Positions 1 to 63,547 of a DNA stretch of 63,547 bases are shown here, one piece after another. Positions within the stretch are counted from its first letter, which is position 1; each line of letters starts with the position of its first letter. A program made the position numbers and the translations under genes. Under the pieces are notes generated by a model, which was not told the DNA's origin, ran no database searches, and saw only the letters and a list, made by a program, of their open reading frames with translations. Source of the DNA: Syntrophomonadaceae bacterium (lineage in GTDB: Bacteria > Bacillota > Syntrophomonadia > Syntrophomonadales > Syntrophomonadaceae); contig JAAYCK010000157.1 of assembly GCA_012729835.1 (NCBI GenBank), positions 1 through 63,547 of the forward strand. Direction: 5' to 3'.

Positions 1-233
1 ATGAATTAATGTGGAAATGCTTCGCATTTCTTAGCAATAGCAGCGATAACTGTAATTGCACCCGGAGGGTGCACACCTTAATTAAAAATTAAGAATTCAT
101 AATTCACAATTATTGCGCATCTTATATTATTTATACAAAAGTAACAGAGCGGAAAAGATTTATGAAACACTAGTAAAACTATAGGGGATATGATATATTA
201 ATAGCTAAGATAGTAAGCGAAAGGCGAAATATA
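1..233. repeat. AT-rich intergenic segment with two hairpins
   Basis: No gene is visible here. Two perfect short inverted repeats are present: GAAATGC/GCATTTC at 14-30 with a 3-nt loop, and TGCACCC/GGGTGCA at 57-73 with a 3-nt loop. They are followed by an AT-rich palindromic stretch (about 78-112). This resembles dispersed non-coding repeats or the 3' end of something outside the window. The last 50 bases are the leader of the quinolinate synthase gene, with AAGGCG as a weak ribosome site. Confidence 0.5.
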
Positions 234-1157
234 ATGACAGTGCATGATTCCAATCTTATGGAAACGATAATCAGATGCAAACAGGAAAAAGGTATATATA
301 TCATAGCTCATTATTATCAGCGGGATGAGATCCAGGATATAGCTGATTTTATCGGCGATTCCTATGCTATGGCAGTCAATGCCCGGAACTCGGACAGCAA
401 CATCATCTTAGTCGCCGGTGTTGATTTCATGGCGGAGAGCGCAGCGATCCTCTGTCCAGGGAAGACCATCCTGTCCCCGGAACCGGCAGCAACCTGTCCG
501 ATGGCCAACAGTATCAAAACAGAAGACATCCTCCGGTTTAAGGAAGAGCATCCTGATGGATTGGTAGTCAGCTATGTGAACACCCCAGCTGAGGTTAAGG
601 CTTACAGCGATATCTGCTGCACCTCTTCCAATGCGGAAAAGATACTGAGTCTGCTACCCGCCGAAAGGCCTATATTCTTTATACCAGATCAGAACCTGGC
701 CGGTAATGTTTCCAGTAAACTGGCCAGATCGGTGACGGCTTTTCCCTCCAGCTGTCCCATCCATGCAGCTCTGACCCGGGAGGAGATTATTAAGAAAAAG
801 CAAGACCATCCGGAAGCTGCTTTGCTGGTGCATCCCGAGTGTGATCCCGCAGTGGTCGAACTGGCGGATTACGTGGGCAGCACCGCGGGGATACTTAGTT
901 ATACCAGAACTTCGCCGCTCCAGGAGTTTATCATAGCGACCGAAAGCGGCATTAGACACGCGATCTGGCAGTACCGGCCGGAGGTTAGACTTATCATGGC
1001 ATCGGATGAAATGATTTGTCCGAATATGAAGAGCATAACCCTGGAAAAGATACTTTACTCGATTGAAAACCTGGAAACGGTAGTGACAGTGCCGGAGGAA
1101 ATCAGTAAGAAGGCGGTACTGGCGCTGGAGAAGATGATCGAATTAACAAGTAACTAG
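234..1157 (+). CDS. nadA: Quinolinate synthase
   Basis: Condenses iminoaspartate with dihydroxyacetone phosphate to make quinolinate, the pyridine precursor of NAD; a cytoplasmic [4Fe-4S] enzyme. The 307-residue protein has the usual triplicated NadA layout. The three expected cluster ligands are C88 (in AATCPM), C174 (in SSCPIH) and C262 (in MICPNM). The YVNTPAEVKA, LVHPEC and VGSTAGIL motifs are typical of the family. nadB and nadC are not adjacent; the next genes are for Fe-S assembly, which fits the enzyme's cofactor need. Length is normal for the short bacterial NadA type. Confidence 0.96.
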   Translation: MTVHDSNLMETIIRCKQEKGIYIIAHYYQRDEIQDIADFIGDSYAMAVNARNSDSNIILVAGVDFMAESAAILCPGKTILSPEPAATCPMANSIKTEDILRFKEEHPDGLVVSYVNTPAEVKAYSDICCTSSNAEKILSLLPAERPIFFIPDQNLAGNVSSKLARSVTAFPSSCPIHAALTREEIIKKKQDHPEAALLVHPECDPAVVELADYVGSTAGILSYTRTSPLQEFIIATESGIRHAIWQYRPEVRLIMASDEMICPNMKSITLEKILYSIENLETVVTVPEEISKKAVLALEKMIELTSN

Positions 1158-1245
1158 ATTAGACACCGATGTAACAGATTTGAATTCCGTTTCCTTGGCT
1201 TAAGCAAAATTTGCTGTGAATTTAATAAGAAGCGGGGTATGATTC

Positions 1246-1695
1246 ATGAGACTTTCAACCAAGGGCCGTTATGGACTCAGGGCGATGATCGATATCGCAC
1301 AAAGTCAGGAGGAAGGGCCGGTAGCGATCCATAACATCGCGCAGCGTCAAGATCTATCCAATCGGTATTTGGAACAGCTACTCATACCGCTGAAACAAGC
1401 TGGCCTGGTCAAAAGTATTCGTGGCTCGCAGGGGGGCTATGTATTGGGAAGGGCTGCTGGCAGCATAACCGTTGGCGATGTTATCAGGGTACTGGAGGGA
1501 CCGATTGCCCCGGTGGACTGTGTAAACGAGATGAACCCCGATGATTGTGATCGTGCCGATTATTGTGTGACCAAAAAGATCTGGTCCCGTTTACGTGATT
1601 CTATAGTTGAGGTACTCGATTCTTATACCCTGGAAGACCTTATGAACGAAGCATCTGCCATGGGATCTCAGCCCATTCCGATCGATAAGATTTGA
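1246..1695 (+). CDS. Rrf2-family transcriptional regulator (IscR-like)
   Basis: A 149-residue winged-helix DNA-binding protein of the Rrf2 family. The N-terminal MRLSTKGRYGLRAM start and the SIRGSQGGYVLGR wing are diagnostic. Three cysteines in the C-terminal half (C92, C101, C107) sit where IscR carries its Fe-S ligands, though the spacing differs slightly from E. coli IscR, and CymR-type members also exist in Firmicutes. It lies 56 bp upstream of the cysteine desulfurase and scaffold genes, so it probably senses Fe-S status and controls this cluster. The cluster-binding role is inferred from the cysteines and the context. Confidence 0.93.
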   Translation: MRLSTKGRYGLRAMIDIAQSQEEGPVAIHNIAQRQDLSNRYLEQLLIPLKQAGLVKSIRGSQGGYVLGRAAGSITVGDVIRVLEGPIAPVDCVNEMNPDDCDRADYCVTKKIWSRLRDSIVEVLDSYTLEDLMNEASAMGSQPIPIDKI

Positions 1696-1751
1696 TGATT
1701 GTTCGGCTAACCCGATTTAATAGATTTACTATACTTCAGGAGGTGTAATTT

Positions 1752-2927
1752 ATGAAGACGATCTATATGGATCACAGTGCTACCACGCCAGTTGATCCCC
1801 GGGTTTTTGACGCCATTATACCCTACTATAACGATGTATTTGGTAATGCATCCAGTGTACACACCCCGGGACAGAAGGCCAGGCAGGCGGTGGAGGATGC
1901 CAGGGACAAGGTGGCGGCTCTTATCAAGGCTACTCCTCAGGAGATCATATTTACTGGGGGTGGGACCGAGGCGGACAATCAGGCATTGATTGGCTATATG
2001 CAAGCTAACGCGCACCGGGGCAAACATATCATAACCTCGGCGATCGAACACCATGCAGTGTTGGATACTTGCGAATATCTGCATAAGCAGGGCTATGATT
2101 TGACGGTGCTGCCGGTCAACCCGCTGGGCGTGGTTGAACCCCAGGTATTGAAAGATGCCATGCGGGAGGATACCGTCCTGGTCAGCATCATGCACGCCAA
2201 TAATGAGATCGGGACCATTGAGCCGATCAAAGAACTGGCTGCCGTAGCTCACGAAGGCGGAGCGGTATTTCACACTGACGCCGTGCAGAGCTTCGGCAAA
2301 CTGGATATAAATGTTCGCGAGATGGGGATCGATATGCTGTCAGCTTCGGCGCACAAGCTTTACGGACCTAAGGGGATAGGCTGCTTGTATGTGAACAAGA
2401 AGATCAGACTAGCTAAATTGCTTCATGGCGGAGCCCAGGAGAGAAACCGGCGGGCGGGTACGGAAAATGTTCCTGCTATCGTGGGTTTCGGAGTCGCCGC
2501 TGAACTGGCCGGGGAGAACCGGCTTGAATCACAGGCCAGGCTCAGCGAACTGGGAGTACGCTTGCAGAATGGTATCCTGGAGAGGGTGCCTCATTCTCGG
2601 CTGACCGGGCACCCTACCCTCCGGCTACCGGGGAGTGTCAGTGTCTGCTTTGAATTTGTGGAAGGCGAATCAGTTTTGTTGATGCTGGACAGTTATGGCA
2701 TCGCTGCCTCCAGCGGGTCAGCCTGCACATCGGGTTCGCTGGATCCTTCACATGTGCTTTTGGCGATCGGTTTGCCCCATGTTATTGCTCATGGATCATT
2801 GAGGCTTACTTTGGGCCATAGTAATACTGAGGAAGATGTTGAATACGTTCTGGATATAATCCCCAAGGTGGTTAAATCGTTAAGAAAGATGTCGCCGCTT
2901 TATAAAGATGCAGGAGGTGTGGCATAA
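1752..2927 (+). CDS. iscS: Cysteine desulfurase (NifS/IscS family)
   Basis: A PLP enzyme that removes sulfur from cysteine as a protein-bound persulfide for Fe-S cluster building. The PLP lysine is K202 in SASAHKLYGPKG. The aspartate in HTDAVQSFGK (D176) and the MHANNEIG motif are present. The persulfide cysteine is C325 in SGSACTSGS, on the long loop typical of the NifS/IscS (group I) subfamily. Length is 391 residues, normal. A strong AGGAGGTG site precedes the ATG. Its stop overlaps the start of the scaffold gene, so the two are translationally coupled. Confidence 0.96.
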   Translation: MKTIYMDHSATTPVDPRVFDAIIPYYNDVFGNASSVHTPGQKARQAVEDARDKVAALIKATPQEIIFTGGGTEADNQALIGYMQANAHRGKHIITSAIEHHAVLDTCEYLHKQGYDLTVLPVNPLGVVEPQVLKDAMREDTVLVSIMHANNEIGTIEPIKELAAVAHEGGAVFHTDAVQSFGKLDINVREMGIDMLSASAHKLYGPKGIGCLYVNKKIRLAKLLHGGAQERNRRAGTENVPAIVGFGVAAELAGENRLESQARLSELGVRLQNGILERVPHSRLTGHPTLRLPGSVSVCFEFVEGESVLLMLDSYGIAASSGSACTSGSLDPSHVLLAIGLPHVIAHGSLRLTLGHSNTEEDVEYVLDIIPKVVKSLRKMSPLYKDAGGVA

Positions 2928-3301
2928 TGATGTACAGTCAGAAGGTGATGGACCACTTCATGAACCCCCGTAATATCGGTGAGATAAAGATGGCAGACGG
3001 GATCGGCGAGGTAGGCAACCCGGTCTGCGGAGATATCATGCATATCGAGATCAAGGTGGAAGACAACATTATTCAGGATGTAAAGTTCAAGACCTTTGGC
3101 TGCGCTGCTGCCATTGCGACCAGCAGCATGGTGACCGAGATGGTCAAAGGCCGCACTCTGGAAGAAGCCGAAAGAATTACTAATCGCACGGTGGCAGAAG
3201 CTCTGGATGGCCTGCCCCCCGTTAAGATGCACTGTTCGAACCTGGCAGCCGATGCCCTGCACGAAGCCATCAAGGATTATATGAAACGCCAGCAAGCTTA
3301 A
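2927..3301 (+). CDS. iscU: Fe-S cluster assembly scaffold (NifU N-terminal/IscU)
   Basis: A 124-residue IscU-type scaffold on which Fe-S clusters are built from sulfur supplied by the preceding desulfurase. The ligands are C34 in NPVCGD (with D36), C59 in TFGCAA and C103 in KMHCSN, all conserved. The start codon overlaps the iscS stop codon (TAATG), which indicates tight coupling. There is no C-terminal NifU thioredoxin-like domain and no HscA/HscB nearby, the normal situation for the minimal clostridial Rrf2-iscS-iscU operon. Confidence 0.95.
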   Translation: MMYSQKVMDHFMNPRNIGEIKMADGIGEVGNPVCGDIMHIEIKVEDNIIQDVKFKTFGCAAAIATSSMVTEMVKGRTLEEAERITNRTVAEALDGLPPVKMHCSNLAADALHEAIKDYMKRQQA

Positions 3302-3401
3302 CAGCGGCAGAAAAGCCGTGGCAGAAGGAGGCTCACTCTATGCCATGGTTGCGGTTGTCAGGGGTTAGAACAAGCAATTTTATTAACGAGGAGGATTTTG
3401 A

Positions 3402-4697
<1,296 letters not shown>

Positions 4698-4724
4698 TCT
4701 CATTCACTATAGGGGGAAAAACCA

Positions 4725-5666
4725 ATGCCGATCATTATACCGGATAACCTGCCGGCCAGCAGTATATTGCAAGGGGAAAACATATTCGTCATGCATGAAA
4801 AGCGGGCGGTGCAGCAGGATATCCGTCCGCTGAGGCTGGCTATACTTAATCTGATGCCTCTGAAAATAATCACTGAAACCCAGATCTTAAGACTGCTGGG
4901 CAATTCTCCCCTGCAGGCGGAGATCACCCTGTTGCATCCGGAGAGCCATGATTCTAAAAACACTCCGGCCTCTCACCTGGACAATTTTTATACTACCTTC
5001 GCATCGGTCAGCGGTCAGATGTTTGATGGAATGATAATTACCGGGGCTCCGGTCGAGCAGCTTGATTTCGAGGAATGGACCTACTGGGATGAGTTGTGTG
5101 AGATAATGGACTGGACCCGCAGTCATGTTTTTTCTACTATGCATATCTGCGTAGGTGCGCTGGCCGGTTTATATTATCACTACGATGTGCCTAAATACGT
5201 CCTGGACCGCAAGGTATTCGGGGTCTTTCCCCATCGCATATGCAAGTTGGGCAGTCCGCTTTTACGGGGATTTGATGATGAATTTTTTGTCCCGCATTCC
5301 CGTTATGCGGAGACTCGACGAGAGGACATCGCCAAGGTTCCCTATCTGGAGTTGCTGGCTGAATCCGATCAGGCGGGAGTCTATCTGGTGGCAACCCATG
5401 ACGGACGCCAGGTGTTTGCTACCGGGCATTCGGAATATGACCCCCTGACCTTGAAGGAAGAATATGACCGCGATCTGGCCAAAGGGGATAGTATAGAGCT
5501 TCCGGTTAACTATTTTCCGGATGACGATCCGGCGGGAGCGCCCCGGGTAAAATGGCGCAGTCACGCCAGCCTGCTGTTTTCCAATTGGCTCAACTATTGT
5601 GTCTATCAGGAAACCCCTTATGATTTGAAGGAACTGGACCATGGTAATATGGTTTTGCCTCGCTAG
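4725..5666 (+). CDS. metA: Homoserine O-acetyltransferase (MetA family)
   Basis: Acylates homoserine at the first committed step of methionine synthesis. The 313-residue protein has the MetA triad: the nucleophile cysteine in [10 protein letters not shown], and the histidine and glutamate in TGHSEYD. The acyl-donor pocket reads [12 protein letters not shown]. MetA proteins with glutamate after GAPV use acetyl-CoA, while glycine there marks the succinyl-CoA type, so this one should make O-acetylhomoserine despite the usual name homoserine O-succinyltransferase. That matches the upstream O-acetylhomoserine sulfhydrylase. Confidence 0.93.
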
Positions 5667-5714
5667 CACATTATAGGTTATTATTATATAGACCAATCTA
5701 ACGGAGGCATTGTT

Positions 5715-6158
5715 ATGAGTGGAGAAGTACTAGCTGTAAATATTTCGGAAAAACGCGGAGAAAAGAAGCATGATATCGGAGAGGCCTACTTGACTGTTGG
5801 CTGCGGCATAGAGGCTGATGCCCACCACGGGACCTGGCATCGCCAGGTTAGTCTGCTGTCCCTTTCCAGTTTCGAAAAGATGCGTAATATGGGCGCTGAT
5901 GTGGTATATGGCGATTTTGCTGAAAACATCGCGGTGGGGGGCATGGATGTAGTTACCCTGCCGATCGGGACCAAATTGAAGTTAGGCGAAGCCCTGGTGG
6001 AGGTGACCCAGATCGGCAAGGAATGTCACAACCAGGGCTGTGCCATCAAGAAACAGGTCGGCACTTGTGTTATGCCGCTCGAAGGTATCTTTACCCGGGT
6101 CCTGGAATCCGGTTGGGTCCGCAGCGGCGATAAAGTAGAAATCGTGTCCGGGGAGTAA
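5715..6158 (+). CDS. MOSC domain protein
   Basis: A 147-residue stand-alone MOSC domain, the fold found at the C-terminus of molybdenum cofactor sulfurases. It shows the early VNISEKRGEKKHD segment, a GIEADAHHGTWHRQVSLLS motif and the conserved cysteine in GKECHNQGCAIKK. Stand-alone MOSC proteins of this size occur next to moa/mog genes in many anaerobes and are thought to handle sulfur for the cofactor. No molybdopterin gene is in this window; the neighbours handle sulfur (iscS, metY). The exact substrate is unknown. Confidence 0.88.
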   Translation: MSGEVLAVNISEKRGEKKHDIGEAYLTVGCGIEADAHHGTWHRQVSLLSLSSFEKMRNMGADVVYGDFAENIAVGGMDVVTLPIGTKLKLGEALVEVTQIGKECHNQGCAIKKQVGTCVMPLEGIFTRVLESGWVRSGDKVEIVSGE

Positions 6159-6210
6159 CGAGTAGACGCAGAAGGACACTGATTTTTTATGATTGACGCA
6201 GTTTGTTGTT

Positions 6211-6240
6211 AGCCACAGATGAGCACAGATGAACACAGAT
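6211..6240. repeat. CACAGAT-type short repeat array
   Basis: Three spaced copies of CACAGAT (AGCCACAGATGAGCACAGAT followed by GAACACAGAT) just downstream of the MOSC gene. The same words form the ends of larger repeats near 13.2, 37.8, 58.2 and 63.3 kb in this window. Here only one end-type is present, so it may be a solo end. Confidence 0.7.
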
Positions 6241-6279
6241 ATTATCCAATCAAATGCAAATAAGTCGTACTCTAATAAA

Positions 6280-6336
6280 AAAACCCGGTTCCTATGGTGT
6301 GAACTGAACCAAGTTCATATAAGGTTCCGGGGTTTT
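6280..6336. terminator. Long hairpin between convergent genes
   Basis: An imperfect long inverted repeat. The inner stem TGAACT/AGTTCA (6300-6305 and 6312-6317) has a 6-nt loop, and outer arms AAAACCC/GGGTTTT flank it. TTTTGTTATT follows on the plus strand and an A-run precedes it, so it could stop transcription in either direction between the MOSC gene and the pyrophosphatase gene. Confidence 0.6.
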
Positions 6337-6375
6337 GTTATTGGGGCTGAAACATGGTTGATTTGAATAATGGAC

Positions 6376-6406
6376 AAAAAACAGGGCTGCCTTATCAGGC
6401 AGCCCT
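6376..6406 (-). terminator. Rho-independent terminator of hppA
   Basis: A perfect 8-bp stem GGGCTGCC/GGCAGCCC (6384-6391 and 6398-6405) with a 6-nt loop. Read on the minus strand it is followed by CTGTTTTTTG. It lies 18 bp beyond the hppA stop codon. Confidence 0.9.
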
Positions 6407-6423
6407 ATTGAAATTACTGATGT

Positions 6424-8859
6424 TTATTCGGTGGGGATCCTCATCCCGTAGAAGGAGCGCCATACGAAGAACATCGCGATCACCAGGAAGACTCCGCCCA
6501 CTACCGGGGCAATGTCCTTAAATGCTTCTGAAATAGCGATCTCCATAGCCAGAAGACCAAACAGGGTGGTGAACTTGATGATCGGGTTCAAGGCTACGGA
6601 AGAGGTATCCTTGAAGGGATCGCCGACAGTGTCACCTACCACGGTGGCTTCATGCAGGGGAGTGCCCTTTTCCTGCAGATCCACTTCGACTACCTTTTTG
6701 GCGTTGTCCCAGCAACCGCCGGCATTAGCCATAAAGACCGCCTGGAACAAACCAAATATGGCAATCGAAATCAGATACGATATAAACAAGGCAACCGATT
6801 CTTCTCCCTTAACTGGCGCGGACAGGCACGAGAAGGCCAGGGTAAAGGAGAATATGGCGATAAAGATATTGACCATACCTTCTTGAGCATACTGGGTACA
6901 GATCTTGACCACTTCCTTGGATTTTTCAGTGGCTGCCTTCTGACTGGCGTTCTCATCCAGCTGTATATTGTTCTTGATATATTCTACTGCCCGGTAAGCA
7001 CCGGTGGTAACGGCCTGGGTGGAAGCTCCGGTAAACCAGTAGATTACCGCGCCACCGGCTAGAAAACCGAAGATGGTATAGGGATTCAACAGAGTCAGGA
7101 TCTGTTCCGGCTCAACGCCTAACACGTTCTTGATAACCAGGATCAAGGAAAAGATCATAGTGGTGGCGCCAACCACTGCGGTACCGATCAGCACCGGCTT
7201 GGCAGTTGCTTTAAAGGTATTTCCGGCACCATCCTGAGCCTCCAGGTAGTGTTTGGCCTTTTCGAAGTCCGGCTTGAATCCAAAGTCCTTTTGGATCTGC
7301 TTTTCGATATTGGGAACAGTCTCGATCAGGGACAGTTCATAGATGGACTGGGCATTATCAGTAACCGGGCCATAGCTGTCAACTGCGATAGTAACCGGTC
7401 CCATGCCCAGCATACCGAAGGCCACCAGGCCAAAGGCGAAGATGGACGGGTAGATCATGATATTTATCAAACCAAATCCGCTAGCAAAGTAGGCAGCAAA
7501 CATTAAAGCAAAGAAGACCATGCCGATCCAAAAGGCACTGAAGTTGCCGGCTACCAAACCAGAAAGGATATTCAGGGAAGGTCCGCCCTCGCGGGAGGCC
7601 TTGACTACTTCGGCCACGTGCATGGAATTCGGGCTGGTGAACACCTTGGTGAATTCAGGGATTATGGCAGCACCCAGGGTGCCCAGGCTGATAATGGTTG
7701 CCAGAACCAGCCATAAGCTGGAGAGTTCCGCGGGTACTCCATTGGAACCCGGTCCCAGCACATAATAGCTGACCGCGAAAGTCACAACGATTGAGAGTAT
7801 GGAGGTGATCCATACCAGGCTGGTCAAGGGTTGTTCAAAATCAAAATCGTCAGTATTTCCGAATCTAGCTTTACTCAAGCCTCGGTTGATCCAGAACGAG
7901 CCGATCGAGGTAATGATCATAAGTATACGCATGACGAAGATCCAGGTGAGCAGAATTCCAGTCAAAGCCGGCTGAACAGCCAGAACGATGAAAGAGACCA
8001 AGGCTACACCGGTAACGCCATATGTTTCAAATCCATCAGCGGTGGGACCTACACTATCACCAGCATTGTCGCCGGTGCAGTCGGCAATAACACCAGGATT
8101 ACGCGGATCGTCTTCCTTGATACCGAAGACGATTTTCATCAAGTCGGAACCGATGTCAGCGATCTTGGTGAAAATACCGCCGGCGATACGCAGAGCACTG
8201 GCGCCCAGAGATTCACCTACGGCAAAACCAATAAAGCTGGCTCCGGCCAGATCGCGCGGAACAAAGAGCAGGATGATCAGCATCATGATCAGCTCAACAC
8301 AGACCAGCAGAACACCGATGCTCATGCCGGCATCCAGAGCGATGTTTAAAAGCTTCAGCGGTTTTCTCTCCAGAGCGGAGAAAGCGGTACGGCTGTTGGC
8401 CAGGGTATTCATGCGAATGCCATACCAGGCAACACTATAGGAACCAAGTATACCTATGACGGTCCAGCCCAGGATAATAAGTACACCGCTGACCGGCGTG
8501 TCCTGTAGGAACCCAAAATAAAAGGCGATACAAAAACCGATAAAGGCGAATAAGACGCAAAGCAGTTTTCCCTGCTGCAAAAGATATGTTTTGCAGGTCT
8601 CATAAATAGTAGCGGCTACATCAAGCATTGATTGATGAGCTTCCAGCTTACTTACCTTGATGAACTGGTATAAACCGAACAGCATACCCAGAGCGCATAC
8701 TACAAGACCCAGGTACAGCAAGTTATTCTGTCCAGCGGTCAGGGTGGGAATGATCAAGTCGGCTTCACTGGCCATAACCAGGGCTGGCGACACCAGCAGT
8801 GCGATCAGAGCGAATAGGCCACTTGAGATAAATCTGGCCCAATTCTTAATGGGTGTCAT
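6424..8859 (-). CDS. hppA: Membrane-bound proton-translocating pyrophosphatase
   Basis: Couples hydrolysis of pyrophosphate, for example from fatty-acid activation, to ion pumping across the cytoplasmic membrane. The 811-residue protein has about 15-16 predicted membrane helices. The catalytic segment EDDPRNPGVIADCTGDNAGD and the later VGDTVGDPFKDTSS are clear. The motif GNTFKA has lysine where K+-dependent enzymes have alanine, so this should be the K+-independent, H+-pumping class. The N-terminus (residues 1-30) resembles a cleavable signal peptide and makes the protein longer than many relatives. The start is supported by AAGGAAGTG upstream. It is monocistronic, with its own terminator and a leader of about 300 nt. 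Confidence 0.96.
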   Translation of the reverse strand: MTPIKNWARFISSGLFALIALLVSPALVMASEADLIIPTLTAGQNNLLYLGLVVCALGMLFGLYQFIKVSKLEAHQSMLDVAATIYETCKTYLLQQGKLLCVLFAFIGFCIAFYFGFLQDTPVSGVLIILGWTVIGILGSYSVAWYGIRMNTLANSRTAFSALERKPLKLLNIALDAGMSIGVLLVCVELIMMLIILLFVPRDLAGASFIGFAVGESLGASALRIAGGIFTKIADIGSDLMKIVFGIKEDDPRNPGVIADCTGDNAGDSVGPTADGFETYGVTGVALVSFIVLAVQPALTGILLTWIFVMRILMIITSIGSFWINRGLSKARFGNTDDFDFEQPLTSLVWITSILSIVVTFAVSYYVLGPGSNGVPAELSSLWLVLATIISLGTLGAAIIPEFTKVFTSPNSMHVAEVVKASREGGPSLNILSGLVAGNFSAFWIGMVFFALMFAAYFASGFGLINIMIYPSIFAFGLVAFGMLGMGPVTIAVDSYGPVTDNAQSIYELSLIETVPNIEKQIQKDFGFKPDFEKAKHYLEAQDGAGNTFKATAKPVLIGTAVVGATTMIFSLILVIKNVLGVEPEQILTLLNPYTIFGFLAGGAVIYWFTGASTQAVTTGAYRAVEYIKNNIQLDENASQKAATEKSKEVVKICTQYAQEGMVNIFIAIFSFTLAFSCLSAPVKGEESVALFISYLISIAIFGLFQAVFMANAGGCWDNAKKVVEVDLQEKGTPLHEATVVGDTVGDPFKDTSSVALNPIIKFTTLFGLLAMEIAISEAFKDIAPVVGGVFLVIAMFFVWRSFYGMRIPTE

Positions 8860-9337
8860 TTAACAAATCACTTCCTTAATAATAGTCGAATTTTTGTAAT
8901 TCTCTGCAGGCGGTCCATCTTCCGGGGCGGGATAAAAGACCTCTCTGCTGTTTTTTACCCTCTCCCTGGGGATAGCGGCTTACCGCGGAGAATTATTTGG
9001 TAAAAACAACACAAAATACATCTGTCATATAACAAGTATTGTATGCTTTTTTCCCCTGTTCATTCAAACCTCCTTTAACACAAAAATAGACAGGCCCTCT
9101 TAACCGGGTAACAGAACCTGAACCGATGATAGCTGTTTATAAAGTGATATAAAAACATATTATACGTAATAAAAAGAAATGGGAAATGGCATATTTCTTT
9201 GAAATTTAATAATTAGGGTAAAAAACCTTTCTAACAGGCAATTTAACAAGCTATATTGAATCAGGGCTTGACTTGTCAGCTGGCTTATGTAAAGCTAAAA
9301 TCGCAGTAGATTCGAGTTGTCAATTCACTAATCATAC
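8860..9337. other. Leader/promoter region of hppA
   Basis: Between two leftward genes. Read leftward, it holds a TATAAT box (9159-9164) as the best -10 candidate, a 12-codon ORF with a strong ribosome site (9025-9063), then a GC-rich stretch with short stems such as GCGG/CCGC near 8980, before the hppA ribosome site at about 8870. I could not match a known riboswitch; the fluoride and c-di-AMP consensus features were looked for and not seen. The stretch 9165-9337 is AT-rich and shows nothing else. Confidence 0.5.
9025..9063 (-). CDS. Putative 12-residue leader peptide upstream of hppA
   Basis: On the minus strand AAAGGAGGTTTGA precedes ATG at 9063. The ORF reads MNRGKKHTILVI and ends at TGA (9025-9027). 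The ribosome site is one of the strongest in the window and the ORF lies within the probable hppA transcript, about 165 nt before the hppA start. It could be a translated leader that tunes hppA expression, or chance. No conservation data are available here. Confidence 0.35.
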   Translation of the reverse strand: MNRGKKHTILVI

Positions 9338-9958
9338 CTATAACTTGATCATTTCTATGAAATGATGCAGGATTCGCGCCGTTAATCCCCATATTACTTC
9401 ACCCTCCCAGATATAGAAATACTGCGGCAGAATCCCCTGACGGAACGGGTAATTCTTGCCCTGGGGTATCAGTTCAAGAGGAAAATCATCAGGGAAAGTA
9501 ACCGATAGGCTCATCTGGTGACGTAAAGGCTCATGCTCCAGCAGATAAGAGAGCGGTACACAAAAGACCTTTTCCACTTCGTCGGGATTGGGGTCGATCG
9601 CTTCGGGATTATTTATTATACCGAGAAAAGGGATTATCAATATCCCGAAGGGACTGACCATGATGTCCAAGTCAGCCAGGACCTCGAAATCCTCGGGATA
9701 CAGCCCCAATTCTTCACAGGTTTCGCGGACGGCAGTGTTTCTGGCGCTCCCGTCTTCAGGTTCACACATGCCGCCGGGGAAACATATTTCTCCGGGTTGA
9801 TTGGACAGGTTCATAGACCTTTTTTCGAAAAGGACCACATATTCATCATCTTGTTTTATAAGAGGCAGAAGTACCGCTGTTTTAAAATGTCTCCTGTGAT
9901 CCAGTATCTTGGGCGAGCGTTTGTGCAAGGCGCGGATTCTTTCTTCCAGTTGCTCCAC
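9338..9958 (-). CDS. NUDIX hydrolase, probable CoA pyrophosphatase
   Basis: A 206-residue NUDIX protein. The NUDIX box runs through GGMCEPEDGSARNTAVRE with the following TCEELG. Just before it, LFEKRSMNLSNQPGEICFPG matches the NuCoA signature found in NUDIX enzymes that split CoA and CoA esters into phosphopantetheine and 3',5'-ADP (NUDT7/YeaB group). In a fatty-acid-degrading anaerobe it could clear damaged or excess acyl-CoA. The gene is transcribed leftward, divergent from the TM1266-like gene, and is followed by the hppA leader. Confidence 0.9.
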   Translation of the reverse strand: MEQLEERIRALHKRSPKILDHRRHFKTAVLLPLIKQDDEYVVLFEKRSMNLSNQPGEICFPGGMCEPEDGSARNTAVRETCEELGLYPEDFEVLADLDIMVSPFGILIIPFLGIINNPEAIDPNPDEVEKVFCVPLSYLLEHEPLRHQMSLSVTFPDDFPLELIPQGKNYPFRQGILPQYFYIWEGEVIWGLTARILHHFIEMIKL

Positions 9959-10157
9959 TATTAAACACCTCGAAATTCAGGCTATTATCAAATTTTACTA
10001 TATCATCTACAGTTAGGCACTTCAAGTGAGCAACCGGATAGTCCTTGAGTTCCTGAATCTTCGGCGGAAGGGAAGGATCATTTGTAAAAAGTTTAGAATT
10101 ATTATCTTGAGACAAAGGAATAATGAACCAGTAGAATATATATAAGGAGGCGCCACT

Positions 10158-10427
10158 ATGGATATCATGGTCATATTGATCGGACATCGGGTGGAGAGTG
10201 CCGTGAAGGTTCAGAGTGTATTGACCGAGAACGGGGATATAATCAAGACCCGCCTGGGTATCAATCGCGAGCTGACCAATGACGACGATGCTTCCGGGTT
10301 CATTTTCCTGGAGCTCTGCGGGGATCCAGACCGGATCAGGGATATGCATGAAGAGATCAATACCTTGAGTGACGTAAGAGCCGATTGCATGAGAATGGAT
10401 CTTCCGGGCTGTTCATGTGAAAGATAG
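10158..10427 (+). CDS. TM1266-like small protein (iron-only hydrogenase regulator family)
   Basis: An 89-residue protein with an ACT/ferredoxin-like layout: an N-terminal strand, a helix VESAVKVQSVLTENGDII, then KTRLGIN, a hydrophobic strand ASGFIFLELCG, a second helix DPDRIRDMHEEINTL and a last strand VRADCMRMDL. This matches the TM1266 family, usually encoded beside [FeFe]-hydrogenase maturation genes and annotated as a putative hydrogenase system regulator. The strong site AAGGAGG precedes its ATG. No hydrogenase gene is adjacent; it sits alone with its own terminator. The function is not established, and assignment rests on pattern and length. Confidence 0.7.
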   Translation: MDIMVILIGHRVESAVKVQSVLTENGDIIKTRLGINRELTNDDDASGFIFLELCGDPDRIRDMHEEINTLSDVRADCMRMDLPGCSCER

Positions 10428-10451
10428 GCGATAGACGCTTAGTGAGTCACG

Positions 10452-10500
10452 GGACGGTTCTTCCGACTCATAATGAGTTCCAGGAACCGTCCTGTTTTTT
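10452..10500 (+). terminator. Rho-independent terminator
   Basis: Stem GGACGGTTC/GAACCGTCC (10452-10460 and 10484-10492), with a second inner pairing ACTCAT/ATGAGT in the loop, followed by TGTTTTTTG. It lies 25 bp after the TM1266-like gene. Confidence 0.9.
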
Positions 10501-10619
10501 GTTATACTATAGAAAATATGCTCTATTCCATAAATATGGCATGAGCTAAGGGATAAAGACTACATGAAGCGCCCCAGGGAAGCGATTGTTTTTATTTTAC
10601 TAATCACGGAGGTGGAATA

Positions 10620-12557
10620 ATGAGTGAACTATCACATCTAATGCAACCTATAAGCATCAAATCAATGGAAGTCCCGAACCGTCTGGTCATGCCGCCGATG
10701 GGTACTGGTCTTGCTCATCGGGATGGTACGGTTAGTAAGGCAAATCTAGCCTATCTGGAACGGAGAGCACAGGGCGGAGCCGGGCTTATAATCACCGAAA
10801 TCACCTCGGTACATCCACAAGGCACTGCTGCTCCGGGAACGATATGTGCCTACGATGATTCCTTTATTCCCGGATTGGTCCAAATGGTTGAGGTCGTTCA
10901 TGCTCGTGGAGGCAAGATCGCCATGCAGCTCCACCATGCCGGTAGGGAAAGCTTCTATCAACTGCAGAAGGGGCAGGCACTCGGGCCTTCTGCCGTACCC
11001 AGTTTAGTATACGGAATGAAGCCCAACGAAATGAATGAGGATGATATTCTTGCCGTGGTCCAGGCCTTTGGGAGCGCGGCGCTGAGGGCGAAAAAGGCCG
11101 GCTTTGATGCAGTTGAACTGCATGCCGCCCATGGCTATCTGCTTATGCAGTTCCTTTCCGCTCATGCCAACCAGCGCAGCGACAAATACGGCGGTGATCT
11201 GGGACAGAGGGCTCGCTTTATTGTGGAGTGTCTCCGGGAGGTTAGGAAGCAGACCGGGGAGGATTTCCCGATATCAATCAGGATCTCCGGTGAGGAAATG
11301 ATTAAAAACGGTTATAGCATCGAAGATATGATACATATCGTACCCCAATTCGTAGAAGCCGGCGCCGACATGCTGCATGTTTCATTCGGGACTCACGGTA
11401 CCCCGGGCGGTATGACCTGTGCTCCGGTAGAATATGAACCGGGATTTAAGATCGCTCTGGCCCGCCGGATCAAAGATGTGGTCGAGGTGCCGGTAATAGG
11501 GGTGGGCAGATTTACGGACCCGGTTATGATTAATGAGGCTATCGCACGGGGGGATGCCGACATGATCGCGGTGGGTCGTCAGCATCTCAGCGATCCGGAT
11601 TTTTTGACCAATGCCTTAAATGGTAAAGGTGAGGCTACCCTTACCTGCCTGGCCTGTAATCAGGGCTGTATAGAACGTCTGGCTTTTGAGCAGAAGAGTG
11701 TTCGCTGTGCGATCAATCCCGAAACCGGGCAGGAACTGATCTACCCCCGGGAAAAAGTACCGAACCAACGGCGGGTATGGGTAATCGGCGGCGGACCGGC
11801 AGGACTTACTGCAGCGTCTGAAGCAGCCCGGCTGGGTCACCAGGTGACTTTATTCGAGAAAGGTGAACAGGTGGGGGGGCAAGTCCTGCTGGCAGCCCGG
11901 GCACCTTATAAAGAACCCTATGGCCGTTTCATCGAACAATTGGCTGCACGGGCCACAAAGCACGGAGCTGTGATCAAAACCGCCCAGGAGATAACAGAAG
12001 CTGATCTGGACCCGCAATCACTTGATATGATTATTGTGGCCAGCGGGGGACAAAATGCAAAACTTGACATCCCCGGAGCCGAGCTACCCCTGGTATGTGA
12101 CGCATGGACATTACTAAAGGGAGAGACCCCGGTAGGCCAGAAGGTCGTAGTCATCGGGGGAGGCCTTATCGGCATGGAAGCCGCTGATTACCTATACGCA
12201 CACGGAGCTCAAGAGGTAATGGTAATCGAAGCCCAGCCCCAGTCTCCGGTTTTAAAACTTACTTCACACGGCTATATGCTGCATAAGCGCATGCGTCAGG
12301 CCGGTTTCAGACTGGCTACAGATACCCGGCTCAAGGAGATTGAAAGCGATGGAATTATAATAGAACATGATGGCAACGAAGAGCGAATATCGCTAGACCA
12401 GGTGGTAGTTGCCGTCGGCACGCAGCCGATCGATAATCTTAAGGCCGCGGCAGAAGCCAGAGGTATAACTTGTGCTGTAGTAGGCGACGCCGTTGCTACC
12501 CGCAGAATAATTGAGGCGGTTGAGGAAGGCGCCCGGGCTGCTTGGGAGATCAATTAA
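10620..12557 (+). CDS. Fe-S flavoprotein oxidoreductase of the 2,4-dienoyl-CoA reductase / old yellow enzyme family
   Basis: A 645-residue three-part enzyme. Residues 1-330 form an FMN-binding TIM barrel with MPPMGTG, HHAGRE and HAAHGYLLMQFLS. Cysteines C343, C346, C350 and C363 follow the 4Fe-4S pattern of FadH. Residues 385-645 hold an FAD site (VIGGGPAGLTAASEA) and an NAD(P)H site (VVVIGGGLIGMEAADYL). Relatives reduce enoate or dienoyl-CoA substrates using NAD(P)H. In a butyrate- or fatty-acid-oxidising anaerobe a role in unsaturated acyl-CoA metabolism is plausible, but the substrate cannot be read from sequence. It has a good GGAGGTGG site and probably shares a transcript with yqeG. Confidence 0.92.
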   Translation: MSELSHLMQPISIKSMEVPNRLVMPPMGTGLAHRDGTVSKANLAYLERRAQGGAGLIITEITSVHPQGTAAPGTICAYDDSFIPGLVQMVEVVHARGGKIAMQLHHAGRESFYQLQKGQALGPSAVPSLVYGMKPNEMNEDDILAVVQAFGSAALRAKKAGFDAVELHAAHGYLLMQFLSAHANQRSDKYGGDLGQRARFIVECLREVRKQTGEDFPISIRISGEEMIKNGYSIEDMIHIVPQFVEAGADMLHVSFGTHGTPGGMTCAPVEYEPGFKIALARRIKDVVEVPVIGVGRFTDPVMINEAIARGDADMIAVGRQHLSDPDFLTNALNGKGEATLTCLACNQGCIERLAFEQKSVRCAINPETGQELIYPREKVPNQRRVWVIGGGPAGLTAASEAARLGHQVTLFEKGEQVGGQVLLAARAPYKEPYGRFIEQLAARATKHGAVIKTAQEITEADLDPQSLDMIIVASGGQNAKLDIPGAELPLVCDAWTLLKGETPVGQKVVVIGGGLIGMEAADYLYAHGAQEVMVIEAQPQSPVLKLTSHGYMLHKRMRQAGFRLATDTRLKEIESDGIIIEHDGNEERISLDQVVVAVGTQPIDNLKAAAEARGITCAVVGDAVATRRIIEAVEEGARAAWEIN

Positions 12558-12590
12558 CCACTGATAATTTTTTTAAATAAGGAGAAACCG

Positions 12591-13109
12591 GTGAAAGCAC
12601 ATGAAAAGCGCCTGCTCGCCAAACTTTTCCCTGATTTATATGTGGAAACCATATTGGATGTCCCGCTTGATGAATTGATGGCTCGTGGTATCCGGGCATT
12701 TATCATCGATTTGGACAATACTACAACCCATTGGAACAGCAATGATCTGAGCACGGAAGTACAAGAGTGGTTTGCCCGCCTTAAGGAGTTGGAGATGAAA
12801 GCCTGTTTCCTCTCGAACAACCGGGAACAAAGGGTTATGGCTGTGGCTGCCAGCTTGGACCTGCCTTATGTCTTTCGGGCTCAAAAGCCGCGTAGGGGAG
12901 GTTACCGCCAGGCCATGGAAGTGATGGGGTCAGACCTGTTATCAACCGCCGTGATCGGAGACCAGATCTACACGGATATTCTCGGGGGCAATCGTACTGG
13001 GCTGTATACTATCCTGGTCAAGCCGATACATACTCGTGAATTTATGGGCACTAAGATATCACGGATGTTTGAAGGACCGGTATTGTGGCGCATCCGCCGA
13101 GGGAATTAA
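12591..13109 (+). CDS. YqeG family HAD-IIIA phosphatase
   Basis: A 172-residue HAD-superfamily phosphatase. Motif I is IIDLDNTTTHW, motif II is FLSNNREQR, motif III is the lysine in AQKPRRGGY, and motif IV is VIGDQIYTDILGGN. YqeG of Firmicutes usually neighbours aroE and yqeH, and here too the next gene is aroE. The physiological substrate is not known; related proteins dephosphorylate phosphatidylglycerophosphate. The start is GTG at 12591, chosen because AAGGAG lies upstream at proper spacing; a nearby in-frame ATG at 12600 is further from it. Confidence 0.92.
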   Translation: MKAHEKRLLAKLFPDLYVETILDVPLDELMARGIRAFIIDLDNTTTHWNSNDLSTEVQEWFARLKELEMKACFLSNNREQRVMAVAASLDLPYVFRAQKPRRGGYRQAMEVMGSDLLSTAVIGDQIYTDILGGNRTGLYTILVKPIHTREFMGTKISRMFEGPVLWRIRRGN

Positions 13110-13155
13110 CCAGAGACGGGGTAAATTCACCCTGATTAACACGGATTGGTTAACT

Positions 13156-13545
13156 GAATTGCGAGTTTGACATAAGATGCGCAATAAGGATTTTTTTAAT
13201 TAGCCACAGATGAACACAGATGGACACAGATTATATGTACAATGGCATTAATAATTATGCGAAGCAATCCCAACGTGTCATTTCCGTGAAAACTCGCATA
13301 CTTGTCATTGTTATAAAAACCCTCGTCTTTGTCTTTGCGAGGACCCGGCACTCAGGGAAGCCAAATATAAACGGCTACTTAATATGCATTACTATAATAG
13401 ACTGAAACTAATTTATTGAGTGCCGGGGACGCGGCAATCTTCCCCGGGGGTTTATAGCTTAAAGATTGCTTCGCTGCGCTCGCAATGACAGGACGGGGTC
13501 CTTCAAATCTAATCTGTGTGAATCTGTGTTAATCTGTGGCAATAA
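13156..13545. repeat. Dispersed repeat with CACAGAT inverted ends
   Basis: A non-coding unit between yqeG and aroE. Its left end at 13201-13233 has three CACAGAT words (ACAGATGAACACAGATGGAC) and its right end at 13508-13545 has three words in the opposite orientation (AATCTGTGTGAATCTGTGTT), making an imperfect inverted terminal repeat of about 33 bp. Inside is a second inverted repeat CCCGGCACTCA/TGAGTGCCGGG (13344-13354 and 13417-13427) and a TTCGCTGCGCTCGCAATGAC word. The segment 13156-13447 recurs almost unchanged at 63284-63547. It has no coding capacity and resembles a MITE-like or REP-like element. Confidence 0.85.
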
Positions 13546-13624
13546 ATCGTATTCCTGACCCAGCTCTGTTGCACATCATATCTCAACTGCGAAAGTTGAG
13601 CTAATCATAAAGGGGGGCTGAACA

Positions 13625-14488
13625 ATGGAGATAAATACGGAGACCAAGGTTTTGGGTCTGCTGGGTAATCCCCTGGGGCACAGCCTGTCCCCCCTGATGC
13701 ACAATGCATTTTTTCTCAAGGCGGGATTGAACTGCGTTTACCTTCCATTTCAAGTGCCACCCGATGACTTGGCCAGAGCAGTGGAAGGCATACGTGCCTT
13801 AAACATCACCGGGGTGAATGTTACTATTCCCTTTAAGGAAAGCGTTATCCCATATCTGGACGAACTATCTCCAACTGCAGAATCCTGCGGTGCAGTAAAT
13901 GTGATAAAGAACCATAATGGACGACTTATAGGCTTCAATACTGATGGCACAGGCTTCATGGCCGCATTGCGTGAAGAGTCGGTGCAGGTGGAAGGGAGCC
14001 GGGTCCTCTTTATTGGGGCAGGCGGTGCTGCTAGGTCTCTGGCCCTGATCCTGGGGCAGGAGAATGCAGCACATATAGATTTTCTGGACACCGATTACCA
14101 ACGTGCCCATGCTTTATCGGAGACTTTGGGCAGCAAAAGCCATTGTACATCACGGGCTGCTCTGATGAATGACGCCAGTTTTCTGGAGTTCAGTGCCGGT
14201 TCAGATATTATTATCAATTGTTCCCCGATCGGGATGTACCCTCATGTCGACCAGTCACCGGTTAATAACCTTGACGTACTAGATACCCGGAGCGTTTTAT
14301 GCGATATTATTTATAACCCGCTGAATACCCGTTTCCTGGAAATAGGGCAGGCCAGGGGACTGAAAACCATTAATGGCCTGGGCATGTTTATCAATCAGGG
14401 GGCGTTTACCCTGGAGATTCTGCTGGGAATCACCCCGGACCGCGAGTATATGAGAAGCATCCTGGAAGCGCAGTTGGGGATGCAATAA
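13625..14488 (+). CDS. aroE: Shikimate dehydrogenase
   Basis: NADPH-dependent reduction of 3-dehydroshikimate to shikimate. The 287-residue protein has the substrate-binding GNPLGHSLSPLMHNAFF, the catalytic lysine in NVTIPFKESV, NTDGTGF, and the cofactor loop GAGGAARSLAL. The C-terminal NGLGMFINQGAFTLEIL is also conserved. It heads a run of aromatic-acid genes interleaved with pilus genes, and its stop overlaps the ATG of the prepilin gene by one base. A clear AAAGGGGGG site precedes the start. Confidence 0.96.
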   Translation: MEINTETKVLGLLGNPLGHSLSPLMHNAFFLKAGLNCVYLPFQVPPDDLARAVEGIRALNITGVNVTIPFKESVIPYLDELSPTAESCGAVNVIKNHNGRLIGFNTDGTGFMAALREESVQVEGSRVLFIGAGGAARSLALILGQENAAHIDFLDTDYQRAHALSETLGSKSHCTSRAALMNDASFLEFSAGSDIIINCSPIGMYPHVDQSPVNNLDVLDTRSVLCDIIYNPLNTRFLEIGQARGLKTINGLGMFINQGAFTLEILLGITPDREYMRSILEAQLGMQ

Positions 14489-14988
14489 TGACTTTATCGA
14501 CCAGCAATCAGGAACGGGGTTTTACATTAATAGAACTGATGGTTTTCCTGGGTTTGCTGGCAGTAGTCGTGCTCATAGCCACTCCCAGCCTCAACGGACT
14601 CCTGGAAAGGTTCAAACTTGATGCTGATGCCCGACAATTAGCCTGGATTTATAAGCAGGCCCGCCAGGATGCAGTGATCAAGGGGAAACCACAGACCATC
14701 TTTATATACCCTGCTAGCGAAGAATACCGCTGGTATTCTGATGGGAAATATCGCAATTACCGAGCCAGCAAAGGGATCGATATTGCTTCGGCAAATTATG
14801 CTTCATATACCCCGGGCGGTCCGCCGGCTTGTTCGTTCACCATAACCGGGGTGCCTGCGCATGCAGGTACCACAGTACTAAGAAACCAAAATGGAGATAC
14901 CCGGTATGTAATCGTGAGTGCAGTAATAGGAAGGGTGCGGGTTTCGCGCACGCCGCCTACCAATTGGACAACTGATGAAACATATTAA
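14488..14988 (+). CDS. Type IV prepilin-like protein (FimT/GspH type)
   Basis: A 166-residue minor pilin. The type III signal is QERGFTLIELMVFLGLL: cleavage after G11, F12 at +1, glutamate E16 at +5, then a hydrophobic helix to about residue 33. The central TLLERFKLDADARQLAWIYKQARQDAV-like segment, with AR-LAW-YKQAR spacing, is typical of FimT/GspH. It is translationally linked to aroE upstream and aroC downstream, so a pilus-tip component is co-transcribed with shikimate genes. The C-terminal domain is not recognisable. It may supply the H-type subunit for the pilin sets at 26.5-33 kb. Confidence 0.88.
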   Translation: MTLSTSNQERGFTLIELMVFLGLLAVVVLIATPSLNGLLERFKLDADARQLAWIYKQARQDAVIKGKPQTIFIYPASEEYRWYSDGKYRNYRASKGIDIASANYASYTPGGPPACSFTITGVPAHAGTTVLRNQNGDTRYVIVSAVIGRVRVSRTPPTNWTTDETY

Positions 14989-15011
14989 TGATACAGGGGA
15001 GGTTTAACGCA

Positions 15012-16202
15012 TTGCTCAAGTATGTTACCGCCGGCGAATCGCATGGAAAAGGTTTGATAGGAGTTATTGAAGGGTTGCCTGCCGGCGTACCAGTCAGTGA
15101 AGCTAGCATCAACGCACAGTTGGCTCGTCGCCAAAAGGGATATGGCCGGGGTGGCCGCATGAAGATCGAAAGCGACCGGGCTGAGATAATGTCAGGGGTT
15201 CGGGGAGGCCTGACTCTGGGCAGTCCGCTCAGTTTTATCATATATAATCGCGATTATGAAAACTGGCAGGAAATCATGTCCCCCGGTCATTGTGAGCGGC
15301 TAGAGGAAAGAACGGTAGAACGTCCGCGACCAGGACATGCTGACCTGGCAGGAGCCATGAAATACAACCACCGGGATATGCGCAATATACTGGAAAGAGC
15401 CAGTGCCCGGGAAACTGCGGCTCGGGTAGCTATGGGGTCTATTTGCAGCCAATTACTACAGTCATTTGATATATATATCTATAGCCAGGTTATATCGATC
15501 GGGAGTATCAGTGCAGTGCCTCGTATAGTAGATGCCGGCAACCTGAAAGAAGTCTGCGATGCGATCGAAGCTTCACCGGTCCGCTGTGCGGACGTTCAGA
15601 GCGGAGAGGCGATGATGGCTCTGATCGATTCGGCCAAACAAGAGGGTGAATCTCTGGGGGGGAGCTTCGAACTGGGTGTTCTGGGAGTGCCGCCAGGTTT
15701 GGGCAGTCACGTCAGCTGGGACACTAAACTCGATGGACGCATAGCTGGAGCTTTAACCAGTATACCTGCCATCAAGGCGGTTGAAATCGGCGAGGGCTTT
15801 GCTAATGCAGCCCGTCCTGGCTCACAGGTCCATGATCAGATATTCCTGAATGATGAGAAGCGGATATATCATCAAACCAATCGGGCGGGAGGTCTGGAGG
15901 GCGGCATAACCAATGGTGAAACCGTATGGGCCCGGGCATATATGAAGCCGATACCTACCTTGTATAAACCGCTGCAGACGGTTAATACCCGTGAGTGGCA
16001 GGGAGAAAAGGCAGTGGTTGAGCGTTCCGATATTTGTGCGGTACCAGCGGCAGCCGTAGTCGGAGAGGCCATGCTGGCCTTTGTCATGGCTCAGGCATTC
16101 CTGGAGAAATTCGGATCGGACCATGTGGGCGAAATCATAGAATCCTGGCAGCGTTATCACGCCTATTTGAAAAAGGAGTGGCAATGGGAAAAAAGAACAT
16201 AA
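15012..16202 (+). CDS. aroC: Chorismate synthase
   Basis: Converts 5-enolpyruvylshikimate-3-phosphate to chorismate using reduced FMN. The start is placed at TTG 15012, giving a protein that begins LKYVTAGESHGKGL after Met as in other AroC proteins (396 residues) and with GGGGAGG at 14996-15002, 9 nt upstream. An earlier in-frame ATG at 14988 has no ribosome site and would add 8 residues. Family motifs GESHGKGL, RPGHADLAGAMKYNH and RASARETAARVA are all intact. The 3' end overlaps aroK. No aroA (EPSP synthase) is in the window. Confidence 0.95.
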   Translation: MLKYVTAGESHGKGLIGVIEGLPAGVPVSEASINAQLARRQKGYGRGGRMKIESDRAEIMSGVRGGLTLGSPLSFIIYNRDYENWQEIMSPGHCERLEERTVERPRPGHADLAGAMKYNHRDMRNILERASARETAARVAMGSICSQLLQSFDIYIYSQVISIGSISAVPRIVDAGNLKEVCDAIEASPVRCADVQSGEAMMALIDSAKQEGESLGGSFELGVLGVPPGLGSHVSWDTKLDGRIAGALTSIPAIKAVEIGEGFANAARPGSQVHDQIFLNDEKRIYHQTNRAGGLEGGITNGETVWARAYMKPIPTLYKPLQTVNTREWQGEKAVVERSDICAVPAAAVVGEAMLAFVMAQAFLEKFGSDHVGEIIESWQRYHAYLKKEWQWEKRT

Positions 16203-16705
16203 TTTTAGTGGGATTCATGGGTACAGGCAAGAGTACCGTCGGATGGCGCCTGGCCCAAAGACTTCACATGGATTTTATCGATATGGATAAAGAGATCGAA
16301 AGGATCACTGGCCTGACCGTGAGTGATTTCTTCCGACGTCACGGGGAGGTTCGTTTCCGTTCAGAGGAAAGGGTTCTGGCCGCCAAGCTTGCCCAGAAGG
16401 AAAATATGGTGATTGCGACTGGCGGAGGGGTAGTTCTCCAGCAAGAAAACATCCAGGCGCTGGGGAGCAGTGGTATCATTATTCGTTTGGAAGCCTCACC
16501 GGAAGAGATACTGAATCGTGTAAATCGTAAAAAGGGCACCCGACCATTATTGAACCGGACGATGAATGCCGAAGATATCAGCGCAATACTGGATAAACGC
16601 GAACCGCTCTATGCCTGTGCCCGCTATCGGGTCTATACCAGCGGTAAGGATGTAGAGGAAGTAGTAAACGAGATCATGGATATACTCAAGCAGGAAGACA
16701 GGTGA
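16184..16705 (+). CDS. aroK: Shikimate kinase
   Basis: ATP-dependent phosphorylation of shikimate at the 3-hydroxyl. The protein is 173 residues. The P-loop is GFMGTGKSTVGWRLA; the shikimate-binding residues are in DFIDMDKEIE, FRRHGEVRFRSEE and the GGG of ATGGGVV; the LID arginine is in GTRPLLN. The ATG at 16184 follows AAAGGAG and overlaps the aroC end by 19 bases. Longer readings starting further upstream run inside aroC and have no support. Confidence 0.95.
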   Translation: MGKKNIILVGFMGTGKSTVGWRLAQRLHMDFIDMDKEIERITGLTVSDFFRRHGEVRFRSEERVLAAKLAQKENMVIATGGGVVLQQENIQALGSSGIIIRLEASPEEILNRVNRKKGTRPLLNRTMNAEDISAILDKREPLYACARYRVYTSGKDVEEVVNEIMDILKQEDR

Positions 16706-16709
16706 GAAA

Positions 16710-17798
16710 ATGCTGGAATTAGCAGTTGAACTGGGACCACGCTCTTATAATATTTCGATAGAGAACAACCTCTTATCAGCCTGCGGTCGTTTAGCCCGTG
16801 GCTTGAATAGTAATGAAAAGGCTCTGCTGGTCAGTAATCCTAAAGTTTTTAACCTTTATGGGAATGCCGTGGCCGACGCCCTTGATGCCGCCGGATTTGA
16901 AATAACCGTGGCATTAATGCCTGACGGTGAGGAATACAAGAACCTGGAGATTGCCAGTGAAGTGCTGGATGCTGCGGTAGGGGCGCGCCTGGAGCGAGGC
17001 AGTCTGCTCTTTGCTCTGGGGGGCGGCGTAGTAGGCGACCTGGCCGGTTTTGTAGCGGCAATATACCAGCGCGGGATCGATTTTATCCAGATCCCTACCA
17101 CTCTTTTAGCCCAGGTTGACAGTAGCGTGGGCGGCAAGGTCGCAGTTAATCATCCGCAGGGCAAAAACCTTATCGGAGCTTTTCATCAACCCCGGGCCGT
17201 CATCATAGATCCTCTGACTCTGAATACCCTGGAAGATAGAGATTACCTCAGCGGTTTGGGCGAGGTAGTGAAGTATGGCATAATATATGATAGTCAGTTT
17301 TTTGAGTTTTTGGAGGATTATGCTGACAACATTGCCCAGCGGGACAATGAAACCATTGCCCAGCTGATTTATCATTCGTGCCGCATCAAAAGCGAGATAG
17401 TGGCTCAGGATGAGCGAGAGGCCGGCCTAAGGGCCATCTTGAATCTGGGTCATACCTTTGGCCATGCGGTTGAAACCCTGACCGGTTATGGCACCCACCG
17501 GCACGGAGAAGCTGTGGTTATGGGCACTCGAGCTGCTGCCCATTTGGCAGCAGATCTGGGATATATCACCGAGGGTGAACGACAGAGGATCAGCAGGTTA
17601 TATAAACGGCTTAAACTTGATTTCACCTTCCCGGAACTTGATCCAAGCCAGGTATATCAGTCCATGTTGGGCGACAAGAAAGTAAGCGGACAGAAGTTGC
17701 GATTGGTACTGCCCCGGGGAATAGGGCGCTATGTGATCATCGATGATCCGGGTCAGGACAGGCTGATGTATGCAGCCATAATAGCTCAACAAGAGTAA
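16710..17798 (+). CDS. aroB: 3-dehydroquinate synthase
   Basis: NAD- and metal-dependent cyclisation of DAHP to 3-dehydroquinate. The 362-residue protein has GGGVVGDLAGFVAA, the IPTTLLAQVDSSVGGKVAVN stretch, the metal ligands in GEVVKYGII (glutamate), LNLGHTFGHAVE (histidine) and HGEAVVMG (histidine). It is 4 bp downstream of aroK, in the same operon. Length is normal. Confidence 0.96.
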   Translation: MLELAVELGPRSYNISIENNLLSACGRLARGLNSNEKALLVSNPKVFNLYGNAVADALDAAGFEITVALMPDGEEYKNLEIASEVLDAAVGARLERGSLLFALGGGVVGDLAGFVAAIYQRGIDFIQIPTTLLAQVDSSVGGKVAVNHPQGKNLIGAFHQPRAVIIDPLTLNTLEDRDYLSGLGEVVKYGIIYDSQFFEFLEDYADNIAQRDNETIAQLIYHSCRIKSEIVAQDEREAGLRAILNLGHTFGHAVETLTGYGTHRHGEAVVMGTRAAAHLAADLGYITEGERQRISRLYKRLKLDFTFPELDPSQVYQSMLGDKKVSGQKLRLVLPRGIGRYVIIDDPGQDRLMYAAIIAQQE

Positions 17799-17811
17799 GG
17801 AGGCAGAAAAC

Positions 17812-18000
17812 ATGAACATCAGAGAAGCTCTGGAAATAGCCGTCAAAGATGAGGCCCAGGCAGTAAAATTCTATAAGGACCTGGTTGGTAAGGCCGAGGA
17901 TCCTGAAACCAGAGTGATGCTGGAGCAGATCGCCCGGGAAGAGGAAGGCCATTTAAAGCGCATCAGCGACCGGTTGAAAGCTATTAAATTGTTGGGGTAG
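17812..18000 (+). CDS. Two-helix ferritin-like protein (half rubrerythrin domain)
   Basis: A 62-residue protein with AAGGAGG before its ATG and a 13-bp gap after aroB. It predicts two helices: residues 3-25 with E14 and Y21 (KDEAQAVKFYKDL) and residues 32-56 with an E-x-x-H pair, E44 and H47 (REEEGHLKRI). A full ferritin/rubrerythrin diiron site uses two such helix pairs, so this is half a four-helix bundle and could rebuild the site as a homodimer, as encapsulated ferritins do. A C-terminal signal for encapsulin loading is not visible. The role in oxygen or iron handling is inferred. Confidence 0.8.
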   Translation: MNIREALEIAVKDEAQAVKFYKDLVGKAEDPETRVMLEQIAREEEGHLKRISDRLKAIKLLG

Positions 18001-18001
18001 G

Positions 18002-19438
18002 TCAATGAGCGGCAGCACCGCCATGACCGGCAAACATAATGCTGCCTGCAAATACCAGGATCAGGATCAATACCAGCAAAATAACCGCCAGGATCAGCTT
18101 GCGGCGAACATGTTCATCGCCTTGAGCATATTCCGCAAATAGATGAGTGGCCCAAACCGTACTGCCGGAGAACAGCAGAACAACAGCGAATTGAATCCAT
18201 TTGGGAATGGATGCATAGCCACCTTCATTCAGGTGGGACCAAAGCGTATGGCTGTAATAGGCTAGTACGATGAATTCAATCAATCCAGCAGCATATTGAT
18301 AGACCAGGCTTTGCTTCTGCATGGCAGTATTGACTTGAAGCAGGCCTCGGATCTCTTCCTGAGTGGCTATGTTGGTGCGGCTGTTCATAATATCTATCTT
18401 GCTCTGTACGACCTCAATAGCAGCTCGATAGTTTTCCTGCACAATTTTCAACTCGTTCAGCGTATTATGCAGGTCTTCCAGGCGCTGCTGGTAGCTCTCG
18501 GTCAAGTGATCAAGCAAGGCCGGAGGCAATTCTAGCCCGGGCTCGTGGCGGAATTGTCTTTTCACAGTAGCCAGCAATGACTCCAAACGTTTGATTCCAT
18601 CGATAATGAGATTATGGTCTCCTGCCAGCATTGCATAGGCGGTAGACAATCCTTCGATCTCTTTTTCCAATTCCTCAGCGACCATCAGAGTCGCCTGGGT
18701 CATTACCAACTTTGAGTGCAGGATGCCGATGAGCTTCTTGTCCAGCTCGTCCTTTTCCCGTCGGATAGCCATATCACGGTCATGCAGCAGGCCATCCAGC
18801 ATGTGCAATTGGATGATATTGCCGTGTATTAATGGTAAACGGCGGAATAAGAACTGAACAGAACGTGGTTCGGGTTCATCCAACCCGCAGAGATACCAGG
18901 CCTCACCTCGGCTCCGATTATTAGACAAATTTGCTATCATTCCCCGGGGCATAGGTATGGAATCGGGCTCCTGGCAGGAAACCAAGGCACAGGCCTTGGC
19001 AAGGAGGGCTTCCCAGGGTTGCTGCATAGCGCAAAGAACCGTAAGCTTTCCCATCAAATCATCGGTGTTGAAAGCGGACTGGTTTTCCCAGGTATCCAGT
19101 TGCTCGATTTGCGCAGACCAGTCGGAGGCCTCGCTGCTGAGCCTGATGGCTAAGGCGGTCATGCGAGTGTTCATACAGGGGATCTGATAATATATGGCAG
19201 AATCATCGGCCAGATAAGCATTTTTATTCTTCTGGCATAATACGGAATGGGCATCCCATTGGGTTATCAGGCTTTGAAGAGAATCGGTATCGCTTTCGAG
19301 AAAGAAATAGTAGCGAAGTACAAAACTTTTGATAATTGAAAACACCGCCTTTCTATAAGCAAAAGGTAATAAATTGTATAAAAATATGGGACCATAATAA
19401 AATTTTGGCAATATAGGTTGATACTGACCAAGGACCAT
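18002..19438 (-). CDS. Unrecognised protein with central coiled coil and C-terminal membrane helices
   Basis: A 478-residue protein that I do not recognise. Residues 1-235 look globular. Residues 225-370 are strongly helical and charged, with coiled-coil character (EELEKEIEGLSTAY, YQQRLEDLHNTLNEL). The last 110 residues hold three hydrophobic segments: near YQYAAGLIEFIVLAYYS, WIQFAVVLLFSGSTVWATHL and LILAVILLVLILILVFAGSI, ending in a His/Ala-rich tail. It is transcribed against the surrounding aro/pil genes and its end nearly abuts the half-ferritin gene. No convincing ribosome site precedes the ATG at 19438, so the start is uncertain. Confidence 0.75.
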   Translation of the reverse strand: MVLGQYQPILPKFYYGPIFLYNLLPFAYRKAVFSIIKSFVLRYYFFLESDTDSLQSLITQWDAHSVLCQKNKNAYLADDSAIYYQIPCMNTRMTALAIRLSSEASDWSAQIEQLDTWENQSAFNTDDLMGKLTVLCAMQQPWEALLAKACALVSCQEPDSIPMPRGMIANLSNNRSRGEAWYLCGLDEPEPRSVQFLFRRLPLIHGNIIQLHMLDGLLHDRDMAIRREKDELDKKLIGILHSKLVMTQATLMVAEELEKEIEGLSTAYAMLAGDHNLIIDGIKRLESLLATVKRQFRHEPGLELPPALLDHLTESYQQRLEDLHNTLNELKIVQENYRAAIEVVQSKIDIMNSRTNIATQEEIRGLLQVNTAMQKQSLVYQYAAGLIEFIVLAYYSHTLWSHLNEGGYASIPKWIQFAVVLLFSGSTVWATHLFAEYAQGDEHVRRKLILAVILLVLILILVFAGSIMFAGHGGAAAH

Positions 19439-19535
19439 TGTACAATAAAGTAGTATACCTCAGCATCATTTTTTCTGACAATTTATCATATCTTCTACTA
19501 TCATAACAATAGCTTTGAACCGAGGAGAAAGCAAT

Positions 19536-21230
19536 ATGGCTATGCAACGCAAAAGGATGGGTGACCTTTTATCTGATCTCGGTGTTTTAAGTCACGAACA
19601 AGTCGAATCAGCGCTGGCCGATCAGGTCAAAACCGGAGAGAAACTTGGCCAGATCCTGGTACGCCGAGGTTATATCACTGAACAACAATTGTTGGAGATC
19701 CTGGAATACACCCTGGGAATCCCGCAGGTGCAAATCAGCAAGCTGCAGATTGATCCGGAAGCTGTTCAATTATTATCCCCTCAGTTGATCCGTCTTCACA
19801 AAGTATTACCAATATCTCGCCAGCGCAATTCGCTGACGGTGGCTATGGCTGATCCTTTAAATCAACGGGCCATTGACGATATGCGCATGGCGTGCGCCCT
19901 GGACATAATACCCGTTCTGGCCAGCGAGAGAGACCTGGAAGCAGCAATAAGGCAGCATCTGGCCTTTCGCCTCGACCCTAACATGGAAAGGATCCTCCAG
20001 GAGATGAATCAGGAGAGCCGTGCCCTGCAATCGACCAGGCCGGTACAGGCAGTCAAAGTGGAAGACGAAGCTCCGATCATTCGCATGGTGAATTCTATCA
20101 TCACTCAGGCAGTTAGCGGCCGGACCAGTGACATACATATCGAACCCCAGGAGACTGAGACCCGGGTGAGGTTTAGGGTCGACGGCGAATTGTACGAGGT
20201 GCTTACCCTGCCGCTCAACACCCTGGGCGCAGTGGTATCCCGTCTTAAGATAATGTCAGGGATGGACATTGCGGAAAAGAGATTGCCTCAGGACGGACGT
20301 TTCCGTATGACGATTGAAGGTCGTGAAATTGATTTCAGGGTTTCCTCGCTGCCGACCAATCATGGTGAAAAGATCGTAATGCGGATATTGGACCGACATG
20401 CGGCACTTGCTCGCCTGGATCAACTTGGTCTCAGTCATGAGAATCTCGAGAAATTGCTCAACCTCGGCCGCAGACCGCATGGTCTGGTGGTGGTGACCGG
20501 TCCGACCGGTTCAGGAAAAACCACCACACTCTATTCGCTTTTGAATGAGATCAATTCCCCCGATAAGAATATTATTACCTTGGAAGACCCCATTGAATAT
20601 TCCCTGCCGGGCATAAACCAGGTGCAGATCAACACTAAAGCCGGTCTCACCTTTGCCAGCGGGTTACGCTCCATACTGCGGCAGGACCCAGACGTGATAA
20701 TGGTGGGGGAAGTTCGGGACGGCGAAACCGCCCGACTGGCAGTCCAGGCAGCTCTCACCGGGCATTTGGTGCTGACCACCCTGCATACCAACAGCGCATC
20801 AGGTGCCCCGGCTCGGTTCAACGATATGGGGATCGAGGATTTTTTGCTGGCTTCAGCGCTGACCGGCGTTGTGTCGCAGAGACTCGTTCGAAAGCTTTGT
20901 CCGAATTGCCGGCAGACGTATATCCTGGATGAGGATACCGCTCAACGACTGGAGATACCCCATGAGGCAGGCAATACTTTTTTTCGGGCCAACGGATGCA
21001 ATAGCTGTCGGCAGTTAGGCTATCAGGGCCGTTTGGCGATACATGAAATACTGGTAACCGGTCCCGAAACCAGGGTTCATATTGGCCGGGGAGATAATTC
21101 GGAGGCTGTCATAGAAAAAGCAGCGATAGATGAGGGCTTGATACCCATTCGCACCGACGGAATAAACAAGGCCAGGCAGGGGTTGACCTCACTGGAAGAA
21201 ATAATGAAGGTAGTATTGTTAGGGGGATAG
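19536..21230 (+). CDS. pilB: Type IV pilus extension ATPase
   Basis: The GspE/PilB motor that drives pilus assembly from the cytoplasm. The start is ATG 19536 (564 residues), with CGAGGAG about 10 nt upstream; an earlier TTG at 19515 overlaps that site. Residues 1-150 form the N-terminal MshEN-type domain (MGDLLSDLGVL, GEKLGQILVRRGYI). The ATPase domain has Walker A GPTGSGKTTT at about 322-331, the Asp box TLEDPIEYSL, Walker B DPDVIMVGEVRD and His box TTLHTNSA. A tetracysteine zinc motif follows (CPNC and CNSC). Next genes are pilT, pilC, pilA. Confidence 0.95.
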   Translation: MAMQRKRMGDLLSDLGVLSHEQVESALADQVKTGEKLGQILVRRGYITEQQLLEILEYTLGIPQVQISKLQIDPEAVQLLSPQLIRLHKVLPISRQRNSLTVAMADPLNQRAIDDMRMACALDIIPVLASERDLEAAIRQHLAFRLDPNMERILQEMNQESRALQSTRPVQAVKVEDEAPIIRMVNSIITQAVSGRTSDIHIEPQETETRVRFRVDGELYEVLTLPLNTLGAVVSRLKIMSGMDIAEKRLPQDGRFRMTIEGREIDFRVSSLPTNHGEKIVMRILDRHAALARLDQLGLSHENLEKLLNLGRRPHGLVVVTGPTGSGKTTTLYSLLNEINSPDKNIITLEDPIEYSLPGINQVQINTKAGLTFASGLRSILRQDPDVIMVGEVRDGETARLAVQAALTGHLVLTTLHTNSASGAPARFNDMGIEDFLLASALTGVVSQRLVRKLCPNCRQTYILDEDTAQRLEIPHEAGNTFFRANGCNSCRQLGYQGRLAIHEILVTGPETRVHIGRGDNSEAVIEKAAIDEGLIPIRTDGINKARQGLTSLEEIMKVVLLGG

Positions 21231-21234
21231 TACT

Positions 21235-22284
21235 ATGGCCAATGTCAGTGCAGTAGATGTGGTAAAGAAAGGCGTTGAGGCAGGGGCGTCGGATATCCAC
21301 CTGACGGTATTCAGACCGCCGTTGTTCAGAATAAACGGCCGGATCAACCCGGCTGCTGAATTTGAGATACTCAATGCGGAGGATACCATAAGACTGGGTC
21401 AGGAACTGATCCCCAACGAAAAGGTGCGCCTTCAACTGGAGGAAAACGGTCAAGCTGATTTTTCCAGCGCTTTTCCCGGAGTTGGCCGGGTCAGGGTCAA
21501 TCTGTACATACAGCGGGGTTCGTGGGCAGCCGCCCTGCGTCTGATACCGGTCAACGTACCCGAGTTGAGCAGCTTGAACCTGCCTCCCATAATCGCTGAA
21601 CTTGCCCAGAAGGAAAGCGGACTGGTATTGGTAACCGGGGTTACCGGAAGTGGAAAGTCTACCACGCTGGCGGCCATGATCAACCTGTTGAACCATACTC
21701 GCAATGGCAGTATATTGACCCTGGAGGATCCCATAGAGTATTTGCACCGGCACGGCACCTGTATAATCAACCAGCGTGAGATAGGCACCGATACCGCGAG
21801 TTTTGCTCTGGCCCTGCGGGCGGCTTTGCGCCAGGACCCGGATGTCATACTGGTTGGAGAGATGCGCGATCTGGAGACTATATCTACCGCCCTTACCGCA
21901 GCAGAAACCGGACACCTGGTTTTCGCTACTCTTCACTCCGGCAGTGCTGCCCAGACCGTAGAACGCGTAGTTGATGTTTTTCCACCCCATCAACAGGGGC
22001 AGGTCCGCATTCAGCTGGCGAATTGCCTGCAGGGCATCATAACCCAGCAGCTGGTTCCCAAAGCGGATGGTTCCGGCCGGGTGTGTGCTACTGAGATACT
22101 GGTGGCTACACCCGCCATACGCAACCTGATTCGAGAGAATAAGGTGCATCAGATAGTATCATCCATCCAGACCGGCAGCAGCATGGGGATGATGACCATG
22201 GAGAAGGCATTGAAAATGCTTTACCAAAAAGGCCAGATATCATTGGAGGAAGCCAATAAGCGGTCAAATAATTCTGAGCTATAG
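21235..22284 (+). CDS. pilT: Type IV pilus retraction ATPase
   Basis: A 349-residue PilT-family motor that disassembles pilin for retraction and twitching. Features are GASDIHLTVFRPPLFRING at the N-terminus, Walker A GVTGSGKSTTLAAMI, Asp box TLEDPIEYLH, Walker B DPDVILVGEMRD, His box ATLHSGSA, and the C-terminal AIRNLIRENKVHQI motif that marks PilT rather than PilB. It lies 4 bp after pilB. Its presence suggests retractile pili, not merely a secretion pseudopilus. Confidence 0.95.
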   Translation: MANVSAVDVVKKGVEAGASDIHLTVFRPPLFRINGRINPAAEFEILNAEDTIRLGQELIPNEKVRLQLEENGQADFSSAFPGVGRVRVNLYIQRGSWAAALRLIPVNVPELSSLNLPPIIAELAQKESGLVLVTGVTGSGKSTTLAAMINLLNHTRNGSILTLEDPIEYLHRHGTCIINQREIGTDTASFALALRAALRQDPDVILVGEMRDLETISTALTAAETGHLVFATLHSGSAAQTVERVVDVFPPHQQGQVRIQLANCLQGIITQQLVPKADGSGRVCATEILVATPAIRNLIRENKVHQIVSSIQTGSSMGMMTMEKALKMLYQKGQISLEEANKRSNNSEL

Positions 22285-22320
22285 AGGCATGGAGTATACT
22301 ATTGATAGGGAGTGATGGCA

Positions 22321-23526
22321 ATGGAATTTGCCTACCGGGTAAGAGACCGGCAGGGTAACATAAGTAAAGGCAAGTTGGAAGCCGAGGATAAGAATACGGT
22401 CATTGCCAGCCTCGTCAATCAGCAGTACTACATACTCTCCCTTGAACAATCTCAGCCACGACGAGAGGTATCTTTTAAATCAGGATTTAAAAAGGTTAAT
22501 GTCCGGGATCTGGTAGTTATGACCCGTCAGCTGGCCACCATGATGGCGGCAGGACTGCCAATCCTGAGATCGCTGAGCATTTTGGCGGAACAGGCAACCA
22601 ACAAGCGACTGAAGAATGCTCTGGTGTCTGTGCACGAAAATATTCAGGAGGGAGAAGCCCTCTGGCAGGCTTTAGCCAAACATCCCGGTATTTTTTCCCC
22701 AATATTCATTAACATGATCCGGGCCGGTGAAATGGGCGGTGTCATGGAACCGATCCTGGAAAGGCTCAGTGAACATCTGGAGCGGGAACAAGAGATTAAT
22801 TCTAAAATCAAATCAGCATCCATCTATCCCACTATCATACTTGGTTTGGCCATAGTTATGGTTATTGGCATAATCGTGTTTGTCATGCCCACCTTTGTTA
22901 CTATGTTTGAGGACAGCGGGGTTACTTTGCCGGCGCCTACCCGAGCTTTGCTGGCTTTTAGCAATTTTTTGAGGAATGATTGGCTATTTCTAATAGCGGG
23001 GATTAGTGTTTTAGTTTATATATTGAAACGCATCGCGCGGACCCCGGGAGGGAGATATTTTTACGATAGTTTATATCTTAAACTGCCGGTATTGGGGAAC
23101 ACCTTATCACGGATAGCTGTAGCGCGATTTGCCCGTACCATGGGTACTCTGGTAAAGTCGGGCATACCCATTTTACAGGCTCTGGAGGTAGTGCAGGATG
23201 TGGTGGGCAATGCAGTCGTCAGCCGGGCTATTGCTGACGCCCGGGAGAGTATTAAAGAAGGAGACCCGATAAGCATCCCGCTTCAAGCTACTGGTATTTT
23301 CGAACCGATGGTAGTGCAGATGATAGCTGTAGGTGAAGAAACCGGTTCCCTGGACGAAATGCTGGTCAGTATGGCTCAGTATTTTGATCGGGAGATAATG
23401 TATATGATCGATTCGTTAATGGCAGTAGTAGAACCACTGCTTATCATGCTGGTGGCTGTATTAGTAGGAGGCATCGTAGTTGCAACTTTAATGCCCATTT
23501 TCGACATTGCCAATACCATTGCTTAA
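22321..23526 (+). CDS. pilC: Type IV pilus inner-membrane platform protein
   Basis: A GspF/PilC polytopic membrane protein linking the motors to the growing fibre. ATG 22321 is chosen (401 residues): AGGGAG ends 8 nt before it, and the protein then begins EFAYRVRDRQGN after Met as usual for PilC. In-frame GTG 22312 and ATG 22315 overlap the ribosome site. The two GspF repeats are visible (MTRQLATMMAAGLPILRSL and ARFARTMGTLVKSGIPILQA), each followed by membrane helices. The gene sits between pilT and pilA. Confidence 0.95.
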   Translation: MEFAYRVRDRQGNISKGKLEAEDKNTVIASLVNQQYYILSLEQSQPRREVSFKSGFKKVNVRDLVVMTRQLATMMAAGLPILRSLSILAEQATNKRLKNALVSVHENIQEGEALWQALAKHPGIFSPIFINMIRAGEMGGVMEPILERLSEHLEREQEINSKIKSASIYPTIILGLAIVMVIGIIVFVMPTFVTMFEDSGVTLPAPTRALLAFSNFLRNDWLFLIAGISVLVYILKRIARTPGGRYFYDSLYLKLPVLGNTLSRIAVARFARTMGTLVKSGIPILQALEVVQDVVGNAVVSRAIADARESIKEGDPISIPLQATGIFEPMVVQMIAVGEETGSLDEMLVSMAQYFDREIMYMIDSLMAVVEPLLIMLVAVLVGGIVVATLMPIFDIANTIA

Positions 23527-23614
23527 TAAAGATGAAAATGACCGAAAGGGTGGTGAAACAATAGGGGGTTCATTGTAATTTTGTAGCCAAAATATATTTA
23601 GGGGAGGTTATTAG

Positions 23615-24007
23615 ATGTTGATCAAACTTAGAAAGATGATGAAGAGAGAAGAGGGGCAGAAGGGCTTTACCTTAGTCGAATTAATAATCGTCATGGCCAT
23701 CCTGGCCATCCTGGCCGCACTGGCGGTACCCAAGTTCGGCACAGTATTAGGTAGCGCGAAAGAAAAAGCCCGGACTCAAAACCATGAAATGATCCTCAAT
23801 GCAGCCGATCTTTATGTAGCCAGCGAAACTAACGACGATGCCGGGTACGCAGCTGCTCTAAACGATGCTCCGATCGACGACACTCACGCGCTGGTCACCA
23901 AAGGTTATCTGAAAAAGGCCCCTGTCGACCCTATTTCTGATGGGAATTATACTCTTTCGGTTACAGTGAGCAGTGGGGCGATTACTTCTGGGAGTGTAAC
24001 TCCATAA
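23615..24007 (+). CDS. pilA: Major type IV pilin
   Basis: A 130-residue prepilin with signal REEGQKGFTLVELIIVMAIL: cleavage after G17, F18 at +1, glutamate E22 at +5. A hydrophobic helix follows to about residue 40 and a small C-terminal domain ends in a serine/glycine-rich tail. There is no cysteine pair forming a D-loop. The strong site GGGGAGG is 8 nt upstream and a hairpin terminator follows, so this gene can be expressed at high level. Its place after pilC makes it the likely main fibre subunit. No prepilin peptidase gene lies in the window. Confidence 0.93.
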   Translation: MLIKLRKMMKREEGQKGFTLVELIIVMAILAILAALAVPKFGTVLGSAKEKARTQNHEMILNAADLYVASETNDDAGYAAALNDAPIDDTHALVTKGYLKKAPVDPISDGNYTLSVTVSSGAITSGSVTP

Positions 24008-24030
24008 ACATTTCAATTATTGTGATCATG

Positions 24031-24064
24031 AAGGCTACCGGTTGAAGTTCAGACCGGTAGCCTT
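24031..24064 (+). terminator. Hairpin terminator after pilA
   Basis: A perfect 11-bp stem AAGGCTACCGG/CCGGTAGCCTT (24031-24041 and 24054-24064) with a 12-nt loop, then AGTTTCATTGTTT. The U-tract is interrupted, so some read-through into the next membrane protein gene is likely. Confidence 0.75.
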
Positions 24065-24095
24065 AGTTTCATTGTTTGGGAGTAAGGTATATCAT

Positions 24096-26219
24096 ATGGT
24101 GGATCAACCGCAAAAAGCCAAAGCGGCACAAGTGCTATTCTTAACTTCATTTGTCATTTTTGTGGCCGTCATTCCCTGGATTGTGCGTCTAAAGATTTGT
24201 CCGATCGATAATAATATCTTCTTGTTCTGGACCGGACTCCATTCGGTTAATGACTTCTACAGCTATTACAAGAGCATTTTGGTAATATTGGCCGGAGTTC
24301 TATCTCTTATCGCTCTGGCAATGGCCCTGCTTAAAGCAGAGATTAACTTGAACAGGACCTGGTTTTATATCCCGCTGTTCTTTTATGCAGGGTTGATAGT
24401 GCTATCCGGCATAAATTCTGATTATCAAACTATAGCCTGGCTGGGTGGTCCCGACCGACGTGAAGGGGCTCTGGTCTTACTGGCTTATCTGCTGGTTTGT
24501 TTTGTAACCATGAACATGTTAAGGACTAAGCGCCAGATTAAAATTATCCTTATAGCCTTGATGGTTTCTGCGGGCCTGTTAGGGATCCTGGGCATCAGCC
24601 AGTATTATGGTTTCAAACTGATCACATCCGCGTTGGGACAATACCTGATAATACCGGCTGGTCTCCGTGATACCTTCCATCTAGTGCCATCCAGCAACAC
24701 TGTGCTTGCTACCTTATACAACCCCAACAATGCCGGAATGTATTTTGCCATGGCTTTTGTTTTAACCCTGGTAGATTTTTTTCACATTAGCAAGCCCAGA
24801 GGGCAAATAATGCTGGGGACGATATGCTGCATCACCTTTGCCAGCCTGCTGGGGACATACGCACGGGGGGCCTGGATCGGCACATGTCTATCCTTGATAT
24901 TGACCGTGTGGCTTTTGCGCAAGACTATCATCCAAAGGCGGCTGCCGGCTTTACTCATCACTTTTTGTTTGCTGCTTACCTATTTGATAATGAACCAAAC
25001 TGGATTGGCTGCCTTGAATACCCGGATGGGTTCAATAGGTACTGACATAAGCCAAGCCCAGCTTGCAAACCCTTGGGTCCCCAATAACTCAGATAATGGA
25101 GTTATTCAAGGTGAATATGGGAATGTAAGGCTAAGGTTGGACAATAATGAGTTAACCCTGCAAGCACCGGGACAACCACCTTTGAAGATACGAGTTAAAG
25201 AAGGAAGATTAAGTTTTTACGACGATCAGAACGAGAAAATCAGGCTGGGAGCAGATAATCGAAAGAACTGGTATTTCAGAAGCCCGAAATATAAAGATTA
25301 TTCGATGTGGCTCAACAATGATCGTTTATCTTTGGTTATAGGCGATGTTGCGCTACCGGAGCTGAGGATAATTGATGGAAACTATCTGTGGTTCGGGTCG
25401 CAGTTGACATCATCGTTAACTGGAATTGAGAGTAATAAGCATACTCTGATCCTTAGGAATAAGGTTAATGATATGCTTTCTATAAAACTGGAGGAGGGTA
25501 AAATCGTCTGCTCGGATCGGGACGACCGTATTCTACCCTTACAACGGATCCAGGATAGGGCTTGCTATATGATTGCGGATTCACGTTTTGCCGATTATCT
25601 CCTGATCCAAAAGAATAACATTTTGCTTATAGATAAAGGGGGCAGGCGAATACGCTTTGAGTTCACCGACCAGGGAGTTTTAAATCTGGATGTCTTTGGC
25701 CGCAGAGTACCGGTAAAACCAGCAGCTAGCCTGGGATTTGCGGGCAGAGAAAGTATGTTTTCCAATCGGGGATACATATGGTCAAGAACCCTGCCTTTAC
25801 TTAAGGATGCTATTTGGCTGGGCCACGGACCGGATACCTTTTTTATCTACTTTCCGCAGGACGACCGCATTGGAAAGTATTTGTACCTCTATTCTGCCGA
25901 GGCTGTAGTGGATAAACCCCACAACCTCTATTTGCAGACCTGGATGAATACAGGTTTGCTATCGTTATTAGCCTTGATTGCCCTATTCGGATATTACATA
26001 ATATCCAGCCTGAAGCTGTATAGCAGAGATAGAAAGGAAGACTTGTTTTCTTCCGTGGGGATAGGCTGTCTGGCCGCAGTTATAGCCTATTTGATCAGCG
26101 GTTTTGTTTATGACAGCAATATTTCTGTTGCTCCGGTATTCTGGGGATTGCTGGGCCTGGGTATCGCCTGCAACCTATTGTACCGGCAGTCAATTGATAA
26201 AATTACTTGGGATTTATAA
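24096..26219 (+). CDS. O-antigen ligase/polymerase-like membrane protein, possible pilin glycosyltransferase
   Basis: A polytopic protein of about 707 residues with a Wzy_C/O-antigen ligase core. About ten membrane helices fill the first 300 residues (with GGPDRREGALVLLAYL and GTYARGAWIGT), and the family signature is near the end (LGHGPDTF, then KPHNLYLQTWMNTGLLS). Between them is an unusual hydrophilic, beta-rich insert of about 240 residues with lysine- and aspartate-rich short strands. Position after pilA suggests a PilO/PglL-type oligosaccharyltransferase acting on pilin, an inference. The start is set at ATG 24096, behind GGAGTAAGG; an earlier TTG at 24042 falls within the pilA terminator hairpin. 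Confidence 0.82.
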   Translation: MVDQPQKAKAAQVLFLTSFVIFVAVIPWIVRLKICPIDNNIFLFWTGLHSVNDFYSYYKSILVILAGVLSLIALAMALLKAEINLNRTWFYIPLFFYAGLIVLSGINSDYQTIAWLGGPDRREGALVLLAYLLVCFVTMNMLRTKRQIKIILIALMVSAGLLGILGISQYYGFKLITSALGQYLIIPAGLRDTFHLVPSSNTVLATLYNPNNAGMYFAMAFVLTLVDFFHISKPRGQIMLGTICCITFASLLGTYARGAWIGTCLSLILTVWLLRKTIIQRRLPALLITFCLLLTYLIMNQTGLAALNTRMGSIGTDISQAQLANPWVPNNSDNGVIQGEYGNVRLRLDNNELTLQAPGQPPLKIRVKEGRLSFYDDQNEKIRLGADNRKNWYFRSPKYKDYSMWLNNDRLSLVIGDVALPELRIIDGNYLWFGSQLTSSLTGIESNKHTLILRNKVNDMLSIKLEEGKIVCSDRDDRILPLQRIQDRACYMIADSRFADYLLIQKNNILLIDKGGRRIRFEFTDQGVLNLDVFGRRVPVKPAASLGFAGRESMFSNRGYIWSRTLPLLKDAIWLGHGPDTFFIYFPQDDRIGKYLYLYSAEAVVDKPHNLYLQTWMNTGLLSLLALIALFGYYIISSLKLYSRDRKEDLFSSVGIGCLAAVIAYLISGFVYDSNISVAPVFWGLLGLGIACNLLYRQSIDKITWDL

Positions 26220-26496
26220 AATAGCTGGAATAAGATGCCCTCTCATAACAGCGGGAATCTATATACCGGCTAAAAAAACGCAAAATATTTCTATATGCCG
26301 CTTCTTTCGAATAGTAGTATATGTCGCCTATGATTCGGTATCGGGGTTGGTTGCTCTCGCGCAATCCGGTAGTTAGAAAGTCGGTGTCTGTAGGCTGTAC
26401 GAAGTTAGGTGGGACTCAGCTTGTTATGACGGTCTTTTGTAAGCGAGGGATTATGGAGTGATATGGTTAATAGTTTCCCGTTCCGCTGTTTCTCTA
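26220..26496. other. Intergenic region between convergent pilus genes
   Basis: The rightward ligase gene and the leftward pilin set converge here. I see no clear hairpin plus U-run, no tRNA-like TTC box and no c-di-GMP riboswitch consensus. GC content (about 45%) is ordinary and short reading frames lack ribosome sites. Confidence 0.4.
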
Positions 26497-27411
26497 TTAT
26501 ATATTATGAGTCTTATGATAACGTGGGAACCAATGCCTGAACAATAGAAGGCATATGAGAAGGAAGCATCCGGTAAGTAACCCATCGTAATGAATGCTCA
26601 AATAAGCCATGGCAATAACAGGCAGTAGCAATACCTGCGTAGCAAACCGTAATTTTTCGTTATGTTTTATTTTTTCGGCTAAAGGCGGTGAATTGCGGTA
26701 ATACCACTCCACAAAAGAGACTCCCGGTCCGGTGGTTAGTAAAAATTCATCGCGAAATTGGCGCAGGAGTTCAACCTGTGGTGCCATAATAGAGCCGTAG
26801 GCAGCAGTGGCGATAAAACAGCCTCCCAGATTGGGAAGGGAAGGGGGAGGAACAACCGGATTGACACTGCTCACGCGAACCCGAGTCCCGGTAATCGAGG
26901 CTGGATTTGGGATGCGGTCGGGGATGGCGTTTTTGGTTCTGGCGGAGGCTTTTATCCGGAGAATTTCATTACCGGCTGTACTTTGTGCAGCCATTTCGTA
27001 GAACAAAACATTGGAAAATGCTTTATTGCTTCCATTGACGCTGGTAGTATTGGAAAAGGACAAGGTGAAACTGCCCGTGGCCAGACACCCGGTTTGCGAA
27101 CTGTTGCGAAACATAATGTCACCAACCGGATCATAGTTGCGAATATAGATATCAAAATCATTACTGCCCGGCGAGATAGAGGTATCGTAATTAATGGTAA
27201 AGGCATTTGCTTTCGATATTTGTTTGTCCATATAAAGGCCGACAGTTCTAATCTTCTGGTGGGCCTGCCAACGCGCCTGGGTTTGCAGATAGGATTTATT
27301 GGCCAGGTGGAATATAAATGAGGCGGCAGTTATTACCACTAATGCTATAGTCAATGAGATTATAAGCTCAACCAGAGTCATTCCCTGGTTTGAACATGAC
27401 CGCTTATACAA
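26497..27411 (-). CDS. PilW/GspJ-type prepilin with C-terminal CFI box domain
   Basis: A 304-residue fusion. The N-terminus is a prepilin signal (SNQGMTLVELIISLTIA: cleavage after G10, E15 at +5) followed by a J/W-type pilin body to about residue 185. After a proline-rich linker (VVPPPSLPNLGG) comes GGCFIATAAYGS (C198-F199-I200), then LLRQFRDEFLL, VEWYYRNSPPLAEKI and two hydrophobic helices at 258-292. This tail is the CFI-box-CTERM region found at the ends of diverse secreted proteins. Having a second membrane-spanning end on a minor pilin is odd, since it should resist extraction into the fibre unless processed. It is last of the leftward pilin set. Confidence 0.88.
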   Translation of the reverse strand: MYKRSCSNQGMTLVELIISLTIALVVITAASFIFHLANKSYLQTQARWQAHQKIRTVGLYMDKQISKANAFTINYDTSISPGSNDFDIYIRNYDPVGDIMFRNSSQTGCLATGSFTLSFSNTTSVNGSNKAFSNVLFYEMAAQSTAGNEILRIKASARTKNAIPDRIPNPASITGTRVRVSSVNPVVPPPSLPNLGGCFIATAAYGSIMAPQVELLRQFRDEFLLTTGPGVSFVEWYYRNSPPLAEKIKHNEKLRFATQVLLLPVIAMAYLSIHYDGLLTGCFLLICLLLFRHWFPRYHKTHNI

Positions 27412-27462
27412 ATTGGCTCCCTCCTCTCCCCGCAGTAATCAGCTAATAACTCCTGAAATCAA

Positions 27463-29739
27463 CTATCTAATGTTAATCCCGTTTAGTTGTCTACCCGGCA
27501 ATAGCAATTTCCTGGTGTTCCAGGTGGTTCCTTCGGGAGAAACGAGGATTTCACCGTATTTGCTTACCGCCATAAATTGTACACTGCTATAATCACAATG
27601 AATAATATCTAAAAGGTCGGATGTGGATGGGGGAACCCCCCGTTGGATCCAATTGGCCCCGCCATTGCTGGATGAGAAAATAGCTCCATTACTGCCATCA
27701 ACCCCACAGGTAACCATAAGATTATTCATGGTGGCTATTCCATTAAGCCGGGTTACATTTATAAGCACCTGGGATTGCCAGAATGTACCATCACCTGACC
27801 ATAAAAGCGTACCATTTTCACCGGTAATAATATATCCTTCCTGACTCGGGGGGGCATTTTTACCCCAGTTAATTGCGTTTAGGGTTTCTCCAAGGGTAAG
27901 GCCATATTTCCCAGCCAGATAGCCTTCAACCTGTTTGCGTTCCCCAAAGTTAAGCTGTCGGTTAAAGACTATAATTTCAGCAATATAACCACTAAAATAG
28001 TCGGATGGGCTGCCTCCAATGCAAGTCTCTGAACCCGGGATGTCGATTTGCTGGTTTGCTCCCCCGATGCCTGCTATGTGCTGCCCGGTTCCATTATAAT
28101 AGCCTGATATATCCTTTATACAAGCGTTTGGAGCGTTTGCGATGGTCAATAAGGAAAAGGATCCGGGAATGGCACCAGATTCGTAATTAATATACCAGAT
28201 GGGACTGGTGCTAATTCTCACGCCGATTTCACTGGTTATTGCATAGCTGTTCCCAGGTAAGGTGGGGTTGAGGGTCATTATAGGGTTATTGTTAGTGGGG
28301 TTTGTTACTAAAAATATGGTGCGGCCCGAGGTTCCCCCCGCTAATATATTTTGTATGGTCAAACGGTCGTTAGCTTCATTGAAAAGAATAGCCGACTTCC
28401 CATTGACCTGATTGGTGGATAGTTCCGGTCCAAAATAGTTAATTGAGGGGGGAGGGCCCGGGATTGTGATCGGCGGAATTGCAGCAGCATCGTTATTATT
28501 ATTGCTGCGATCATTCCAGGTTTGCACTCGTCCATCCTGCTCAATAACCCCATGTCCGGCATCCAGCCATAGCACTGGATTCAGATTGGCTGCCAATGAG
28601 TTCTCAGCCACCGGTTGGCTTATCCAGATCCAGTTAATTCCATCGGTGGAGGATAGTAGGGTTCCGTTTTCCCCAACTGCCCAAAACCTTTCGCTACCAG
28701 AGGCACCCCAGAAGACTTTTTTTAGATGGTTGCTGGTGGGGGATATGCTCCAGCCCCAGTCTTTACCATTTGAGGAATGTGCTATTTGTCCATTATTGCC
28801 CACTATCACCAATAGTTCGCTGCCGTTTACGTTTCCCCTGGCAATAGAATTCCAGTTTGAACTACCCACAACATGTTGAGTCCAGCCGGCTTCATTTCCC
28901 AAAGTTATAACGCGTCCCGAGTCGCCTGCTATAACCCAGAGCTGGTTGGTATCTGATTTATTGAGGTGGGCTACACTATGCAGATTGGTGGTCAGCGAGG
29001 GCACAATACGTTGTTCCCAGTAGGTGCATTTATCTATGTCAGAACTAACAAGAATGGTACCGTTATCACCAACAATCATCATCTGGGGAAGATTGACCGG
29101 CAGCAGGGTTTCCGCTACTTCACGTATGGTAGTAAGCCTTATATCATATGGTGAATCAGCGTTATTTAAGGATAGCGGAAGAGTTAGCGCGGCGGCTTCT
29201 TTATTGATAACGGATAGTGCCAGAGTAGCCGGGAATAAGCGGTTCCCATTGCGATCCCGCAGTTCCACATTGGTTTCACCAGGGACAAAGTGTGTATTGC
29301 GGCCTTCGATATTTATAGTTATAGTTGAACCTCCGACAACCGCGGGTGAATAACCCTCATCCAGAATAAAAGGGTTTAATTTTATCCGGGGGACACCGGC
29401 CAGGAATTCATTCAAATCATCAGCTTTAACTGTCGCCCCGGCGATATTTTTCGAGGTATAGCCAGGAAAGTTGACGGGAAACTCGCCGTCTTTTAAGGGT
29501 ATAAAGGAGCCGTCATCAAATAGAACCCCGCTCTTGGTAGCGGCAATGACCTCCAGTTTATTTTGGCTACTGAATAGATTAATGGTTTTCCCAGTTGCTT
29601 GTGCAATCATCCGGGCGCACATAGAAAACAGGGGTAAAAATGAAGCTATTATTATACCCAGCAGGGCGATACTGGCTACTATTTCTACTAGAGTCATGCC
29701 GCGTTGGCCCACTAATTGCTTGCCTTCATTTTCTCGCAT
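27463..29739 (-). CDS. Giant prepilin with beta-propeller repeats and LamG-like domain
   Basis: A 758-residue PilV/GspI-like prepilin. The signal is GQRGMTLVEIVASIALLG (cleavage after G14, E19 at +5). Residues 115-210 look like an Ig/TIG-type strand domain. Residues 221-370 carry repeats such as VGDNGTILVSS, VGNNGQIAHSS and VGENGTLLSSTDGINW, of the BNR/Ycf48 beta-propeller kind. Residues 385-615 are a LamG/concanavalin-like domain (LWLDAGHG, VQTWNDRSNNNNDA, GYIAEIIVFNRQLN). Residues 637-755 return to propeller repeats (TGENGTLLWSGDGTFW, SSNGGANW). It is probably an adhesive tip subunit. The LamG domain appears inserted within the propeller. Confidence 0.88.
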   Translation of the reverse strand: MRENEGKQLVGQRGMTLVEIVASIALLGIIIASFLPLFSMCARMIAQATGKTINLFSSQNKLEVIAATKSGVLFDDGSFIPLKDGEFPVNFPGYTSKNIAGATVKADDLNEFLAGVPRIKLNPFILDEGYSPAVVGGSTITINIEGRNTHFVPGETNVELRDRNGNRLFPATLALSVINKEAAALTLPLSLNNADSPYDIRLTTIREVAETLLPVNLPQMMIVGDNGTILVSSDIDKCTYWEQRIVPSLTTNLHSVAHLNKSDTNQLWVIAGDSGRVITLGNEAGWTQHVVGSSNWNSIARGNVNGSELLVIVGNNGQIAHSSNGKDWGWSISPTSNHLKKVFWGASGSERFWAVGENGTLLSSTDGINWIWISQPVAENSLAANLNPVLWLDAGHGVIEQDGRVQTWNDRSNNNNDAAAIPPITIPGPPPSINYFGPELSTNQVNGKSAILFNEANDRLTIQNILAGGTSGRTIFLVTNPTNNNPIMTLNPTLPGNSYAITSEIGVRISTSPIWYINYESGAIPGSFSLLTIANAPNACIKDISGYYNGTGQHIAGIGGANQQIDIPGSETCIGGSPSDYFSGYIAEIIVFNRQLNFGERKQVEGYLAGKYGLTLGETLNAINWGKNAPPSQEGYIITGENGTLLWSGDGTFWQSQVLINVTRLNGIATMNNLMVTCGVDGSNGAIFSSSNGGANWIQRGVPPSTSDLLDIIHCDYSSVQFMAVSKYGEILVSPEGTTWNTRKLLLPGRQLNGINIR

Positions 29740-29769
29740 ATTGCGCTTACCACCTTTTTATGGAGTTCC

Positions 29770-31074
29770 TTATCGGTAAGAAAAAGCCACCAGGTCATCG
29801 GGAGAAGGACGGGTTACCTTGGCGGGATCTACCGGAATAAGCTGGGCATCCCCCGTCCGGGTGGACCATTTCCCCTGCTTGGCTAGATATTTGTAAGCAT
29901 CATCATAATTGTTGAAAAACTGTGCTGTAACGCTCCCATTCAGGAGAGCGGTAAGGTAATCCCCAAAACTATTATAATTTTTTGCTTTTTCTGTATTGAT
30001 CAGACTTCCAATCGGAACACCGCCATCTTGTTGGATGAAATAGAAACCTTTATTGCGCAAATTATTGTCCGATTTAAAGCCTAAATCGGTTCTATCCTCA
30101 ACGTTGGAAAAGTATACCAATCCATAGCGGGCATTCAAATTTACTTTAGCCTGGTTGACTGTAGCCACGTTATGGTAGACTTCGGTACCCTCGATACCAC
30201 GGCCGGCAGGTACATGTAAAATTAGAAATCCAAAATCCAGTCCTAAGAAACCTGAACTTGAGTTATCGCAGCCCACAGTAAGCTCTTGTTCAAATACTAT
30301 GCTATCAGCAGACGCTACCAGAAACCCCTGAGGATTGGAAAGAGTCGCATTAAGGTTTAGATTCGTCGGGCTCTGGAAAAAGAGGGCCTGGGCAGGGTAG
30401 ATAATCTTATTGTTATCATTATTAGTGCTTAGGTAAAGGGGCCTCCCGTTGGGATAGCCATTTGCGGAATCAGTTTTAATCAATACGGTTCCATGAATCT
30501 CATTGTGAGGGTAAATATTGTATCCATTGGAAACGGTAAGATTGGCAGTATTACGAAGAATCTCCCCGTTACTGCGCTTATACCAGAGGGGATCCGTTTC
30601 GTGACCAGATACATATGGCTCGGAAACTGCGCTTTCATTGTGTACAAAACCCTGAATGGTTGCGCTAGCTTCTACTGTCCAAATATTGGTGCCGGCATTT
30701 TTTGTTATGATAGTATCCACCCGCCCAATGGTATCATTGGCGATTTGGTCGGCGGATAGGGCACTGGCTCGCCGATAGGTATGATCTGATTTCATCAGGT
30801 AAACAGGTTCCATAGTTCCGGTAGGCTTGGGGGTGCTGGTTCGCCAATACTCGATTGCGGCATCAATACCCGAACGCGCCAGGTATTTAGCTTGAATTGA
30901 CTGGCTTACGGTTTTGGATTGCAGGTGAGAGCTCTTGGCCAATGATAATAATGATACTGATAAAACAGTGATTATCAACAATACGAATAATACCAATATG
31001 AGGGCGGCCCCTCGATTACTTTTAGGGTAGGAGCTTCTATCGGTTTGTCGCAGATTGTGTATCAAATTAAGCAT
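29770..31074 (-). CDS. PilX/GspK-like prepilin
   Basis: A pilin-like protein of 434 residues from ATG 31074, chosen because GGAGGAG ends 6 nt upstream; an earlier ATG at 31089 is part of that ribosome site. The N-terminal SNRGAALILVLFVLLIITVL is a prepilin-type helix lacking the glutamate at +5, as in GspK/PilX tip subunits, and QAKYLARSGIDAAIEYW is typical of PilX. The remaining 350 residues are beta-rich and unrecognised. Its start overlaps the preceding 41-codon prepilin by 13 bases. It is encoded before the giant prepilin in the same leftward operon. Confidence 0.85.
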   Translation of the reverse strand: MLNLIHNLRQTDRSSYPKSNRGAALILVLFVLLIITVLSVSLLSLAKSSHLQSKTVSQSIQAKYLARSGIDAAIEYWRTSTPKPTGTMEPVYLMKSDHTYRRASALSADQIANDTIGRVDTIITKNAGTNIWTVEASATIQGFVHNESAVSEPYVSGHETDPLWYKRSNGEILRNTANLTVSNGYNIYPHNEIHGTVLIKTDSANGYPNGRPLYLSTNNDNNKIIYPAQALFFQSPTNLNLNATLSNPQGFLVASADSIVFEQELTVGCDNSSSGFLGLDFGFLILHVPAGRGIEGTEVYHNVATVNQAKVNLNARYGLVYFSNVEDRTDLGFKSDNNLRNKGFYFIQQDGGVPIGSLINTEKAKNYNSFGDYLTALLNGSVTAQFFNNYDDAYKYLAKQGKWSTRTGDAQLIPVDPAKVTRPSPDDLVAFSYR

Positions 31075-31187
31075 TGCCGACTCCTCCATAAAGAAGCAAA
31101 GCCCAGAATCAACATGGCTACTATCAGTTCCACTAGGGTCATTCCCCGTTGGTCATTATAGAATTCATAACGGTGTTTTTTCATCAT
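31062..31187 (-). CDS. 41-residue mini-prepilin, possibly truncated
   Basis: A short ORF with AGGGGAG upstream and ATG at 31187 (a second ATG at 31184). It encodes a proper prepilin signal, NDQRGMTLVELIVAMLILGF: cleavage after G15, glutamate E20 at +5. It then stops after only 12 further residues (ending SRQCLI) at TGA 31062-31064, overlapping the following PilX-like gene by 13 bases. There is no globular domain. Either it is a pilin reduced by deletion, kept as the leading cistron for translational coupling, or a genuine micro-pilin. The position fits an H-type subunit at the head of an H-K-I-J set. Confidence 0.65.
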   Translation of the reverse strand: MMKKHRYEFYNDQRGMTLVELIVAMLILGFASLWRSRQCLI

Positions 31188-31539
31188 AGTTCTCCCCTTG
31201 TTCTGAGGATAGGCAGTGATGCTTTAAAATCAGGAAGGCTAATAAATAATATGCTAATTCCCGTGTGGAATGACTGAACCATTGTCATTGACTTACATGA
31301 CAGCGTCTGATTGGTACAAATAGTTAATCATTATATTATTATAACAGTTCTAGTTTATCGTTGCATGTCCTGCTAATTATAAACAAAATATGCCCTGCCC
31401 GGAAGCAGATTCAGATCTGATTTGTAGAAAAAAAGTGAAAGGCAACGTGGAAAAGAAGGTAAATTGTGGTTAAGTATAGTATATATGCAATTACTGATTA
31501 TTTTACGTTGTATTTTCAAATGTTCTTCAGGAGGAATGA
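31188..31539. other. Divergent control region between two minor-pilin operons
   Basis: This 352-bp AT-rich region separates leftward and rightward pilin sets. Several TATAAT-like boxes occur (for instance TATAATAATATAAT near 31331-31344 seen on both strands, and TATAGTATAT near 31476), but no well-spaced -35/-10 pair stands out. No c-di-GMP riboswitch or hairpin terminator was recognised. Confidence 0.4.
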
Positions 31540-31935
31540 TTGGAAACTATTGAGAGCAAAGAAAGTGCAGGCTTCACCTTGGTCGAGGTTATCCTCGGCG
31601 CAGCGATCCTGGTGCTTTTGTCATTGTTTTTGGCCGGGGCAGCCGGTCCGTTGATTGTTGGCATTGAGCAGGCAGAAAACGAGACACTGGCCTCCAATAT
31701 GGCCTTTGCAGTTCTGGAGGCTATTCGAGCAGAAGCGGAAGACCTCGACTTAGATTCTTCGCTGACATTATATGAATTAGGTTTGAGCAACCCCAACAAC
31801 TTGATAGTGACCATCTATTCCGAACAGGATATGGAGACACCTGAGTTATATCAAGTAAGCGTTCAGGTCGATACGAGAGGCAGAAGACACGGGTCTGTAA
31901 GCATGTGTACAGTGATCAGAAGGTGCGGCGAATGA
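31540..31935 (+). CDS. PilV/GspI-type minor prepilin
   Basis: A 131-residue prepilin with signal ESAGFTLVEVILGAAILV (cleavage after G11, E16 at +5), a helix to about residue 35, then ENETLASNMAFAVLEAIRAEAED, the I/V-type pattern. The start is TTG at 31540, 5 nt after AGGAGG (31529-31534); the nearer ATG at 31536 is in another frame and stops at once. It is first of a three-gene rightward pilin set. Confidence 0.85.
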   Translation: METIESKESAGFTLVEVILGAAILVLLSLFLAGAAGPLIVGIEQAENETLASNMAFAVLEAIRAEAEDLDLDSSLTLYELGLSNPNNLIVTIYSEQDMETPELYQVSVQVDTRGRRHGSVSMCTVIRRCGE

Positions 31936-31965
31936 TACTTTTATTCATGGTGAGTTTTGGTGCCA

Positions 31966-32415
31966 ATGATTAAGTTGGGTAGCCAAAAAGGATATCTCAT
32001 AGTTGAATACCTGATTTCACTAACTATGATGGCTGTGGTTATATTAGTATTATTTGCCCTACTGAATGCTGCCGGTTCATTATCCGCTTGTACTCAGGTC
32101 GATGCTGATCTGCACTATTCGGCCAGAAGTGCCATGCTGCTGATAAAAGATGATGTGCTGGAGGCTAATAAACTACAGGTAATCAATGCGGGCAAGACCC
32201 TTCGCGTGGAATCAAGTGAAGGAGCAGTGAGCTACTATATCCAGAATCAGCAGTTGTATCGGCATGGTCAGAGCAAGCTGCCAGTGGCAGAAAATGCTCA
32301 ATCGATCACTTTCCGAGTGATTACGCCGGTATTAGTCGAGGTGATTTTCGAGGTAGAGTCAAAGGGCAGAAGCTGTCAAATACAGAGTGCCTTCTGCGTC
32401 AGGGTTGAGAGTTGA
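31966..32415 (+). CDS. PilW/GspJ-type minor prepilin
   Basis: A prepilin of about 149 residues. The signal is SQKGYLIVEYLISLTMM, with glutamate at +5 of the mature end and tyrosine in place of phenylalanine at +1. The body (SARSAMLLIKDDVLEANKL, GAVSYYIQNQQLYRHG) follows the J/W pattern. Start choice is uncertain: TTG 31957, GTG 31960 or ATG 31966, with GGTGAG at 31949-31954 as the only ribosome site; the ATG is given here. It lies between I-type and K-type genes. Confidence 0.8.
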   Translation: MIKLGSQKGYLIVEYLISLTMMAVVILVLFALLNAAGSLSACTQVDADLHYSARSAMLLIKDDVLEANKLQVINAGKTLRVESSEGAVSYYIQNQQLYRHGQSKLPVAENAQSITFRVITPVLVEVIFEVESKGRSCQIQSAFCVRVES

Positions 32416-32445
32416 CAAATCTAGCATATCGCAGGGGGGCAGGTT

Positions 32446-32958
32446 GTGGGCTCAGAGAAGGGTTCAATCTTGTTGGCGGTATCGGTAATTTTCTTGATAA
32501 TAGGCTTGCTCTTGCTGAGTGTGCTGGAGTTAGCCAGTATCGAACGAAAAATGAGCAGGAACTATACCGATTTATTACAAGCCCGCCAGGCTGTTGATGG
32601 CGGAGTCGCCAGAACTTGCCAACTAACCTTGAGTAGTTTGCAGGCTGGTGCTGGTGCAGAAGCTCTGCCCGGGTTACCGGTAGGTGCAAATACGGGCAGT
32701 CAGGTCATCGGGGATCCTTCAGGGCAGGTTAGCTATCGGATCCGGGGCGAAGGGGTCAAACTGGCAGTTCAAGGAAGCAACTACGGCATTTACGCTTTTT
32801 CCTGTGAGGGTAGCAGTCATGGAGTGGTCCAGACAGCCTCAGTAAAAGTGAGATACGGGTTTTCGAATATTTATAAGTATACATCAGGGTACCCGCTCTT
32901 CGACCATAGAATCTTCAATGATCAAGGCAGGGTCACTTATTATCAGCTTGATAAGTGA
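32446..32958 (+). CDS. PilX/GspK-like minor prepilin
   Basis: A 170-residue protein starting at GTG 32446 behind GGGGGGCAGG. The N-terminus SEKGSILLAVSVIFLIIGLL is a prepilin-like helix without glutamate at +5, as expected for the tip subunit K/X. QARQAVDGGVARTCQL matches the PilX pattern. The C-terminal domain of about 120 residues is not recognised. It closes the rightward I-J-K set that precedes pilM. Confidence 0.8.
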   Translation: MGSEKGSILLAVSVIFLIIGLLLLSVLELASIERKMSRNYTDLLQARQAVDGGVARTCQLTLSSLQAGAGAEALPGLPVGANTGSQVIGDPSGQVSYRIRGEGVKLAVQGSNYGIYAFSCEGSSHGVVQTASVKVRYGFSNIYKYTSGYPLFDHRIFNDQGRVTYYQLDK

Positions 32959-33012
32959 GGTTCAATGTCTGATATGATCCAATGAAGTTCACACAACTTT
33001 CTTAAATTTAAT

Positions 33013-33039
33013 TAATAGCAATTGCTATTATGGTATAAT
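33013..33039 (+). promoter_or_regulatory. 18-bp perfect palindrome abutting a TATAAT box upstream of pilM
   Basis: TAATAGCAATTGCTATTA (33013-33030) is a perfect palindrome. Three bases further on is TATAAT (33034-33039), a consensus -10 box. The palindrome covers the -10/-35 spacer, which fits an operator for a repressor or a MerR-type activator. The pilM start is 114 bp downstream. Confidence 0.55.
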
Positions 33040-33152
33040 ACTGGATATGTTGGTAACATGTAATGCCATCTCAACCTGCGGAGTTCACATCATTTTTTCT
33101 TCTGGCTGGATGTATAGATTAGAGCGTTATAAGTGCGTGGGGGGTTTGATGC

Positions 33153-34157
33153 ATGTCGAAAAAGGCTGCACCAGGCATCGGCCTGGACATCGGAAGCAGG
33201 AAAGTGAAAATCGTTCAATTAAAAAAGACCAGAAACGGATACTCTTTGGTGAATTTCGGAAGCATCAAAACACCACCGGGAGCAGTAGATTCTGGATACA
33301 TTCATGATCCTGAAAGATTGGGGGAGTGTTTGGGGGAACTTATTGTTGACCTCAAGCTAAAAAACAAGGCGGTAGTATCAGCCGTATCCGGGCCTCAGGT
33401 CTACACTCGCACTTTGGTTATGCCACGCATGAAACCAGCCGAACAGCGTGTAGCTGTCCGCTATGAAGCCACTACCTTCCTGCCTATACCAGTTGATGAA
33501 GCAGCGATTGATATTTCTCCTTTGACCTTTTTTGAAGATGAAGAAGGGAAAAAGGTTGATCTCTTTTTCGTAGCAGTACGCAAACAACAGGTTGAAAACC
33601 TCTCGGAGACTTGTAGAATAGCCGGCATCAAGCTGGCTGCAGTTGAAATCGAACCGTTGGCCTTGCATCGTTTACTCAAGGATGATGGATTAGGCGTGCA
33701 GGCCTTTGTCAACATTGGCGCCACTCGGTCTACATTTTCCGTTTTTAATGGAGAAGCACTTAAGTTTTACCGTCATCTTTCATTTGGCAGCTCTCCATTT
33801 TTATTAGGGCCGTCCATGGACATGGAGGGAGGCGTTGCCGGTCTGGAAAAGGTGGTCCTGGGAAGCAGCGAAGAACACCAATTCCTTTTGAGGGATATCA
33901 TCTCTGAGTTGTCGCGTTCTATCGAATACTATAATATGCAGAACGAGAATGAGATTAATAAACTGATGCTCTGCGGCGGTGCTGCCAGTATAAACGGCCT
34001 CGATGCTGTCCTGGCTGAAGGTATTAACATTTCAGTAATCAATGCGGATACCCTGGACCGTATTGAATTACCGACTGATACCAGTGAAGCAGTCCGGCAG
34101 GAGATGGGGAATGATTATGCGGTTGCTCTAGGTTTGGCTGCCCGGGAGGTGATTTGA
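33153..34157 (+). CDS. pilM: Type IV pilus assembly ATPase PilM
   Basis: A 334-residue actin-like cytoplasmic protein that binds the N-terminus of PilN and connects the cytoplasmic and membrane parts of the machine. The first motif GLDIGSRKVKIVQL, the later FVNIGATRSTFSVF and LCGGAASINGLD mark the ATP-binding actin fold. Its stop shares a base with the pilN start. The order pilM-pilN-pilO is standard; pilP and pilQ are absent, which fits a cell without a classical outer-membrane secretin here. Confidence 0.93.
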   Translation: MSKKAAPGIGLDIGSRKVKIVQLKKTRNGYSLVNFGSIKTPPGAVDSGYIHDPERLGECLGELIVDLKLKNKAVVSAVSGPQVYTRTLVMPRMKPAEQRVAVRYEATTFLPIPVDEAAIDISPLTFFEDEEGKKVDLFFVAVRKQQVENLSETCRIAGIKLAAVEIEPLALHRLLKDDGLGVQAFVNIGATRSTFSVFNGEALKFYRHLSFGSSPFLLGPSMDMEGGVAGLEKVVLGSSEEHQFLLRDIISELSRSIEYYNMQNENEINKLMLCGGAASINGLDAVLAEGINISVINADTLDRIELPTDTSEAVRQEMGNDYAVALGLAAREVI

Positions 34158-34714
34158 TGGAGACGGTACGTCCGATCAAGATAAATTTGCTGAGAGAAGA
34201 GCAGCAAGCGGATCGCCTGCCAATCACAGTTATTATTGTCGTCACCCTGGTTATTGCCATGATTGGATTGATGGGGGGGCTTTATGCTGTTACCTTGAGC
34301 CAGCTGCATTCTGAGCAGGCCTTGAATAAATCGTTGAAGGCCAGTTTAGGGATTTATCAAAAGGACAATAAATCTTATATGGAGCAGATTGCCGTTTTGG
34401 ATGGCATTAAAAAACGGGAGCCAATGGTTAAAACCTTGGATAATAGCCGGGTATCGTATCTGGACTTGATGACTGAAGTGGAGAAAGCGTCTCCCCGGGG
34501 CATCATTTTGTATAATCTCGATATCCAGCCTAACGCTATCGTTATAACAGGGCGGGCTGGGAACGAGGATCAGTTAGCTGCCATGCTGGCTGGTTTGAGA
34601 GAAAGTCCCTGGTTTAAGGAAATCAAAACGGTCTCTAGTACCAACGAGGGCGAGGATATTGATGGTTTGCGCCGATTTGATATCCAGTATGGATGGGAGG
34701 CGGTGAGAAAATGA
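34157..34714 (+). CDS. pilN: Type IV pilus assembly protein PilN
   Basis: A 185-residue bitopic protein. The N-terminus RPIKINLLREEQQ is the PilM-binding INLLP-like motif. A single membrane helix spans about residues 24-47, followed by a coiled coil and a C-terminal ferredoxin-like domain (ASPRGIILYNLDIQPNAIVI). ATG 34157 is used, with GGAGGTGAT upstream; TTG 34154 directly abuts that site. The gene overlaps pilM by one base and pilO by four. Confidence 0.9.
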   Translation: METVRPIKINLLREEQQADRLPITVIIVVTLVIAMIGLMGGLYAVTLSQLHSEQALNKSLKASLGIYQKDNKSYMEQIAVLDGIKKREPMVKTLDNSRVSYLDLMTEVEKASPRGIILYNLDIQPNAIVITGRAGNEDQLAAMLAGLRESPWFKEIKTVSSTNEGEDIDGLRRFDIQYGWEAVRK

Positions 34715-35433
34715 AACTGTCCTTTCGTGAAAAAGCGCTTATTATCGCTTTTGCCATTGTCGGGTTAGGATACCTTTTCTACACTTTCTTTTACAGCCCG
34801 GTCCAGAACCAAAGGGACGCTTTGATCATAGAAAACTCTAAACTGCGATCACAGGTGAAGATCGTTGCTGACAAAGCCAAACAGAACTCAGGCATTGTCA
34901 GCGATGTCAACGAACAGAAGCAACTGGAAAGATTTCAGGACCAGGTCGTCAAGGTTCCCGGGGAAATAATGCTGCCGGAGTCTTATTTATATCTTCAGAA
35001 GAGCGCTGAGGCTTCGCGGATCACGCTGAATTCATTAGTGTTTACACCGGGCGCAGCTGCAGCTTCCAATATAACCGGGAGTACTAGTCTGGTGCCACCT
35101 GACGAGATCAAGATAACTCTGGTTGCCAAGGGTGGGTATTCTGGACTAAAAGCATTCCTGCTCAAGATCCAAAAAGCCCCCCGAATCTATCGGATCGATT
35201 CTATCAGGATGCAGTCCAATTATGAGCAAACGGCAGCCAAGGCGGAAACTGACCCCGTTCCGGATAGTGAAGATGCCGAGACCGCAGCGGCACCGCCGCC
35301 GGCAGTCAAGAACGAGATCACCATGAATGTCAACATGGTGACATTCTACCAGAGTTTCATTGCTCCAGGATTTATCGATCATCAGGAACAGGTTAAACCT
35401 GATAAAGGCCAGGATAATCCTTTTACCATTTAG
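34711..35433 (+). CDS. pilO: Type IV pilus assembly protein PilO
   Basis: A 240-residue bitopic protein that pairs with PilN. The N-terminal helix (residues 9-28, ALIIAFAIVGLGYLFYTFFY) is followed by a coiled coil (PVQNQRDALIIENSKLRSQV) and a ferredoxin-like region, with an Ala/Pro-rich low-complexity loop (DAETAAAPPPA) near residue 195. The start is ATG 34711 with GGAGGCGGTGAG upstream, inside the end of pilN; an earlier in-frame start at 34693 overlaps the ribosome site. A terminator follows. Confidence 0.88.
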   Translation: MKLSFREKALIIAFAIVGLGYLFYTFFYSPVQNQRDALIIENSKLRSQVKIVADKAKQNSGIVSDVNEQKQLERFQDQVVKVPGEIMLPESYLYLQKSAEASRITLNSLVFTPGAAAASNITGSTSLVPPDEIKITLVAKGGYSGLKAFLLKIQKAPRIYRIDSIRMQSNYEQTAAKAETDPVPDSEDAETAAAPPPAVKNEITMNVNMVTFYQSFIAPGFIDHQEQVKPDKGQDNPFTI

Positions 35434-35483
35434 GAAAAATGAAATATGGCTGGTTTAGTCATTCATAGCTGACCAATTGACCG

Positions 35484-35531
35484 AAAACCCGTCGCAGCGG
35501 CATGATAATTTGTCCAGCGCACGGGTTTTTG
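35484..35531 (+). terminator. Rho-independent terminator after pilO
   Basis: Stem AAAACCCGT/ACGGGTTTT (35484-35492 and 35521-35529) with a 28-nt loop, then TTTGTTTGATTTG. It ends the pilMNO transcript before aroQ. Confidence 0.85.
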
Positions 35532-35637
35532 TTTGATTTGTGATAAGCCTAGAGGTGAAGAAGGCTTTGCATTAAAAGAGGAAGGAATTTTCTTCGGTTG
35601 GGAAGAATAATAAGACCATATTTGCATAAGGAAATGG

Positions 35638-36096
35638 GTGAAAGCAATGAAAGATATGGTACTGGTTATCAACGGGCCTAATCTAAATATGCTGGGACAG
35701 CGTGAGCCCGGGATATACGGTGACAGAAAACTGGAGGATATTAATGATGAGCTCCGGGAACTGGCCGGAGAACTCAACATAGAGGTTGAATTTTTCCAGT
35801 CCAATCACGAAGGAGCTTTAGTAGACCGCATTCAGGCGGCAATTGATGATGCCGCGGTGATCATAATAAACGCAGGAGCCTTTACCCATTATAGTATAGC
35901 TATCCATGATGCCCTCCGTGCAGTAAATATTCCAGTGATCGAGGTGCATTTGTCAAATATCTATCAACGGGAAGAATTCCGGCATAACTCGATGATTTCA
36001 CCGGCTGCCCGTGGGGGCATCTTCGGTTTCGGATTTCTCAGCTATAAACTGGCTATCTTAGCGGCGCGAGAGATCATCAACGGAGGTATTGACTGA
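35638..36096 (+). CDS. aroQ: Type II 3-dehydroquinate dehydratase
   Basis: Dehydrates 3-dehydroquinate to 3-dehydroshikimate, the shikimate step between AroB and AroE encoded upstream. The 152-residue protein has VINGPNLNMLGQREPGIYG (catalytic tyrosine in YG), FFQSNHEGALVD, INAGAFTHYS, and EVHLSNIYQREEFRHNS with the catalytic histidine region. GTG 35638 is given, since AAGGA lies 6 nt upstream; ATG 35647 is the alternative. Confidence 0.94.
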   Translation: MKAMKDMVLVINGPNLNMLGQREPGIYGDRKLEDINDELRELAGELNIEVEFFQSNHEGALVDRIQAAIDDAAVIIINAGAFTHYSIAIHDALRAVNIPVIEVHLSNIYQREEFRHNSMISPAARGGIFGFGFLSYKLAILAAREIINGGID

Positions 36097-36134
36097 TTAG
36101 AGGTTGCCGGTAATTCGATTTTGGGGGATAATAA

Positions 36135-37196
36135 ATGAATCAGCGCATGGACAAGCTGGCTGAAGCCTTGAAAGATCTCGGCTTGCAGGCTTTTATGGTC
36201 AACAAGCCCGAGAACATCCGCTACCTTTCGGGTTTCACCGGTGGCAGCGATGCCAGCTTGCTGATAAGCTCCAAGGGTAAGTTCATATTTGCCGATCCGC
36301 GTTATTTTCAGCAGGTACAGATGGAATGTCCCGACTGGAAGCTGATAGCTGAGAAACCAGGCGGTCATGATAGACTGGTTAAGCAATGCGCTGGTTTTAA
36401 GAAGATCGGGTTTGAGTCCCATGCGATCACGCACCAGCACTATGCGGAATTGGAGAGACTGCTCCCGGGGAGACTGGTAGCTCATTCCGACGTGGTAGAG
36501 AAGCTGCGCCTGGTCAAGGATGAGTACGAATTGGAGAAGCTTCGGGAGGCTGCCCGGATCGGCGATGAAGTTTTTAACGAGATTTGTTCTATGGTCACTC
36601 TGGGCATGACGGAAAAAGAAATCGCCAGCCAGATTGATTATCAAATACGGCGCCTGGGCTGTGAGAAGGAGTCTTTTGACACAATCGCAGTGGGAGGACC
36701 CAATGCCGCGTTGCCTCACGGCAAGCCTGGTAGCAGACGTTTAAAATCCGGGGATATGCTGACCCTGGATTTTGGAGGTTTCTTTCAAGGCTATGCCGGG
36801 GATATGACCCGTACTATAGTTTTCAGGAAGGCTTCGGCCAAATTGCATACGCGCTATGATCTTCTGCTACAGGCTCAGAACAAGGCGCTGTCAATGGTGA
36901 GGGCCGGGATTAGTTGCCGGGAGATAGATCAGGCAGTAAGAGATCACCTGAAAAACTATGATCTGGACACTTATTTTCTTCACAGCACTGGTCATGGGGT
37001 AGGTCTGGAGATTCACGAATCACCGAGGATCTCAGTGCATAGCGATCATGTTCTGGCTGAAAATATGGTTATTACTATTGAACCGGGTATCTACTTCTCA
37101 GATTGGGGAGGTATCCGTATAGAGGATATGGCGATTGTAAAAAACGGGGGATGTGAAGTCATTACTCGTTCGGATAAGAATCTAATTATCATTTGA
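36135..37196 (+). CDS. M24 family aminopeptidase (Xaa-Pro peptidase type)
   Basis: A 353-residue creatinase/prolidase-fold peptidase that frees N-terminal residues before proline. The N-terminal domain (1-125) precedes the pita-bread fold with five metal ligands: aspartates in [17 protein letters not shown], histidine in [13 protein letters not shown], and glutamates in ITIEPGIY and GIRIEDM. The location just before efp is the standard Firmicute yqhT-efp arrangement, and both relate to proline-rich peptides. It begins 38 bp after aroQ. Confidence 0.93.
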
Positions 37197-37213
37197 TGGA
37201 GGTAGGGAATAGG

Positions 37214-37771
37214 ATGATTTCGGTTAACGATTTCAAAACGGGCGTAACCATTGAACTGGAGGGACAGGCTTACGCGGTGGTCGAGTTCCAGCATGTAAAA
37301 CCTGGCAAGGGAGCGGCTTTCGTTAGGGCCAAGCTGAAGAACGTCAAAACCGGCGGCTCAATTGAAAGGACCTTCCGCGGCGGCGAGAAAGTACCCAAAG
37401 CCCATCTGGACCGCAGAGAGATGCAGTACCTCTATAACGATGGCTCCGGTTTTGTATTTATGGATAATGAGAACTTCGAACAGATGACCATTAACCCTGA
37501 TCAGATGGGAGATGGATCTAAGTGGCTGCTGGAGAACATGAATATTCAGGTGCTGTTTTTCCAGGGAAATATCATTGGCATTGAACTGCCCAACTTTGTG
37601 GAGATGGTAGTAACCGATACTGAACCTGGGGTCAAGGGAGATACCGCGACTGGTGCCACCAAGATGGCTACCTTGGAGACCGGGGCCACAGTGAAAGTGC
37701 CCTTGTTCATCAATACCGGTGACAAACTGCGCATCGATACCCGCAGCGGAGAATACCTCGATCGGGCCTAG
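37214..37771 (+). CDS. efp: Elongation factor P
   Basis: Relieves ribosome stalling at polyproline. From ATG 37214 the protein has 185 residues, the family norm, with the ribosome site GGAGGTAGGG upstream; in-frame ATGs at 37193-37196 precede that site and are not used. KOW-like domain I carries the loop [15 protein letters not shown], in which the lysine of GKG is the modification position. OB domains II and III end in [14 protein letters not shown]. It closes the aroQ-pepP-efp cluster. Confidence 0.96.
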
Positions 37772-37831
37772 GGGTAACAATTTAACACAGCGACCTAAAT
37801 GGCGCGAAGGCGCATCGTAGTCCCCGTAGGG

Positions 37832-38213
37832 GGATGAACACAGATTAATCACAGATGGACACAGGTAAGTATTATATTATTTTCTGAAATAATTTTAGTA
37901 ACTCAACCTTCGCAGTTGACCAGTTATACGCAGAAAAGACAGGTATGCTCTCCGGTGTCTTTGCGAGCGATAGCGAAGCAATCTATGAAAAATTGGTAGA
38001 AAAAGTAGATTGCCGCGCTGCGCTAGCTATGACAGGTCAAAGTTGAATTAATAATTAATCTGCATTAAACAGCGATGGATTTTATCGGATCCATCGCTGT
38101 TACTTATTATTTGGTGATATTGATGCAGGTTTTTGATATTGAATGCAGGGGCATTTAATAAGCATTTCGTTATTAAAATCTGTGCATCATCTGTGTCCAT
38201 CTGTGTTAAATGA
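37832..38213. repeat. Repeat unit with CACAGAT inverted ends
   Basis: No gene lies between efp and the sigma-54 activator gene. The left end (37832-37866) has CACAGAT words and the right end (38180-38213) has the inverted ATCTGTG words. Between them is an inverted pair GCGAAGCAATC (about 37974-37984) and GATTGCCGCGCTGCGC (about 38008-38023), like the inner part of the copy near 13.4 kb but with a different core. The hairpin at 38068-38101 is also inside. Confidence 0.75.
38068..38101. terminator. Strong hairpin between efp and the activator gene
   Basis: A perfect 13-bp stem AACAGCGATGGAT/ATCCATCGCTGTT with an 8-nt loop. The flanking A- and T-rich bases are short on both sides, so it could end transcription in both directions between convergent genes, without a classic U-run. 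Confidence 0.6.
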
Positions 38214-38232
38214 AATAATCTTATGCAAAAAT

Positions 38233-39612
38233 CTAAATCATATCGTATTCTCGGAGCTTATAGTACAAAGATGTGCGGTGGATTCCCAAAAGGTCTGCCG
38301 CCTTTTGTTTATTCCCGTTAGTATGGCGCAGGGCTAATACAATAGCATCTTTTTCCGCCCGTTCACGGGCCTCTTTTAAGCCCGAGACAGTTCGGGAGTG
38401 ATCACCTTGCTCGGCTACCCGGCGGCCACCAAAGCGCACCAAATTCTCCAAACCGAGAATCCCCGTCTGAGCATCCAGGCAAGCCCGCTCGATGCAGATC
38501 TCCAGTTCTCTTACATTACCGGGCCAGGGGTAATTAATGATAGTGTTCATGGCTTCCCGATCTATGCCTTCGATATGGGTGCCGTTTTCCGTATTTTGCC
38601 GCTCGATGAAATAATCGACCAGGAGCGGGATGTCTTCAGGGCGCTCCCTTAAGGAGGGCAGACGAATGAAAAATACATTTAGCCGGTAGAAGAGGTCGCG
38701 GCGGAAAAGATTTTCGGCAACCGGAATGCGTAAATCCACATTCGAAGCTGAGATCACCCTCACATCAGCCTCGACCATCCGGGTACCGCCCACCCGGTCG
38801 AATTCCCTTTCCTGCAGTACTCTGAGCAGCTTGGCCTGCATGGCGTAAGGCAGATCATTTATCTCATCGAGGAAAATACTTCCTTTATTGGCCAATTCAA
38901 ATTTTCCAGGCTTGCCACCCTTGCGGGCTCCGGTGAAGGCACCTTCTTCATATCCGAAGAATTCAGACTCCATAAGGCTTTCCGGAATGCCTGCGCAGTT
39001 AATGCGCACCATGGGGCCATCACGTCGGGCACTTTCCTGGTGGATGGCGTGAGCGAATAACTCCTTGCCGGTACCAGTTTCGCCGTATATCAAAACCGGA
39101 GCAGAAGTGCCGGCTACCTGGCGGGCCTTTTCCTTGGCTTCCAGCATGGGTTGACTGTTTCCGATAATGGAAGCCAGAGAATAGCGTGCTCCGCTAAGCC
39201 TTTTAACGGTTTCCTTATAGTAGGATAGTTCAGTGTTAAGTGATGACAGCCGGGTCAGGAACTGCGGCATCTTGTCATAGGCGATCACATTATAGCCGGC
39301 AGCACCGATTATCCTGCCATTCACTGTAATGGGAACTCGGGATACCACATGACCCTTGCCCAGCTGCTCCCAGGGTTCAGCAATGATGGCCTTGCCGCTC
39401 TCGATAACCTCCATAAGACGGGTGGAAGGGAAGATATCCAGCACATTTTTACCCAGGGTGTCTTCTCGGCTTAAGCCCATCTGTTGAGCATAGAATTCTG
39501 TAAAGAGCATAATAGTGCCCTCAGTATCGATGATGATGGCACCATCGAATCCGGAGAAGATAGTCTCCAGGTTGGCCCAGAACTCGCTGTTCAGGTCTTT
39601 AAGATTGGTCAT
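38233..39612 (-). CDS. Sigma-54-dependent transcriptional activator with PAS domain
   Basis: A 459-residue enhancer-binding protein. Residues 14-110 form a PAS sensor (GAIIIDTEGTIMLFTEFYAQQMG). The AAA+ domain (about 148-380) has Walker A GETGTGKELFAHAI, the sigma-54 contact loop GAFTGA, Walker B GSIFLDEINDLP, and the FRRDLFYRLNVF arginine region. The C-terminus is a Fis-type helix-turn-helix (NGNKQKAADLLGIHRTSLYY). No receiver domain is present, so a small ligand bound by PAS probably controls it. It is last in the leftward CoA-transferase operon, which begins with a matching sigma-54 promoter. Confidence 0.95.
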   Translation of the reverse strand: MTNLKDLNSEFWANLETIFSGFDGAIIIDTEGTIMLFTEFYAQQMGLSREDTLGKNVLDIFPSTRLMEVIESGKAIIAEPWEQLGKGHVVSRVPITVNGRIIGAAGYNVIAYDKMPQFLTRLSSLNTELSYYKETVKRLSGARYSLASIIGNSQPMLEAKEKARQVAGTSAPVLIYGETGTGKELFAHAIHQESARRDGPMVRINCAGIPESLMESEFFGYEEGAFTGARKGGKPGKFELANKGSIFLDEINDLPYAMQAKLLRVLQEREFDRVGGTRMVEADVRVISASNVDLRIPVAENLFRRDLFYRLNVFFIRLPSLRERPEDIPLLVDYFIERQNTENGTHIEGIDREAMNTIINYPWPGNVRELEICIERACLDAQTGILGLENLVRFGGRRVAEQGDHSRTVSGLKEARERAEKDAIVLALRHTNGNKQKAADLLGIHRTSLYYKLREYDMI

Positions 39613-39639
39613 TCCTACCAGACCTTCTCTCCATAAATA

Positions 39640-40944
39640 TCATAACCACTGGAATTGTCTGGCTTTATACATGAGCTCGTCCCGAAAATCGGGGTGAGCT
39701 ATACTTATCAATGCTTTTGCCCTTTTGCTGATGGACATGCTGGTCAGGCGCACCGCACCGTATTCGGTAACTACCCATTCGATATCATTACGGCTGGTGG
39801 TGACGGCCGTAGCTGGGGGGAATACGTCCAGGATACGCGAATGCAGCTTCCCTTCCTTGTCGGTTCTGGTGGAAGGCAGGGCTATGATGCTCTTGCCGTT
39901 TTTAGCCAGCTGGCTGCCCAGGACAAAATTAACCTGACCGCCGGTGGCGCTATACTGACGGGGACCGATGGATTCAGAAGCTGCTTGTCCGGTCAGGTCG
40001 ACCATTAAAGCGTTATTTACCGAGACTATGTTTTCATTTCGTGCGATCATAGCCGGGTCATTAGTATTCTCAATCTCGCAGGCCAGGAAATATGGATTCC
40101 TATCTAGATAATCGAATAACTCATGGGTCCCCACACCGAAGGTATAGATGACCTTGTCCCGGTGAACGGTCTTTTTCGAGTTGTTGACGGCCCCGCACTT
40201 GACCAGTTCCATCATCGAATTGGACAGGACTTCAGTGTAAATGCCGAGATCCTTTTTCTCCTTGAGAAAATAACCGATGCAATTGGCCAGGCCGCCCAGG
40301 CCTAATTGGATAGTGGATCCATCCGGGATCATATCCGCTATGATAGCAGCCATCTGCTCTTCTACCGGCGTTACTGCGATATCAGGAACCTGAGGCAGCA
40401 CCAGATCATTCTCGACAATGGCGTCGACTTCAGATACGTGAAGAGCGAAGCTGTTGTTGTCACTGTATATCCAGGGCATGTGGCGATTGACCTCTACCGC
40501 CAGGTATTCACAGCGGTCGATCACCTTACTGGGCAGAAGCCCGCCATAAAGGGAGCGTACCATGTACCCGTTTTCATCAGGCGGGCTAACCATTACGGCC
40601 GCTTTATTTACTTCAACATCCAGCAGCCATTGATACATACTGCCCAGATGTTTAGGAACGGGATCTATCCATTCCGGGTGGGTCCGTTCAGCGGCCCCCA
40701 GGAATACGCTTTCTACCCTGAAGTGTTCCCGATACTCCGGTTTCATGTATTCAGGAGTCTGCAGCACCAGAGCCTGACAGAAGGTAACATCCGTGATCTC
40801 TCCAGCCCTCTTGGCAATGGCCGCGGCAATGGCATGAGGCACATTGCATCCCCCGCACATGGATATCACGTCTCCGCTCTTAAAAGCCTTGGCTACCTCT
40901 TCGGCTGTGGTAAGTTTTTTCTTGTACTCCTCTTTCCAGTCCAC
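39640..40944 (-). CDS. Acetyl-CoA hydrolase/transferase family protein (4-hydroxybutyrate CoA-transferase-like)
   Basis: A 434-residue class I CoA-transferase moving CoA between acetate and another acid by way of a glutamyl-CoA thioester. The catalytic glutamate is E238 in GIYTEVLSNS, the same number as in the clostridial 4-hydroxybutyrate enzyme; the GGQVNFVLGS and LPSTRTDKEGKLHSRI segments are conserved. The C-terminal half aligns by eye with the two larger paralogues in this operon but the N-terminal half is diverged, so its substrate probably differs. It is separated by 27 bp from the activator gene downstream. Confidence 0.9.
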   Translation of the reverse strand: MDWKEEYKKKLTTAEEVAKAFKSGDVISMCGGCNVPHAIAAAIAKRAGEITDVTFCQALVLQTPEYMKPEYREHFRVESVFLGAAERTHPEWIDPVPKHLGSMYQWLLDVEVNKAAVMVSPPDENGYMVRSLYGGLLPSKVIDRCEYLAVEVNRHMPWIYSDNNSFALHVSEVDAIVENDLVLPQVPDIAVTPVEEQMAAIIADMIPDGSTIQLGLGGLANCIGYFLKEKKDLGIYTEVLSNSMMELVKCGAVNNSKKTVHRDKVIYTFGVGTHELFDYLDRNPYFLACEIENTNDPAMIARNENIVSVNNALMVDLTGQAASESIGPRQYSATGGQVNFVLGSQLAKNGKSIIALPSTRTDKEGKLHSRILDVFPPATAVTTSRNDIEWVVTEYGAVRLTSMSISKRAKALISIAHPDFRDELMYKARQFQWL

Positions 40945-40965
40945 AACAATCCTCCTCGTTATTGT

Positions 40966-42309
40966 TCAATGTTTATTGCTACGGCGCCATATGCCCTGCT
41001 GTTTGGCGCATGCTACCAATTCATCTCTGAGGTCCGGGTGAGCCAGGTTGATCAAACCTTCTGCTCTTTGCCAGACAGTTTTTCCCTTGAGATCAAACTT
41101 GCCATATTCGCTCACGACAAAGTGAGCGATGGAACGGGGATCTGTGACCACCGCTCCCGGGGTCAGAGTAGGGACGATGCGCGATTTTTTATCGCCGTTT
41201 TTCCCGGTAAAATATGAAGAAAGACAGATGAATGATTTACCGCCCCGGGATTCATAACCTGCGATGACAAAATCCAGCTGCCCGCCAGTTCCACTGATAT
41301 GGCGGGTTCCGATCGACTCTGAACAGACTTGACCATATAGGTCTACCTCGATGGCATTGTTGACGGTTACCAGATTATCGTTGAGAGCTGCCAGAGAAGG
41401 GCGATTGATATAATCGACCGGATAGCTGGCGCAGATCGGGTTATCATCAATAAAATTATATAATTCCTGGCTGCCCAGAGCAAAGGTATAAGCCATACGT
41501 CCAGGATCAGTTGTTTTAAGCCTCCCATTCATTTTTCCAGCTTGAAACATCTTGAGATGGGAATCACATAACATTTCAGTATGACATCCCAGGTCTTTCA
41601 GATCCGATCCTGCGATCATTTCGCCTACAGCACTAGGCATACTGCCTATACCCAATTGGATACAGGATCCATCGACTAACTCCTCCATGATATAGCCTGC
41701 CACCTGCTGATCAACTGAGGTTATCGGGCTGGCAGGCAAGGAAGGCAATGGATTGTTACTGCCTTCTACCACAAAGTCGATCTCGGAGATGTGGATAGCT
41801 TCATGATAGCCGCCCAGGCAACGTGGCTGATTCGTATTTACCTCGACTATAACAGTCTGGGCTCGTTCACATACTGCCCGGCAGTGTGAATTCTGCGGAC
41901 CCAGGTTGAAATAACCATGTTTGTCCATGGGGGCTACCTGGAGCATAGCCACATTCAAAGGTTCTATGTGGTTCCTCACATAACGGGGGAGTTCTGAAAA
42001 CCGAATCGGAGCATAAAAAGCCGGGAGACCCTGGTTGGCCATTTGACGGTCCAGACCAGAAAAATGCCAGACATTCCAGGTGAATGTATCACCCGTCGGA
42101 TCCACCTCCAGTATTTTGGGAGGCGACAGGGTGAGTAAACTCCAGATTTTGACGTCTTCCAGTTCATCTTTACGGGCAGCCAGAGCTATATCCAGGCTCC
42201 TTACCTGACCGCAAATTGAACCGTAGTCCACCCAATCTCCCGAATGGATGACTTGCACAGCTTCATCGGCTGATACCAGTTTGCTTTTATAAACGTCACT
42301 CCAATTCAT
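40966..42309 (-). CDS. Acetyl-CoA hydrolase/transferase family protein (butyryl-CoA:acetate type)
   Basis: A 447-residue class I CoA-transferase. The catalytic glutamate is E245 in CHTEMLCDS, and [12 protein letters not shown] with ARG-type oxyanion segment IQLGIGSMP are intact. It is a close paralogue of the 453-residue protein at the operon's head: both share PMD..G.FN.G..NSH and VVSEYG...LK.K..W.RAE.LIN.AHPD. In Syntrophomonas-like organisms such enzymes activate butyrate or other fatty acids with acetyl-CoA. The substrate is not readable from sequence. Confidence 0.9.
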   Translation of the reverse strand: MNWSDVYKSKLVSADEAVQVIHSGDWVDYGSICGQVRSLDIALAARKDELEDVKIWSLLTLSPPKILEVDPTGDTFTWNVWHFSGLDRQMANQGLPAFYAPIRFSELPRYVRNHIEPLNVAMLQVAPMDKHGYFNLGPQNSHCRAVCERAQTVIVEVNTNQPRCLGGYHEAIHISEIDFVVEGSNNPLPSLPASPITSVDQQVAGYIMEELVDGSCIQLGIGSMPSAVGEMIAGSDLKDLGCHTEMLCDSHLKMFQAGKMNGRLKTTDPGRMAYTFALGSQELYNFIDDNPICASYPVDYINRPSLAALNDNLVTVNNAIEVDLYGQVCSESIGTRHISGTGGQLDFVIAGYESRGGKSFICLSSYFTGKNGDKKSRIVPTLTPGAVVTDPRSIAHFVVSEYGKFDLKGKTVWQRAEGLINLAHPDLRDELVACAKQQGIWRRSNKH

Positions 42310-42332
42310 GACAGACCCCCTTTGTACGAGGA

Positions 42333-43220
42333 CTATTTGCCCATTTTACTAAACAGAGTTTCCATGGTCTCATAGCTCTTATCCAGTATTTCCATATAAA
42401 AGTCAAATCCCTTTTCCGGGTCGGCCATAACCTGTCGCCCTGTACCCAGATAGAGCCCAAAGGGATCAAGGCTGCGCATTATTTCTACCTGTTCCTGGGT
42501 GGGAGCTTCAGTGACCCCGACATCAGGTGAAATATTGAGTTCAAATGATACATTATATTTTATGGTCTCGGGTTCCAGGCCCGGATGGCACTGGGCCAGA
42601 TACATCTCCCCAGTTTTCGGATCAAAGCGAAAAACGCCCATATCCGTGATTACGGCTGAAGGACCGCTGCCCCTGAGACCGGCCTTTTGACGGGAATCAC
42701 CGCCACTGAGGAAGCCGGGTGTGGTCAGATAATCGACCCGGTCCACAAAGCGACGTTTCTCCTGGCGCATCATGATCAGGAGACGTCCGACGGAAGAACC
42801 GATATCATTGCCGCCGCCGCTGCCAGCTACCCGCACCTTGCAGTTGGGATAACCACCCAGAGCTGTTGTGTTGAGGTTACCGTATTTGTCGATCTGAGCA
42901 GCTCCGATCAGGCCCACATCAAAAAATCCCCGTTGCTGGTCACCAAACAAGCGCCACATGGGCAGGCAGGCGTATGCTCGCTCATCAATGGTACTGTCTG
43001 CTATGCAAGTCAATAGACGACGGGGCGACGAACCGATGGCTCCGCCCTCTACTGCAATGGTCATATTGGGAGCATCGGTAAGCTTGGCTACCATAGCGGC
43101 TATTAACGGGGGGCCGATTCCCACGAAAGCGGTTTCCATATCACGAAATTCTCGGGCCATGGTAGCGGCCATCAATTCCATCAGAGTGTAATCATTAGCG
43201 TATACGATGTTTGCTGCCAT
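42333..43220 (-). CDS. CoA-transferase subunit beta (glutaconate CoA-transferase type)
   Basis: A 295-residue beta subunit of a two-subunit class I CoA-transferase. The catalytic glutamate is E58 in TIAVEGGAIGSSP, preceded by GIGPPLIAAMVA. The glycine-rich VAGSGGGNDIGSS and the late TDMGVFRFDPKTGEM match GctB/IpdB proteins. It overlaps the operon with the alpha gene, 4 bp apart. Related enzymes act on glutaconate, on 3-oxoacids or on ring-derived CoA esters, so the substrate is open. Confidence 0.88.
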   Translation of the reverse strand: MAANIVYANDYTLMELMAATMAREFRDMETAFVGIGPPLIAAMVAKLTDAPNMTIAVEGGAIGSSPRRLLTCIADSTIDERAYACLPMWRLFGDQQRGFFDVGLIGAAQIDKYGNLNTTALGGYPNCKVRVAGSGGGNDIGSSVGRLLIMMRQEKRRFVDRVDYLTTPGFLSGGDSRQKAGLRGSGPSAVITDMGVFRFDPKTGEMYLAQCHPGLEPETIKYNVSFELNISPDVGVTEAPTQEQVEIMRSLDPFGLYLGTGRQVMADPEKGFDFYMEILDKSYETMETLFSKMGK

Positions 43221-43224
43221 GGTA

Positions 43225-44166
43225 TTACCTCACCTCCCCAAATTTCTGGTAGCGCTGTTCGGCCCGAGCCAGACGCATCAGACGCTCCCAACCTATTTTA
43301 CGGCAGTAACCGTCCCAATCGTCAACCCCATAGATCCATTCCTCGGCCCAGCGATCAAAACCATCCTGAGTAGCCCAGGCGTTACCCACTTGATTGCCGT
43401 AAGGAACATCCATGGCATAGTAATATGAACAGCCTCGGCCATGCGAACCAAAAGGAACATGAACTACAGCATCAACGCAATAATAGGGTATGGTAGTCAG
43501 ATTAGGGAAGCGGCATATTTCTTCACTGGGGACAATTTCTTCGGTGGTGATGATCACGTGCTCGGCGGCGCGGGCCAGTGAGTCATCATCACCGATATGT
43601 CCCAATATCTGTGCGTTGCCGATTTGGTCACAGCGTTGAACGTGAATAATAGCCACATCAGGATGAGCCGCTGGCACCAGAGCCACTGGTTCTCCAGTAT
43701 AGGGGTCTTCAATGATCTTGATGTTTTTATTGTAGACTGGTATATCTGATCCCAGGAGTGATTTGACTGGCATGAAGGACAGACCCATGGAAGCCGCCAG
43801 AAAACGCATGCCCATAGAAAGATTAGAGTATTCTTCGATTTCGATTGGGTGAGGAATACCTTTTTCGAGAGCCCTGCGGAATACCCCGTCCGAACCCCAT
43901 ATACCACCCCAGTTATAGGCGATTTCGAACTTGTCGACCAGACCCAGGCCGATCAATATGGAGTCGTGGACGAAGGATACCGAAGTATCGCTGACCAGAC
44001 GCAGGTGCTTTTTCCCTTGACGGGCTACTTCATGGACAGCGGCGGTTGGTGTTCTATCACCGATCCCGCCAAAGCCCAGGTATGATCCATCGCTTACCAG
44101 GGCAGACACGGCCTGCTTGAGAGACATGACCTTGTTTACCGGTGCCTTACTGAGTTTTTTCTGCAT
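43225..44166 (-). CDS. CoA-transferase subunit alpha (glutaconate CoA-transferase type)
   Basis: A 313-residue alpha subunit paired with the preceding entry. The N-terminal KVMSLKQAVSALVSDGSYLGFGGIG binds CoA, and HVQRCDQIGNAQILGHIGDDD is the conserved core. The C-terminus extends beyond short SCOT-type subunits with VPYGNQVGNAWATQDGFDRW, as in GctA/IpdA. It begins 101 bp after the 453-residue transferase; a GTAGCAAAAAT word in that gap resembles the operon's upstream activator sites. Confidence 0.88.
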   Translation of the reverse strand: MQKKLSKAPVNKVMSLKQAVSALVSDGSYLGFGGIGDRTPTAAVHEVARQGKKHLRLVSDTSVSFVHDSILIGLGLVDKFEIAYNWGGIWGSDGVFRRALEKGIPHPIEIEEYSNLSMGMRFLAASMGLSFMPVKSLLGSDIPVYNKNIKIIEDPYTGEPVALVPAAHPDVAIIHVQRCDQIGNAQILGHIGDDDSLARAAEHVIITTEEIVPSEEICRFPNLTTIPYYCVDAVVHVPFGSHGRGCSYYYAMDVPYGNQVGNAWATQDGFDRWAEEWIYGVDDWDGYCRKIGWERLMRLARAEQRYQKFGEVR

Positions 44167-44267
44167 TTGTCTTCCCCTTTACAGGATTTTTGCTACAACG
44201 ACCCCAATGTTGCTTTTCCTCTTAGTGTTTTATACGTTATGCCTGTACTTTTCAGCGGATACCTTCT

Positions 44268-45629
44268 TTAGAATGGGATGTGGTTGGTTCTCGACCAGAT
44301 TTTCATTTCCCGGGCTGCTTTCAGCAGGTCATCACGGAAATCCGGGTGCGCGATGTTGATCAGAGCTTCAGCCCGGCCCCAGATCGATTTTGATTTGAGG
44401 CTGACCATGCCATATTCACTGACCACATATTGTACCACGGTTCGCGGAACAGTGACGATAGCTCCCGGCGACAGCATGGGCTTGATCCGGGAGTGCATTT
44501 TCCCGTCCTTGTCTTTAAAGGTAGAGGAAAAGGCCAGAAAACTCTTGCCGCCCTTGGAATGAAAAGCGCCTTCTACAAAGTCAAGCTGACCGCCGGTGCC
44601 CGAGATCTGACGAAGTCCAAATGATTCCGAACAAACCTGAGAAAATAAGTCGATCTCCAGGATATTATTGATCGATACTACATTGTCATTGACCGCTACG
44701 GCAGCCGGAAGGTTGGTATCATATACGGCCATGGAAGCACAGCGCGGGTTGTCGTGCAGGAAATTATAAGTTTCCTGAGAACCCATGCTAAATGAATAGG
44801 TGCTCTTGAATTTATCTTTGTTTTTGCGCGAATTGGTTATCCTGCCCTTTTCATACATCTTGACCATGGAATCACAAAACATCTCGCTCTGGATACCCAG
44901 GTCTTTTAGATCGGAATCCGCGATCAAGTTGCCGATCAGATTAGGCATAGCTCCGATACCTAATTGCAGGCAGGATCCGTCATGGATTTCTTCCATGATA
45001 TAATTGGCTATTTTGGTTTCCGCATCATTGGCTTCAGGCATACTCGGGATAGTAAAAATGGGGTTGTTGGCTTCAATGATATAATCGATTTCATCAATAT
45101 GGATGTACTCGTCACTACCACCAAGACAGCGGGGCATATTTGGGTTTACTTCGACAATGGCAACCCTGCTGTTCAGAGCGATTCCGCGGTTGTGTGAATT
45201 ACCCAGACCAAAATTGAAGCATCCAGCCGAATCCATCGGAGAAACCTGAGCGCACCAAACGTCAGCCCAGGAACCGGAGAAGTCCGGATTATAGGCCAGC
45301 ATGGTGGCCTCATGATAATTGAACGGACAGTGAACGGCCAGTCCGAAGTCACATGCCTTGCGGTCCAGGGCGGTGAAATACCATGAAAAGTACTGGAAGC
45401 TCTTTTGCTCTGGATCATTTTTTATTACTTCGGGAATAGGGAGCACAGTACCGGTCCCGCGCACGGCTACCTTTTCAAGTTCACCAACTCGTTTTCCCAG
45501 CGCAATATCGAATTCGATGGGTTTGGTAGCGAACATTCCATATTCTACGAAGTCCCCCGATTCAACCATTTTTGCTGCCTTATCAGCAGTGATCAGTTTG
45601 CGTTTATACTCCTCCAAATATGTTGTCAT
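44268..45629 (-). CDS. Acetyl-CoA hydrolase/transferase family protein, operon head
   Basis: A 453-residue class I CoA-transferase, first gene of the leftward operon. The catalytic glutamate is E249 in [10 protein letters not shown], the [12 protein letters not shown] and LQLGIGAMP motifs are present, and the C-terminus [20 protein letters not shown] is typical. It is most like butyryl-CoA:acetate CoA-transferases. The ATG follows GGGGGGAT. The start lies about 120 nt downstream of a consensus sigma-54 promoter; a small hairpin ACTGGC/GCCAGT (45650-45665) lies in the untranslated leader just before the ribosome site. Confidence 0.91.
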
Positions 45630-45760
45630 TTTTTTAATCCCCCCAAAGTACTGGCTAATGCCAGTTTTCTATCTATCTATGCAATGATGAAGGGCGTTTA
45701 CTTATTTCAACATGGCATCATCCTTTCTGGTGTAGAATAATCACTATCATATTTCTATAT

Positions 45761-45776
45761 TGCAAGAAGCATACCA
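45761..45776 (-). promoter_or_regulatory. Sigma-54 (-24/-12) promoter
   Basis: On the minus strand the sequence reads TGGTATGCTTCTTGCA, an exact fit to the RpoN consensus TGGYAYRNNNNTTGCW with proper GG-to-GC spacing. It points at the CoA-transferase operon, whose last gene is a sigma-54 activator. Initiation is expected near 45750. Confidence 0.85.
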
Positions 45777-45828
45777 GAGCAGGAAAGCGAGTACTTCAAG
45801 CTTTATGAATTAAAGATTCAACAACACC

Positions 45829-45911
45829 GTAGCAAAAATGCTACACAGAAATACCTTTCTTGTCGTAAGGCCGGTAAGGCTAAGGGCCATGAACTGTAGA
45901 AAAATAACTAC
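45829..45911 (-). promoter_or_regulatory. Pair of upstream activator sites GTAG-N8-CTAC
   Basis: Two inverted repeats with identical half-sites and an A-rich 8-nt core: GTAGCAAAAATGCTAC at 45829-45844 and GTAGAAAAATAACTAC at 45896-45911. Their centres are 67 bp apart and they lie about 50 and 120 bp upstream of the -24 box, the normal distance for enhancer sites. They are probably bound by the operon's own Fis-type activator. Confidence 0.75.
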
Positions 45912-46004
45912 AGTGTATAGATTTTAGAACAATATTTGCACGGTTTTTTTTTAGCAGAATGTAAATAATAAGTTATATCTGCGATTTATAAAGGAGGGTA
46001 AAAA

Positions 46005-46430
46005 ATGAAGGCTATATCTGAGAAGGTAAGCTACCTTCAGGGACTTGCCGAAGGATCAAATTTTACTGATGGTAATCCGCAGGCGCGTATAGTCACCGGG
46101 ATACTGGAGATCCTGGAGGAATTGGCAGGTACTCTGGGTGCCATGGGCCGTGATGTTGAAGGTATCAAGGATTATGTGGAAAGCATTGATGAGGATCTTT
46201 GCGATCTGGAGCAACACATTATACATGCTAACAAAGAGGTCGTTGAACTCGAATGCCCGGCTTGTGGGGAGGAATTATACTTCGAGGCCGACTTGATGGA
46301 TGATGATGATGTACTAGAGATAACTTGTCCTAACTGCAATGATGTAATTTATATTAATGATGGTTCATTTGATTTTGACTATGACGCTGATAACTCAGAG
46401 CAGGTTTCCAAGAGTTCCTCACCGTCCTGA
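46005..46430 (+). CDS. CD1247 N-terminal domain protein with zinc ribbon
   Basis: A 141-residue protein found widely in sporulating Firmicutes. The N-terminus (KVSYLQGLAEG) and the helical SIDEDLCDLEQHI segment fit the CD1247 family. A two-CXXC zinc ribbon follows (ECPACGEELY and TCPNCNDVIY) with an acidic DLMDDDDV loop between, then a serine-rich tail. The function is unknown; the gene often precedes spoIIIA or accBC, as it does here. AGGAGGG precedes the ATG and a terminator follows. Confidence 0.85.
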   Translation: MKAISEKVSYLQGLAEGSNFTDGNPQARIVTGILEILEELAGTLGAMGRDVEGIKDYVESIDEDLCDLEQHIIHANKEVVELECPACGEELYFEADLMDDDDVLEITCPNCNDVIYINDGSFDFDYDADNSEQVSKSSSPS

Positions 46431-46447
46431 ACCGGAATCTGATGCGC

Positions 46448-46475
46448 AGCCGCCGAGAGGGCGGCTTATTTTTTT
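46448..46475 (+). terminator. Rho-independent terminator
   Basis: Stem AGCCGCC/GGCGGCT (46448-46454 and 46460-46466) with a GAGAG loop, then TATTTTTTTG. It separates the CD1247-type gene from the spoIIIA operon. Confidence 0.92.
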
Positions 46476-46583
46476 GACCTTCTTACTGGAATAATATGTA
46501 CATAAAGGAAATAAAGATATTAGCAGGCTGATGCCAGAGAAAATCTTCGCTCCAGCCATTAAGTGTGCAAAGGGGTGATGGAA

Positions 46584-47549
46584 TTGACCTCTGATCATAA
46601 AACCGTCCCCAAGGAAATACTACTCTACCTTTCGCCCAGACTCAGGGAGATTATAGAGATCCAAAGTGAGGCTTTTTTCTGCAAGTTGGAAGAAATCAGG
46701 GTGCGTTATGGGCAGCCTTTGCTGATTAGATGCGGGGATGAAGACTGGACAGTAAAGCCAAGCGGACAGGCTACTCGAGACATCCATTTGGGATATCGGG
46801 TTAATGAAGAGGATATTTATCGTACTATTGCTTCTATCAGTGATAATTCCCTTTATGCCTTCGAAGAAGATATTCGCCGCGGTTTTATCACTATCCCGGG
46901 CGGTCATCGGGTTGGACTGGCCGGGTCAGTGATTGCTGAAGGTGACGAGGTAAAAAACATGAAATACTTTTCCGGTATCTGTTTTCGAGTAGCGCGACAG
47001 ATACCGGGTGCTGCATCAGGTATTTTCAAAGAGATGTGTGATGCCGGCAATGGGGATTTGGTTAACACCTTGATCATTTCACCGCCGCGCTGTGGGAAAA
47101 CCACTATTTTAAGAGACCTGGCCCTGCAAATATCCAGCGGAAAGGGCCGCGCCCCTGAAAATGTAGTGCTGGTGGATGAACGCTCTGAACTGGCCGGATG
47201 TTTTCGGGGGGTACCTCAGCTCAATGTGGGACCGCAAACTGATGTATTGGACGCTTGCCCCAAGGCAGTTGGCATGATGATGGCCATAAGATCACTGTCG
47301 CCCCGAGTTATCATTTGTGATGAAATAGGGCGTCAGGAGGATTACATAGCTGTTCAGGAGTGTATAAATGCCGGGGTCAAGGTAATCTGCAGTGTCCATG
47401 CCGGCAGTGACGATGAGCTGCGACGGAGACCATTTATCAAGGATCTCCTGGGTGGGGGGGCGTTTAAACTGGGTATAGTGCTCAGCCGCAGCCGGGGGCC
47501 GGGAAGTATTCGAGAGATCATTAGGTGGGAAGAACATGATAGGGCTTAA
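46584..47549 (+). CDS. spoIIIAA: Stage III sporulation protein AA (ATPase)
   Basis: A VirB11/GspE-like ATPase that energises the SpoIIIA-SpoIIQ feeding channel between mother cell and forespore. It has Walker A SPPRCGKTTILRDL near residue 172, VVLVDERSELAGC, and VIICDEIGRQED. The start is given as TTG 46584, since GGGGTGAT at 46572-46579 pairs well with 16S rRNA; ATG 46578 lies inside that ribosome site and GTG 46563 has none. It overlaps spoIIIAB by 14 bases. Confidence 0.93.
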   Translation: MTSDHKTVPKEILLYLSPRLREIIEIQSEAFFCKLEEIRVRYGQPLLIRCGDEDWTVKPSGQATRDIHLGYRVNEEDIYRTIASISDNSLYAFEEDIRRGFITIPGGHRVGLAGSVIAEGDEVKNMKYFSGICFRVARQIPGAASGIFKEMCDAGNGDLVNTLIISPPRCGKTTILRDLALQISSGKGRAPENVVLVDERSELAGCFRGVPQLNVGPQTDVLDACPKAVGMMMAIRSLSPRVIICDEIGRQEDYIAVQECINAGVKVICSVHAGSDDELRRRPFIKDLLGGGAFKLGIVLSRSRGPGSIREIIRWEEHDRA

Positions 47550-48060
47550 GCTAGTGGGGATCAGTCTGATAATCAGCGGGTTCGGCGGTTGGGGCCTGGC
47601 TGGCGCTCGGCGTATGGACAGAAGGGTGGGTGAGCTTCGTGATCTCAGAATCGCACTGGGTTTTCTGGAAAAAGAGATCACTACTATGTATACGCCCTTA
47701 AGCCTGGCTCTGCAGCGTACTCAGGAATTTTCGGATCTACCAGTCGCGCATCTCTTCCGCGATAGTGCGTCAGCGCTTGAGATGAAACAGGGGGCAACCA
47801 TTCGTGAGGCTTGGCGGCAGGGGATCGCTTCCATGCTCAGTCACTCAGCGCTTTTGCCAGGAGATATCAAGGTGCTGGAGAACGCTGCAGGACAATTGGG
47901 GATGTCTAATGCCAGTGAACAAAGTAAGATGTTTGCCCTGATCCAGGAAGAGCTGAAACTGCAGGAAGAGAAGGCTCGGGACCAGGTGAAATCCAGCCGC
48001 CAGCTGTGGTCTTATGGGGGATTCATCATGGGGGCGGTCGTGGTGATCCTTTTGCTGTAA
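47536..48060 (+). CDS. spoIIIAB: Stage III sporulation protein AB
   Basis: A 174-residue GspF-like membrane protein of the SpoIIIA channel. It has an N-terminal hydrophobic segment (LKLVGISLIISGFGGWGLA), a helical cytoplasmic body with LRIALGFLEKEITTMYTPLS, and a C-terminal helix FIMGAVVVILLL. The ATG lies within spoIIIAA, giving translational coupling. Length matches the family. Confidence 0.93.
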   Translation: MIGLKLVGISLIISGFGGWGLAGARRMDRRVGELRDLRIALGFLEKEITTMYTPLSLALQRTQEFSDLPVAHLFRDSASALEMKQGATIREAWRQGIASMLSHSALLPGDIKVLENAAGQLGMSNASEQSKMFALIQEELKLQEEKARDQVKSSRQLWSYGGFIMGAVVVILLL

Positions 48061-48117
48061 TAGACATACAAACACTTGCCGGGTCTGATGATGCTGGCTA
48101 GAGGAGGGAACAGGAGC

Positions 48118-48312
48118 ATGAATATTGACATCATTTTCCGTATCGCCGGGATCGGCATCTTGATATCGGTATTATCAATTGTCCTTAAGCAGGCCAAAAA
48201 GGAAGAACAGGCCGAGATGTTGACCCTGGCCGGGGTGGTGGTGGTCCTCATCATTGTGGTTCAATTGATGAATCAACTTTTCACTGTCGTCCGGTCAGTG
48301 TTCAACCTGTAA
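48118..48312 (+). CDS. spoIIIAC: Stage III sporulation protein AC
   Basis: A 64-residue protein with two membrane helices (IIFRIAGIGILISVLSIVL and LAGVVVVLIIVVQLMNQLF), the normal size for SpoIIIAC. ATG 48118 follows AGGAGGGAACAGGAGC; an earlier start at 48076 would add 14 residues and place the ribosome site inside the gene. It is thought to form part of the channel base with AD. A repeat hairpin follows instead of the usual tight link to spoIIIAD. Confidence 0.93.
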   Translation: MNIDIIFRIAGIGILISVLSIVLKQAKKEEQAEMLTLAGVVVVLIIVVQLMNQLFTVVRSVFNL

Positions 48313-48329
48313 TGTGAAATGATGATGTA

Positions 48330-48390
48330 GTAGGGGCGGATTCCATATCCGCCCGATAGATAAGTGGGCGAATATGGAATCCGCCCCTAC
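48330..48390. repeat. 25-bp-arm inverted repeat inside the spoIIIA operon
   Basis: Arms GTAGGGGCGGATTCCATATC+CGCCC (48330-48354) and its near-perfect complement (48366-48390, one mismatch) flank an 11-nt loop. It is a dispersed-repeat-like palindrome sitting in a 128-bp gap between spoIIIAC and spoIIIAD, where other genomes have almost none. No U-run follows, so it is not a classical terminator. Confidence 0.85.
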
Positions 48391-48440
48391 AAATCATCTC
48401 CATAATCTGTGGTAAATTCTAAACTCAGCACGGGGGAGAG

Positions 48441-48836
48441 ATGAGCTTGGGGATAGCGCAAATTGTTGGACTAGCCCTGGTCACCACTATTATTTTATTA
48501 ATACTGCGCCAGCAGAAGCCGGTTATGGCCCTGGTGCTGAGTATCGTCTTCAGTGTGGTCATATTTATTGCCATGATGGGGAAGATGGCGACTATTTTGG
48601 ACGTAATGAAGGAAGTCAGTCACCGCGCAGCTATCAATAACATGTTTTTCTCCACCATGCTGAAAATACTTGGCGTTGCCTATCTGGGTGAGTTCGCTGT
48701 TGCGATTTGTCAGGATGCTGGTGAACAGGCGGTCGCCCGAAAGGTCGAATTTGCCGCCAAAATGATCATTGCAGTTTTGGCCCTGCCCATTATGGTAGCG
48801 ATCTTGGAATCATTGATGGAGTTAATGCCGGGTTAG
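48441..48836 (+). CDS. spoIIIAD: Stage III sporulation protein AD
   Basis: A 131-residue membrane protein, homologous in part to SpoIIIAC, with about four hydrophobic helices (QIVGLALVTTIILLILR, VMALVLSIVFSVVIFIAMM, the segment after LGEFAVAICQDAGE, and IIAVLALPIMVAILESL). GGGGGAGAG precedes the ATG. It lies 11 bp before spoIIIAE. Confidence 0.93.
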   Translation: MSLGIAQIVGLALVTTIILLILRQQKPVMALVLSIVFSVVIFIAMMGKMATILDVMKEVSHRAAINNMFFSTMLKILGVAYLGEFAVAICQDAGEQAVARKVEFAAKMIIAVLALPIMVAILESLMELMPG

Positions 48837-48847
48837 GAGGGGAGAGC

Positions 48848-50026
48848 TTGAAGCGATATATTATTCTGGCTATTATAATGCTGGCGATACTGGCTTTTCC
48901 TGTTACAGGCCTGGCTATAGAGGACTCCGAAGAAGAAGTGGCAGCTTTCAGTATGGATGATGCCATGAAAGCCGTGGATTTTGAAGCCTTGGAACAATAC
49001 AAGGACAGCATAGATGAAGAGATCGATGACTATTTGCAAGGAAAATCCGTAAAAGACTGGTTCGTGGCCTTTGTCAAAGGGGAGTGGCGCTTTGATCTGG
49101 GTGATATTATGCAGGGAATGCTGCGTTATCTTTTTGGGGAGGTACAGGCTAACTATGGGTTGTTGGGGAAAATACTTGTTTTATCGGTTATCTCAGCATT
49201 GCTGCTAAATCTACAGAACTCATTTTCATCCAGTGTCACTGGTATATCCTATATGGCCTGTTTCCTGGCCATCTCGGCGATCGCCCTGGGCTCTTTCAAG
49301 CTTGTTCTGGATATTGGTCATCATACCATAGATAATATGGTGACATTCATGATGGCAATACTTCCGCAGATGCTAGTGCTGAGCGCCGCGATGGGTAACA
49401 TTAATTCTTCAGCTATGCTATTCCCGCTGCTAAGTACAGCGGCCACCGCCTTCGCCACAGCCATAAAAAACATCGTTTTTCCGTTGATTATTCTTTCTGC
49501 CATCCTGCACCTTATCAATAATATGTCCAGCAGTCTCAAGGTTGAAAAAATGGCCAAGTTCTTCACTCAGATAGCGCAGATGTCGTTGGCCTTTTTCTTG
49601 ACGATATTCGTTGGTGTACTCACTTTACGGGCCCTATACGCTTCAGTTCTGGACAAGGTTGCATTGCGAACCACCAAGTTCGTTACTGATAATGCCATTC
49701 CCCTGGTAGGCAAGATGTTTTCCGATACTATCGAAGTTGCTGCCGGATATATGGTCATGCTTAAACAGGGACTGGGGATCTATGGGGCTTTGATAGTCTT
49801 CCTGACGGTTCTGTATCCACTCCTCAAAATAGTGGCGATTGCCCTGATTTACAAGGTTTCCGCAGCAGTTGCAGAACCCCTGGGCGACGCAAGGACTGCT
49901 GCCGTTCTGGAGATCATGAGTACCCATATATGTCTTATGTTGGCTGCCGTCGCGGCAGTAGCTTTAATGTTTTTTATTATGATAGCTATTGTAGTTGGTA
50001 TGTCCAATAGTATGGCCAACGTTTAG
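48848..50026 (+). CDS. spoIIIAE: Stage III sporulation protein AE
   Basis: A 392-residue polytopic protein. It has an N-terminal signal peptide (KRYIILAIIMLAILAFPVTG), an acidic region EDSEEEVAAFSMDDAM, and about seven membrane helices. It is a core membrane part of the SpoIIIA channel. The start is TTG 48848, with GGAGGGGAGAG upstream. Length matches the family. Confidence 0.93.
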   Translation: MKRYIILAIIMLAILAFPVTGLAIEDSEEEVAAFSMDDAMKAVDFEALEQYKDSIDEEIDDYLQGKSVKDWFVAFVKGEWRFDLGDIMQGMLRYLFGEVQANYGLLGKILVLSVISALLLNLQNSFSSSVTGISYMACFLAISAIALGSFKLVLDIGHHTIDNMVTFMMAILPQMLVLSAAMGNINSSAMLFPLLSTAATAFATAIKNIVFPLIILSAILHLINNMSSSLKVEKMAKFFTQIAQMSLAFFLTIFVGVLTLRALYASVLDKVALRTTKFVTDNAIPLVGKMFSDTIEVAAGYMVMLKQGLGIYGALIVFLTVLYPLLKIVAIALIYKVSAAVAEPLGDARTAAVLEIMSTHICLMLAAVAAVALMFFIMIAIVVGMSNSMANV

Positions 50027-50044
50027 AAAGGCCGGGAGGTAGAG

Positions 50045-50635
50045 ATGGCAGTCTTGACCGAAATAGTTCGCAATGTATTAATAATCGTCCTGGTGGCTGG
50101 TTTTTTGGAAATGCTGTTGCCGGAAGGGAACATGAAGCCGCTGGTCAGGTTGTGCATAGGCATGTTTATTCTGATCGCGGTATTGAATCCGGTGTTGACT
50201 TGCTTCTTCAGTGAACGGAATTTTCAGATCGGTTCCTGGGACTACCAGCCGGAAAGGCTTGATCAGGCTGCAGATATTGAAGAGGCCGGCGCCCGGATTA
50301 ATCAGAACCTGGTTGGCCGGAGTGAAAAGATCACTAAGGGCAAGCTGGAGGAGCAGATCAATGCGGTGGCGGTTCTGGTCCCCGGGGTGCAAAGCGTTGA
50401 TTCGCAGATTACCTTCGATGATCATGGAACGGTGCAGTCGCTTTATCTTGCAGTGAAACCCGCGGCAGGTGAGGCTGATGAGGATAAAGATAATAAAATG
50501 CCCTCCAAGCTACGGCGTGATTTAAAGATCGACGATGAGACGGAGAAACAGTTAACGGATAAGCTCACTAATCTTATACAAAACCTGTATGGATTTGAGG
50601 GAAGTTCAATCAAGATAGTGTTTGAAGGGGGTTAG
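50045..50635 (+). CDS. spoIIIAF: Stage III sporulation protein AF
   Basis: A 196-residue protein with two N-terminal membrane helices (NVLIIVLVAGFLEMLLPEG and LCIGMFILIAVLNPVL) and a soluble C-terminal ring-building-motif-like domain ending LTNLIQNLYGFEGSSIKIVF. Part of the SpoIIIA channel. It is 18 bp after spoIIIAE and 3 bp before spoIIIAG. Confidence 0.92.
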   Translation: MAVLTEIVRNVLIIVLVAGFLEMLLPEGNMKPLVRLCIGMFILIAVLNPVLTCFFSERNFQIGSWDYQPERLDQAADIEEAGARINQNLVGRSEKITKGKLEEQINAVAVLVPGVQSVDSQITFDDHGTVQSLYLAVKPAAGEADEDKDNKMPSKLRRDLKIDDETEKQLTDKLTNLIQNLYGFEGSSIKIVFEGG

Positions 50636-50638
50636 ATT

Positions 50639-51223
50639 ATGCTGGAGGAATGGCTGAGGGGAAAGGGGAACGGAGAGCAAGACCTAACGACGTCAAGGTG
50701 GGTAAAAAAACCGCTAAGCAAATACATTATGGTCGCCGCCATCTGCCTGGGCTTATTAGCCTTGATCTGGCCGATTGGCAACAATTCCGGCCAGGCCAAG
50801 GTGCCCCAGACAAGTACGGGCAAGGCGGCTGATGATATGGTCAAGAGTGAGATGACTGCAAATCTGGAAGCTATCTTGTCACAGGTAAAGGGTGCCGGCG
50901 TGGTCCAGGTAAGCTTGAGCCTGGCCTCTGATGGGCAAAAGAGCTATGCCAGCAATAGCAGAGATGAGAGCCGGGAGATCAGAGAAGGGAATGCTGCCAG
51001 CGGTTCCAAAGTGACCAATGAGGAGAGCCGGGTGAGGGATCTGGCGGTATCCGGAGGGAGTCCGCTGCTGGTTGAAAACAAGACTCCGGAAGTCTTGGGA
51101 GTACTGGTGGTAGCTGATGGGGCGGAAAGCCCTGAAGTTGCACTGCGGCTCATGGAAGCTACTGCCACCCTTCTAAGGATCTCTCCCCATCAAGTCAGCG
51201 TCATGCCGCGGGATAATAAATAG
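50639..51223 (+). CDS. spoIIIAG: Stage III sporulation protein AG
   Basis: A 194-residue bitopic protein with one membrane helix (YIMVAAICLGLLALIWPI) and an extracytoplasmic ring-building domain. SpoIIIAG forms a large ring in the intermembrane space during engulfment. A serine/arginine-rich stretch (SNSRDESREIREG) is in the variable region, and GVLVVADGAESPEVALRLMEA is the conserved end. Confidence 0.92.
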   Translation: MLEEWLRGKGNGEQDLTTSRWVKKPLSKYIMVAAICLGLLALIWPIGNNSGQAKVPQTSTGKAADDMVKSEMTANLEAILSQVKGAGVVQVSLSLASDGQKSYASNSRDESREIREGNAASGSKVTNEESRVRDLAVSGGSPLLVENKTPEVLGVLVVADGAESPEVALRLMEATATLLRISPHQVSVMPRDNK

Positions 51224-51240
51224 TTAAGGGAGGAGACAGA

Positions 51241-51762
51241 GTGATAATAGACCGTTCAGGTATAAAAAAGGTCGTCATATATGCGGTTCTTATCTTGAGT
51301 CTCGCACTTGGGTCCTACAGTTTTTTCAAGGTAGGTCAACAGCCGGATGAAAGTCTGATTAACAAGCCCGAGACAGCTGCCAAATCGGCGGTGAAGCCTA
51401 ATTCTACCGATAATAATTATTGTGCCCGCTACCGATTGGAAAGGGAGAAGGTGCGCAGTCGGGAGATCAGTATACTTAACGGAGTTGCAAAAGAAGAGTC
51501 TTCCGAAAGTCAAGCCAGCAGTAAAGCCAAGCAGCGCCTGGTTCAGATCAGCTCTGATATAGAAAAAGAATTGAAAGCGGAAAATCTGGTACGTTGCCAT
51601 GGCGCCCAGGATTGTATAGCTATGGTTCAGGCAGATCATACCACGCTTATTATTGCTTCATCCCCGATGCAGGAGGAACAGGTGGCAGATATGACGGCGG
51701 AACTCAGTAAATTGATGGAATGCGAGGAGGAACAGATAACCTTGATATTTAGGCGGGATTGA
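51241..51762 (+). CDS. spoIIIAH: Stage III sporulation protein AH
   Basis: A 173-residue bitopic protein of the YscJ/FliF ring-forming class that pairs with forespore SpoIIQ. A single N-terminal helix (KVVIYAVLILSLALGSYSFF) is followed by YRLEREKVRSREISILNGVA and the ring domain with two cysteines (VRCHGAQDCIAMV). The start is GTG 51241, with GGGAGGAGACAGA upstream. It ends the operon; spoIIQ is not in the window. Confidence 0.93.
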   Translation: MIIDRSGIKKVVIYAVLILSLALGSYSFFKVGQQPDESLINKPETAAKSAVKPNSTDNNYCARYRLEREKVRSREISILNGVAKEESSESQASSKAKQRLVQISSDIEKELKAENLVRCHGAQDCIAMVQADHTTLIIASSPMQEEQVADMTAELSKLMECEEEQITLIFRRD

Positions 51763-51846
51763 GCTGGTATTGATGTATACATATATGAAAAGATTGAAAT
51801 TACCGTACTTTATTATATAATTATAACAATCGGAAGTTGAGGATTA

Positions 51847-51867
51847 GCTCAGGCCGAAGGCCTGAGC
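51847..51867 (+). terminator. Terminator hairpin after spoIIIAH
   Basis: A perfect 9-bp stem GCTCAGGCC/GGCCTGAGC with a GAA loop, followed by CTATTTATGTTAT. The weak U-run may allow some read-through to the carboxylase genes. Confidence 0.75.
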
Positions 51868-52018
51868 CTATTTATGTTATATAAAACAATCATAAATTCG
51901 TATTAGAACCTGTCTTCAAATAAGAAGACCACTCCCGGCTATGCGTTTGTAACTTGCGGTACCCCCCTGCGGGGTCGTCAAGAATTCGCTGGGATGAGCA
52001 GGGGATAGGAGGTGTAAA

Positions 52019-53923
52019 ATGGGCAGTATCAAAATTACGGACACCAGTTTGCGAGACGGACACCAGAGTCTGTGGGCTACCCGGATGACTACTGATGACA
52101 TGGTCCCGGTACTGGAAAAACTCGATCAGGTGGGTTATCATTCCATGGAGATTTGGGGCGGAGCCACTTTTGACGTTTGTATTCGTTATCTGAATGAGGA
52201 TCCCTGGGAGCGCTTGCGGACCATCCGTCAGGTAGTGCGCAACACTAAATTACAGATGCTGGTACGGGGTCAGTCACTGGTAGGTTACAGTCATTATCCG
52301 GATGATATTGTTGATAAATTTATTGAAAAAGCCGCAGACAATGGCATAGATATCTTCAGGGTGTTTGATGCCTTGAACGACAGGCGCAACCTGGAAGCTT
52401 GCATGAAGGCAGTGAAGAAAACCGGCAAACATGCTCAGGCCTGTGTGGTCTACACCATCAGCCCGGTTCATTCCAAACAGCATTTTGTTGATACCGCCCT
52501 TCATCTGCGGGATATGGGTGCTGATTCCATCTGTATCAAGGATATGGCCGGCTTGATCTCGCCTTATGCTTCCTACGAATTAGTGAAGGCATTAAAAGAA
52601 AACGTCGATCTGCCAGTACAGCTGCATACGCACTATATAGGTGGTTTGGCCATTGCTTCCCTGATTAAGGGCGTCGAGGCCGGGGTAGATATCATTGATA
52701 CGGCCAGCGTTCCTATGGCTTTCGGATTGTCCCAGCCGCCAGTGGAAACCATCGTGCGGGCACTACAGGATACCGAATGGGATACTGGGCTGGTTCTGCA
52801 CCAGTTATTCGATATCGCCACCTATTTTGAACAGATCCGTAAACATAAAGGCTTTGAACGCGGGGTCACACGTATTACCGACATGAAGGTCTTTGAACAC
52901 CAGGTGCCGGGAGGTATGTTTTCCAATCTGCAGTCCCAGTTAGAGCAGCAGAAGGCCTCACATCGGATAGATGAGGTACTGGCCGAGGTTCCCAAAGTAA
53001 GAGAGGATTTGGGTTACCCGCCTCTGGTTACACCAACCAGCCAGATTATTGGGACTCAGGCAGTTCTGAATGTACTGCTCGGGGAAAGATATAAAATGTG
53101 TTCGCGCGAGGTCCAGGATTATGTGAAAGGGCTCTATGGCAAACCGGCGGGTACCATCAAGGCTGAGATCAAGCAGAAGATAATTGGTGATGAGCCTTTG
53201 ATAGATGTGAGACCTGCGGATCTCTTACAACCAGCCTGGGAAAAATCCCAAAAGGCGGTCAAAGCTTATTCTGATAAGGATGAAGATGTTTTAACCTATG
53301 CACTGTTTCCGCAGGTAGCCTTAAAGTTCTTCCAATATCGTAAAGATATAGGAAGTGAAGACGTCCCGCAGATATCTTCCACCGAGGAGATCAAGGAAGA
53401 GCTTGATAAAAAGGAAGAGATCAAGGCGGTTGAACCAATTGTCAAGCGGGTCACTACTATACCAGTACCGGGGGGAGACGAGGAAATGAATCTGAATGAA
53501 ATCAGAGAGTTAATGACATTGCTTGGCCAGAGCAATATCGATGAATTGGATTACCAGAAGGATAACTTCCGCCTCAGCCTGCGTAAGAATCGTGGGCAGA
53601 TAGCGAGCAGTCCGGCTGGTCCGGCTCCATTTGAGGCGGCCCCGGAAATAAATGCTGAAACCGTCATGGTGGCCGGCAAGAACCTGGTCGAGGTTGTATC
53701 GCCGATCGTTGGCACCTTCTATGCTGCCCCGGCCCCGGATTCTCCTCCCTTTATCCAGGTGGGAGACCATGTTGACATAGGGCAGACCCTTTGTATTCTG
53801 GAAGCGATGAAGCTGATGAATGAGATCAAGGCTGAAGTCGCAGGCACCGTAGCACAGATCCTGGCGGCCAATGCCGAGCAGGTCGAATATGGCCAGGTGC
53901 TGATTCTTATCGACAAGGATTAG
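52019..53923 (+). CDS. Biotin-dependent carboxyltransferase fused to AccB-like biotin carrier (pyruvate carboxylase subunit B type)
   Basis: A 634-residue fusion. Residues 1-280 form the HMGL-like carboxyltransferase barrel ([46 protein letters not shown]). Residues 290-470 are the PYC/OADA conserved region. From residue 490 the protein looks like a complete Acc[21 protein letters not shown], a Pro/Ala linker, then the biotinyl domain with EAMKLM (K598). With AccC next door it should work as a two-subunit pyruvate carboxylase feeding oxaloacetate. No OadB/OadG is present, so a sodium-pumping decarboxylase is less likely. Confidence 0.92.
53471..53488 (+). promoter_or_regulatory. Possible internal translation start for free AccB
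   Basis: GGGGGAGACGAGGAA precedes an in-frame ATG at 53486, codon 490 of the fusion. The GGAG is 8 nt upstream of the ATG. Initiation here would yield a separate AccB-like protein of 145 residues, the normal BCCP size. This is sequence-based; use in the cell is unproven. Confidence 0.4.
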
Positions 53924-53933
53924 GGGTGAAGCT

Positions 53934-55274
53934 TTGTTTTCAAAAATACTGATCGCCAATCGCGGAGAGATAGCGGTAAGGATAATTAGAGCCTGCCGGG
54001 AAATGGGTATCAAAACCATCGCTGTTTATTCCACGGCAGACCGGGAGAGTCTTCACGTGAAGCTGGCCGATGAAGCGGTTTGTATCGGTCCGGCCCCGGC
54101 ACGGGAGAGTTACCTGAATATAACCAATCTTATTTCGGCAGCTCAGCACCGCGGAGCCGAGGCTATCCATCCCGGTTATGGTTTCCTGGCCGAAAATGCC
54201 TATTTTGCTGAACTTTGCGGGGCCAATGATATTGTTTTCATTGGACCATCTGCCAAGGTCATCGAATTGATGGGGGACAAGGCCCGGGCCCGGGAAGCGG
54301 TCAAGGCGGTAGGGGTTCCCCTGGTGCCCGGCAGTGACGGCCCGGTCAATAACTATGAGGAAGCTCTGGTAACAGCCCGGGAAATCGGTTATCCGGTGAT
54401 GATCAAGGCCTCGGCTGGCGGTGGCGGTAAAGGGATGCGACTGGCCCAAAATGATGAGTCTTTGCGCGAAGCTCTGGACATGGCACGCATGGAGGCTGGC
54501 GCCGCTTTCAATAACGATACGGTATATCTGGAAAAATACATCGAAGAACCCCGTCATATTGAGTTTCAAATCCTGGCTGATCAGGCGGGCAATGTCATTC
54601 ACCTGGGGGAAAGGGATTGTTCTCTCCAGCGTCGCAATCAGAAGCTCCTGGAGGAATCACCGTCTACCCTGCTTGATGACAAACTGAGATCGCGTATGGG
54701 GAAAGCTGCCGTAGAAGCTGCCCGAGCCGCAGGATACTACAGTGCAGGAACCATTGAATTTCTAGTAGACAAACATAAGAAGTTCTATTTTATTGAGATG
54801 AATACCCGGGTTCAGGTGGAGCACCCGGTCAGTGAGATGGTAACCGGCATAGATATAGTTAAGGAGCAGATCCGCATTGCCGCGGGCGAATCCCTGGGTT
54901 ATAAGCAAGAGGACGTCAAAGTAAGGGGATGGGCCATGGAATGCCGTATCAACGCTGAGGATCCGGATCATGATTTTCGGCCATCACCGGGCCAGGTGGG
55001 TCAATATATCATTCCCGGAGGGCCTGGGGTGAGAGTGGATTCCAGTGTCTATTCCGGATATACCATTACACCATTTTATGATTCGATGGTAGCCAAACTT
55101 ATTGTCTGGGGCAAAGATCGTCCGGAAGCCATCGCTCGAATGAAGCGGGCTCTGAAAGAATTTACCGTTGAAAATATTACCACCACCATACCTTTTCACC
55201 TTAAAGTTCTGGATAATGCGTTTTTCCAACGCGGCGAGGTTTATACCAATTTCATTCAGCGGCGGATGCTGTAA
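53934..55274 (+). CDS. accC: Biotin carboxylase subunit
   Basis: A 446-residue ATP-grasp enzyme that carboxylates biotin on the carrier encoded just upstream. It has [20 protein letters not shown], the glycine-rich [33 protein letters not shown] and [17 protein letters not shown]. The start is TTG 53934 behind GGGGTG, 10 bp after the fusion gene. It is shared in principle between pyruvate carboxylase and acetyl-CoA carboxylase; accA/accD are not in the window. Confidence 0.95.
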
Positions 55275-55358
55275 ATAATGGTGATGGCGAATCGATTATT
55301 TTGATAATTGAATTAATCGTGGTAGAATAAGAAATATTAGAAATGGAGGTGGATAATT

Positions 55359-55763
55359 ATGGACATGCCCAAACCCGAAATCAATAATGAATTTGGCACC
55401 ATAAGGATCGCCGATGAGGTAGTAGCAACTGTTGCAGGTTTGGCTGCAGTCGAGGTGGAAGGTGTTTCATCCATGAGCGGTGGTTGGGGTACCGACCTGG
55501 TCGAAAAGCTCGGTAAAAAGAATTTTGGCAAAGGAATCAAGGTAGAAGTCATCAATGATGAGACCAAAATCGATATATATCTGGTAATCGACTTTGGCTA
55601 TCCAATCCCCCAGGTTGCTGCCGATGTGCAGAGAGAAGTCAAACAGGCGGTAGAAACTATGACCGGTCTGAATGTGACCGTGGTCAATGTCCATATCGTT
55701 GGCGTTCAATTGAAAAAAGCCGCTGATGATGCGGAGATCAACGTAAATTTGGAAGAACTATAG
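55359..55763 (+). CDS. Asp23/Gls24 family envelope stress protein
   Basis: A 134-residue Asp23/Gls24 (YqhY-like) protein. GTIRIADEVVATVAGLAAVEVEGV and DLVEKLGKKNFGKGIKVEV are typical, with a long IDIYLVIDFGYPIPQVA and AVETMTGLNVTVVNVHIVGV. In Firmicutes yqhY follows accBC and is linked with fatty-acid synthesis control; this gene has exactly that place. AATGGAGGTG precedes the ATG and a strong terminator follows. Confidence 0.93.
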   Translation: MDMPKPEINNEFGTIRIADEVVATVAGLAAVEVEGVSSMSGGWGTDLVEKLGKKNFGKGIKVEVINDETKIDIYLVIDFGYPIPQVAADVQREVKQAVETMTGLNVTVVNVHIVGVQLKKAADDAEINVNLEEL

Positions 55764-55788
55764 CTTAGAGAAGAATTATGTTAGAAGG

Positions 55789-55830
55789 ACCCCCTGTTTA
55801 GAATAAACGAGACAGGGGGTTTATTTCTAT
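55789..55830 (+). terminator. Rho-independent terminator after the Asp23 gene
   Basis: A perfect 9-bp stem ACCCCCTGT/ACAGGGGGT (55789-55797 and 55812-55820) with a 14-nt loop, followed by TTATTTCTAT. Confidence 0.88.
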
Positions 55831-55883
55831 AGGGTTGTGTACTAATGTAGGAGCCGATGACAACTGTGAATTTCTGCGTTGCG

Positions 55884-55939
55884 TAAATAATTAAATCAAT
55901 CGACGTACCAACAAGTACGCCTTAATCGTGAATTATTTA
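55884..55939. repeat. Imperfect inverted repeat with TAAATAATT ends
   Basis: TAAATAATT (55884-55892) pairs with AATTATTTA (55931-55939), and GTAC words face each other across ACCAACAA in the centre. Flanking CGTTGCG and GCGCC words suggest it belongs to a dispersed non-coding repeat family seen in Firmicute genomes. It lies between the Asp23 and AmaP genes. Confidence 0.6.
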
Positions 55940-56021
55940 GCGCCTTGATCTTCGCTCCTGGCATCGCCATGTGGCTGTTTAAGCTTTTAAATCTTTAACT
56001 TTTGCGGCAGGAGGGGTTGAA

Positions 56022-56564
56022 ATGGATTTTACCAGGAGGTTTCTCTTTTTTATCTATAATCTGATTTTCCTTATTCTGGCCGGAGCAGCCATCTGTGCAG
56101 CATTGGGTTGGAACAAGCCTCAGGCTTATATCAGTCTGGCTCTTTCTACACCCCAGAACCGCGTCAGTGTTGGTCTGGTTGCCGTGGTTATTCTGGTGCT
56201 TGCGATAGTGATGCTGGCCAATGGCCTTAGATTTGAGAGTAAGCCTAAATCTATCGTGGTTCGCACTGCTTTAGCCGGTGATGTCTCTATAACGATTTCC
56301 GCTGTAAAGGTAATAATAATGAAGGCGGTCCGCAAGGTAGAAGGGATCAGGGAAATAGAACCTTCCATCACTAACAGCACGGAAGGGATCAAGGTTTATC
56401 TTCATACGGCAATTAACCCGGAATACAGCGTCCCGGAGATGACCAAGGATATTCAGACCATTGTAAAGCAATACCTGGAGGAAATCGGCGGTTTGGATGT
56501 GGCGGAGATCAAGATCCTGGTGGATGATTTCAATGAAAATGCCACCGGATACAGGGGGGCATAA
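56022..56564 (+). CDS. amaP: Alkaline shock response membrane anchor protein (AmaP)
   Basis: A 180-residue protein that anchors Asp23-type proteins to the membrane. Two N-terminal hydrophobic helices (FLFFIYNLIFLILAGAAICAA and VGLVAVVILVLAIVMLANGL) are followed by a cytoplasmic Asp23-like domain. The start follows CAGGAGGGG. It is directly followed by a DUF2273 protein, its usual companion, and preceded by the Asp23 gene, from which a terminator and repeat separate it. Confidence 0.88.
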   Translation: MDFTRRFLFFIYNLIFLILAGAAICAALGWNKPQAYISLALSTPQNRVSVGLVAVVILVLAIVMLANGLRFESKPKSIVVRTALAGDVSITISAVKVIIMKAVRKVEGIREIEPSITNSTEGIKVYLHTAINPEYSVPEMTKDIQTIVKQYLEEIGGLDVAEIKILVDDFNENATGYRGA

Positions 56565-56566
56565 AA

Positions 56567-56788
56567 ATGCTGGAAAAGATAGTGCTTTATCTGATGGAGC
56601 AACATCGAGGTAAAACGATTGGAATCCTATTAGGTCTCGTAGCCAGTATCTTTTTTATCGCCTATGGCTTCTGGCGCACGCTATTTGTCATCCTTTGCAT
56701 CATGCTGGGGTATTTTATTGGCAAGGAAATTGACCAGAACCAGGGATGGGATCAGTGGGTACAAAAGTTTATACGAAAAAGAGATTAA
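56567..56788 (+). CDS. DUF2273 small membrane protein
   Basis: A 73-residue protein with a hydrophobic hairpin: TIGILLGLVASIFFIAYGF and TLFVILCIMLGYFIGKEID, then a basic end (FIRKRD). DUF2273 proteins occur with amaP and asp23 in Firmicutes and are thought to belong to the envelope stress complex. It starts 2 bp after amaP. Confidence 0.88.
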   Translation: MLEKIVLYLMEQHRGKTIGILLGLVASIFFIAYGFWRTLFVILCIMLGYFIGKEIDQNQGWDQWVQKFIRKRD

Positions 56789-56811
56789 GTGTGACAGGCA
56801 GGTAGGTAGGT

Positions 56812-57213
56812 TTGAGCAGAAGAAAAGCAAGAGAATGTGCCTTTAAAGTACTTTTTCAGGTGGATCAGGTGACTGCTGACGCGCAGGAAGCCTTTAAGTA
56901 CGTTTTGGAAGAATCAGAATTGGCTGAGAAGGATCAGGGCTTCTCCTGGGATCTGGTTGAAGGCACTATAAATCATTTAAAGGATATCGATGAGAAGATC
57001 GCCTCCTATGCCCGGGATTGGACCATAAATCGCATGCCGACGGTTGACCGCAACATTATGCGGCTGGCTGCCTGTGAGATACTGTTCATGCCCGAGGCGC
57101 AGCCGGTGGTAGCTATTGATGAAGCGGTGGAAATCGCCAAAATATACGGTGATGAAAACTCACCGAGCTTTATAAATGCGGTTTTGGACCGCCTGCTGGG
57201 GGAAAACCAATGA
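56812..57213 (+). CDS. nusB: Transcription antitermination factor NusB
   Basis: A 133-residue helical NusB that binds boxA RNA with NusE (S10) during rRNA transcription. SRRKARECAFKVLFQVD, INRMPTVDRNIMRLAACEILF, PVVAIDEAVEIAKIYGDENSPSF-type sequence and FINAVLDRLL are all diagnostic. The start is TTG 56812 behind a weak GGTAGG site. It overlaps the next gene by four bases. Confidence 0.95.
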   Translation: MSRRKARECAFKVLFQVDQVTADAQEAFKYVLEESELAEKDQGFSWDLVEGTINHLKDIDEKIASYARDWTINRMPTVDRNIMRLAACEILFMPEAQPVVAIDEAVEIAKIYGDENSPSFINAVLDRLLGENQ

Positions 57214-58184
57214 ACATTTATCTGGGCCTGGACACGAGTGCTTACACTAGCTCGTTGGCCTTGATTGATGAAGAAGATGGCATTATTCTGGATAAAAGAA
57301 TGGTCCTGGAGGTTAAGCAGGGAGAGCGGGGATTGCGCCAATCAGATGCTCTTTTCCTGCATATAAAGAACCTCCCTTTTTTATTTAAAGATGTTTTGCC
57401 GGCTACGGCCTCTGAGATTAAAGCCCTGGCGGTTAGTAGCGCTCCAAGATGTGCGCCTGGTAGTTACATGCCGGTATTCCTGGCTGGCTTGGCCCAGGCG
57501 GAGGTGCTGGCTTCGTATAACGGCCTGCCATTATACAAGGTCAGTCACCAGGAGGGACATATAATGGCCGGTCTGAGAGAATTCAAGGATTCTCTAATAC
57601 ATAAATCCTTTATGGCCGTTCACTTTTCGGGCGGTACTTCAGAAGTGTTAAAGGTGCAACGCGGACGGGAAAGCTTTTTTGCCCTGGAAACCCTGGCGGA
57701 AGGTTTTGACCTGCATGCGGGTCAGTTGGTTGACCGGATAGGTGTTGCCATGGGTCTGCCCTTTCCTGCCGGACCGGCTATGGAGGAACTAGCCAGTCAG
57801 AGTAAAGGGGTAGCTGACAAAGCCATCCCGGCTATGGTCGACGACCGAGGATTTTCCTTATCGGGACCGGAAGCAGCTGCCCTGCGAATGCTCAAATCCG
57901 GCGTCCCCCATGGAGAAGTAGCCCGGGCAGTATTCCGGGTCATTGCTAATACTCTGGAGAAGGTACTGCTCAAATGTGCAGAGAGGACTGGCATCAGCGA
58001 CGTATTGCTGGTTGGAGGGGTTATGGCCAACAGATTGATCAGCCAGCGTTTGCGACAGAGGCTGGAACACCCGTCAATTGGGTTGAAGCTTTATTTTGCC
58101 GAACCCAAACTAGCCAGTGACAACGCAGTAGGTGTCGCCATGCTGGCAGCCGAAGTGCACCGGGGGAAAGATGGGGGCGAATAG
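57210..58184 (+). CDS. TsaD-like (M22/Kae1 superfamily) protein
   Basis: A 324-residue paralogue of the tRNA threonylcarbamoyl-transferase subunit TsaD. It has an ASKHA N-terminus (GLDTSAYTSSLALID), a metal-type HxxxH in SHQEGHIMAG, VHFSGGTSEVLK, LLVGGVMANRLI and a late SDNAVG aspartate, so metal ligands are retained. It is more diverged than true TsaD (GIETSCDET) and shorter. In Clostridia this paralogue sits between nusB and xseA, as here. Its function is not established. Confidence 0.85.
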   Translation: MNIYLGLDTSAYTSSLALIDEEDGIILDKRMVLEVKQGERGLRQSDALFLHIKNLPFLFKDVLPATASEIKALAVSSAPRCAPGSYMPVFLAGLAQAEVLASYNGLPLYKVSHQEGHIMAGLREFKDSLIHKSFMAVHFSGGTSEVLKVQRGRESFFALETLAEGFDLHAGQLVDRIGVAMGLPFPAGPAMEELASQSKGVADKAIPAMVDDRGFSLSGPEAAALRMLKSGVPHGEVARAVFRVIANTLEKVLLKCAERTGISDVLLVGGVMANRLISQRLRQRLEHPSIGLKLYFAEPKLASDNAVGVAMLAAEVHRGKDGGE

Positions 58185-58185
58185 A

Positions 58186-58476
58186 CGCAGATGAACACAG
58201 ATGCCTTCGGTGAACAGTTTTATTTAACGGAAAATTTTAAATGGAGTTCATTTTGCCAATGCCGGGCAAGTTTATGCTGTTTTCTTTTCTTTTGTATTGT
58301 GAAATAATTATCATTAAGGTTCTTACCATGATAATAGTTGGTACATCTTTTATAAATTCATATTTAAGTTCAAGAATTATTACATTACAAATTTAAAAGC
58401 TGTGTTCATCTGTGTTTCATCTATGTCTATCTGTGTTAAATTATCTTTACTAAATCTGTGCCAATCTATGGCTAAT
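58186..58476. repeat. Repeat unit with CACAGAT inverted ends
   Basis: The 312-bp gap before folD holds no gene. The left end (58189-58204) has CGCAGATGAACACAGATG, the right end (58400-58476) has many inverted words such as GTTCATCTGTGT and TCTATCTGTGTT. The AT-rich centre (58205-58399) differs from those at 13.2 and 37.8 kb. Confidence 0.7.
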
Positions 58477-58496
58477 AAACGTACGGAGGGTTTGTT

Positions 58497-59366
58497 GTGG
58501 GCGAGGCAAAAATATTGTATGGGAAGAAGATAGCAGACGAGGTTTTAAAGGGCGTCAAAGAAAAAGTAGCCGATCTGCACGAGAGAAATATACACCCGCT
58601 TTTGATGACTCTGGAAATTGGAGAAGATGCGGCATCGCGGGTTTATCTTGGCTCACAGCGGCGGACCGCTGAGCGAGTCGGCATACAGTATGAAACAATT
58701 CAATTATCGGATGGTACTTCCCAAAAGCGGCTATTCAGTGTGATGAACAATATCAACCGGGATCCGCTCATCAATGGGTTAATCCTGCATGTGCCACTGC
58801 CCCCGCACCTGGAGACTAAACAGGTGCAGTGGTATATTGATACCCGGAAGGATGTCGAGGGAGTCACCCCTTATAATCTGGGACGATTGTTCTTGGGGGT
58901 TCCCGGCTTGATGCCGTGTACAGCCCAGGCCATAGTAACCATGATCAAATCCACCAAAGTAGATATCCGCGGCAAGGAAGCCGTCGTGATAGGTCAAAGT
59001 GATATAGTAGGCAAGCCTTGTGCGATGATGCTGCTGCAGGAAGAAGCTACAGTGACCATTTGTCACCTGGCTACCGATGAAGCTGGTTATCTTGAAGAAC
59101 ATGTGAGAAGAGCCGAGATCGTGGTAGTAGCTGCCGGCAAGCCTGGTCTGATAAAGGGTGAATGGATTCGCCCCGGCGCTATTGTGATTGATGCAGGTAT
59201 TACTGCGGTGGGTGATCATATCGTGGGGGATGTTGAGTTTGAAGCGGCCAAACAACAGGCCGCTTATATCACACCGGTTCCGGGAGGAGTTGGAGCAGTT
59301 ACGGTAGCTTACCTGATGAAGAATACGGTTGATGCTGTTATGTGGCAGACCAGTGAGGGCGAATAA
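58497..59366 (+). CDS. folD: FolD homologue 1: intact dinucleotide site, altered catalytic residues
   Basis: A 289-residue member of the methylene-THF dehydrogenase/cyclohydrolase family, whose numbering runs parallel to E. coli FolD. Y50 is kept (SRVYLGSQ), but catalytic K54 is Q54, Q98 is H98 (ILHVPLP) and D121 is E121 (KDVEGV). The Rossmann signature GQSDIVGKP, VTICHLATD and ITPVPGGVG are intact. It may thus keep NAD(P)-dependent dehydrogenase chemistry but lack cyclohydrolase activity. The start is GTG 58497 behind GGAGGG. A second homologue with the reverse pattern begins 5 bp downstream. Confidence 0.9.
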   Translation: MGEAKILYGKKIADEVLKGVKEKVADLHERNIHPLLMTLEIGEDAASRVYLGSQRRTAERVGIQYETIQLSDGTSQKRLFSVMNNINRDPLINGLILHVPLPPHLETKQVQWYIDTRKDVEGVTPYNLGRLFLGVPGLMPCTAQAIVTMIKSTKVDIRGKEAVVIGQSDIVGKPCAMMLLQEEATVTICHLATDEAGYLEEHVRRAEIVVVAAGKPGLIKGEWIRPGAIVIDAGITAVGDHIVGDVEFEAAKQQAAYITPVPGGVGAVTVAYLMKNTVDAVMWQTSEGE

Positions 59367-59371
59367 TCACG

Positions 59372-60199
59372 ATGGAAATCATCAATGGAAATGAACTGGC
59401 CAAAAAAATCAAATCGAGTCTGCGGGAGGACCATACCAATGGCCTGCGGCCGGTACTGGCTATCGTTCTAGTGGCTGGTGATGAGGAGAGTCGGGTATAT
59501 GTCGGCCTGAAAGAAAAGGCGGTCCATGATATTGGAGGGGTATGCCGGCAGATAATAACACCGGGCGATATCACCAAGGATAAACTAATTATGCTCATTA
59601 ATGAACTAAATAATGATGATACGGTACACGGGATATTGCTTCAGCTGCCCTTGCCGGAAGGACTGCAGTCTTCGGTCGAGGAAATCTTATCGGCTATTGA
59701 CCCGCAAAAGGATGTTGACGGGTTCACCCCAGCCAATCGGGGCCTCCTGTCGACCGATAGTCAGTTTTTTACCAGCTGTGCTGCTCTGGGGGTTCACCTG
59801 GTGATAAGTCAGATCCTGGCTGACCTAAAGGGGAAAGAAATAATTCTGGTCGGAGATTCCTTCGATGTGATAACTCCGCTGGCCATAATGCTGATGCAAG
59901 CGGGCAGTCGGGTTCGCCTGGAATCAGATTATACCCCAGCTATGTTGAAAAATGCTGATGCCATGGTCATTGAGAAGGGCAGGCCGGAGATAGTAAAGGG
60001 AGAACATCTGGAGCATAGCTTGCTGCTGATAGACGCCGGATTTTACTGGGAAAATGGGCGCACGGTGGGCAATGTTGACCGCGATTCGGTAAAAGAATGT
60101 GCTGGCTGGTTGTTGCCGGTACCAGGGGGGCTTGGCCCCATTCTTATCGCCATGTTGATGAAAAATCTTTGCCAGGCTGCGCGACAGAGGAATAGGTAA
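59372..60199 (+). CDS. FolD homologue 2: intact catalytic residues, degenerate dinucleotide site
   Basis: A 275-residue FolD family protein. The catalytic trio is intact: Y43 and K47 in SRVYVGLK, Q91 in ILLQLPLP, D116 in KDVDGF. The cofactor domain is eroded: GxSxxVGxP reads GDSFDVITP (residues 161-169, glycine 167 lost), the histidine/threonine motif reads RLESDYTP, and the PCTP turn reads TSCA. It could bind folate and perform cyclohydrolase chemistry without NAD(P). It lies 5 bp after homologue 1 and shares a base with the xseA start. Confidence 0.88.
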   Translation: MEIINGNELAKKIKSSLREDHTNGLRPVLAIVLVAGDEESRVYVGLKEKAVHDIGGVCRQIITPGDITKDKLIMLINELNNDDTVHGILLQLPLPEGLQSSVEEILSAIDPQKDVDGFTPANRGLLSTDSQFFTSCAALGVHLVISQILADLKGKEIILVGDSFDVITPLAIMLMQAGSRVRLESDYTPAMLKNADAMVIEKGRPEIVKGEHLEHSLLLIDAGFYWENGRTVGNVDRDSVKECAGWLLPVPGGLGPILIAMLMKNLCQAARQRNR

Positions 60200-61413
60200 T
60201 GCAGGAATTTATTACGGTCAGCGAGTTGAATAATTATATCGGGGGGTTGCTGGAAGGTGACCTTTTTTTGAGTAATTTCTGGCTGAAGGGAGAGCTATCT
60301 GGCTTCAAACTCTATCAGCAATCCGGGCATATGTATTTTAATTTAAAGGACACAGATAGCTTGATAAGCTGTGTGATGTTCAAGAGCCGGGCCCGTGGGC
60401 TTGCCTTTAAACCGGAAGATGGCATGGAGGTTTTGCTCAGAGGAACGGTTTCGGTCTTCGCCCGCCAGGGCAAATACCAGGTGTACGCGGAGGAAATGCT
60501 GCCCTTTGGAGCAGGCGGACTTTACCTGCAGTTGGAAAAAACGAAGGCTAAGCTGCAAGCCCTGGGCTATTTTGATCCTGAACACAAACAGCCCCTGCCC
60601 CGGATGGTCAACCGCTTAGGGATTGTCACTTCCCAGGACGGGGCGGCATTACGTGACATCCTCAAGGTTGTGCGGCAGCGCCACGCCTTGATCGACGTAG
60701 TCCTGGTGCACAGCTCGGTTCAGGGGCTGGAAGCTCCGCAGGAATTGGCCCGGGGGATAGAGTTGCTCAACCAGCAAGATAGTGTGGATCTTATTATTGT
60801 CGGACGCGGCGGCGGTTCCCTGGAAGATCTGATGGCCTTCAACAGTGAAGAAGTGGTCAGGGCAATATATCAATCGCATATACCGATAATTTCTGCGGTG
60901 GGACATGAGGTGGATTATACCCTGGCTGATCTGGCCGCTGATATAAGGGCGGCTACCCCTACCCACGCTGCTCAGATAGCCGTACCAGACGTAGAGGGAA
61001 TCCTTAATGCTTTGGCGATCTATCAGCAAAGGATGCAGCGTGCCATAGAAAAGAAACTGGGGTACAACAGTGAGAGATTGGATCGGATCATGATGCGCAA
61101 GATCTGGAGCCAGCCCGGTATAATGATAGAATCACGTCAAAAACAGGTAGAAGTACTGGAAAAGGGATTACGGCTGGCGATGTCCAGTGGAATGCAAGTT
61201 CGGGGACAGAGGTTGGCCCTGGCAGTCACTGCCCTGGATAAACTCAGCCCGCTCAAGGTTCTGAGCCGCGGTTACGCCATAGCCAGCAAAGACGGAACCG
61301 TTATTCATAGTTCGGAACAGGTAGAGCCCGGCGATCAGATAGATGTAACCCTCTATGAGGGACGGCTAAAGGTGCGAGTGGAGAGTAAGGAGGGTAACCC
61401 ATGGAAGGCATGA
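60199..61413 (+). CDS. xseA: Exodeoxyribonuclease VII large subunit
   Basis: A 404-residue single-strand exonuclease subunit. An N-terminal OB fold (ITVSELNNYIGGLLEGD, FWLKGELSGFKLYQQSGHMY) is followed by the catalytic region with VGRGGGSLEDLMAFNSEEV and SAVGHEVDYTLADLAADIRA, then a long coiled coil and LSRGYAI. ATG overlaps the previous stop, and its end overlaps xseB by 13 bases. This adjacency of folD, xseA and xseB is standard in Firmicutes. Confidence 0.95.
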   Translation: MQEFITVSELNNYIGGLLEGDLFLSNFWLKGELSGFKLYQQSGHMYFNLKDTDSLISCVMFKSRARGLAFKPEDGMEVLLRGTVSVFARQGKYQVYAEEMLPFGAGGLYLQLEKTKAKLQALGYFDPEHKQPLPRMVNRLGIVTSQDGAALRDILKVVRQRHALIDVVLVHSSVQGLEAPQELARGIELLNQQDSVDLIIVGRGGGSLEDLMAFNSEEVVRAIYQSHIPIISAVGHEVDYTLADLAADIRAATPTHAAQIAVPDVEGILNALAIYQQRMQRAIEKKLGYNSERLDRIMMRKIWSQPGIMIESRQKQVEVLEKGLRLAMSSGMQVRGQRLALAVTALDKLSPLKVLSRGYAIASKDGTVIHSSEQVEPGDQIDVTLYEGRLKVRVESKEGNPWKA

Positions 61414-61634
61414 GTTTTGAAGAAGCCCTGCGTCAGCTGGAGGATATTCTGGCTATGCTCGAATCGGGAGAGTTGGAACTGGAGCAATCCCTGCGCCTGT
61501 TCCAAAGCGGTATGGAACTGTCGGTATACTGCCAGCAGATGTTAAAGCAGGCTGAAGGCAGGATTCAGCAGCTCACACAGAAGCCAGATGGAGAAATACT
61601 TTTACTGGAGATAGATGTTAAAGAGTCAGAATAA
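61401..61634 (+). CDS. xseB: Exodeoxyribonuclease VII small subunit
   Basis: A 77-residue helical partner of XseA. SFEEALRQLEDILAMLESGELELEQSL-type helices and LFQSGMELSVYCQQMLKQAE are typical. ATG 61401 follows AGGAGGG inside the xseA end. Its stop lies 7 bp from the stop of the convergent efflux gene. Confidence 0.94.
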   Translation: MEGMSFEEALRQLEDILAMLESGELELEQSLRLFQSGMELSVYCQQMLKQAEGRIQQLTQKPDGEILLLEIDVKESE

Positions 61635-61641
61635 CCAGGGG

Positions 61642-63270
61642 CTAGGCTTCTTTAGTTGCAGCCGCCACAGTTGGCCTTGGCATCTTGGCTTCGACGCTTT
61701 TGGGCGGCATATCCAGCCGGGGATTGCGCAGCAGCAGACTGACCACAGCAGATACCAGGCAAATGGCGCTGGCAACAAGGAAGCAATCACCGATGGCCTG
61801 GATGGAGGACAGGGTTGTTACTCTCTTGACGATAGCACTGGCCATGTATGCACCGGTGTTGGTAGCATCCCAGTTCTGGCTTATGGCAATCTGCTGCAGG
61901 GCTGCCTGCAGAGAAAGGCCATCAGTAGAGGAAAGATTGACCGAGTTCATTAGATTATCATAGTGAAAGATCTGCCGGTTCTGCATGACCAGAGTGAACA
62001 TGGCGATACCCAGGGAAGCAGCCACCTGCAGGATGACGTTACGCAGTGCTGAAGCCCGGCTGACCAGATGCAGAGGGATAGTTATCATACCTAAAGTAGT
62101 AACGGTCATCATTGACAGCCCCATCCCCATACCTCGCAGTACCAGCCAGAAGATCATCACTGAATAGGGAGTCAAATCACTAAAGGTACACATCGCATAA
62201 GTGGTCAGAGTAACGATGGCAAGACCCACAGGAACAATGACCCTTCCCCCATATTTGTCATAGATGCGACCGCTTATAGGCATCATAAGCGCCGTTGCTA
62301 GGGCAGCCGGCAAGAGGATGAGACCGGTTTTCATAGCCGTCTGTCCCAATACGCTCTGCAGCAGTAGGGGCAGCAGGAACATGGCACCGAACATACCGAT
62401 ATTGAGGGCAATTCCGACGAAGGTCGAGATGGTATATAGATAGTTTTTGAAGAGCCTCAATTCCAGCAATGGTTCAGGGTGGGTCAGCTCATTATATATG
62501 AAGAAAGAGAGAGCTATTAAGGCCAGCGAGAACAGAGACACTATATAGGGAGAGCCCCAACCGTACTTATTGCCCTGGCTGATGGCCAGCAGCAGGCAGA
62601 ACAGGCCGATGGTCGACGAAATGACACCCCATATATCAAAATTCTTACCCTTGATCAGCGGTGTTTCCTGCATCAGGCGTCTGGCCAGCCACAGATTGAA
62701 GATACCTACTGGCACCATGATATAGAAAATCAGCCGCCAATTGACGTATTCCACCAGATAGCCACCCAGAGTAGGGCCGATGGCCGGAGCCGCCATAGCC
62801 GCTATGCCCCAGACTCCCATAACCACACCCATGCGTTGCCGGGGCACTACCCGCATGGCATAAGCCATACCCAGCGGCTGCATGATGCCGCCGCCCACCG
62901 CCTGAATTATCCGGGCAGCAATCAGGCTGTTGAGATTCCAGGCCAGGCCGCAGAGAGCGGACCCCGCGGTAAATAAGGCCAAGGCCAGGAAATAGGTGCG
63001 TTTATAGCCGAAACGGTCAGAAAGGTACCCGGCTACCGGCATCACACAACCCAGGGCCATGGTATAACAGGTCAAGACCCACTGTATATTGTCAGCAGTG
63101 GTATTGAACAAGACCATGATCCTGGGCAGGGCCACATTGACGATGCTGCCGTTGAGCACCGCCATGAAAGTGCCAATTATGATGACTACGATCAAAGACC
63201 AGGGTATATGATCGCCCTTGGGGCTTGCCATAAGATTTGCCGGATTATTTTCTGTCATAAAGCCAACCAT
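61642..63270 (-). CDS. DHA2 family MFS efflux transporter (EmrB/QacA type)
   Basis: A 542-residue major facilitator protein with 14 predicted membrane helices, exporting drugs or other small molecules with proton exchange. GSIVNVALPRIM in helix 1, GYLSDRFGYKRTYF (motif A), and GPTLGGYLVEYVNWRLIFYI (motif C) are DHA2 hallmarks. The C-terminus is basic and hydrophilic. It is transcribed leftward, convergent with xseB. No EmrA-like partner or TetR/MarR regulator is in view; it could lie beyond the repeat at the window edge. Confidence 0.92.
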   Translation of the reverse strand: MVGFMTENNPANLMASPKGDHIPWSLIVVIIIGTFMAVLNGSIVNVALPRIMVLFNTTADNIQWVLTCYTMALGCVMPVAGYLSDRFGYKRTYFLALALFTAGSALCGLAWNLNSLIAARIIQAVGGGIMQPLGMAYAMRVVPRQRMGVVMGVWGIAAMAAPAIGPTLGGYLVEYVNWRLIFYIMVPVGIFNLWLARRLMQETPLIKGKNFDIWGVISSTIGLFCLLLAISQGNKYGWGSPYIVSLFSLALIALSFFIYNELTHPEPLLELRLFKNYLYTISTFVGIALNIGMFGAMFLLPLLLQSVLGQTAMKTGLILLPAALATALMMPISGRIYDKYGGRVIVPVGLAIVTLTTYAMCTFSDLTPYSVMIFWLVLRGMGMGLSMMTVTTLGMITIPLHLVSRASALRNVILQVAASLGIAMFTLVMQNRQIFHYDNLMNSVNLSSTDGLSLQAALQQIAISQNWDATNTGAYMASAIVKRVTTLSSIQAIGDCFLVASAICLVSAVVSLLLRNPRLDMPPKSVEAKMPRPTVAAATKEA

Positions 63271-63283
63271 TCCTTAACAAATC

Positions 63284-63547
63284 GAATTGCGCATTAGACA
63301 TATGATGCGCAGCAAGGATTTTTTTAATTAGCCACAGATGAACACAGATGGACACAGATTATATGTACAATGGCATTAATAATATGCGAAGCAATCCCAA
63401 CGTGTCATTGTTATAAAAACCCTCGTCTTTGTCTTTGCGAGGACCCGGCACTCAGAGAATCCAAATATAACGGCTACCTATTATGCATTACTTTAATAGA
63501 CTGAACTATTTTATTGAGTGCCGGGGACGCGGCAATCTTCCCCGGGG
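63284..63547. repeat. Second copy of the 13.2-kb dispersed repeat, cut by window end
   Basis: Nearly identical to 13156-13447, including the CACAGAT array (63331-63362) and the inner inverted repeat CCCGGCACTCA/TGAGTGCCGGG (63444-63454 and 63515-63525). It lacks about 27 bases that the first copy has between two GTCATT words. Its right end lies outside the window. Confidence 0.9.

Follow-up and report, generated by a model that had tools for sequence, protein, structure and literature searches.

A large prepilin from a Syntrophomonadaceae bacterium with a predicted seven-bladed propeller that hosts a LamG-like domain

We describe a gene for a large modular prepilin in a Syntrophomonadaceae genome; the window, that is, the whole stretch of DNA analysed, comprises 63,547 nucleotides. 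The encoded protein is probably a modular minor type IV pilin of the filament tip, in which a beta-propeller platform would present a ligand-binding LamG domain that grips glycan-bearing surfaces. From the N- to the C-terminus, it consists of a leader, a pilin helix, a beta-sandwich spacer, four propeller blades, a LamG/ConA-like domain and three further blades (Table 1). Syntrophomonas species, to which the source bacterium is related, are anaerobic bacteria living in partnership with methane-producing microbes. How they contact their partners through adhesins has been reviewed as largely unknown (PMC11224092), and the protein described here offers a candidate means by which syntrophs that oxidise fatty acids could hold on to partner cells or the sludge matrix, a step about which little is known.

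Results

Prepilin part and spacer

The first-pass annotation had read this gene as encoding an unusually large prepilin, and both parts of that reading are borne out: the protein has 758 residues, and its leader motif, MRENEGKQLVGQRG followed across the predicted cut by MTLVE, scores 19.2 bits with TIGR02532 (cut-off 16.3). Features beyond that annotation are the minus strand, the domain at about residues 117-218, the three-gene context and the relatives in which LamG is missing or permuted. In the pilin helix, TLxEI is invariant across the orthologues. The region behind it forms six strands in the structural model, and because no Ig or TIG match to residues 117-218 was found in Pfam, it is called only putatively Ig-like. 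When the 758-residue protein was searched alone, Pfam matches were limited to the N-terminal motif and, weakly, the repeats, neither of them above cut-off, and phmmer against PDB matched the geopilin helix alone. Since Pfam was nearly blank for the single protein, LamG and propeller had to be tested by other means.

Table 1 Features of the prepilin gene and its two neighbours (positions in the window).
Feature	Position	Strand	Basis
Whole modular prepilin gene, stop codon included	27463..29739	minus	758 residues; ORF list and orthologues
Class III prepilin leader, residues 1-14, predicted cut after Gly14	29698..29739	minus	TIGR02532 above cut-off
Pilin N-terminal helix, residues 15-59, Glu at mature position 5	29563..29697	minus	Model: helix 17-59
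Beta-sandwich spacer, about residues 117-218	29086..29391	minus	Six strands in model, pLDDT about 70-86
Propeller blades 1-4, residues 219-372	28624..29085	minus	Motifs at 222, 269, 311, 354; model, VIA-align, Ycf48 profile match
LamG/ConA-like insert, residues 373-635	27835..28623	minus	Insert model, VIA-align, PF13385 in orthologues
LamG N-terminal hairpin (VLWLDA...W.DRSNNN), about residues 390-420	28480..28572	minus	Alignment to orthologues
Propeller blades 5-7, residues 636-758	27466..27834	minus	Motifs at 637, 676, 724; model and VIA-align
K-like (PilX/GspK-like) pilin, 439 aa, upstream, without Glu5	29770..31089	minus	Weak profile matches and locus comparison
J-like (PilW-like) prepilin, 304 aa, downstream, C-terminal CFI-box domain	26497..27411	minus	TIGR02532 and NF041770 above cut-off

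Two blade blocks forming one predicted propeller

Four blade motifs of the Ycf48/BNR type precede the insert and three follow it, which gives seven, and they agree (222-354 and 637-724) with the repeat blocks that had been proposed at residues 221-370 and 637-755. An AlphaFold2 model of the whole protein, built on an alignment of eight rows, was of moderate confidence (mean pLDDT 61.8, pTM 0.49), with per-blade pLDDT mostly 70-92 in blades 1-4 and about 58-76 in blades 5-7. Foldseek with the whole model returned multi-domain noise, and VIA-align was used instead. With this method, model residues 218..758 matched a designed seven-bladed propeller (Z 25.6, rmsd 3.0, 273 of 286 residues). As both blade blocks together hold about 277 residues, these 273 aligned residues are best explained, in the model, by one seven-bladed ring that closes across the insert, as the first-pass annotation had proposed; two separate half-propellers were rejected given a match that spans this range. 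In addition, a profile built from residues 1-370 reached solved Ycf48 propellers (E 1.6e-8), and PSII_BNR was above cut-off in one orthologue (L045).

The fold matches also bear on whether the head could be an enzyme, with a BNR/sialidase-like or lyase-like propeller and LamG as its carbohydrate-binding module. VIA-align matched the propeller to 3b7f (a BNR putative glycosyl hydrolase, Z 21.8) and 2z2n (virginiamycin B lyase, Z 24.2), and sialidases with a ConA-like lectin domain were found among the LamG fold matches. However, the propeller matches are at the level of fold only, and the invariant propeller columns among the orthologues are Gly, Trp, Leu, Ile, Val and Ser, with no acid, His or Arg. 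The lack of any invariant charged residue speaks against catalysis, and we judged an enzymatic head to be very unlikely.

The inserted LamG/ConA-like domain

Pfam gave no match to PF13385 when the 758-residue protein was searched alone. In three orthologues, Laminin_G_3 (PF13385) was above cut-off at the same site, with E down to 4.6e-11, and the LamG core of the window protein aligned to the complete orthologues with Z 4.9-14. We folded residues 373-636 on their own with the orthologous pieces, which gave a model of moderate confidence (pTM 0.69, mean pLDDT 61.5) whose N-terminal hairpin reached about 74-86. The best VIA-align matches of this model were all ConA-like, namely phage tailspike (Z 13.4), GH54 (Z 12.4) and trans-sialidase, and the minor pilin PilC of Streptococcus sanguinis matched with Z 11.0 over 186 residues (insert-model residues 7..241). 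The predicted structure thus has a LamG/ConA-like fold, and the claim of a LamG-like domain between the blades stands on both the orthologue matches and the fold. A LamG profile searched against solved structures found no convincing relative by sequence; the relatives are by fold only. Not every LamG-type domain binds sugar, and the shared ConA-like fold does not prove sugar binding.

Relatives and history of the insertion

A search of related genomes gave orthologues within Syntrophomonadaceae. When GTDB contigs were scanned, the single protein as query found 0 relatives, and an alignment as query confirmed the orthologues, which were present in Syntrophomonas palmitatica, Syntrophomonas sp. 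DTU018 and sp. UBA5432, Syntrophomonadaceae MAGs and an uncultured Clostridia MAG; one related genome (G001) belongs to the same genus as the window genome. Matches covering the pilin part occurred in 7 of 54 Syntrophomonadaceae genomes. The search for further prepilin-propeller-LamG fusions, which the first-pass annotation had called for, was productive, with LamG at the same site in seven Syntrophomonadaceae. In the S. palmitatica orthologue (L044, near 7440-7570), a frame change inside LamG splits the gene at a place without a long homopolymer, and it would be either a sequencing error or a broken gene.

Other relatives have an uninterrupted head. L048 (532 aa) consists of prepilin, spacer and propeller, and this LamG-free layout also occurs in another three families of the phylum (L109, 575 aa; L110, 491 aa; L121-L123, 503-513 aa). 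Seven blades each were counted by eye from the motifs of L048, L109 and L110. Given these LamG-free heads, the simplest history is that an older prepilin-propeller acquired LamG between its blades 4 and 5, which accords with the insertion site that had been suggested. From group to group, the C-terminal blades show little conservation, so position and motif carry the homology of blades 5-7 to the same degree as alignment does. Most of the other propeller matches in the relatives (about 560-600 aa, with many repeats) have a start that is not prepilin-like, and a search of plasmids with the prepilin gave a Thermus propeller as the sole match. In another Syntrophomonadaceae genome (G006), a J-like prepilin carries a C-terminal BNR-type propeller with PSII_BNR above cut-off (L101:502-1995), apparently an independent second kind of prepilin-propeller fusion.

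The LamG-free relatives also allow a different division of labour, in which the propeller would do the main work as a PilY1-like cap, stabiliser or primer of the tip complex, and maybe as a ligand binder, with LamG as a lineage-specific decoration. The LamG-free prepilin-propeller is kept in other families, with the gene order unchanged, and a search for PilY1 among 60 relatives found none. On the other hand, no conserved polar patch was seen on the propeller surface among the orthologues, and LamG has been retained in the seven Syntrophomonadaceae, with a single copy split by the frame change. We therefore consider this division of labour unlikely and prefer the propeller as a platform for LamG.

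The window genome itself holds one PilY1-like frame (L124, 998 aa, with an open 5' end) on contig 88, a 3.4-kb contig of lower GC (0.40-0.44), where it lies beside a partial panC-like frame. Because none of the 60 relatives has PilY1, this contig is possibly a contaminant. Given this one match, it cannot be stated cleanly that PilY1 is absent and that the propeller pilin replaces it. More tentatively, and with some doubt, we propose that Bacillota without PilY1 built a propeller-capped tip of their own from a Ycf48-type propeller and an I-type pilin, in which the edge between blades 4 and 5 became a dock for LamG that was later permuted. If this is true, the propeller-pilin head would be an evolvable platform for tip adhesins analogous to PilY1.

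Circular permutation of the insert

The hairpin (VLWLDA...W.D.S..NN.A) lies before the LamG core in the window protein, in S. palmitatica and in a paralogue on contig 156 of the window genome. In DTU018, UBA5432, AS10, AS06_469 and AS06_353, it lies after the core, right before blade 5. The window hairpin aligned to DTU018 residues 620-649 with Z 7.0 and the core to DTU018 residues 376-584 with Z 14.0; the hairpin also aligned to that of AS10 with Z 8.8 and to those of UBA5432, AS06_469 and AS06_353 with Z 4.0-6.1. Judged from these alignments, the five orthologues have a circularly permuted LamG domain, which occupies the same position between blades 4 and 5. In VIA-align, solved ConA-like domains span the window insert from ahead of the hairpin to its end, so the hairpin-first order is the canonical one and the five hairpin-last orthologues are the permuted ones. 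These five also group in a tree of residues 1-370 with support of 92/90, although the branches are long. Most simply, the permutation would have arisen by duplication, after which the outer parts were lost.

Gene neighbourhood

The propeller pilin gene lies between a K-like and a J-like gene, and this order was seen in all loci read, including those of the LamG-free relatives. The K-like pilin gave matches below cut-off to PilX_N (E 0.0011) and GspK (E 4.6e-5). At the C-terminal end of the J-like prepilin, hydrophobic segments come after a CFI-box-CTERM domain (NF041770, 93.8 bits), an arrangement unusual for a pilin. With I-subunit models, the propeller pilin gave weak XpsI and ComGE matches below cut-off, and its relative L109 matched ComGE with E 1.5e-5; its assignment as a putative I subunit rests on these weak matches and on its position. 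PilT and PilM are above cut-off in the window, which also encodes a PilB-like ATPase, a GspG-like pilin, a GspF/PilC-like platform protein and a GspH/ComGD-like pilin (at 14488).

Another small I/J/K-like set is located at 31540-32958, and it could be the real tip complex instead. This set would suit a location of the propeller pilin in the shaft or cell envelope as a system-specific minor pilin. Such pilins can be spread along filaments (PMC10191384). However, bulky modular pilins have been argued to be tip exposed (PMC8179133), and the propeller pilin is always accompanied by a K-like pilin without Glu5, which makes a shaft or envelope location quite improbable. Placement at the tip, which we favour, gains support from the conserved gene order and from the precedent of PilC (PMC9934059).

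Several other features of the surroundings were observed. An ORF at 31062-31187 on the minus strand, which overlaps the start of the K-like pilin gene, has a perfect prepilin start (QRGMTLVELIVAMLILG) and stops after about 41 residues; it appears to be what is left of a deleted pilin. Immediately behind the GspG-like pilin, 24042-26219 on the plus strand encodes an O-antigen ligase-like protein (Wzy_C), a candidate pilin O-glycosylation enzyme. The window genome has more three-gene sets with J-like and K-like genes (L035, L036 and L094 on contigs 156, 26 and 51, respectively), whose large I-type pilins have 561-627 aa or are cut by the contig end, and those on contigs 156 and 51 have LamG-like sequence at the end. 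Large exchangeable pilin heads thus seem to be a habit of the source organism. In the permuted-LamG group, an Lgt-like membrane protein follows the J-like pilin (L045:9092-9880, with equivalents in L047, L049 and L050); the prolipoprotein diacylglyceryl transferase model is below cut-off, and a PilT-like ATPase adjoins in most.

Discussion

Based on these results, we propose the following mode of action. First, prepilin peptidase would cut the leader after Gly14, and the N-terminal helix would pack into the filament alongside the co-encoded K-like and J-like pilins; the three would most likely form the tip (priming) complex, with the propeller pilin as its I subunit. Second, the beta-sandwich spacer would raise the closed seven-bladed Ycf48/BNR-type propeller off the shaft, where it may serve as a rigid platform and not as an enzyme. 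Third, the LamG/ConA-like domain would be shown at the propeller edge between blades 4 and 5, where it is likely to bind the ligand; in this way, extension of the pilus and its retraction by PilT could result in a grip on glycan-bearing surfaces, for example partner cells or the sludge matrix. Bulky modules grafted on minor pilins mediate adhesion (PMC8179133), and by analogy the best reading is that surface glycans or matrix polymers would be the ligand of the head; binding to partner cells or insoluble substrates is likewise plausible. Beyond this organism, no insert, insert and permuted insert at one site form a natural series for the study of domain nesting in repeat proteins.

Modular pilins with LamG and pilus tips bearing a propeller (PilY1) are already known. 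In the open-access literature, leaving out the 264 pilin architectures of PMC8179133, we found no prepilin-propeller fusion and no LamG nested in one, and a propeller that is fused to a prepilin and hosts LamG appears to be new. The protein has two features of modular type IV pilins (PMC8179133), a class III motif and a grafted non-pilin domain, and a third, cleavage by prepilin peptidase and assembly into a filament, is predicted for it. PF13385 is among the common modules grafted on pilins (PMC8179133). Compared with PilB of S. sanguinis and other modular pilins (PMC8179133), it shares the class III leader and a non-pilin module, but PilB carries a vWA module in place of propeller and LamG. 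Ycf48/HCF136 has the same blade sequence type and blade number, whereas these proteins serve in photosystem assembly and have neither a pilin part nor a LamG insert. The tip protein PilY1/PilC (PF05567) places a beta-propeller at the tip, carried there by minor pilins (PMC8179133, PMC10191384), and the window protein is predicted to place one there too; however, PilY1 is a non-pilin with its own propeller family, whereas the window protein has a prepilin motif of its own and did not match PF05567 in Pfam at E up to 1. The closest parallel in design is PilC of S. sanguinis (7oa8, 7oa7; PMC9934059), likewise a large modular minor pilin, which joins pilin, Ig-like and ConA-like lectin modules and is glycan-binding. 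PilC has no propeller and its lectin is terminal, whereas in the window protein blades 4 and 5 enclose LamG. The window protein thereby adds a propeller class to the modular pilins.
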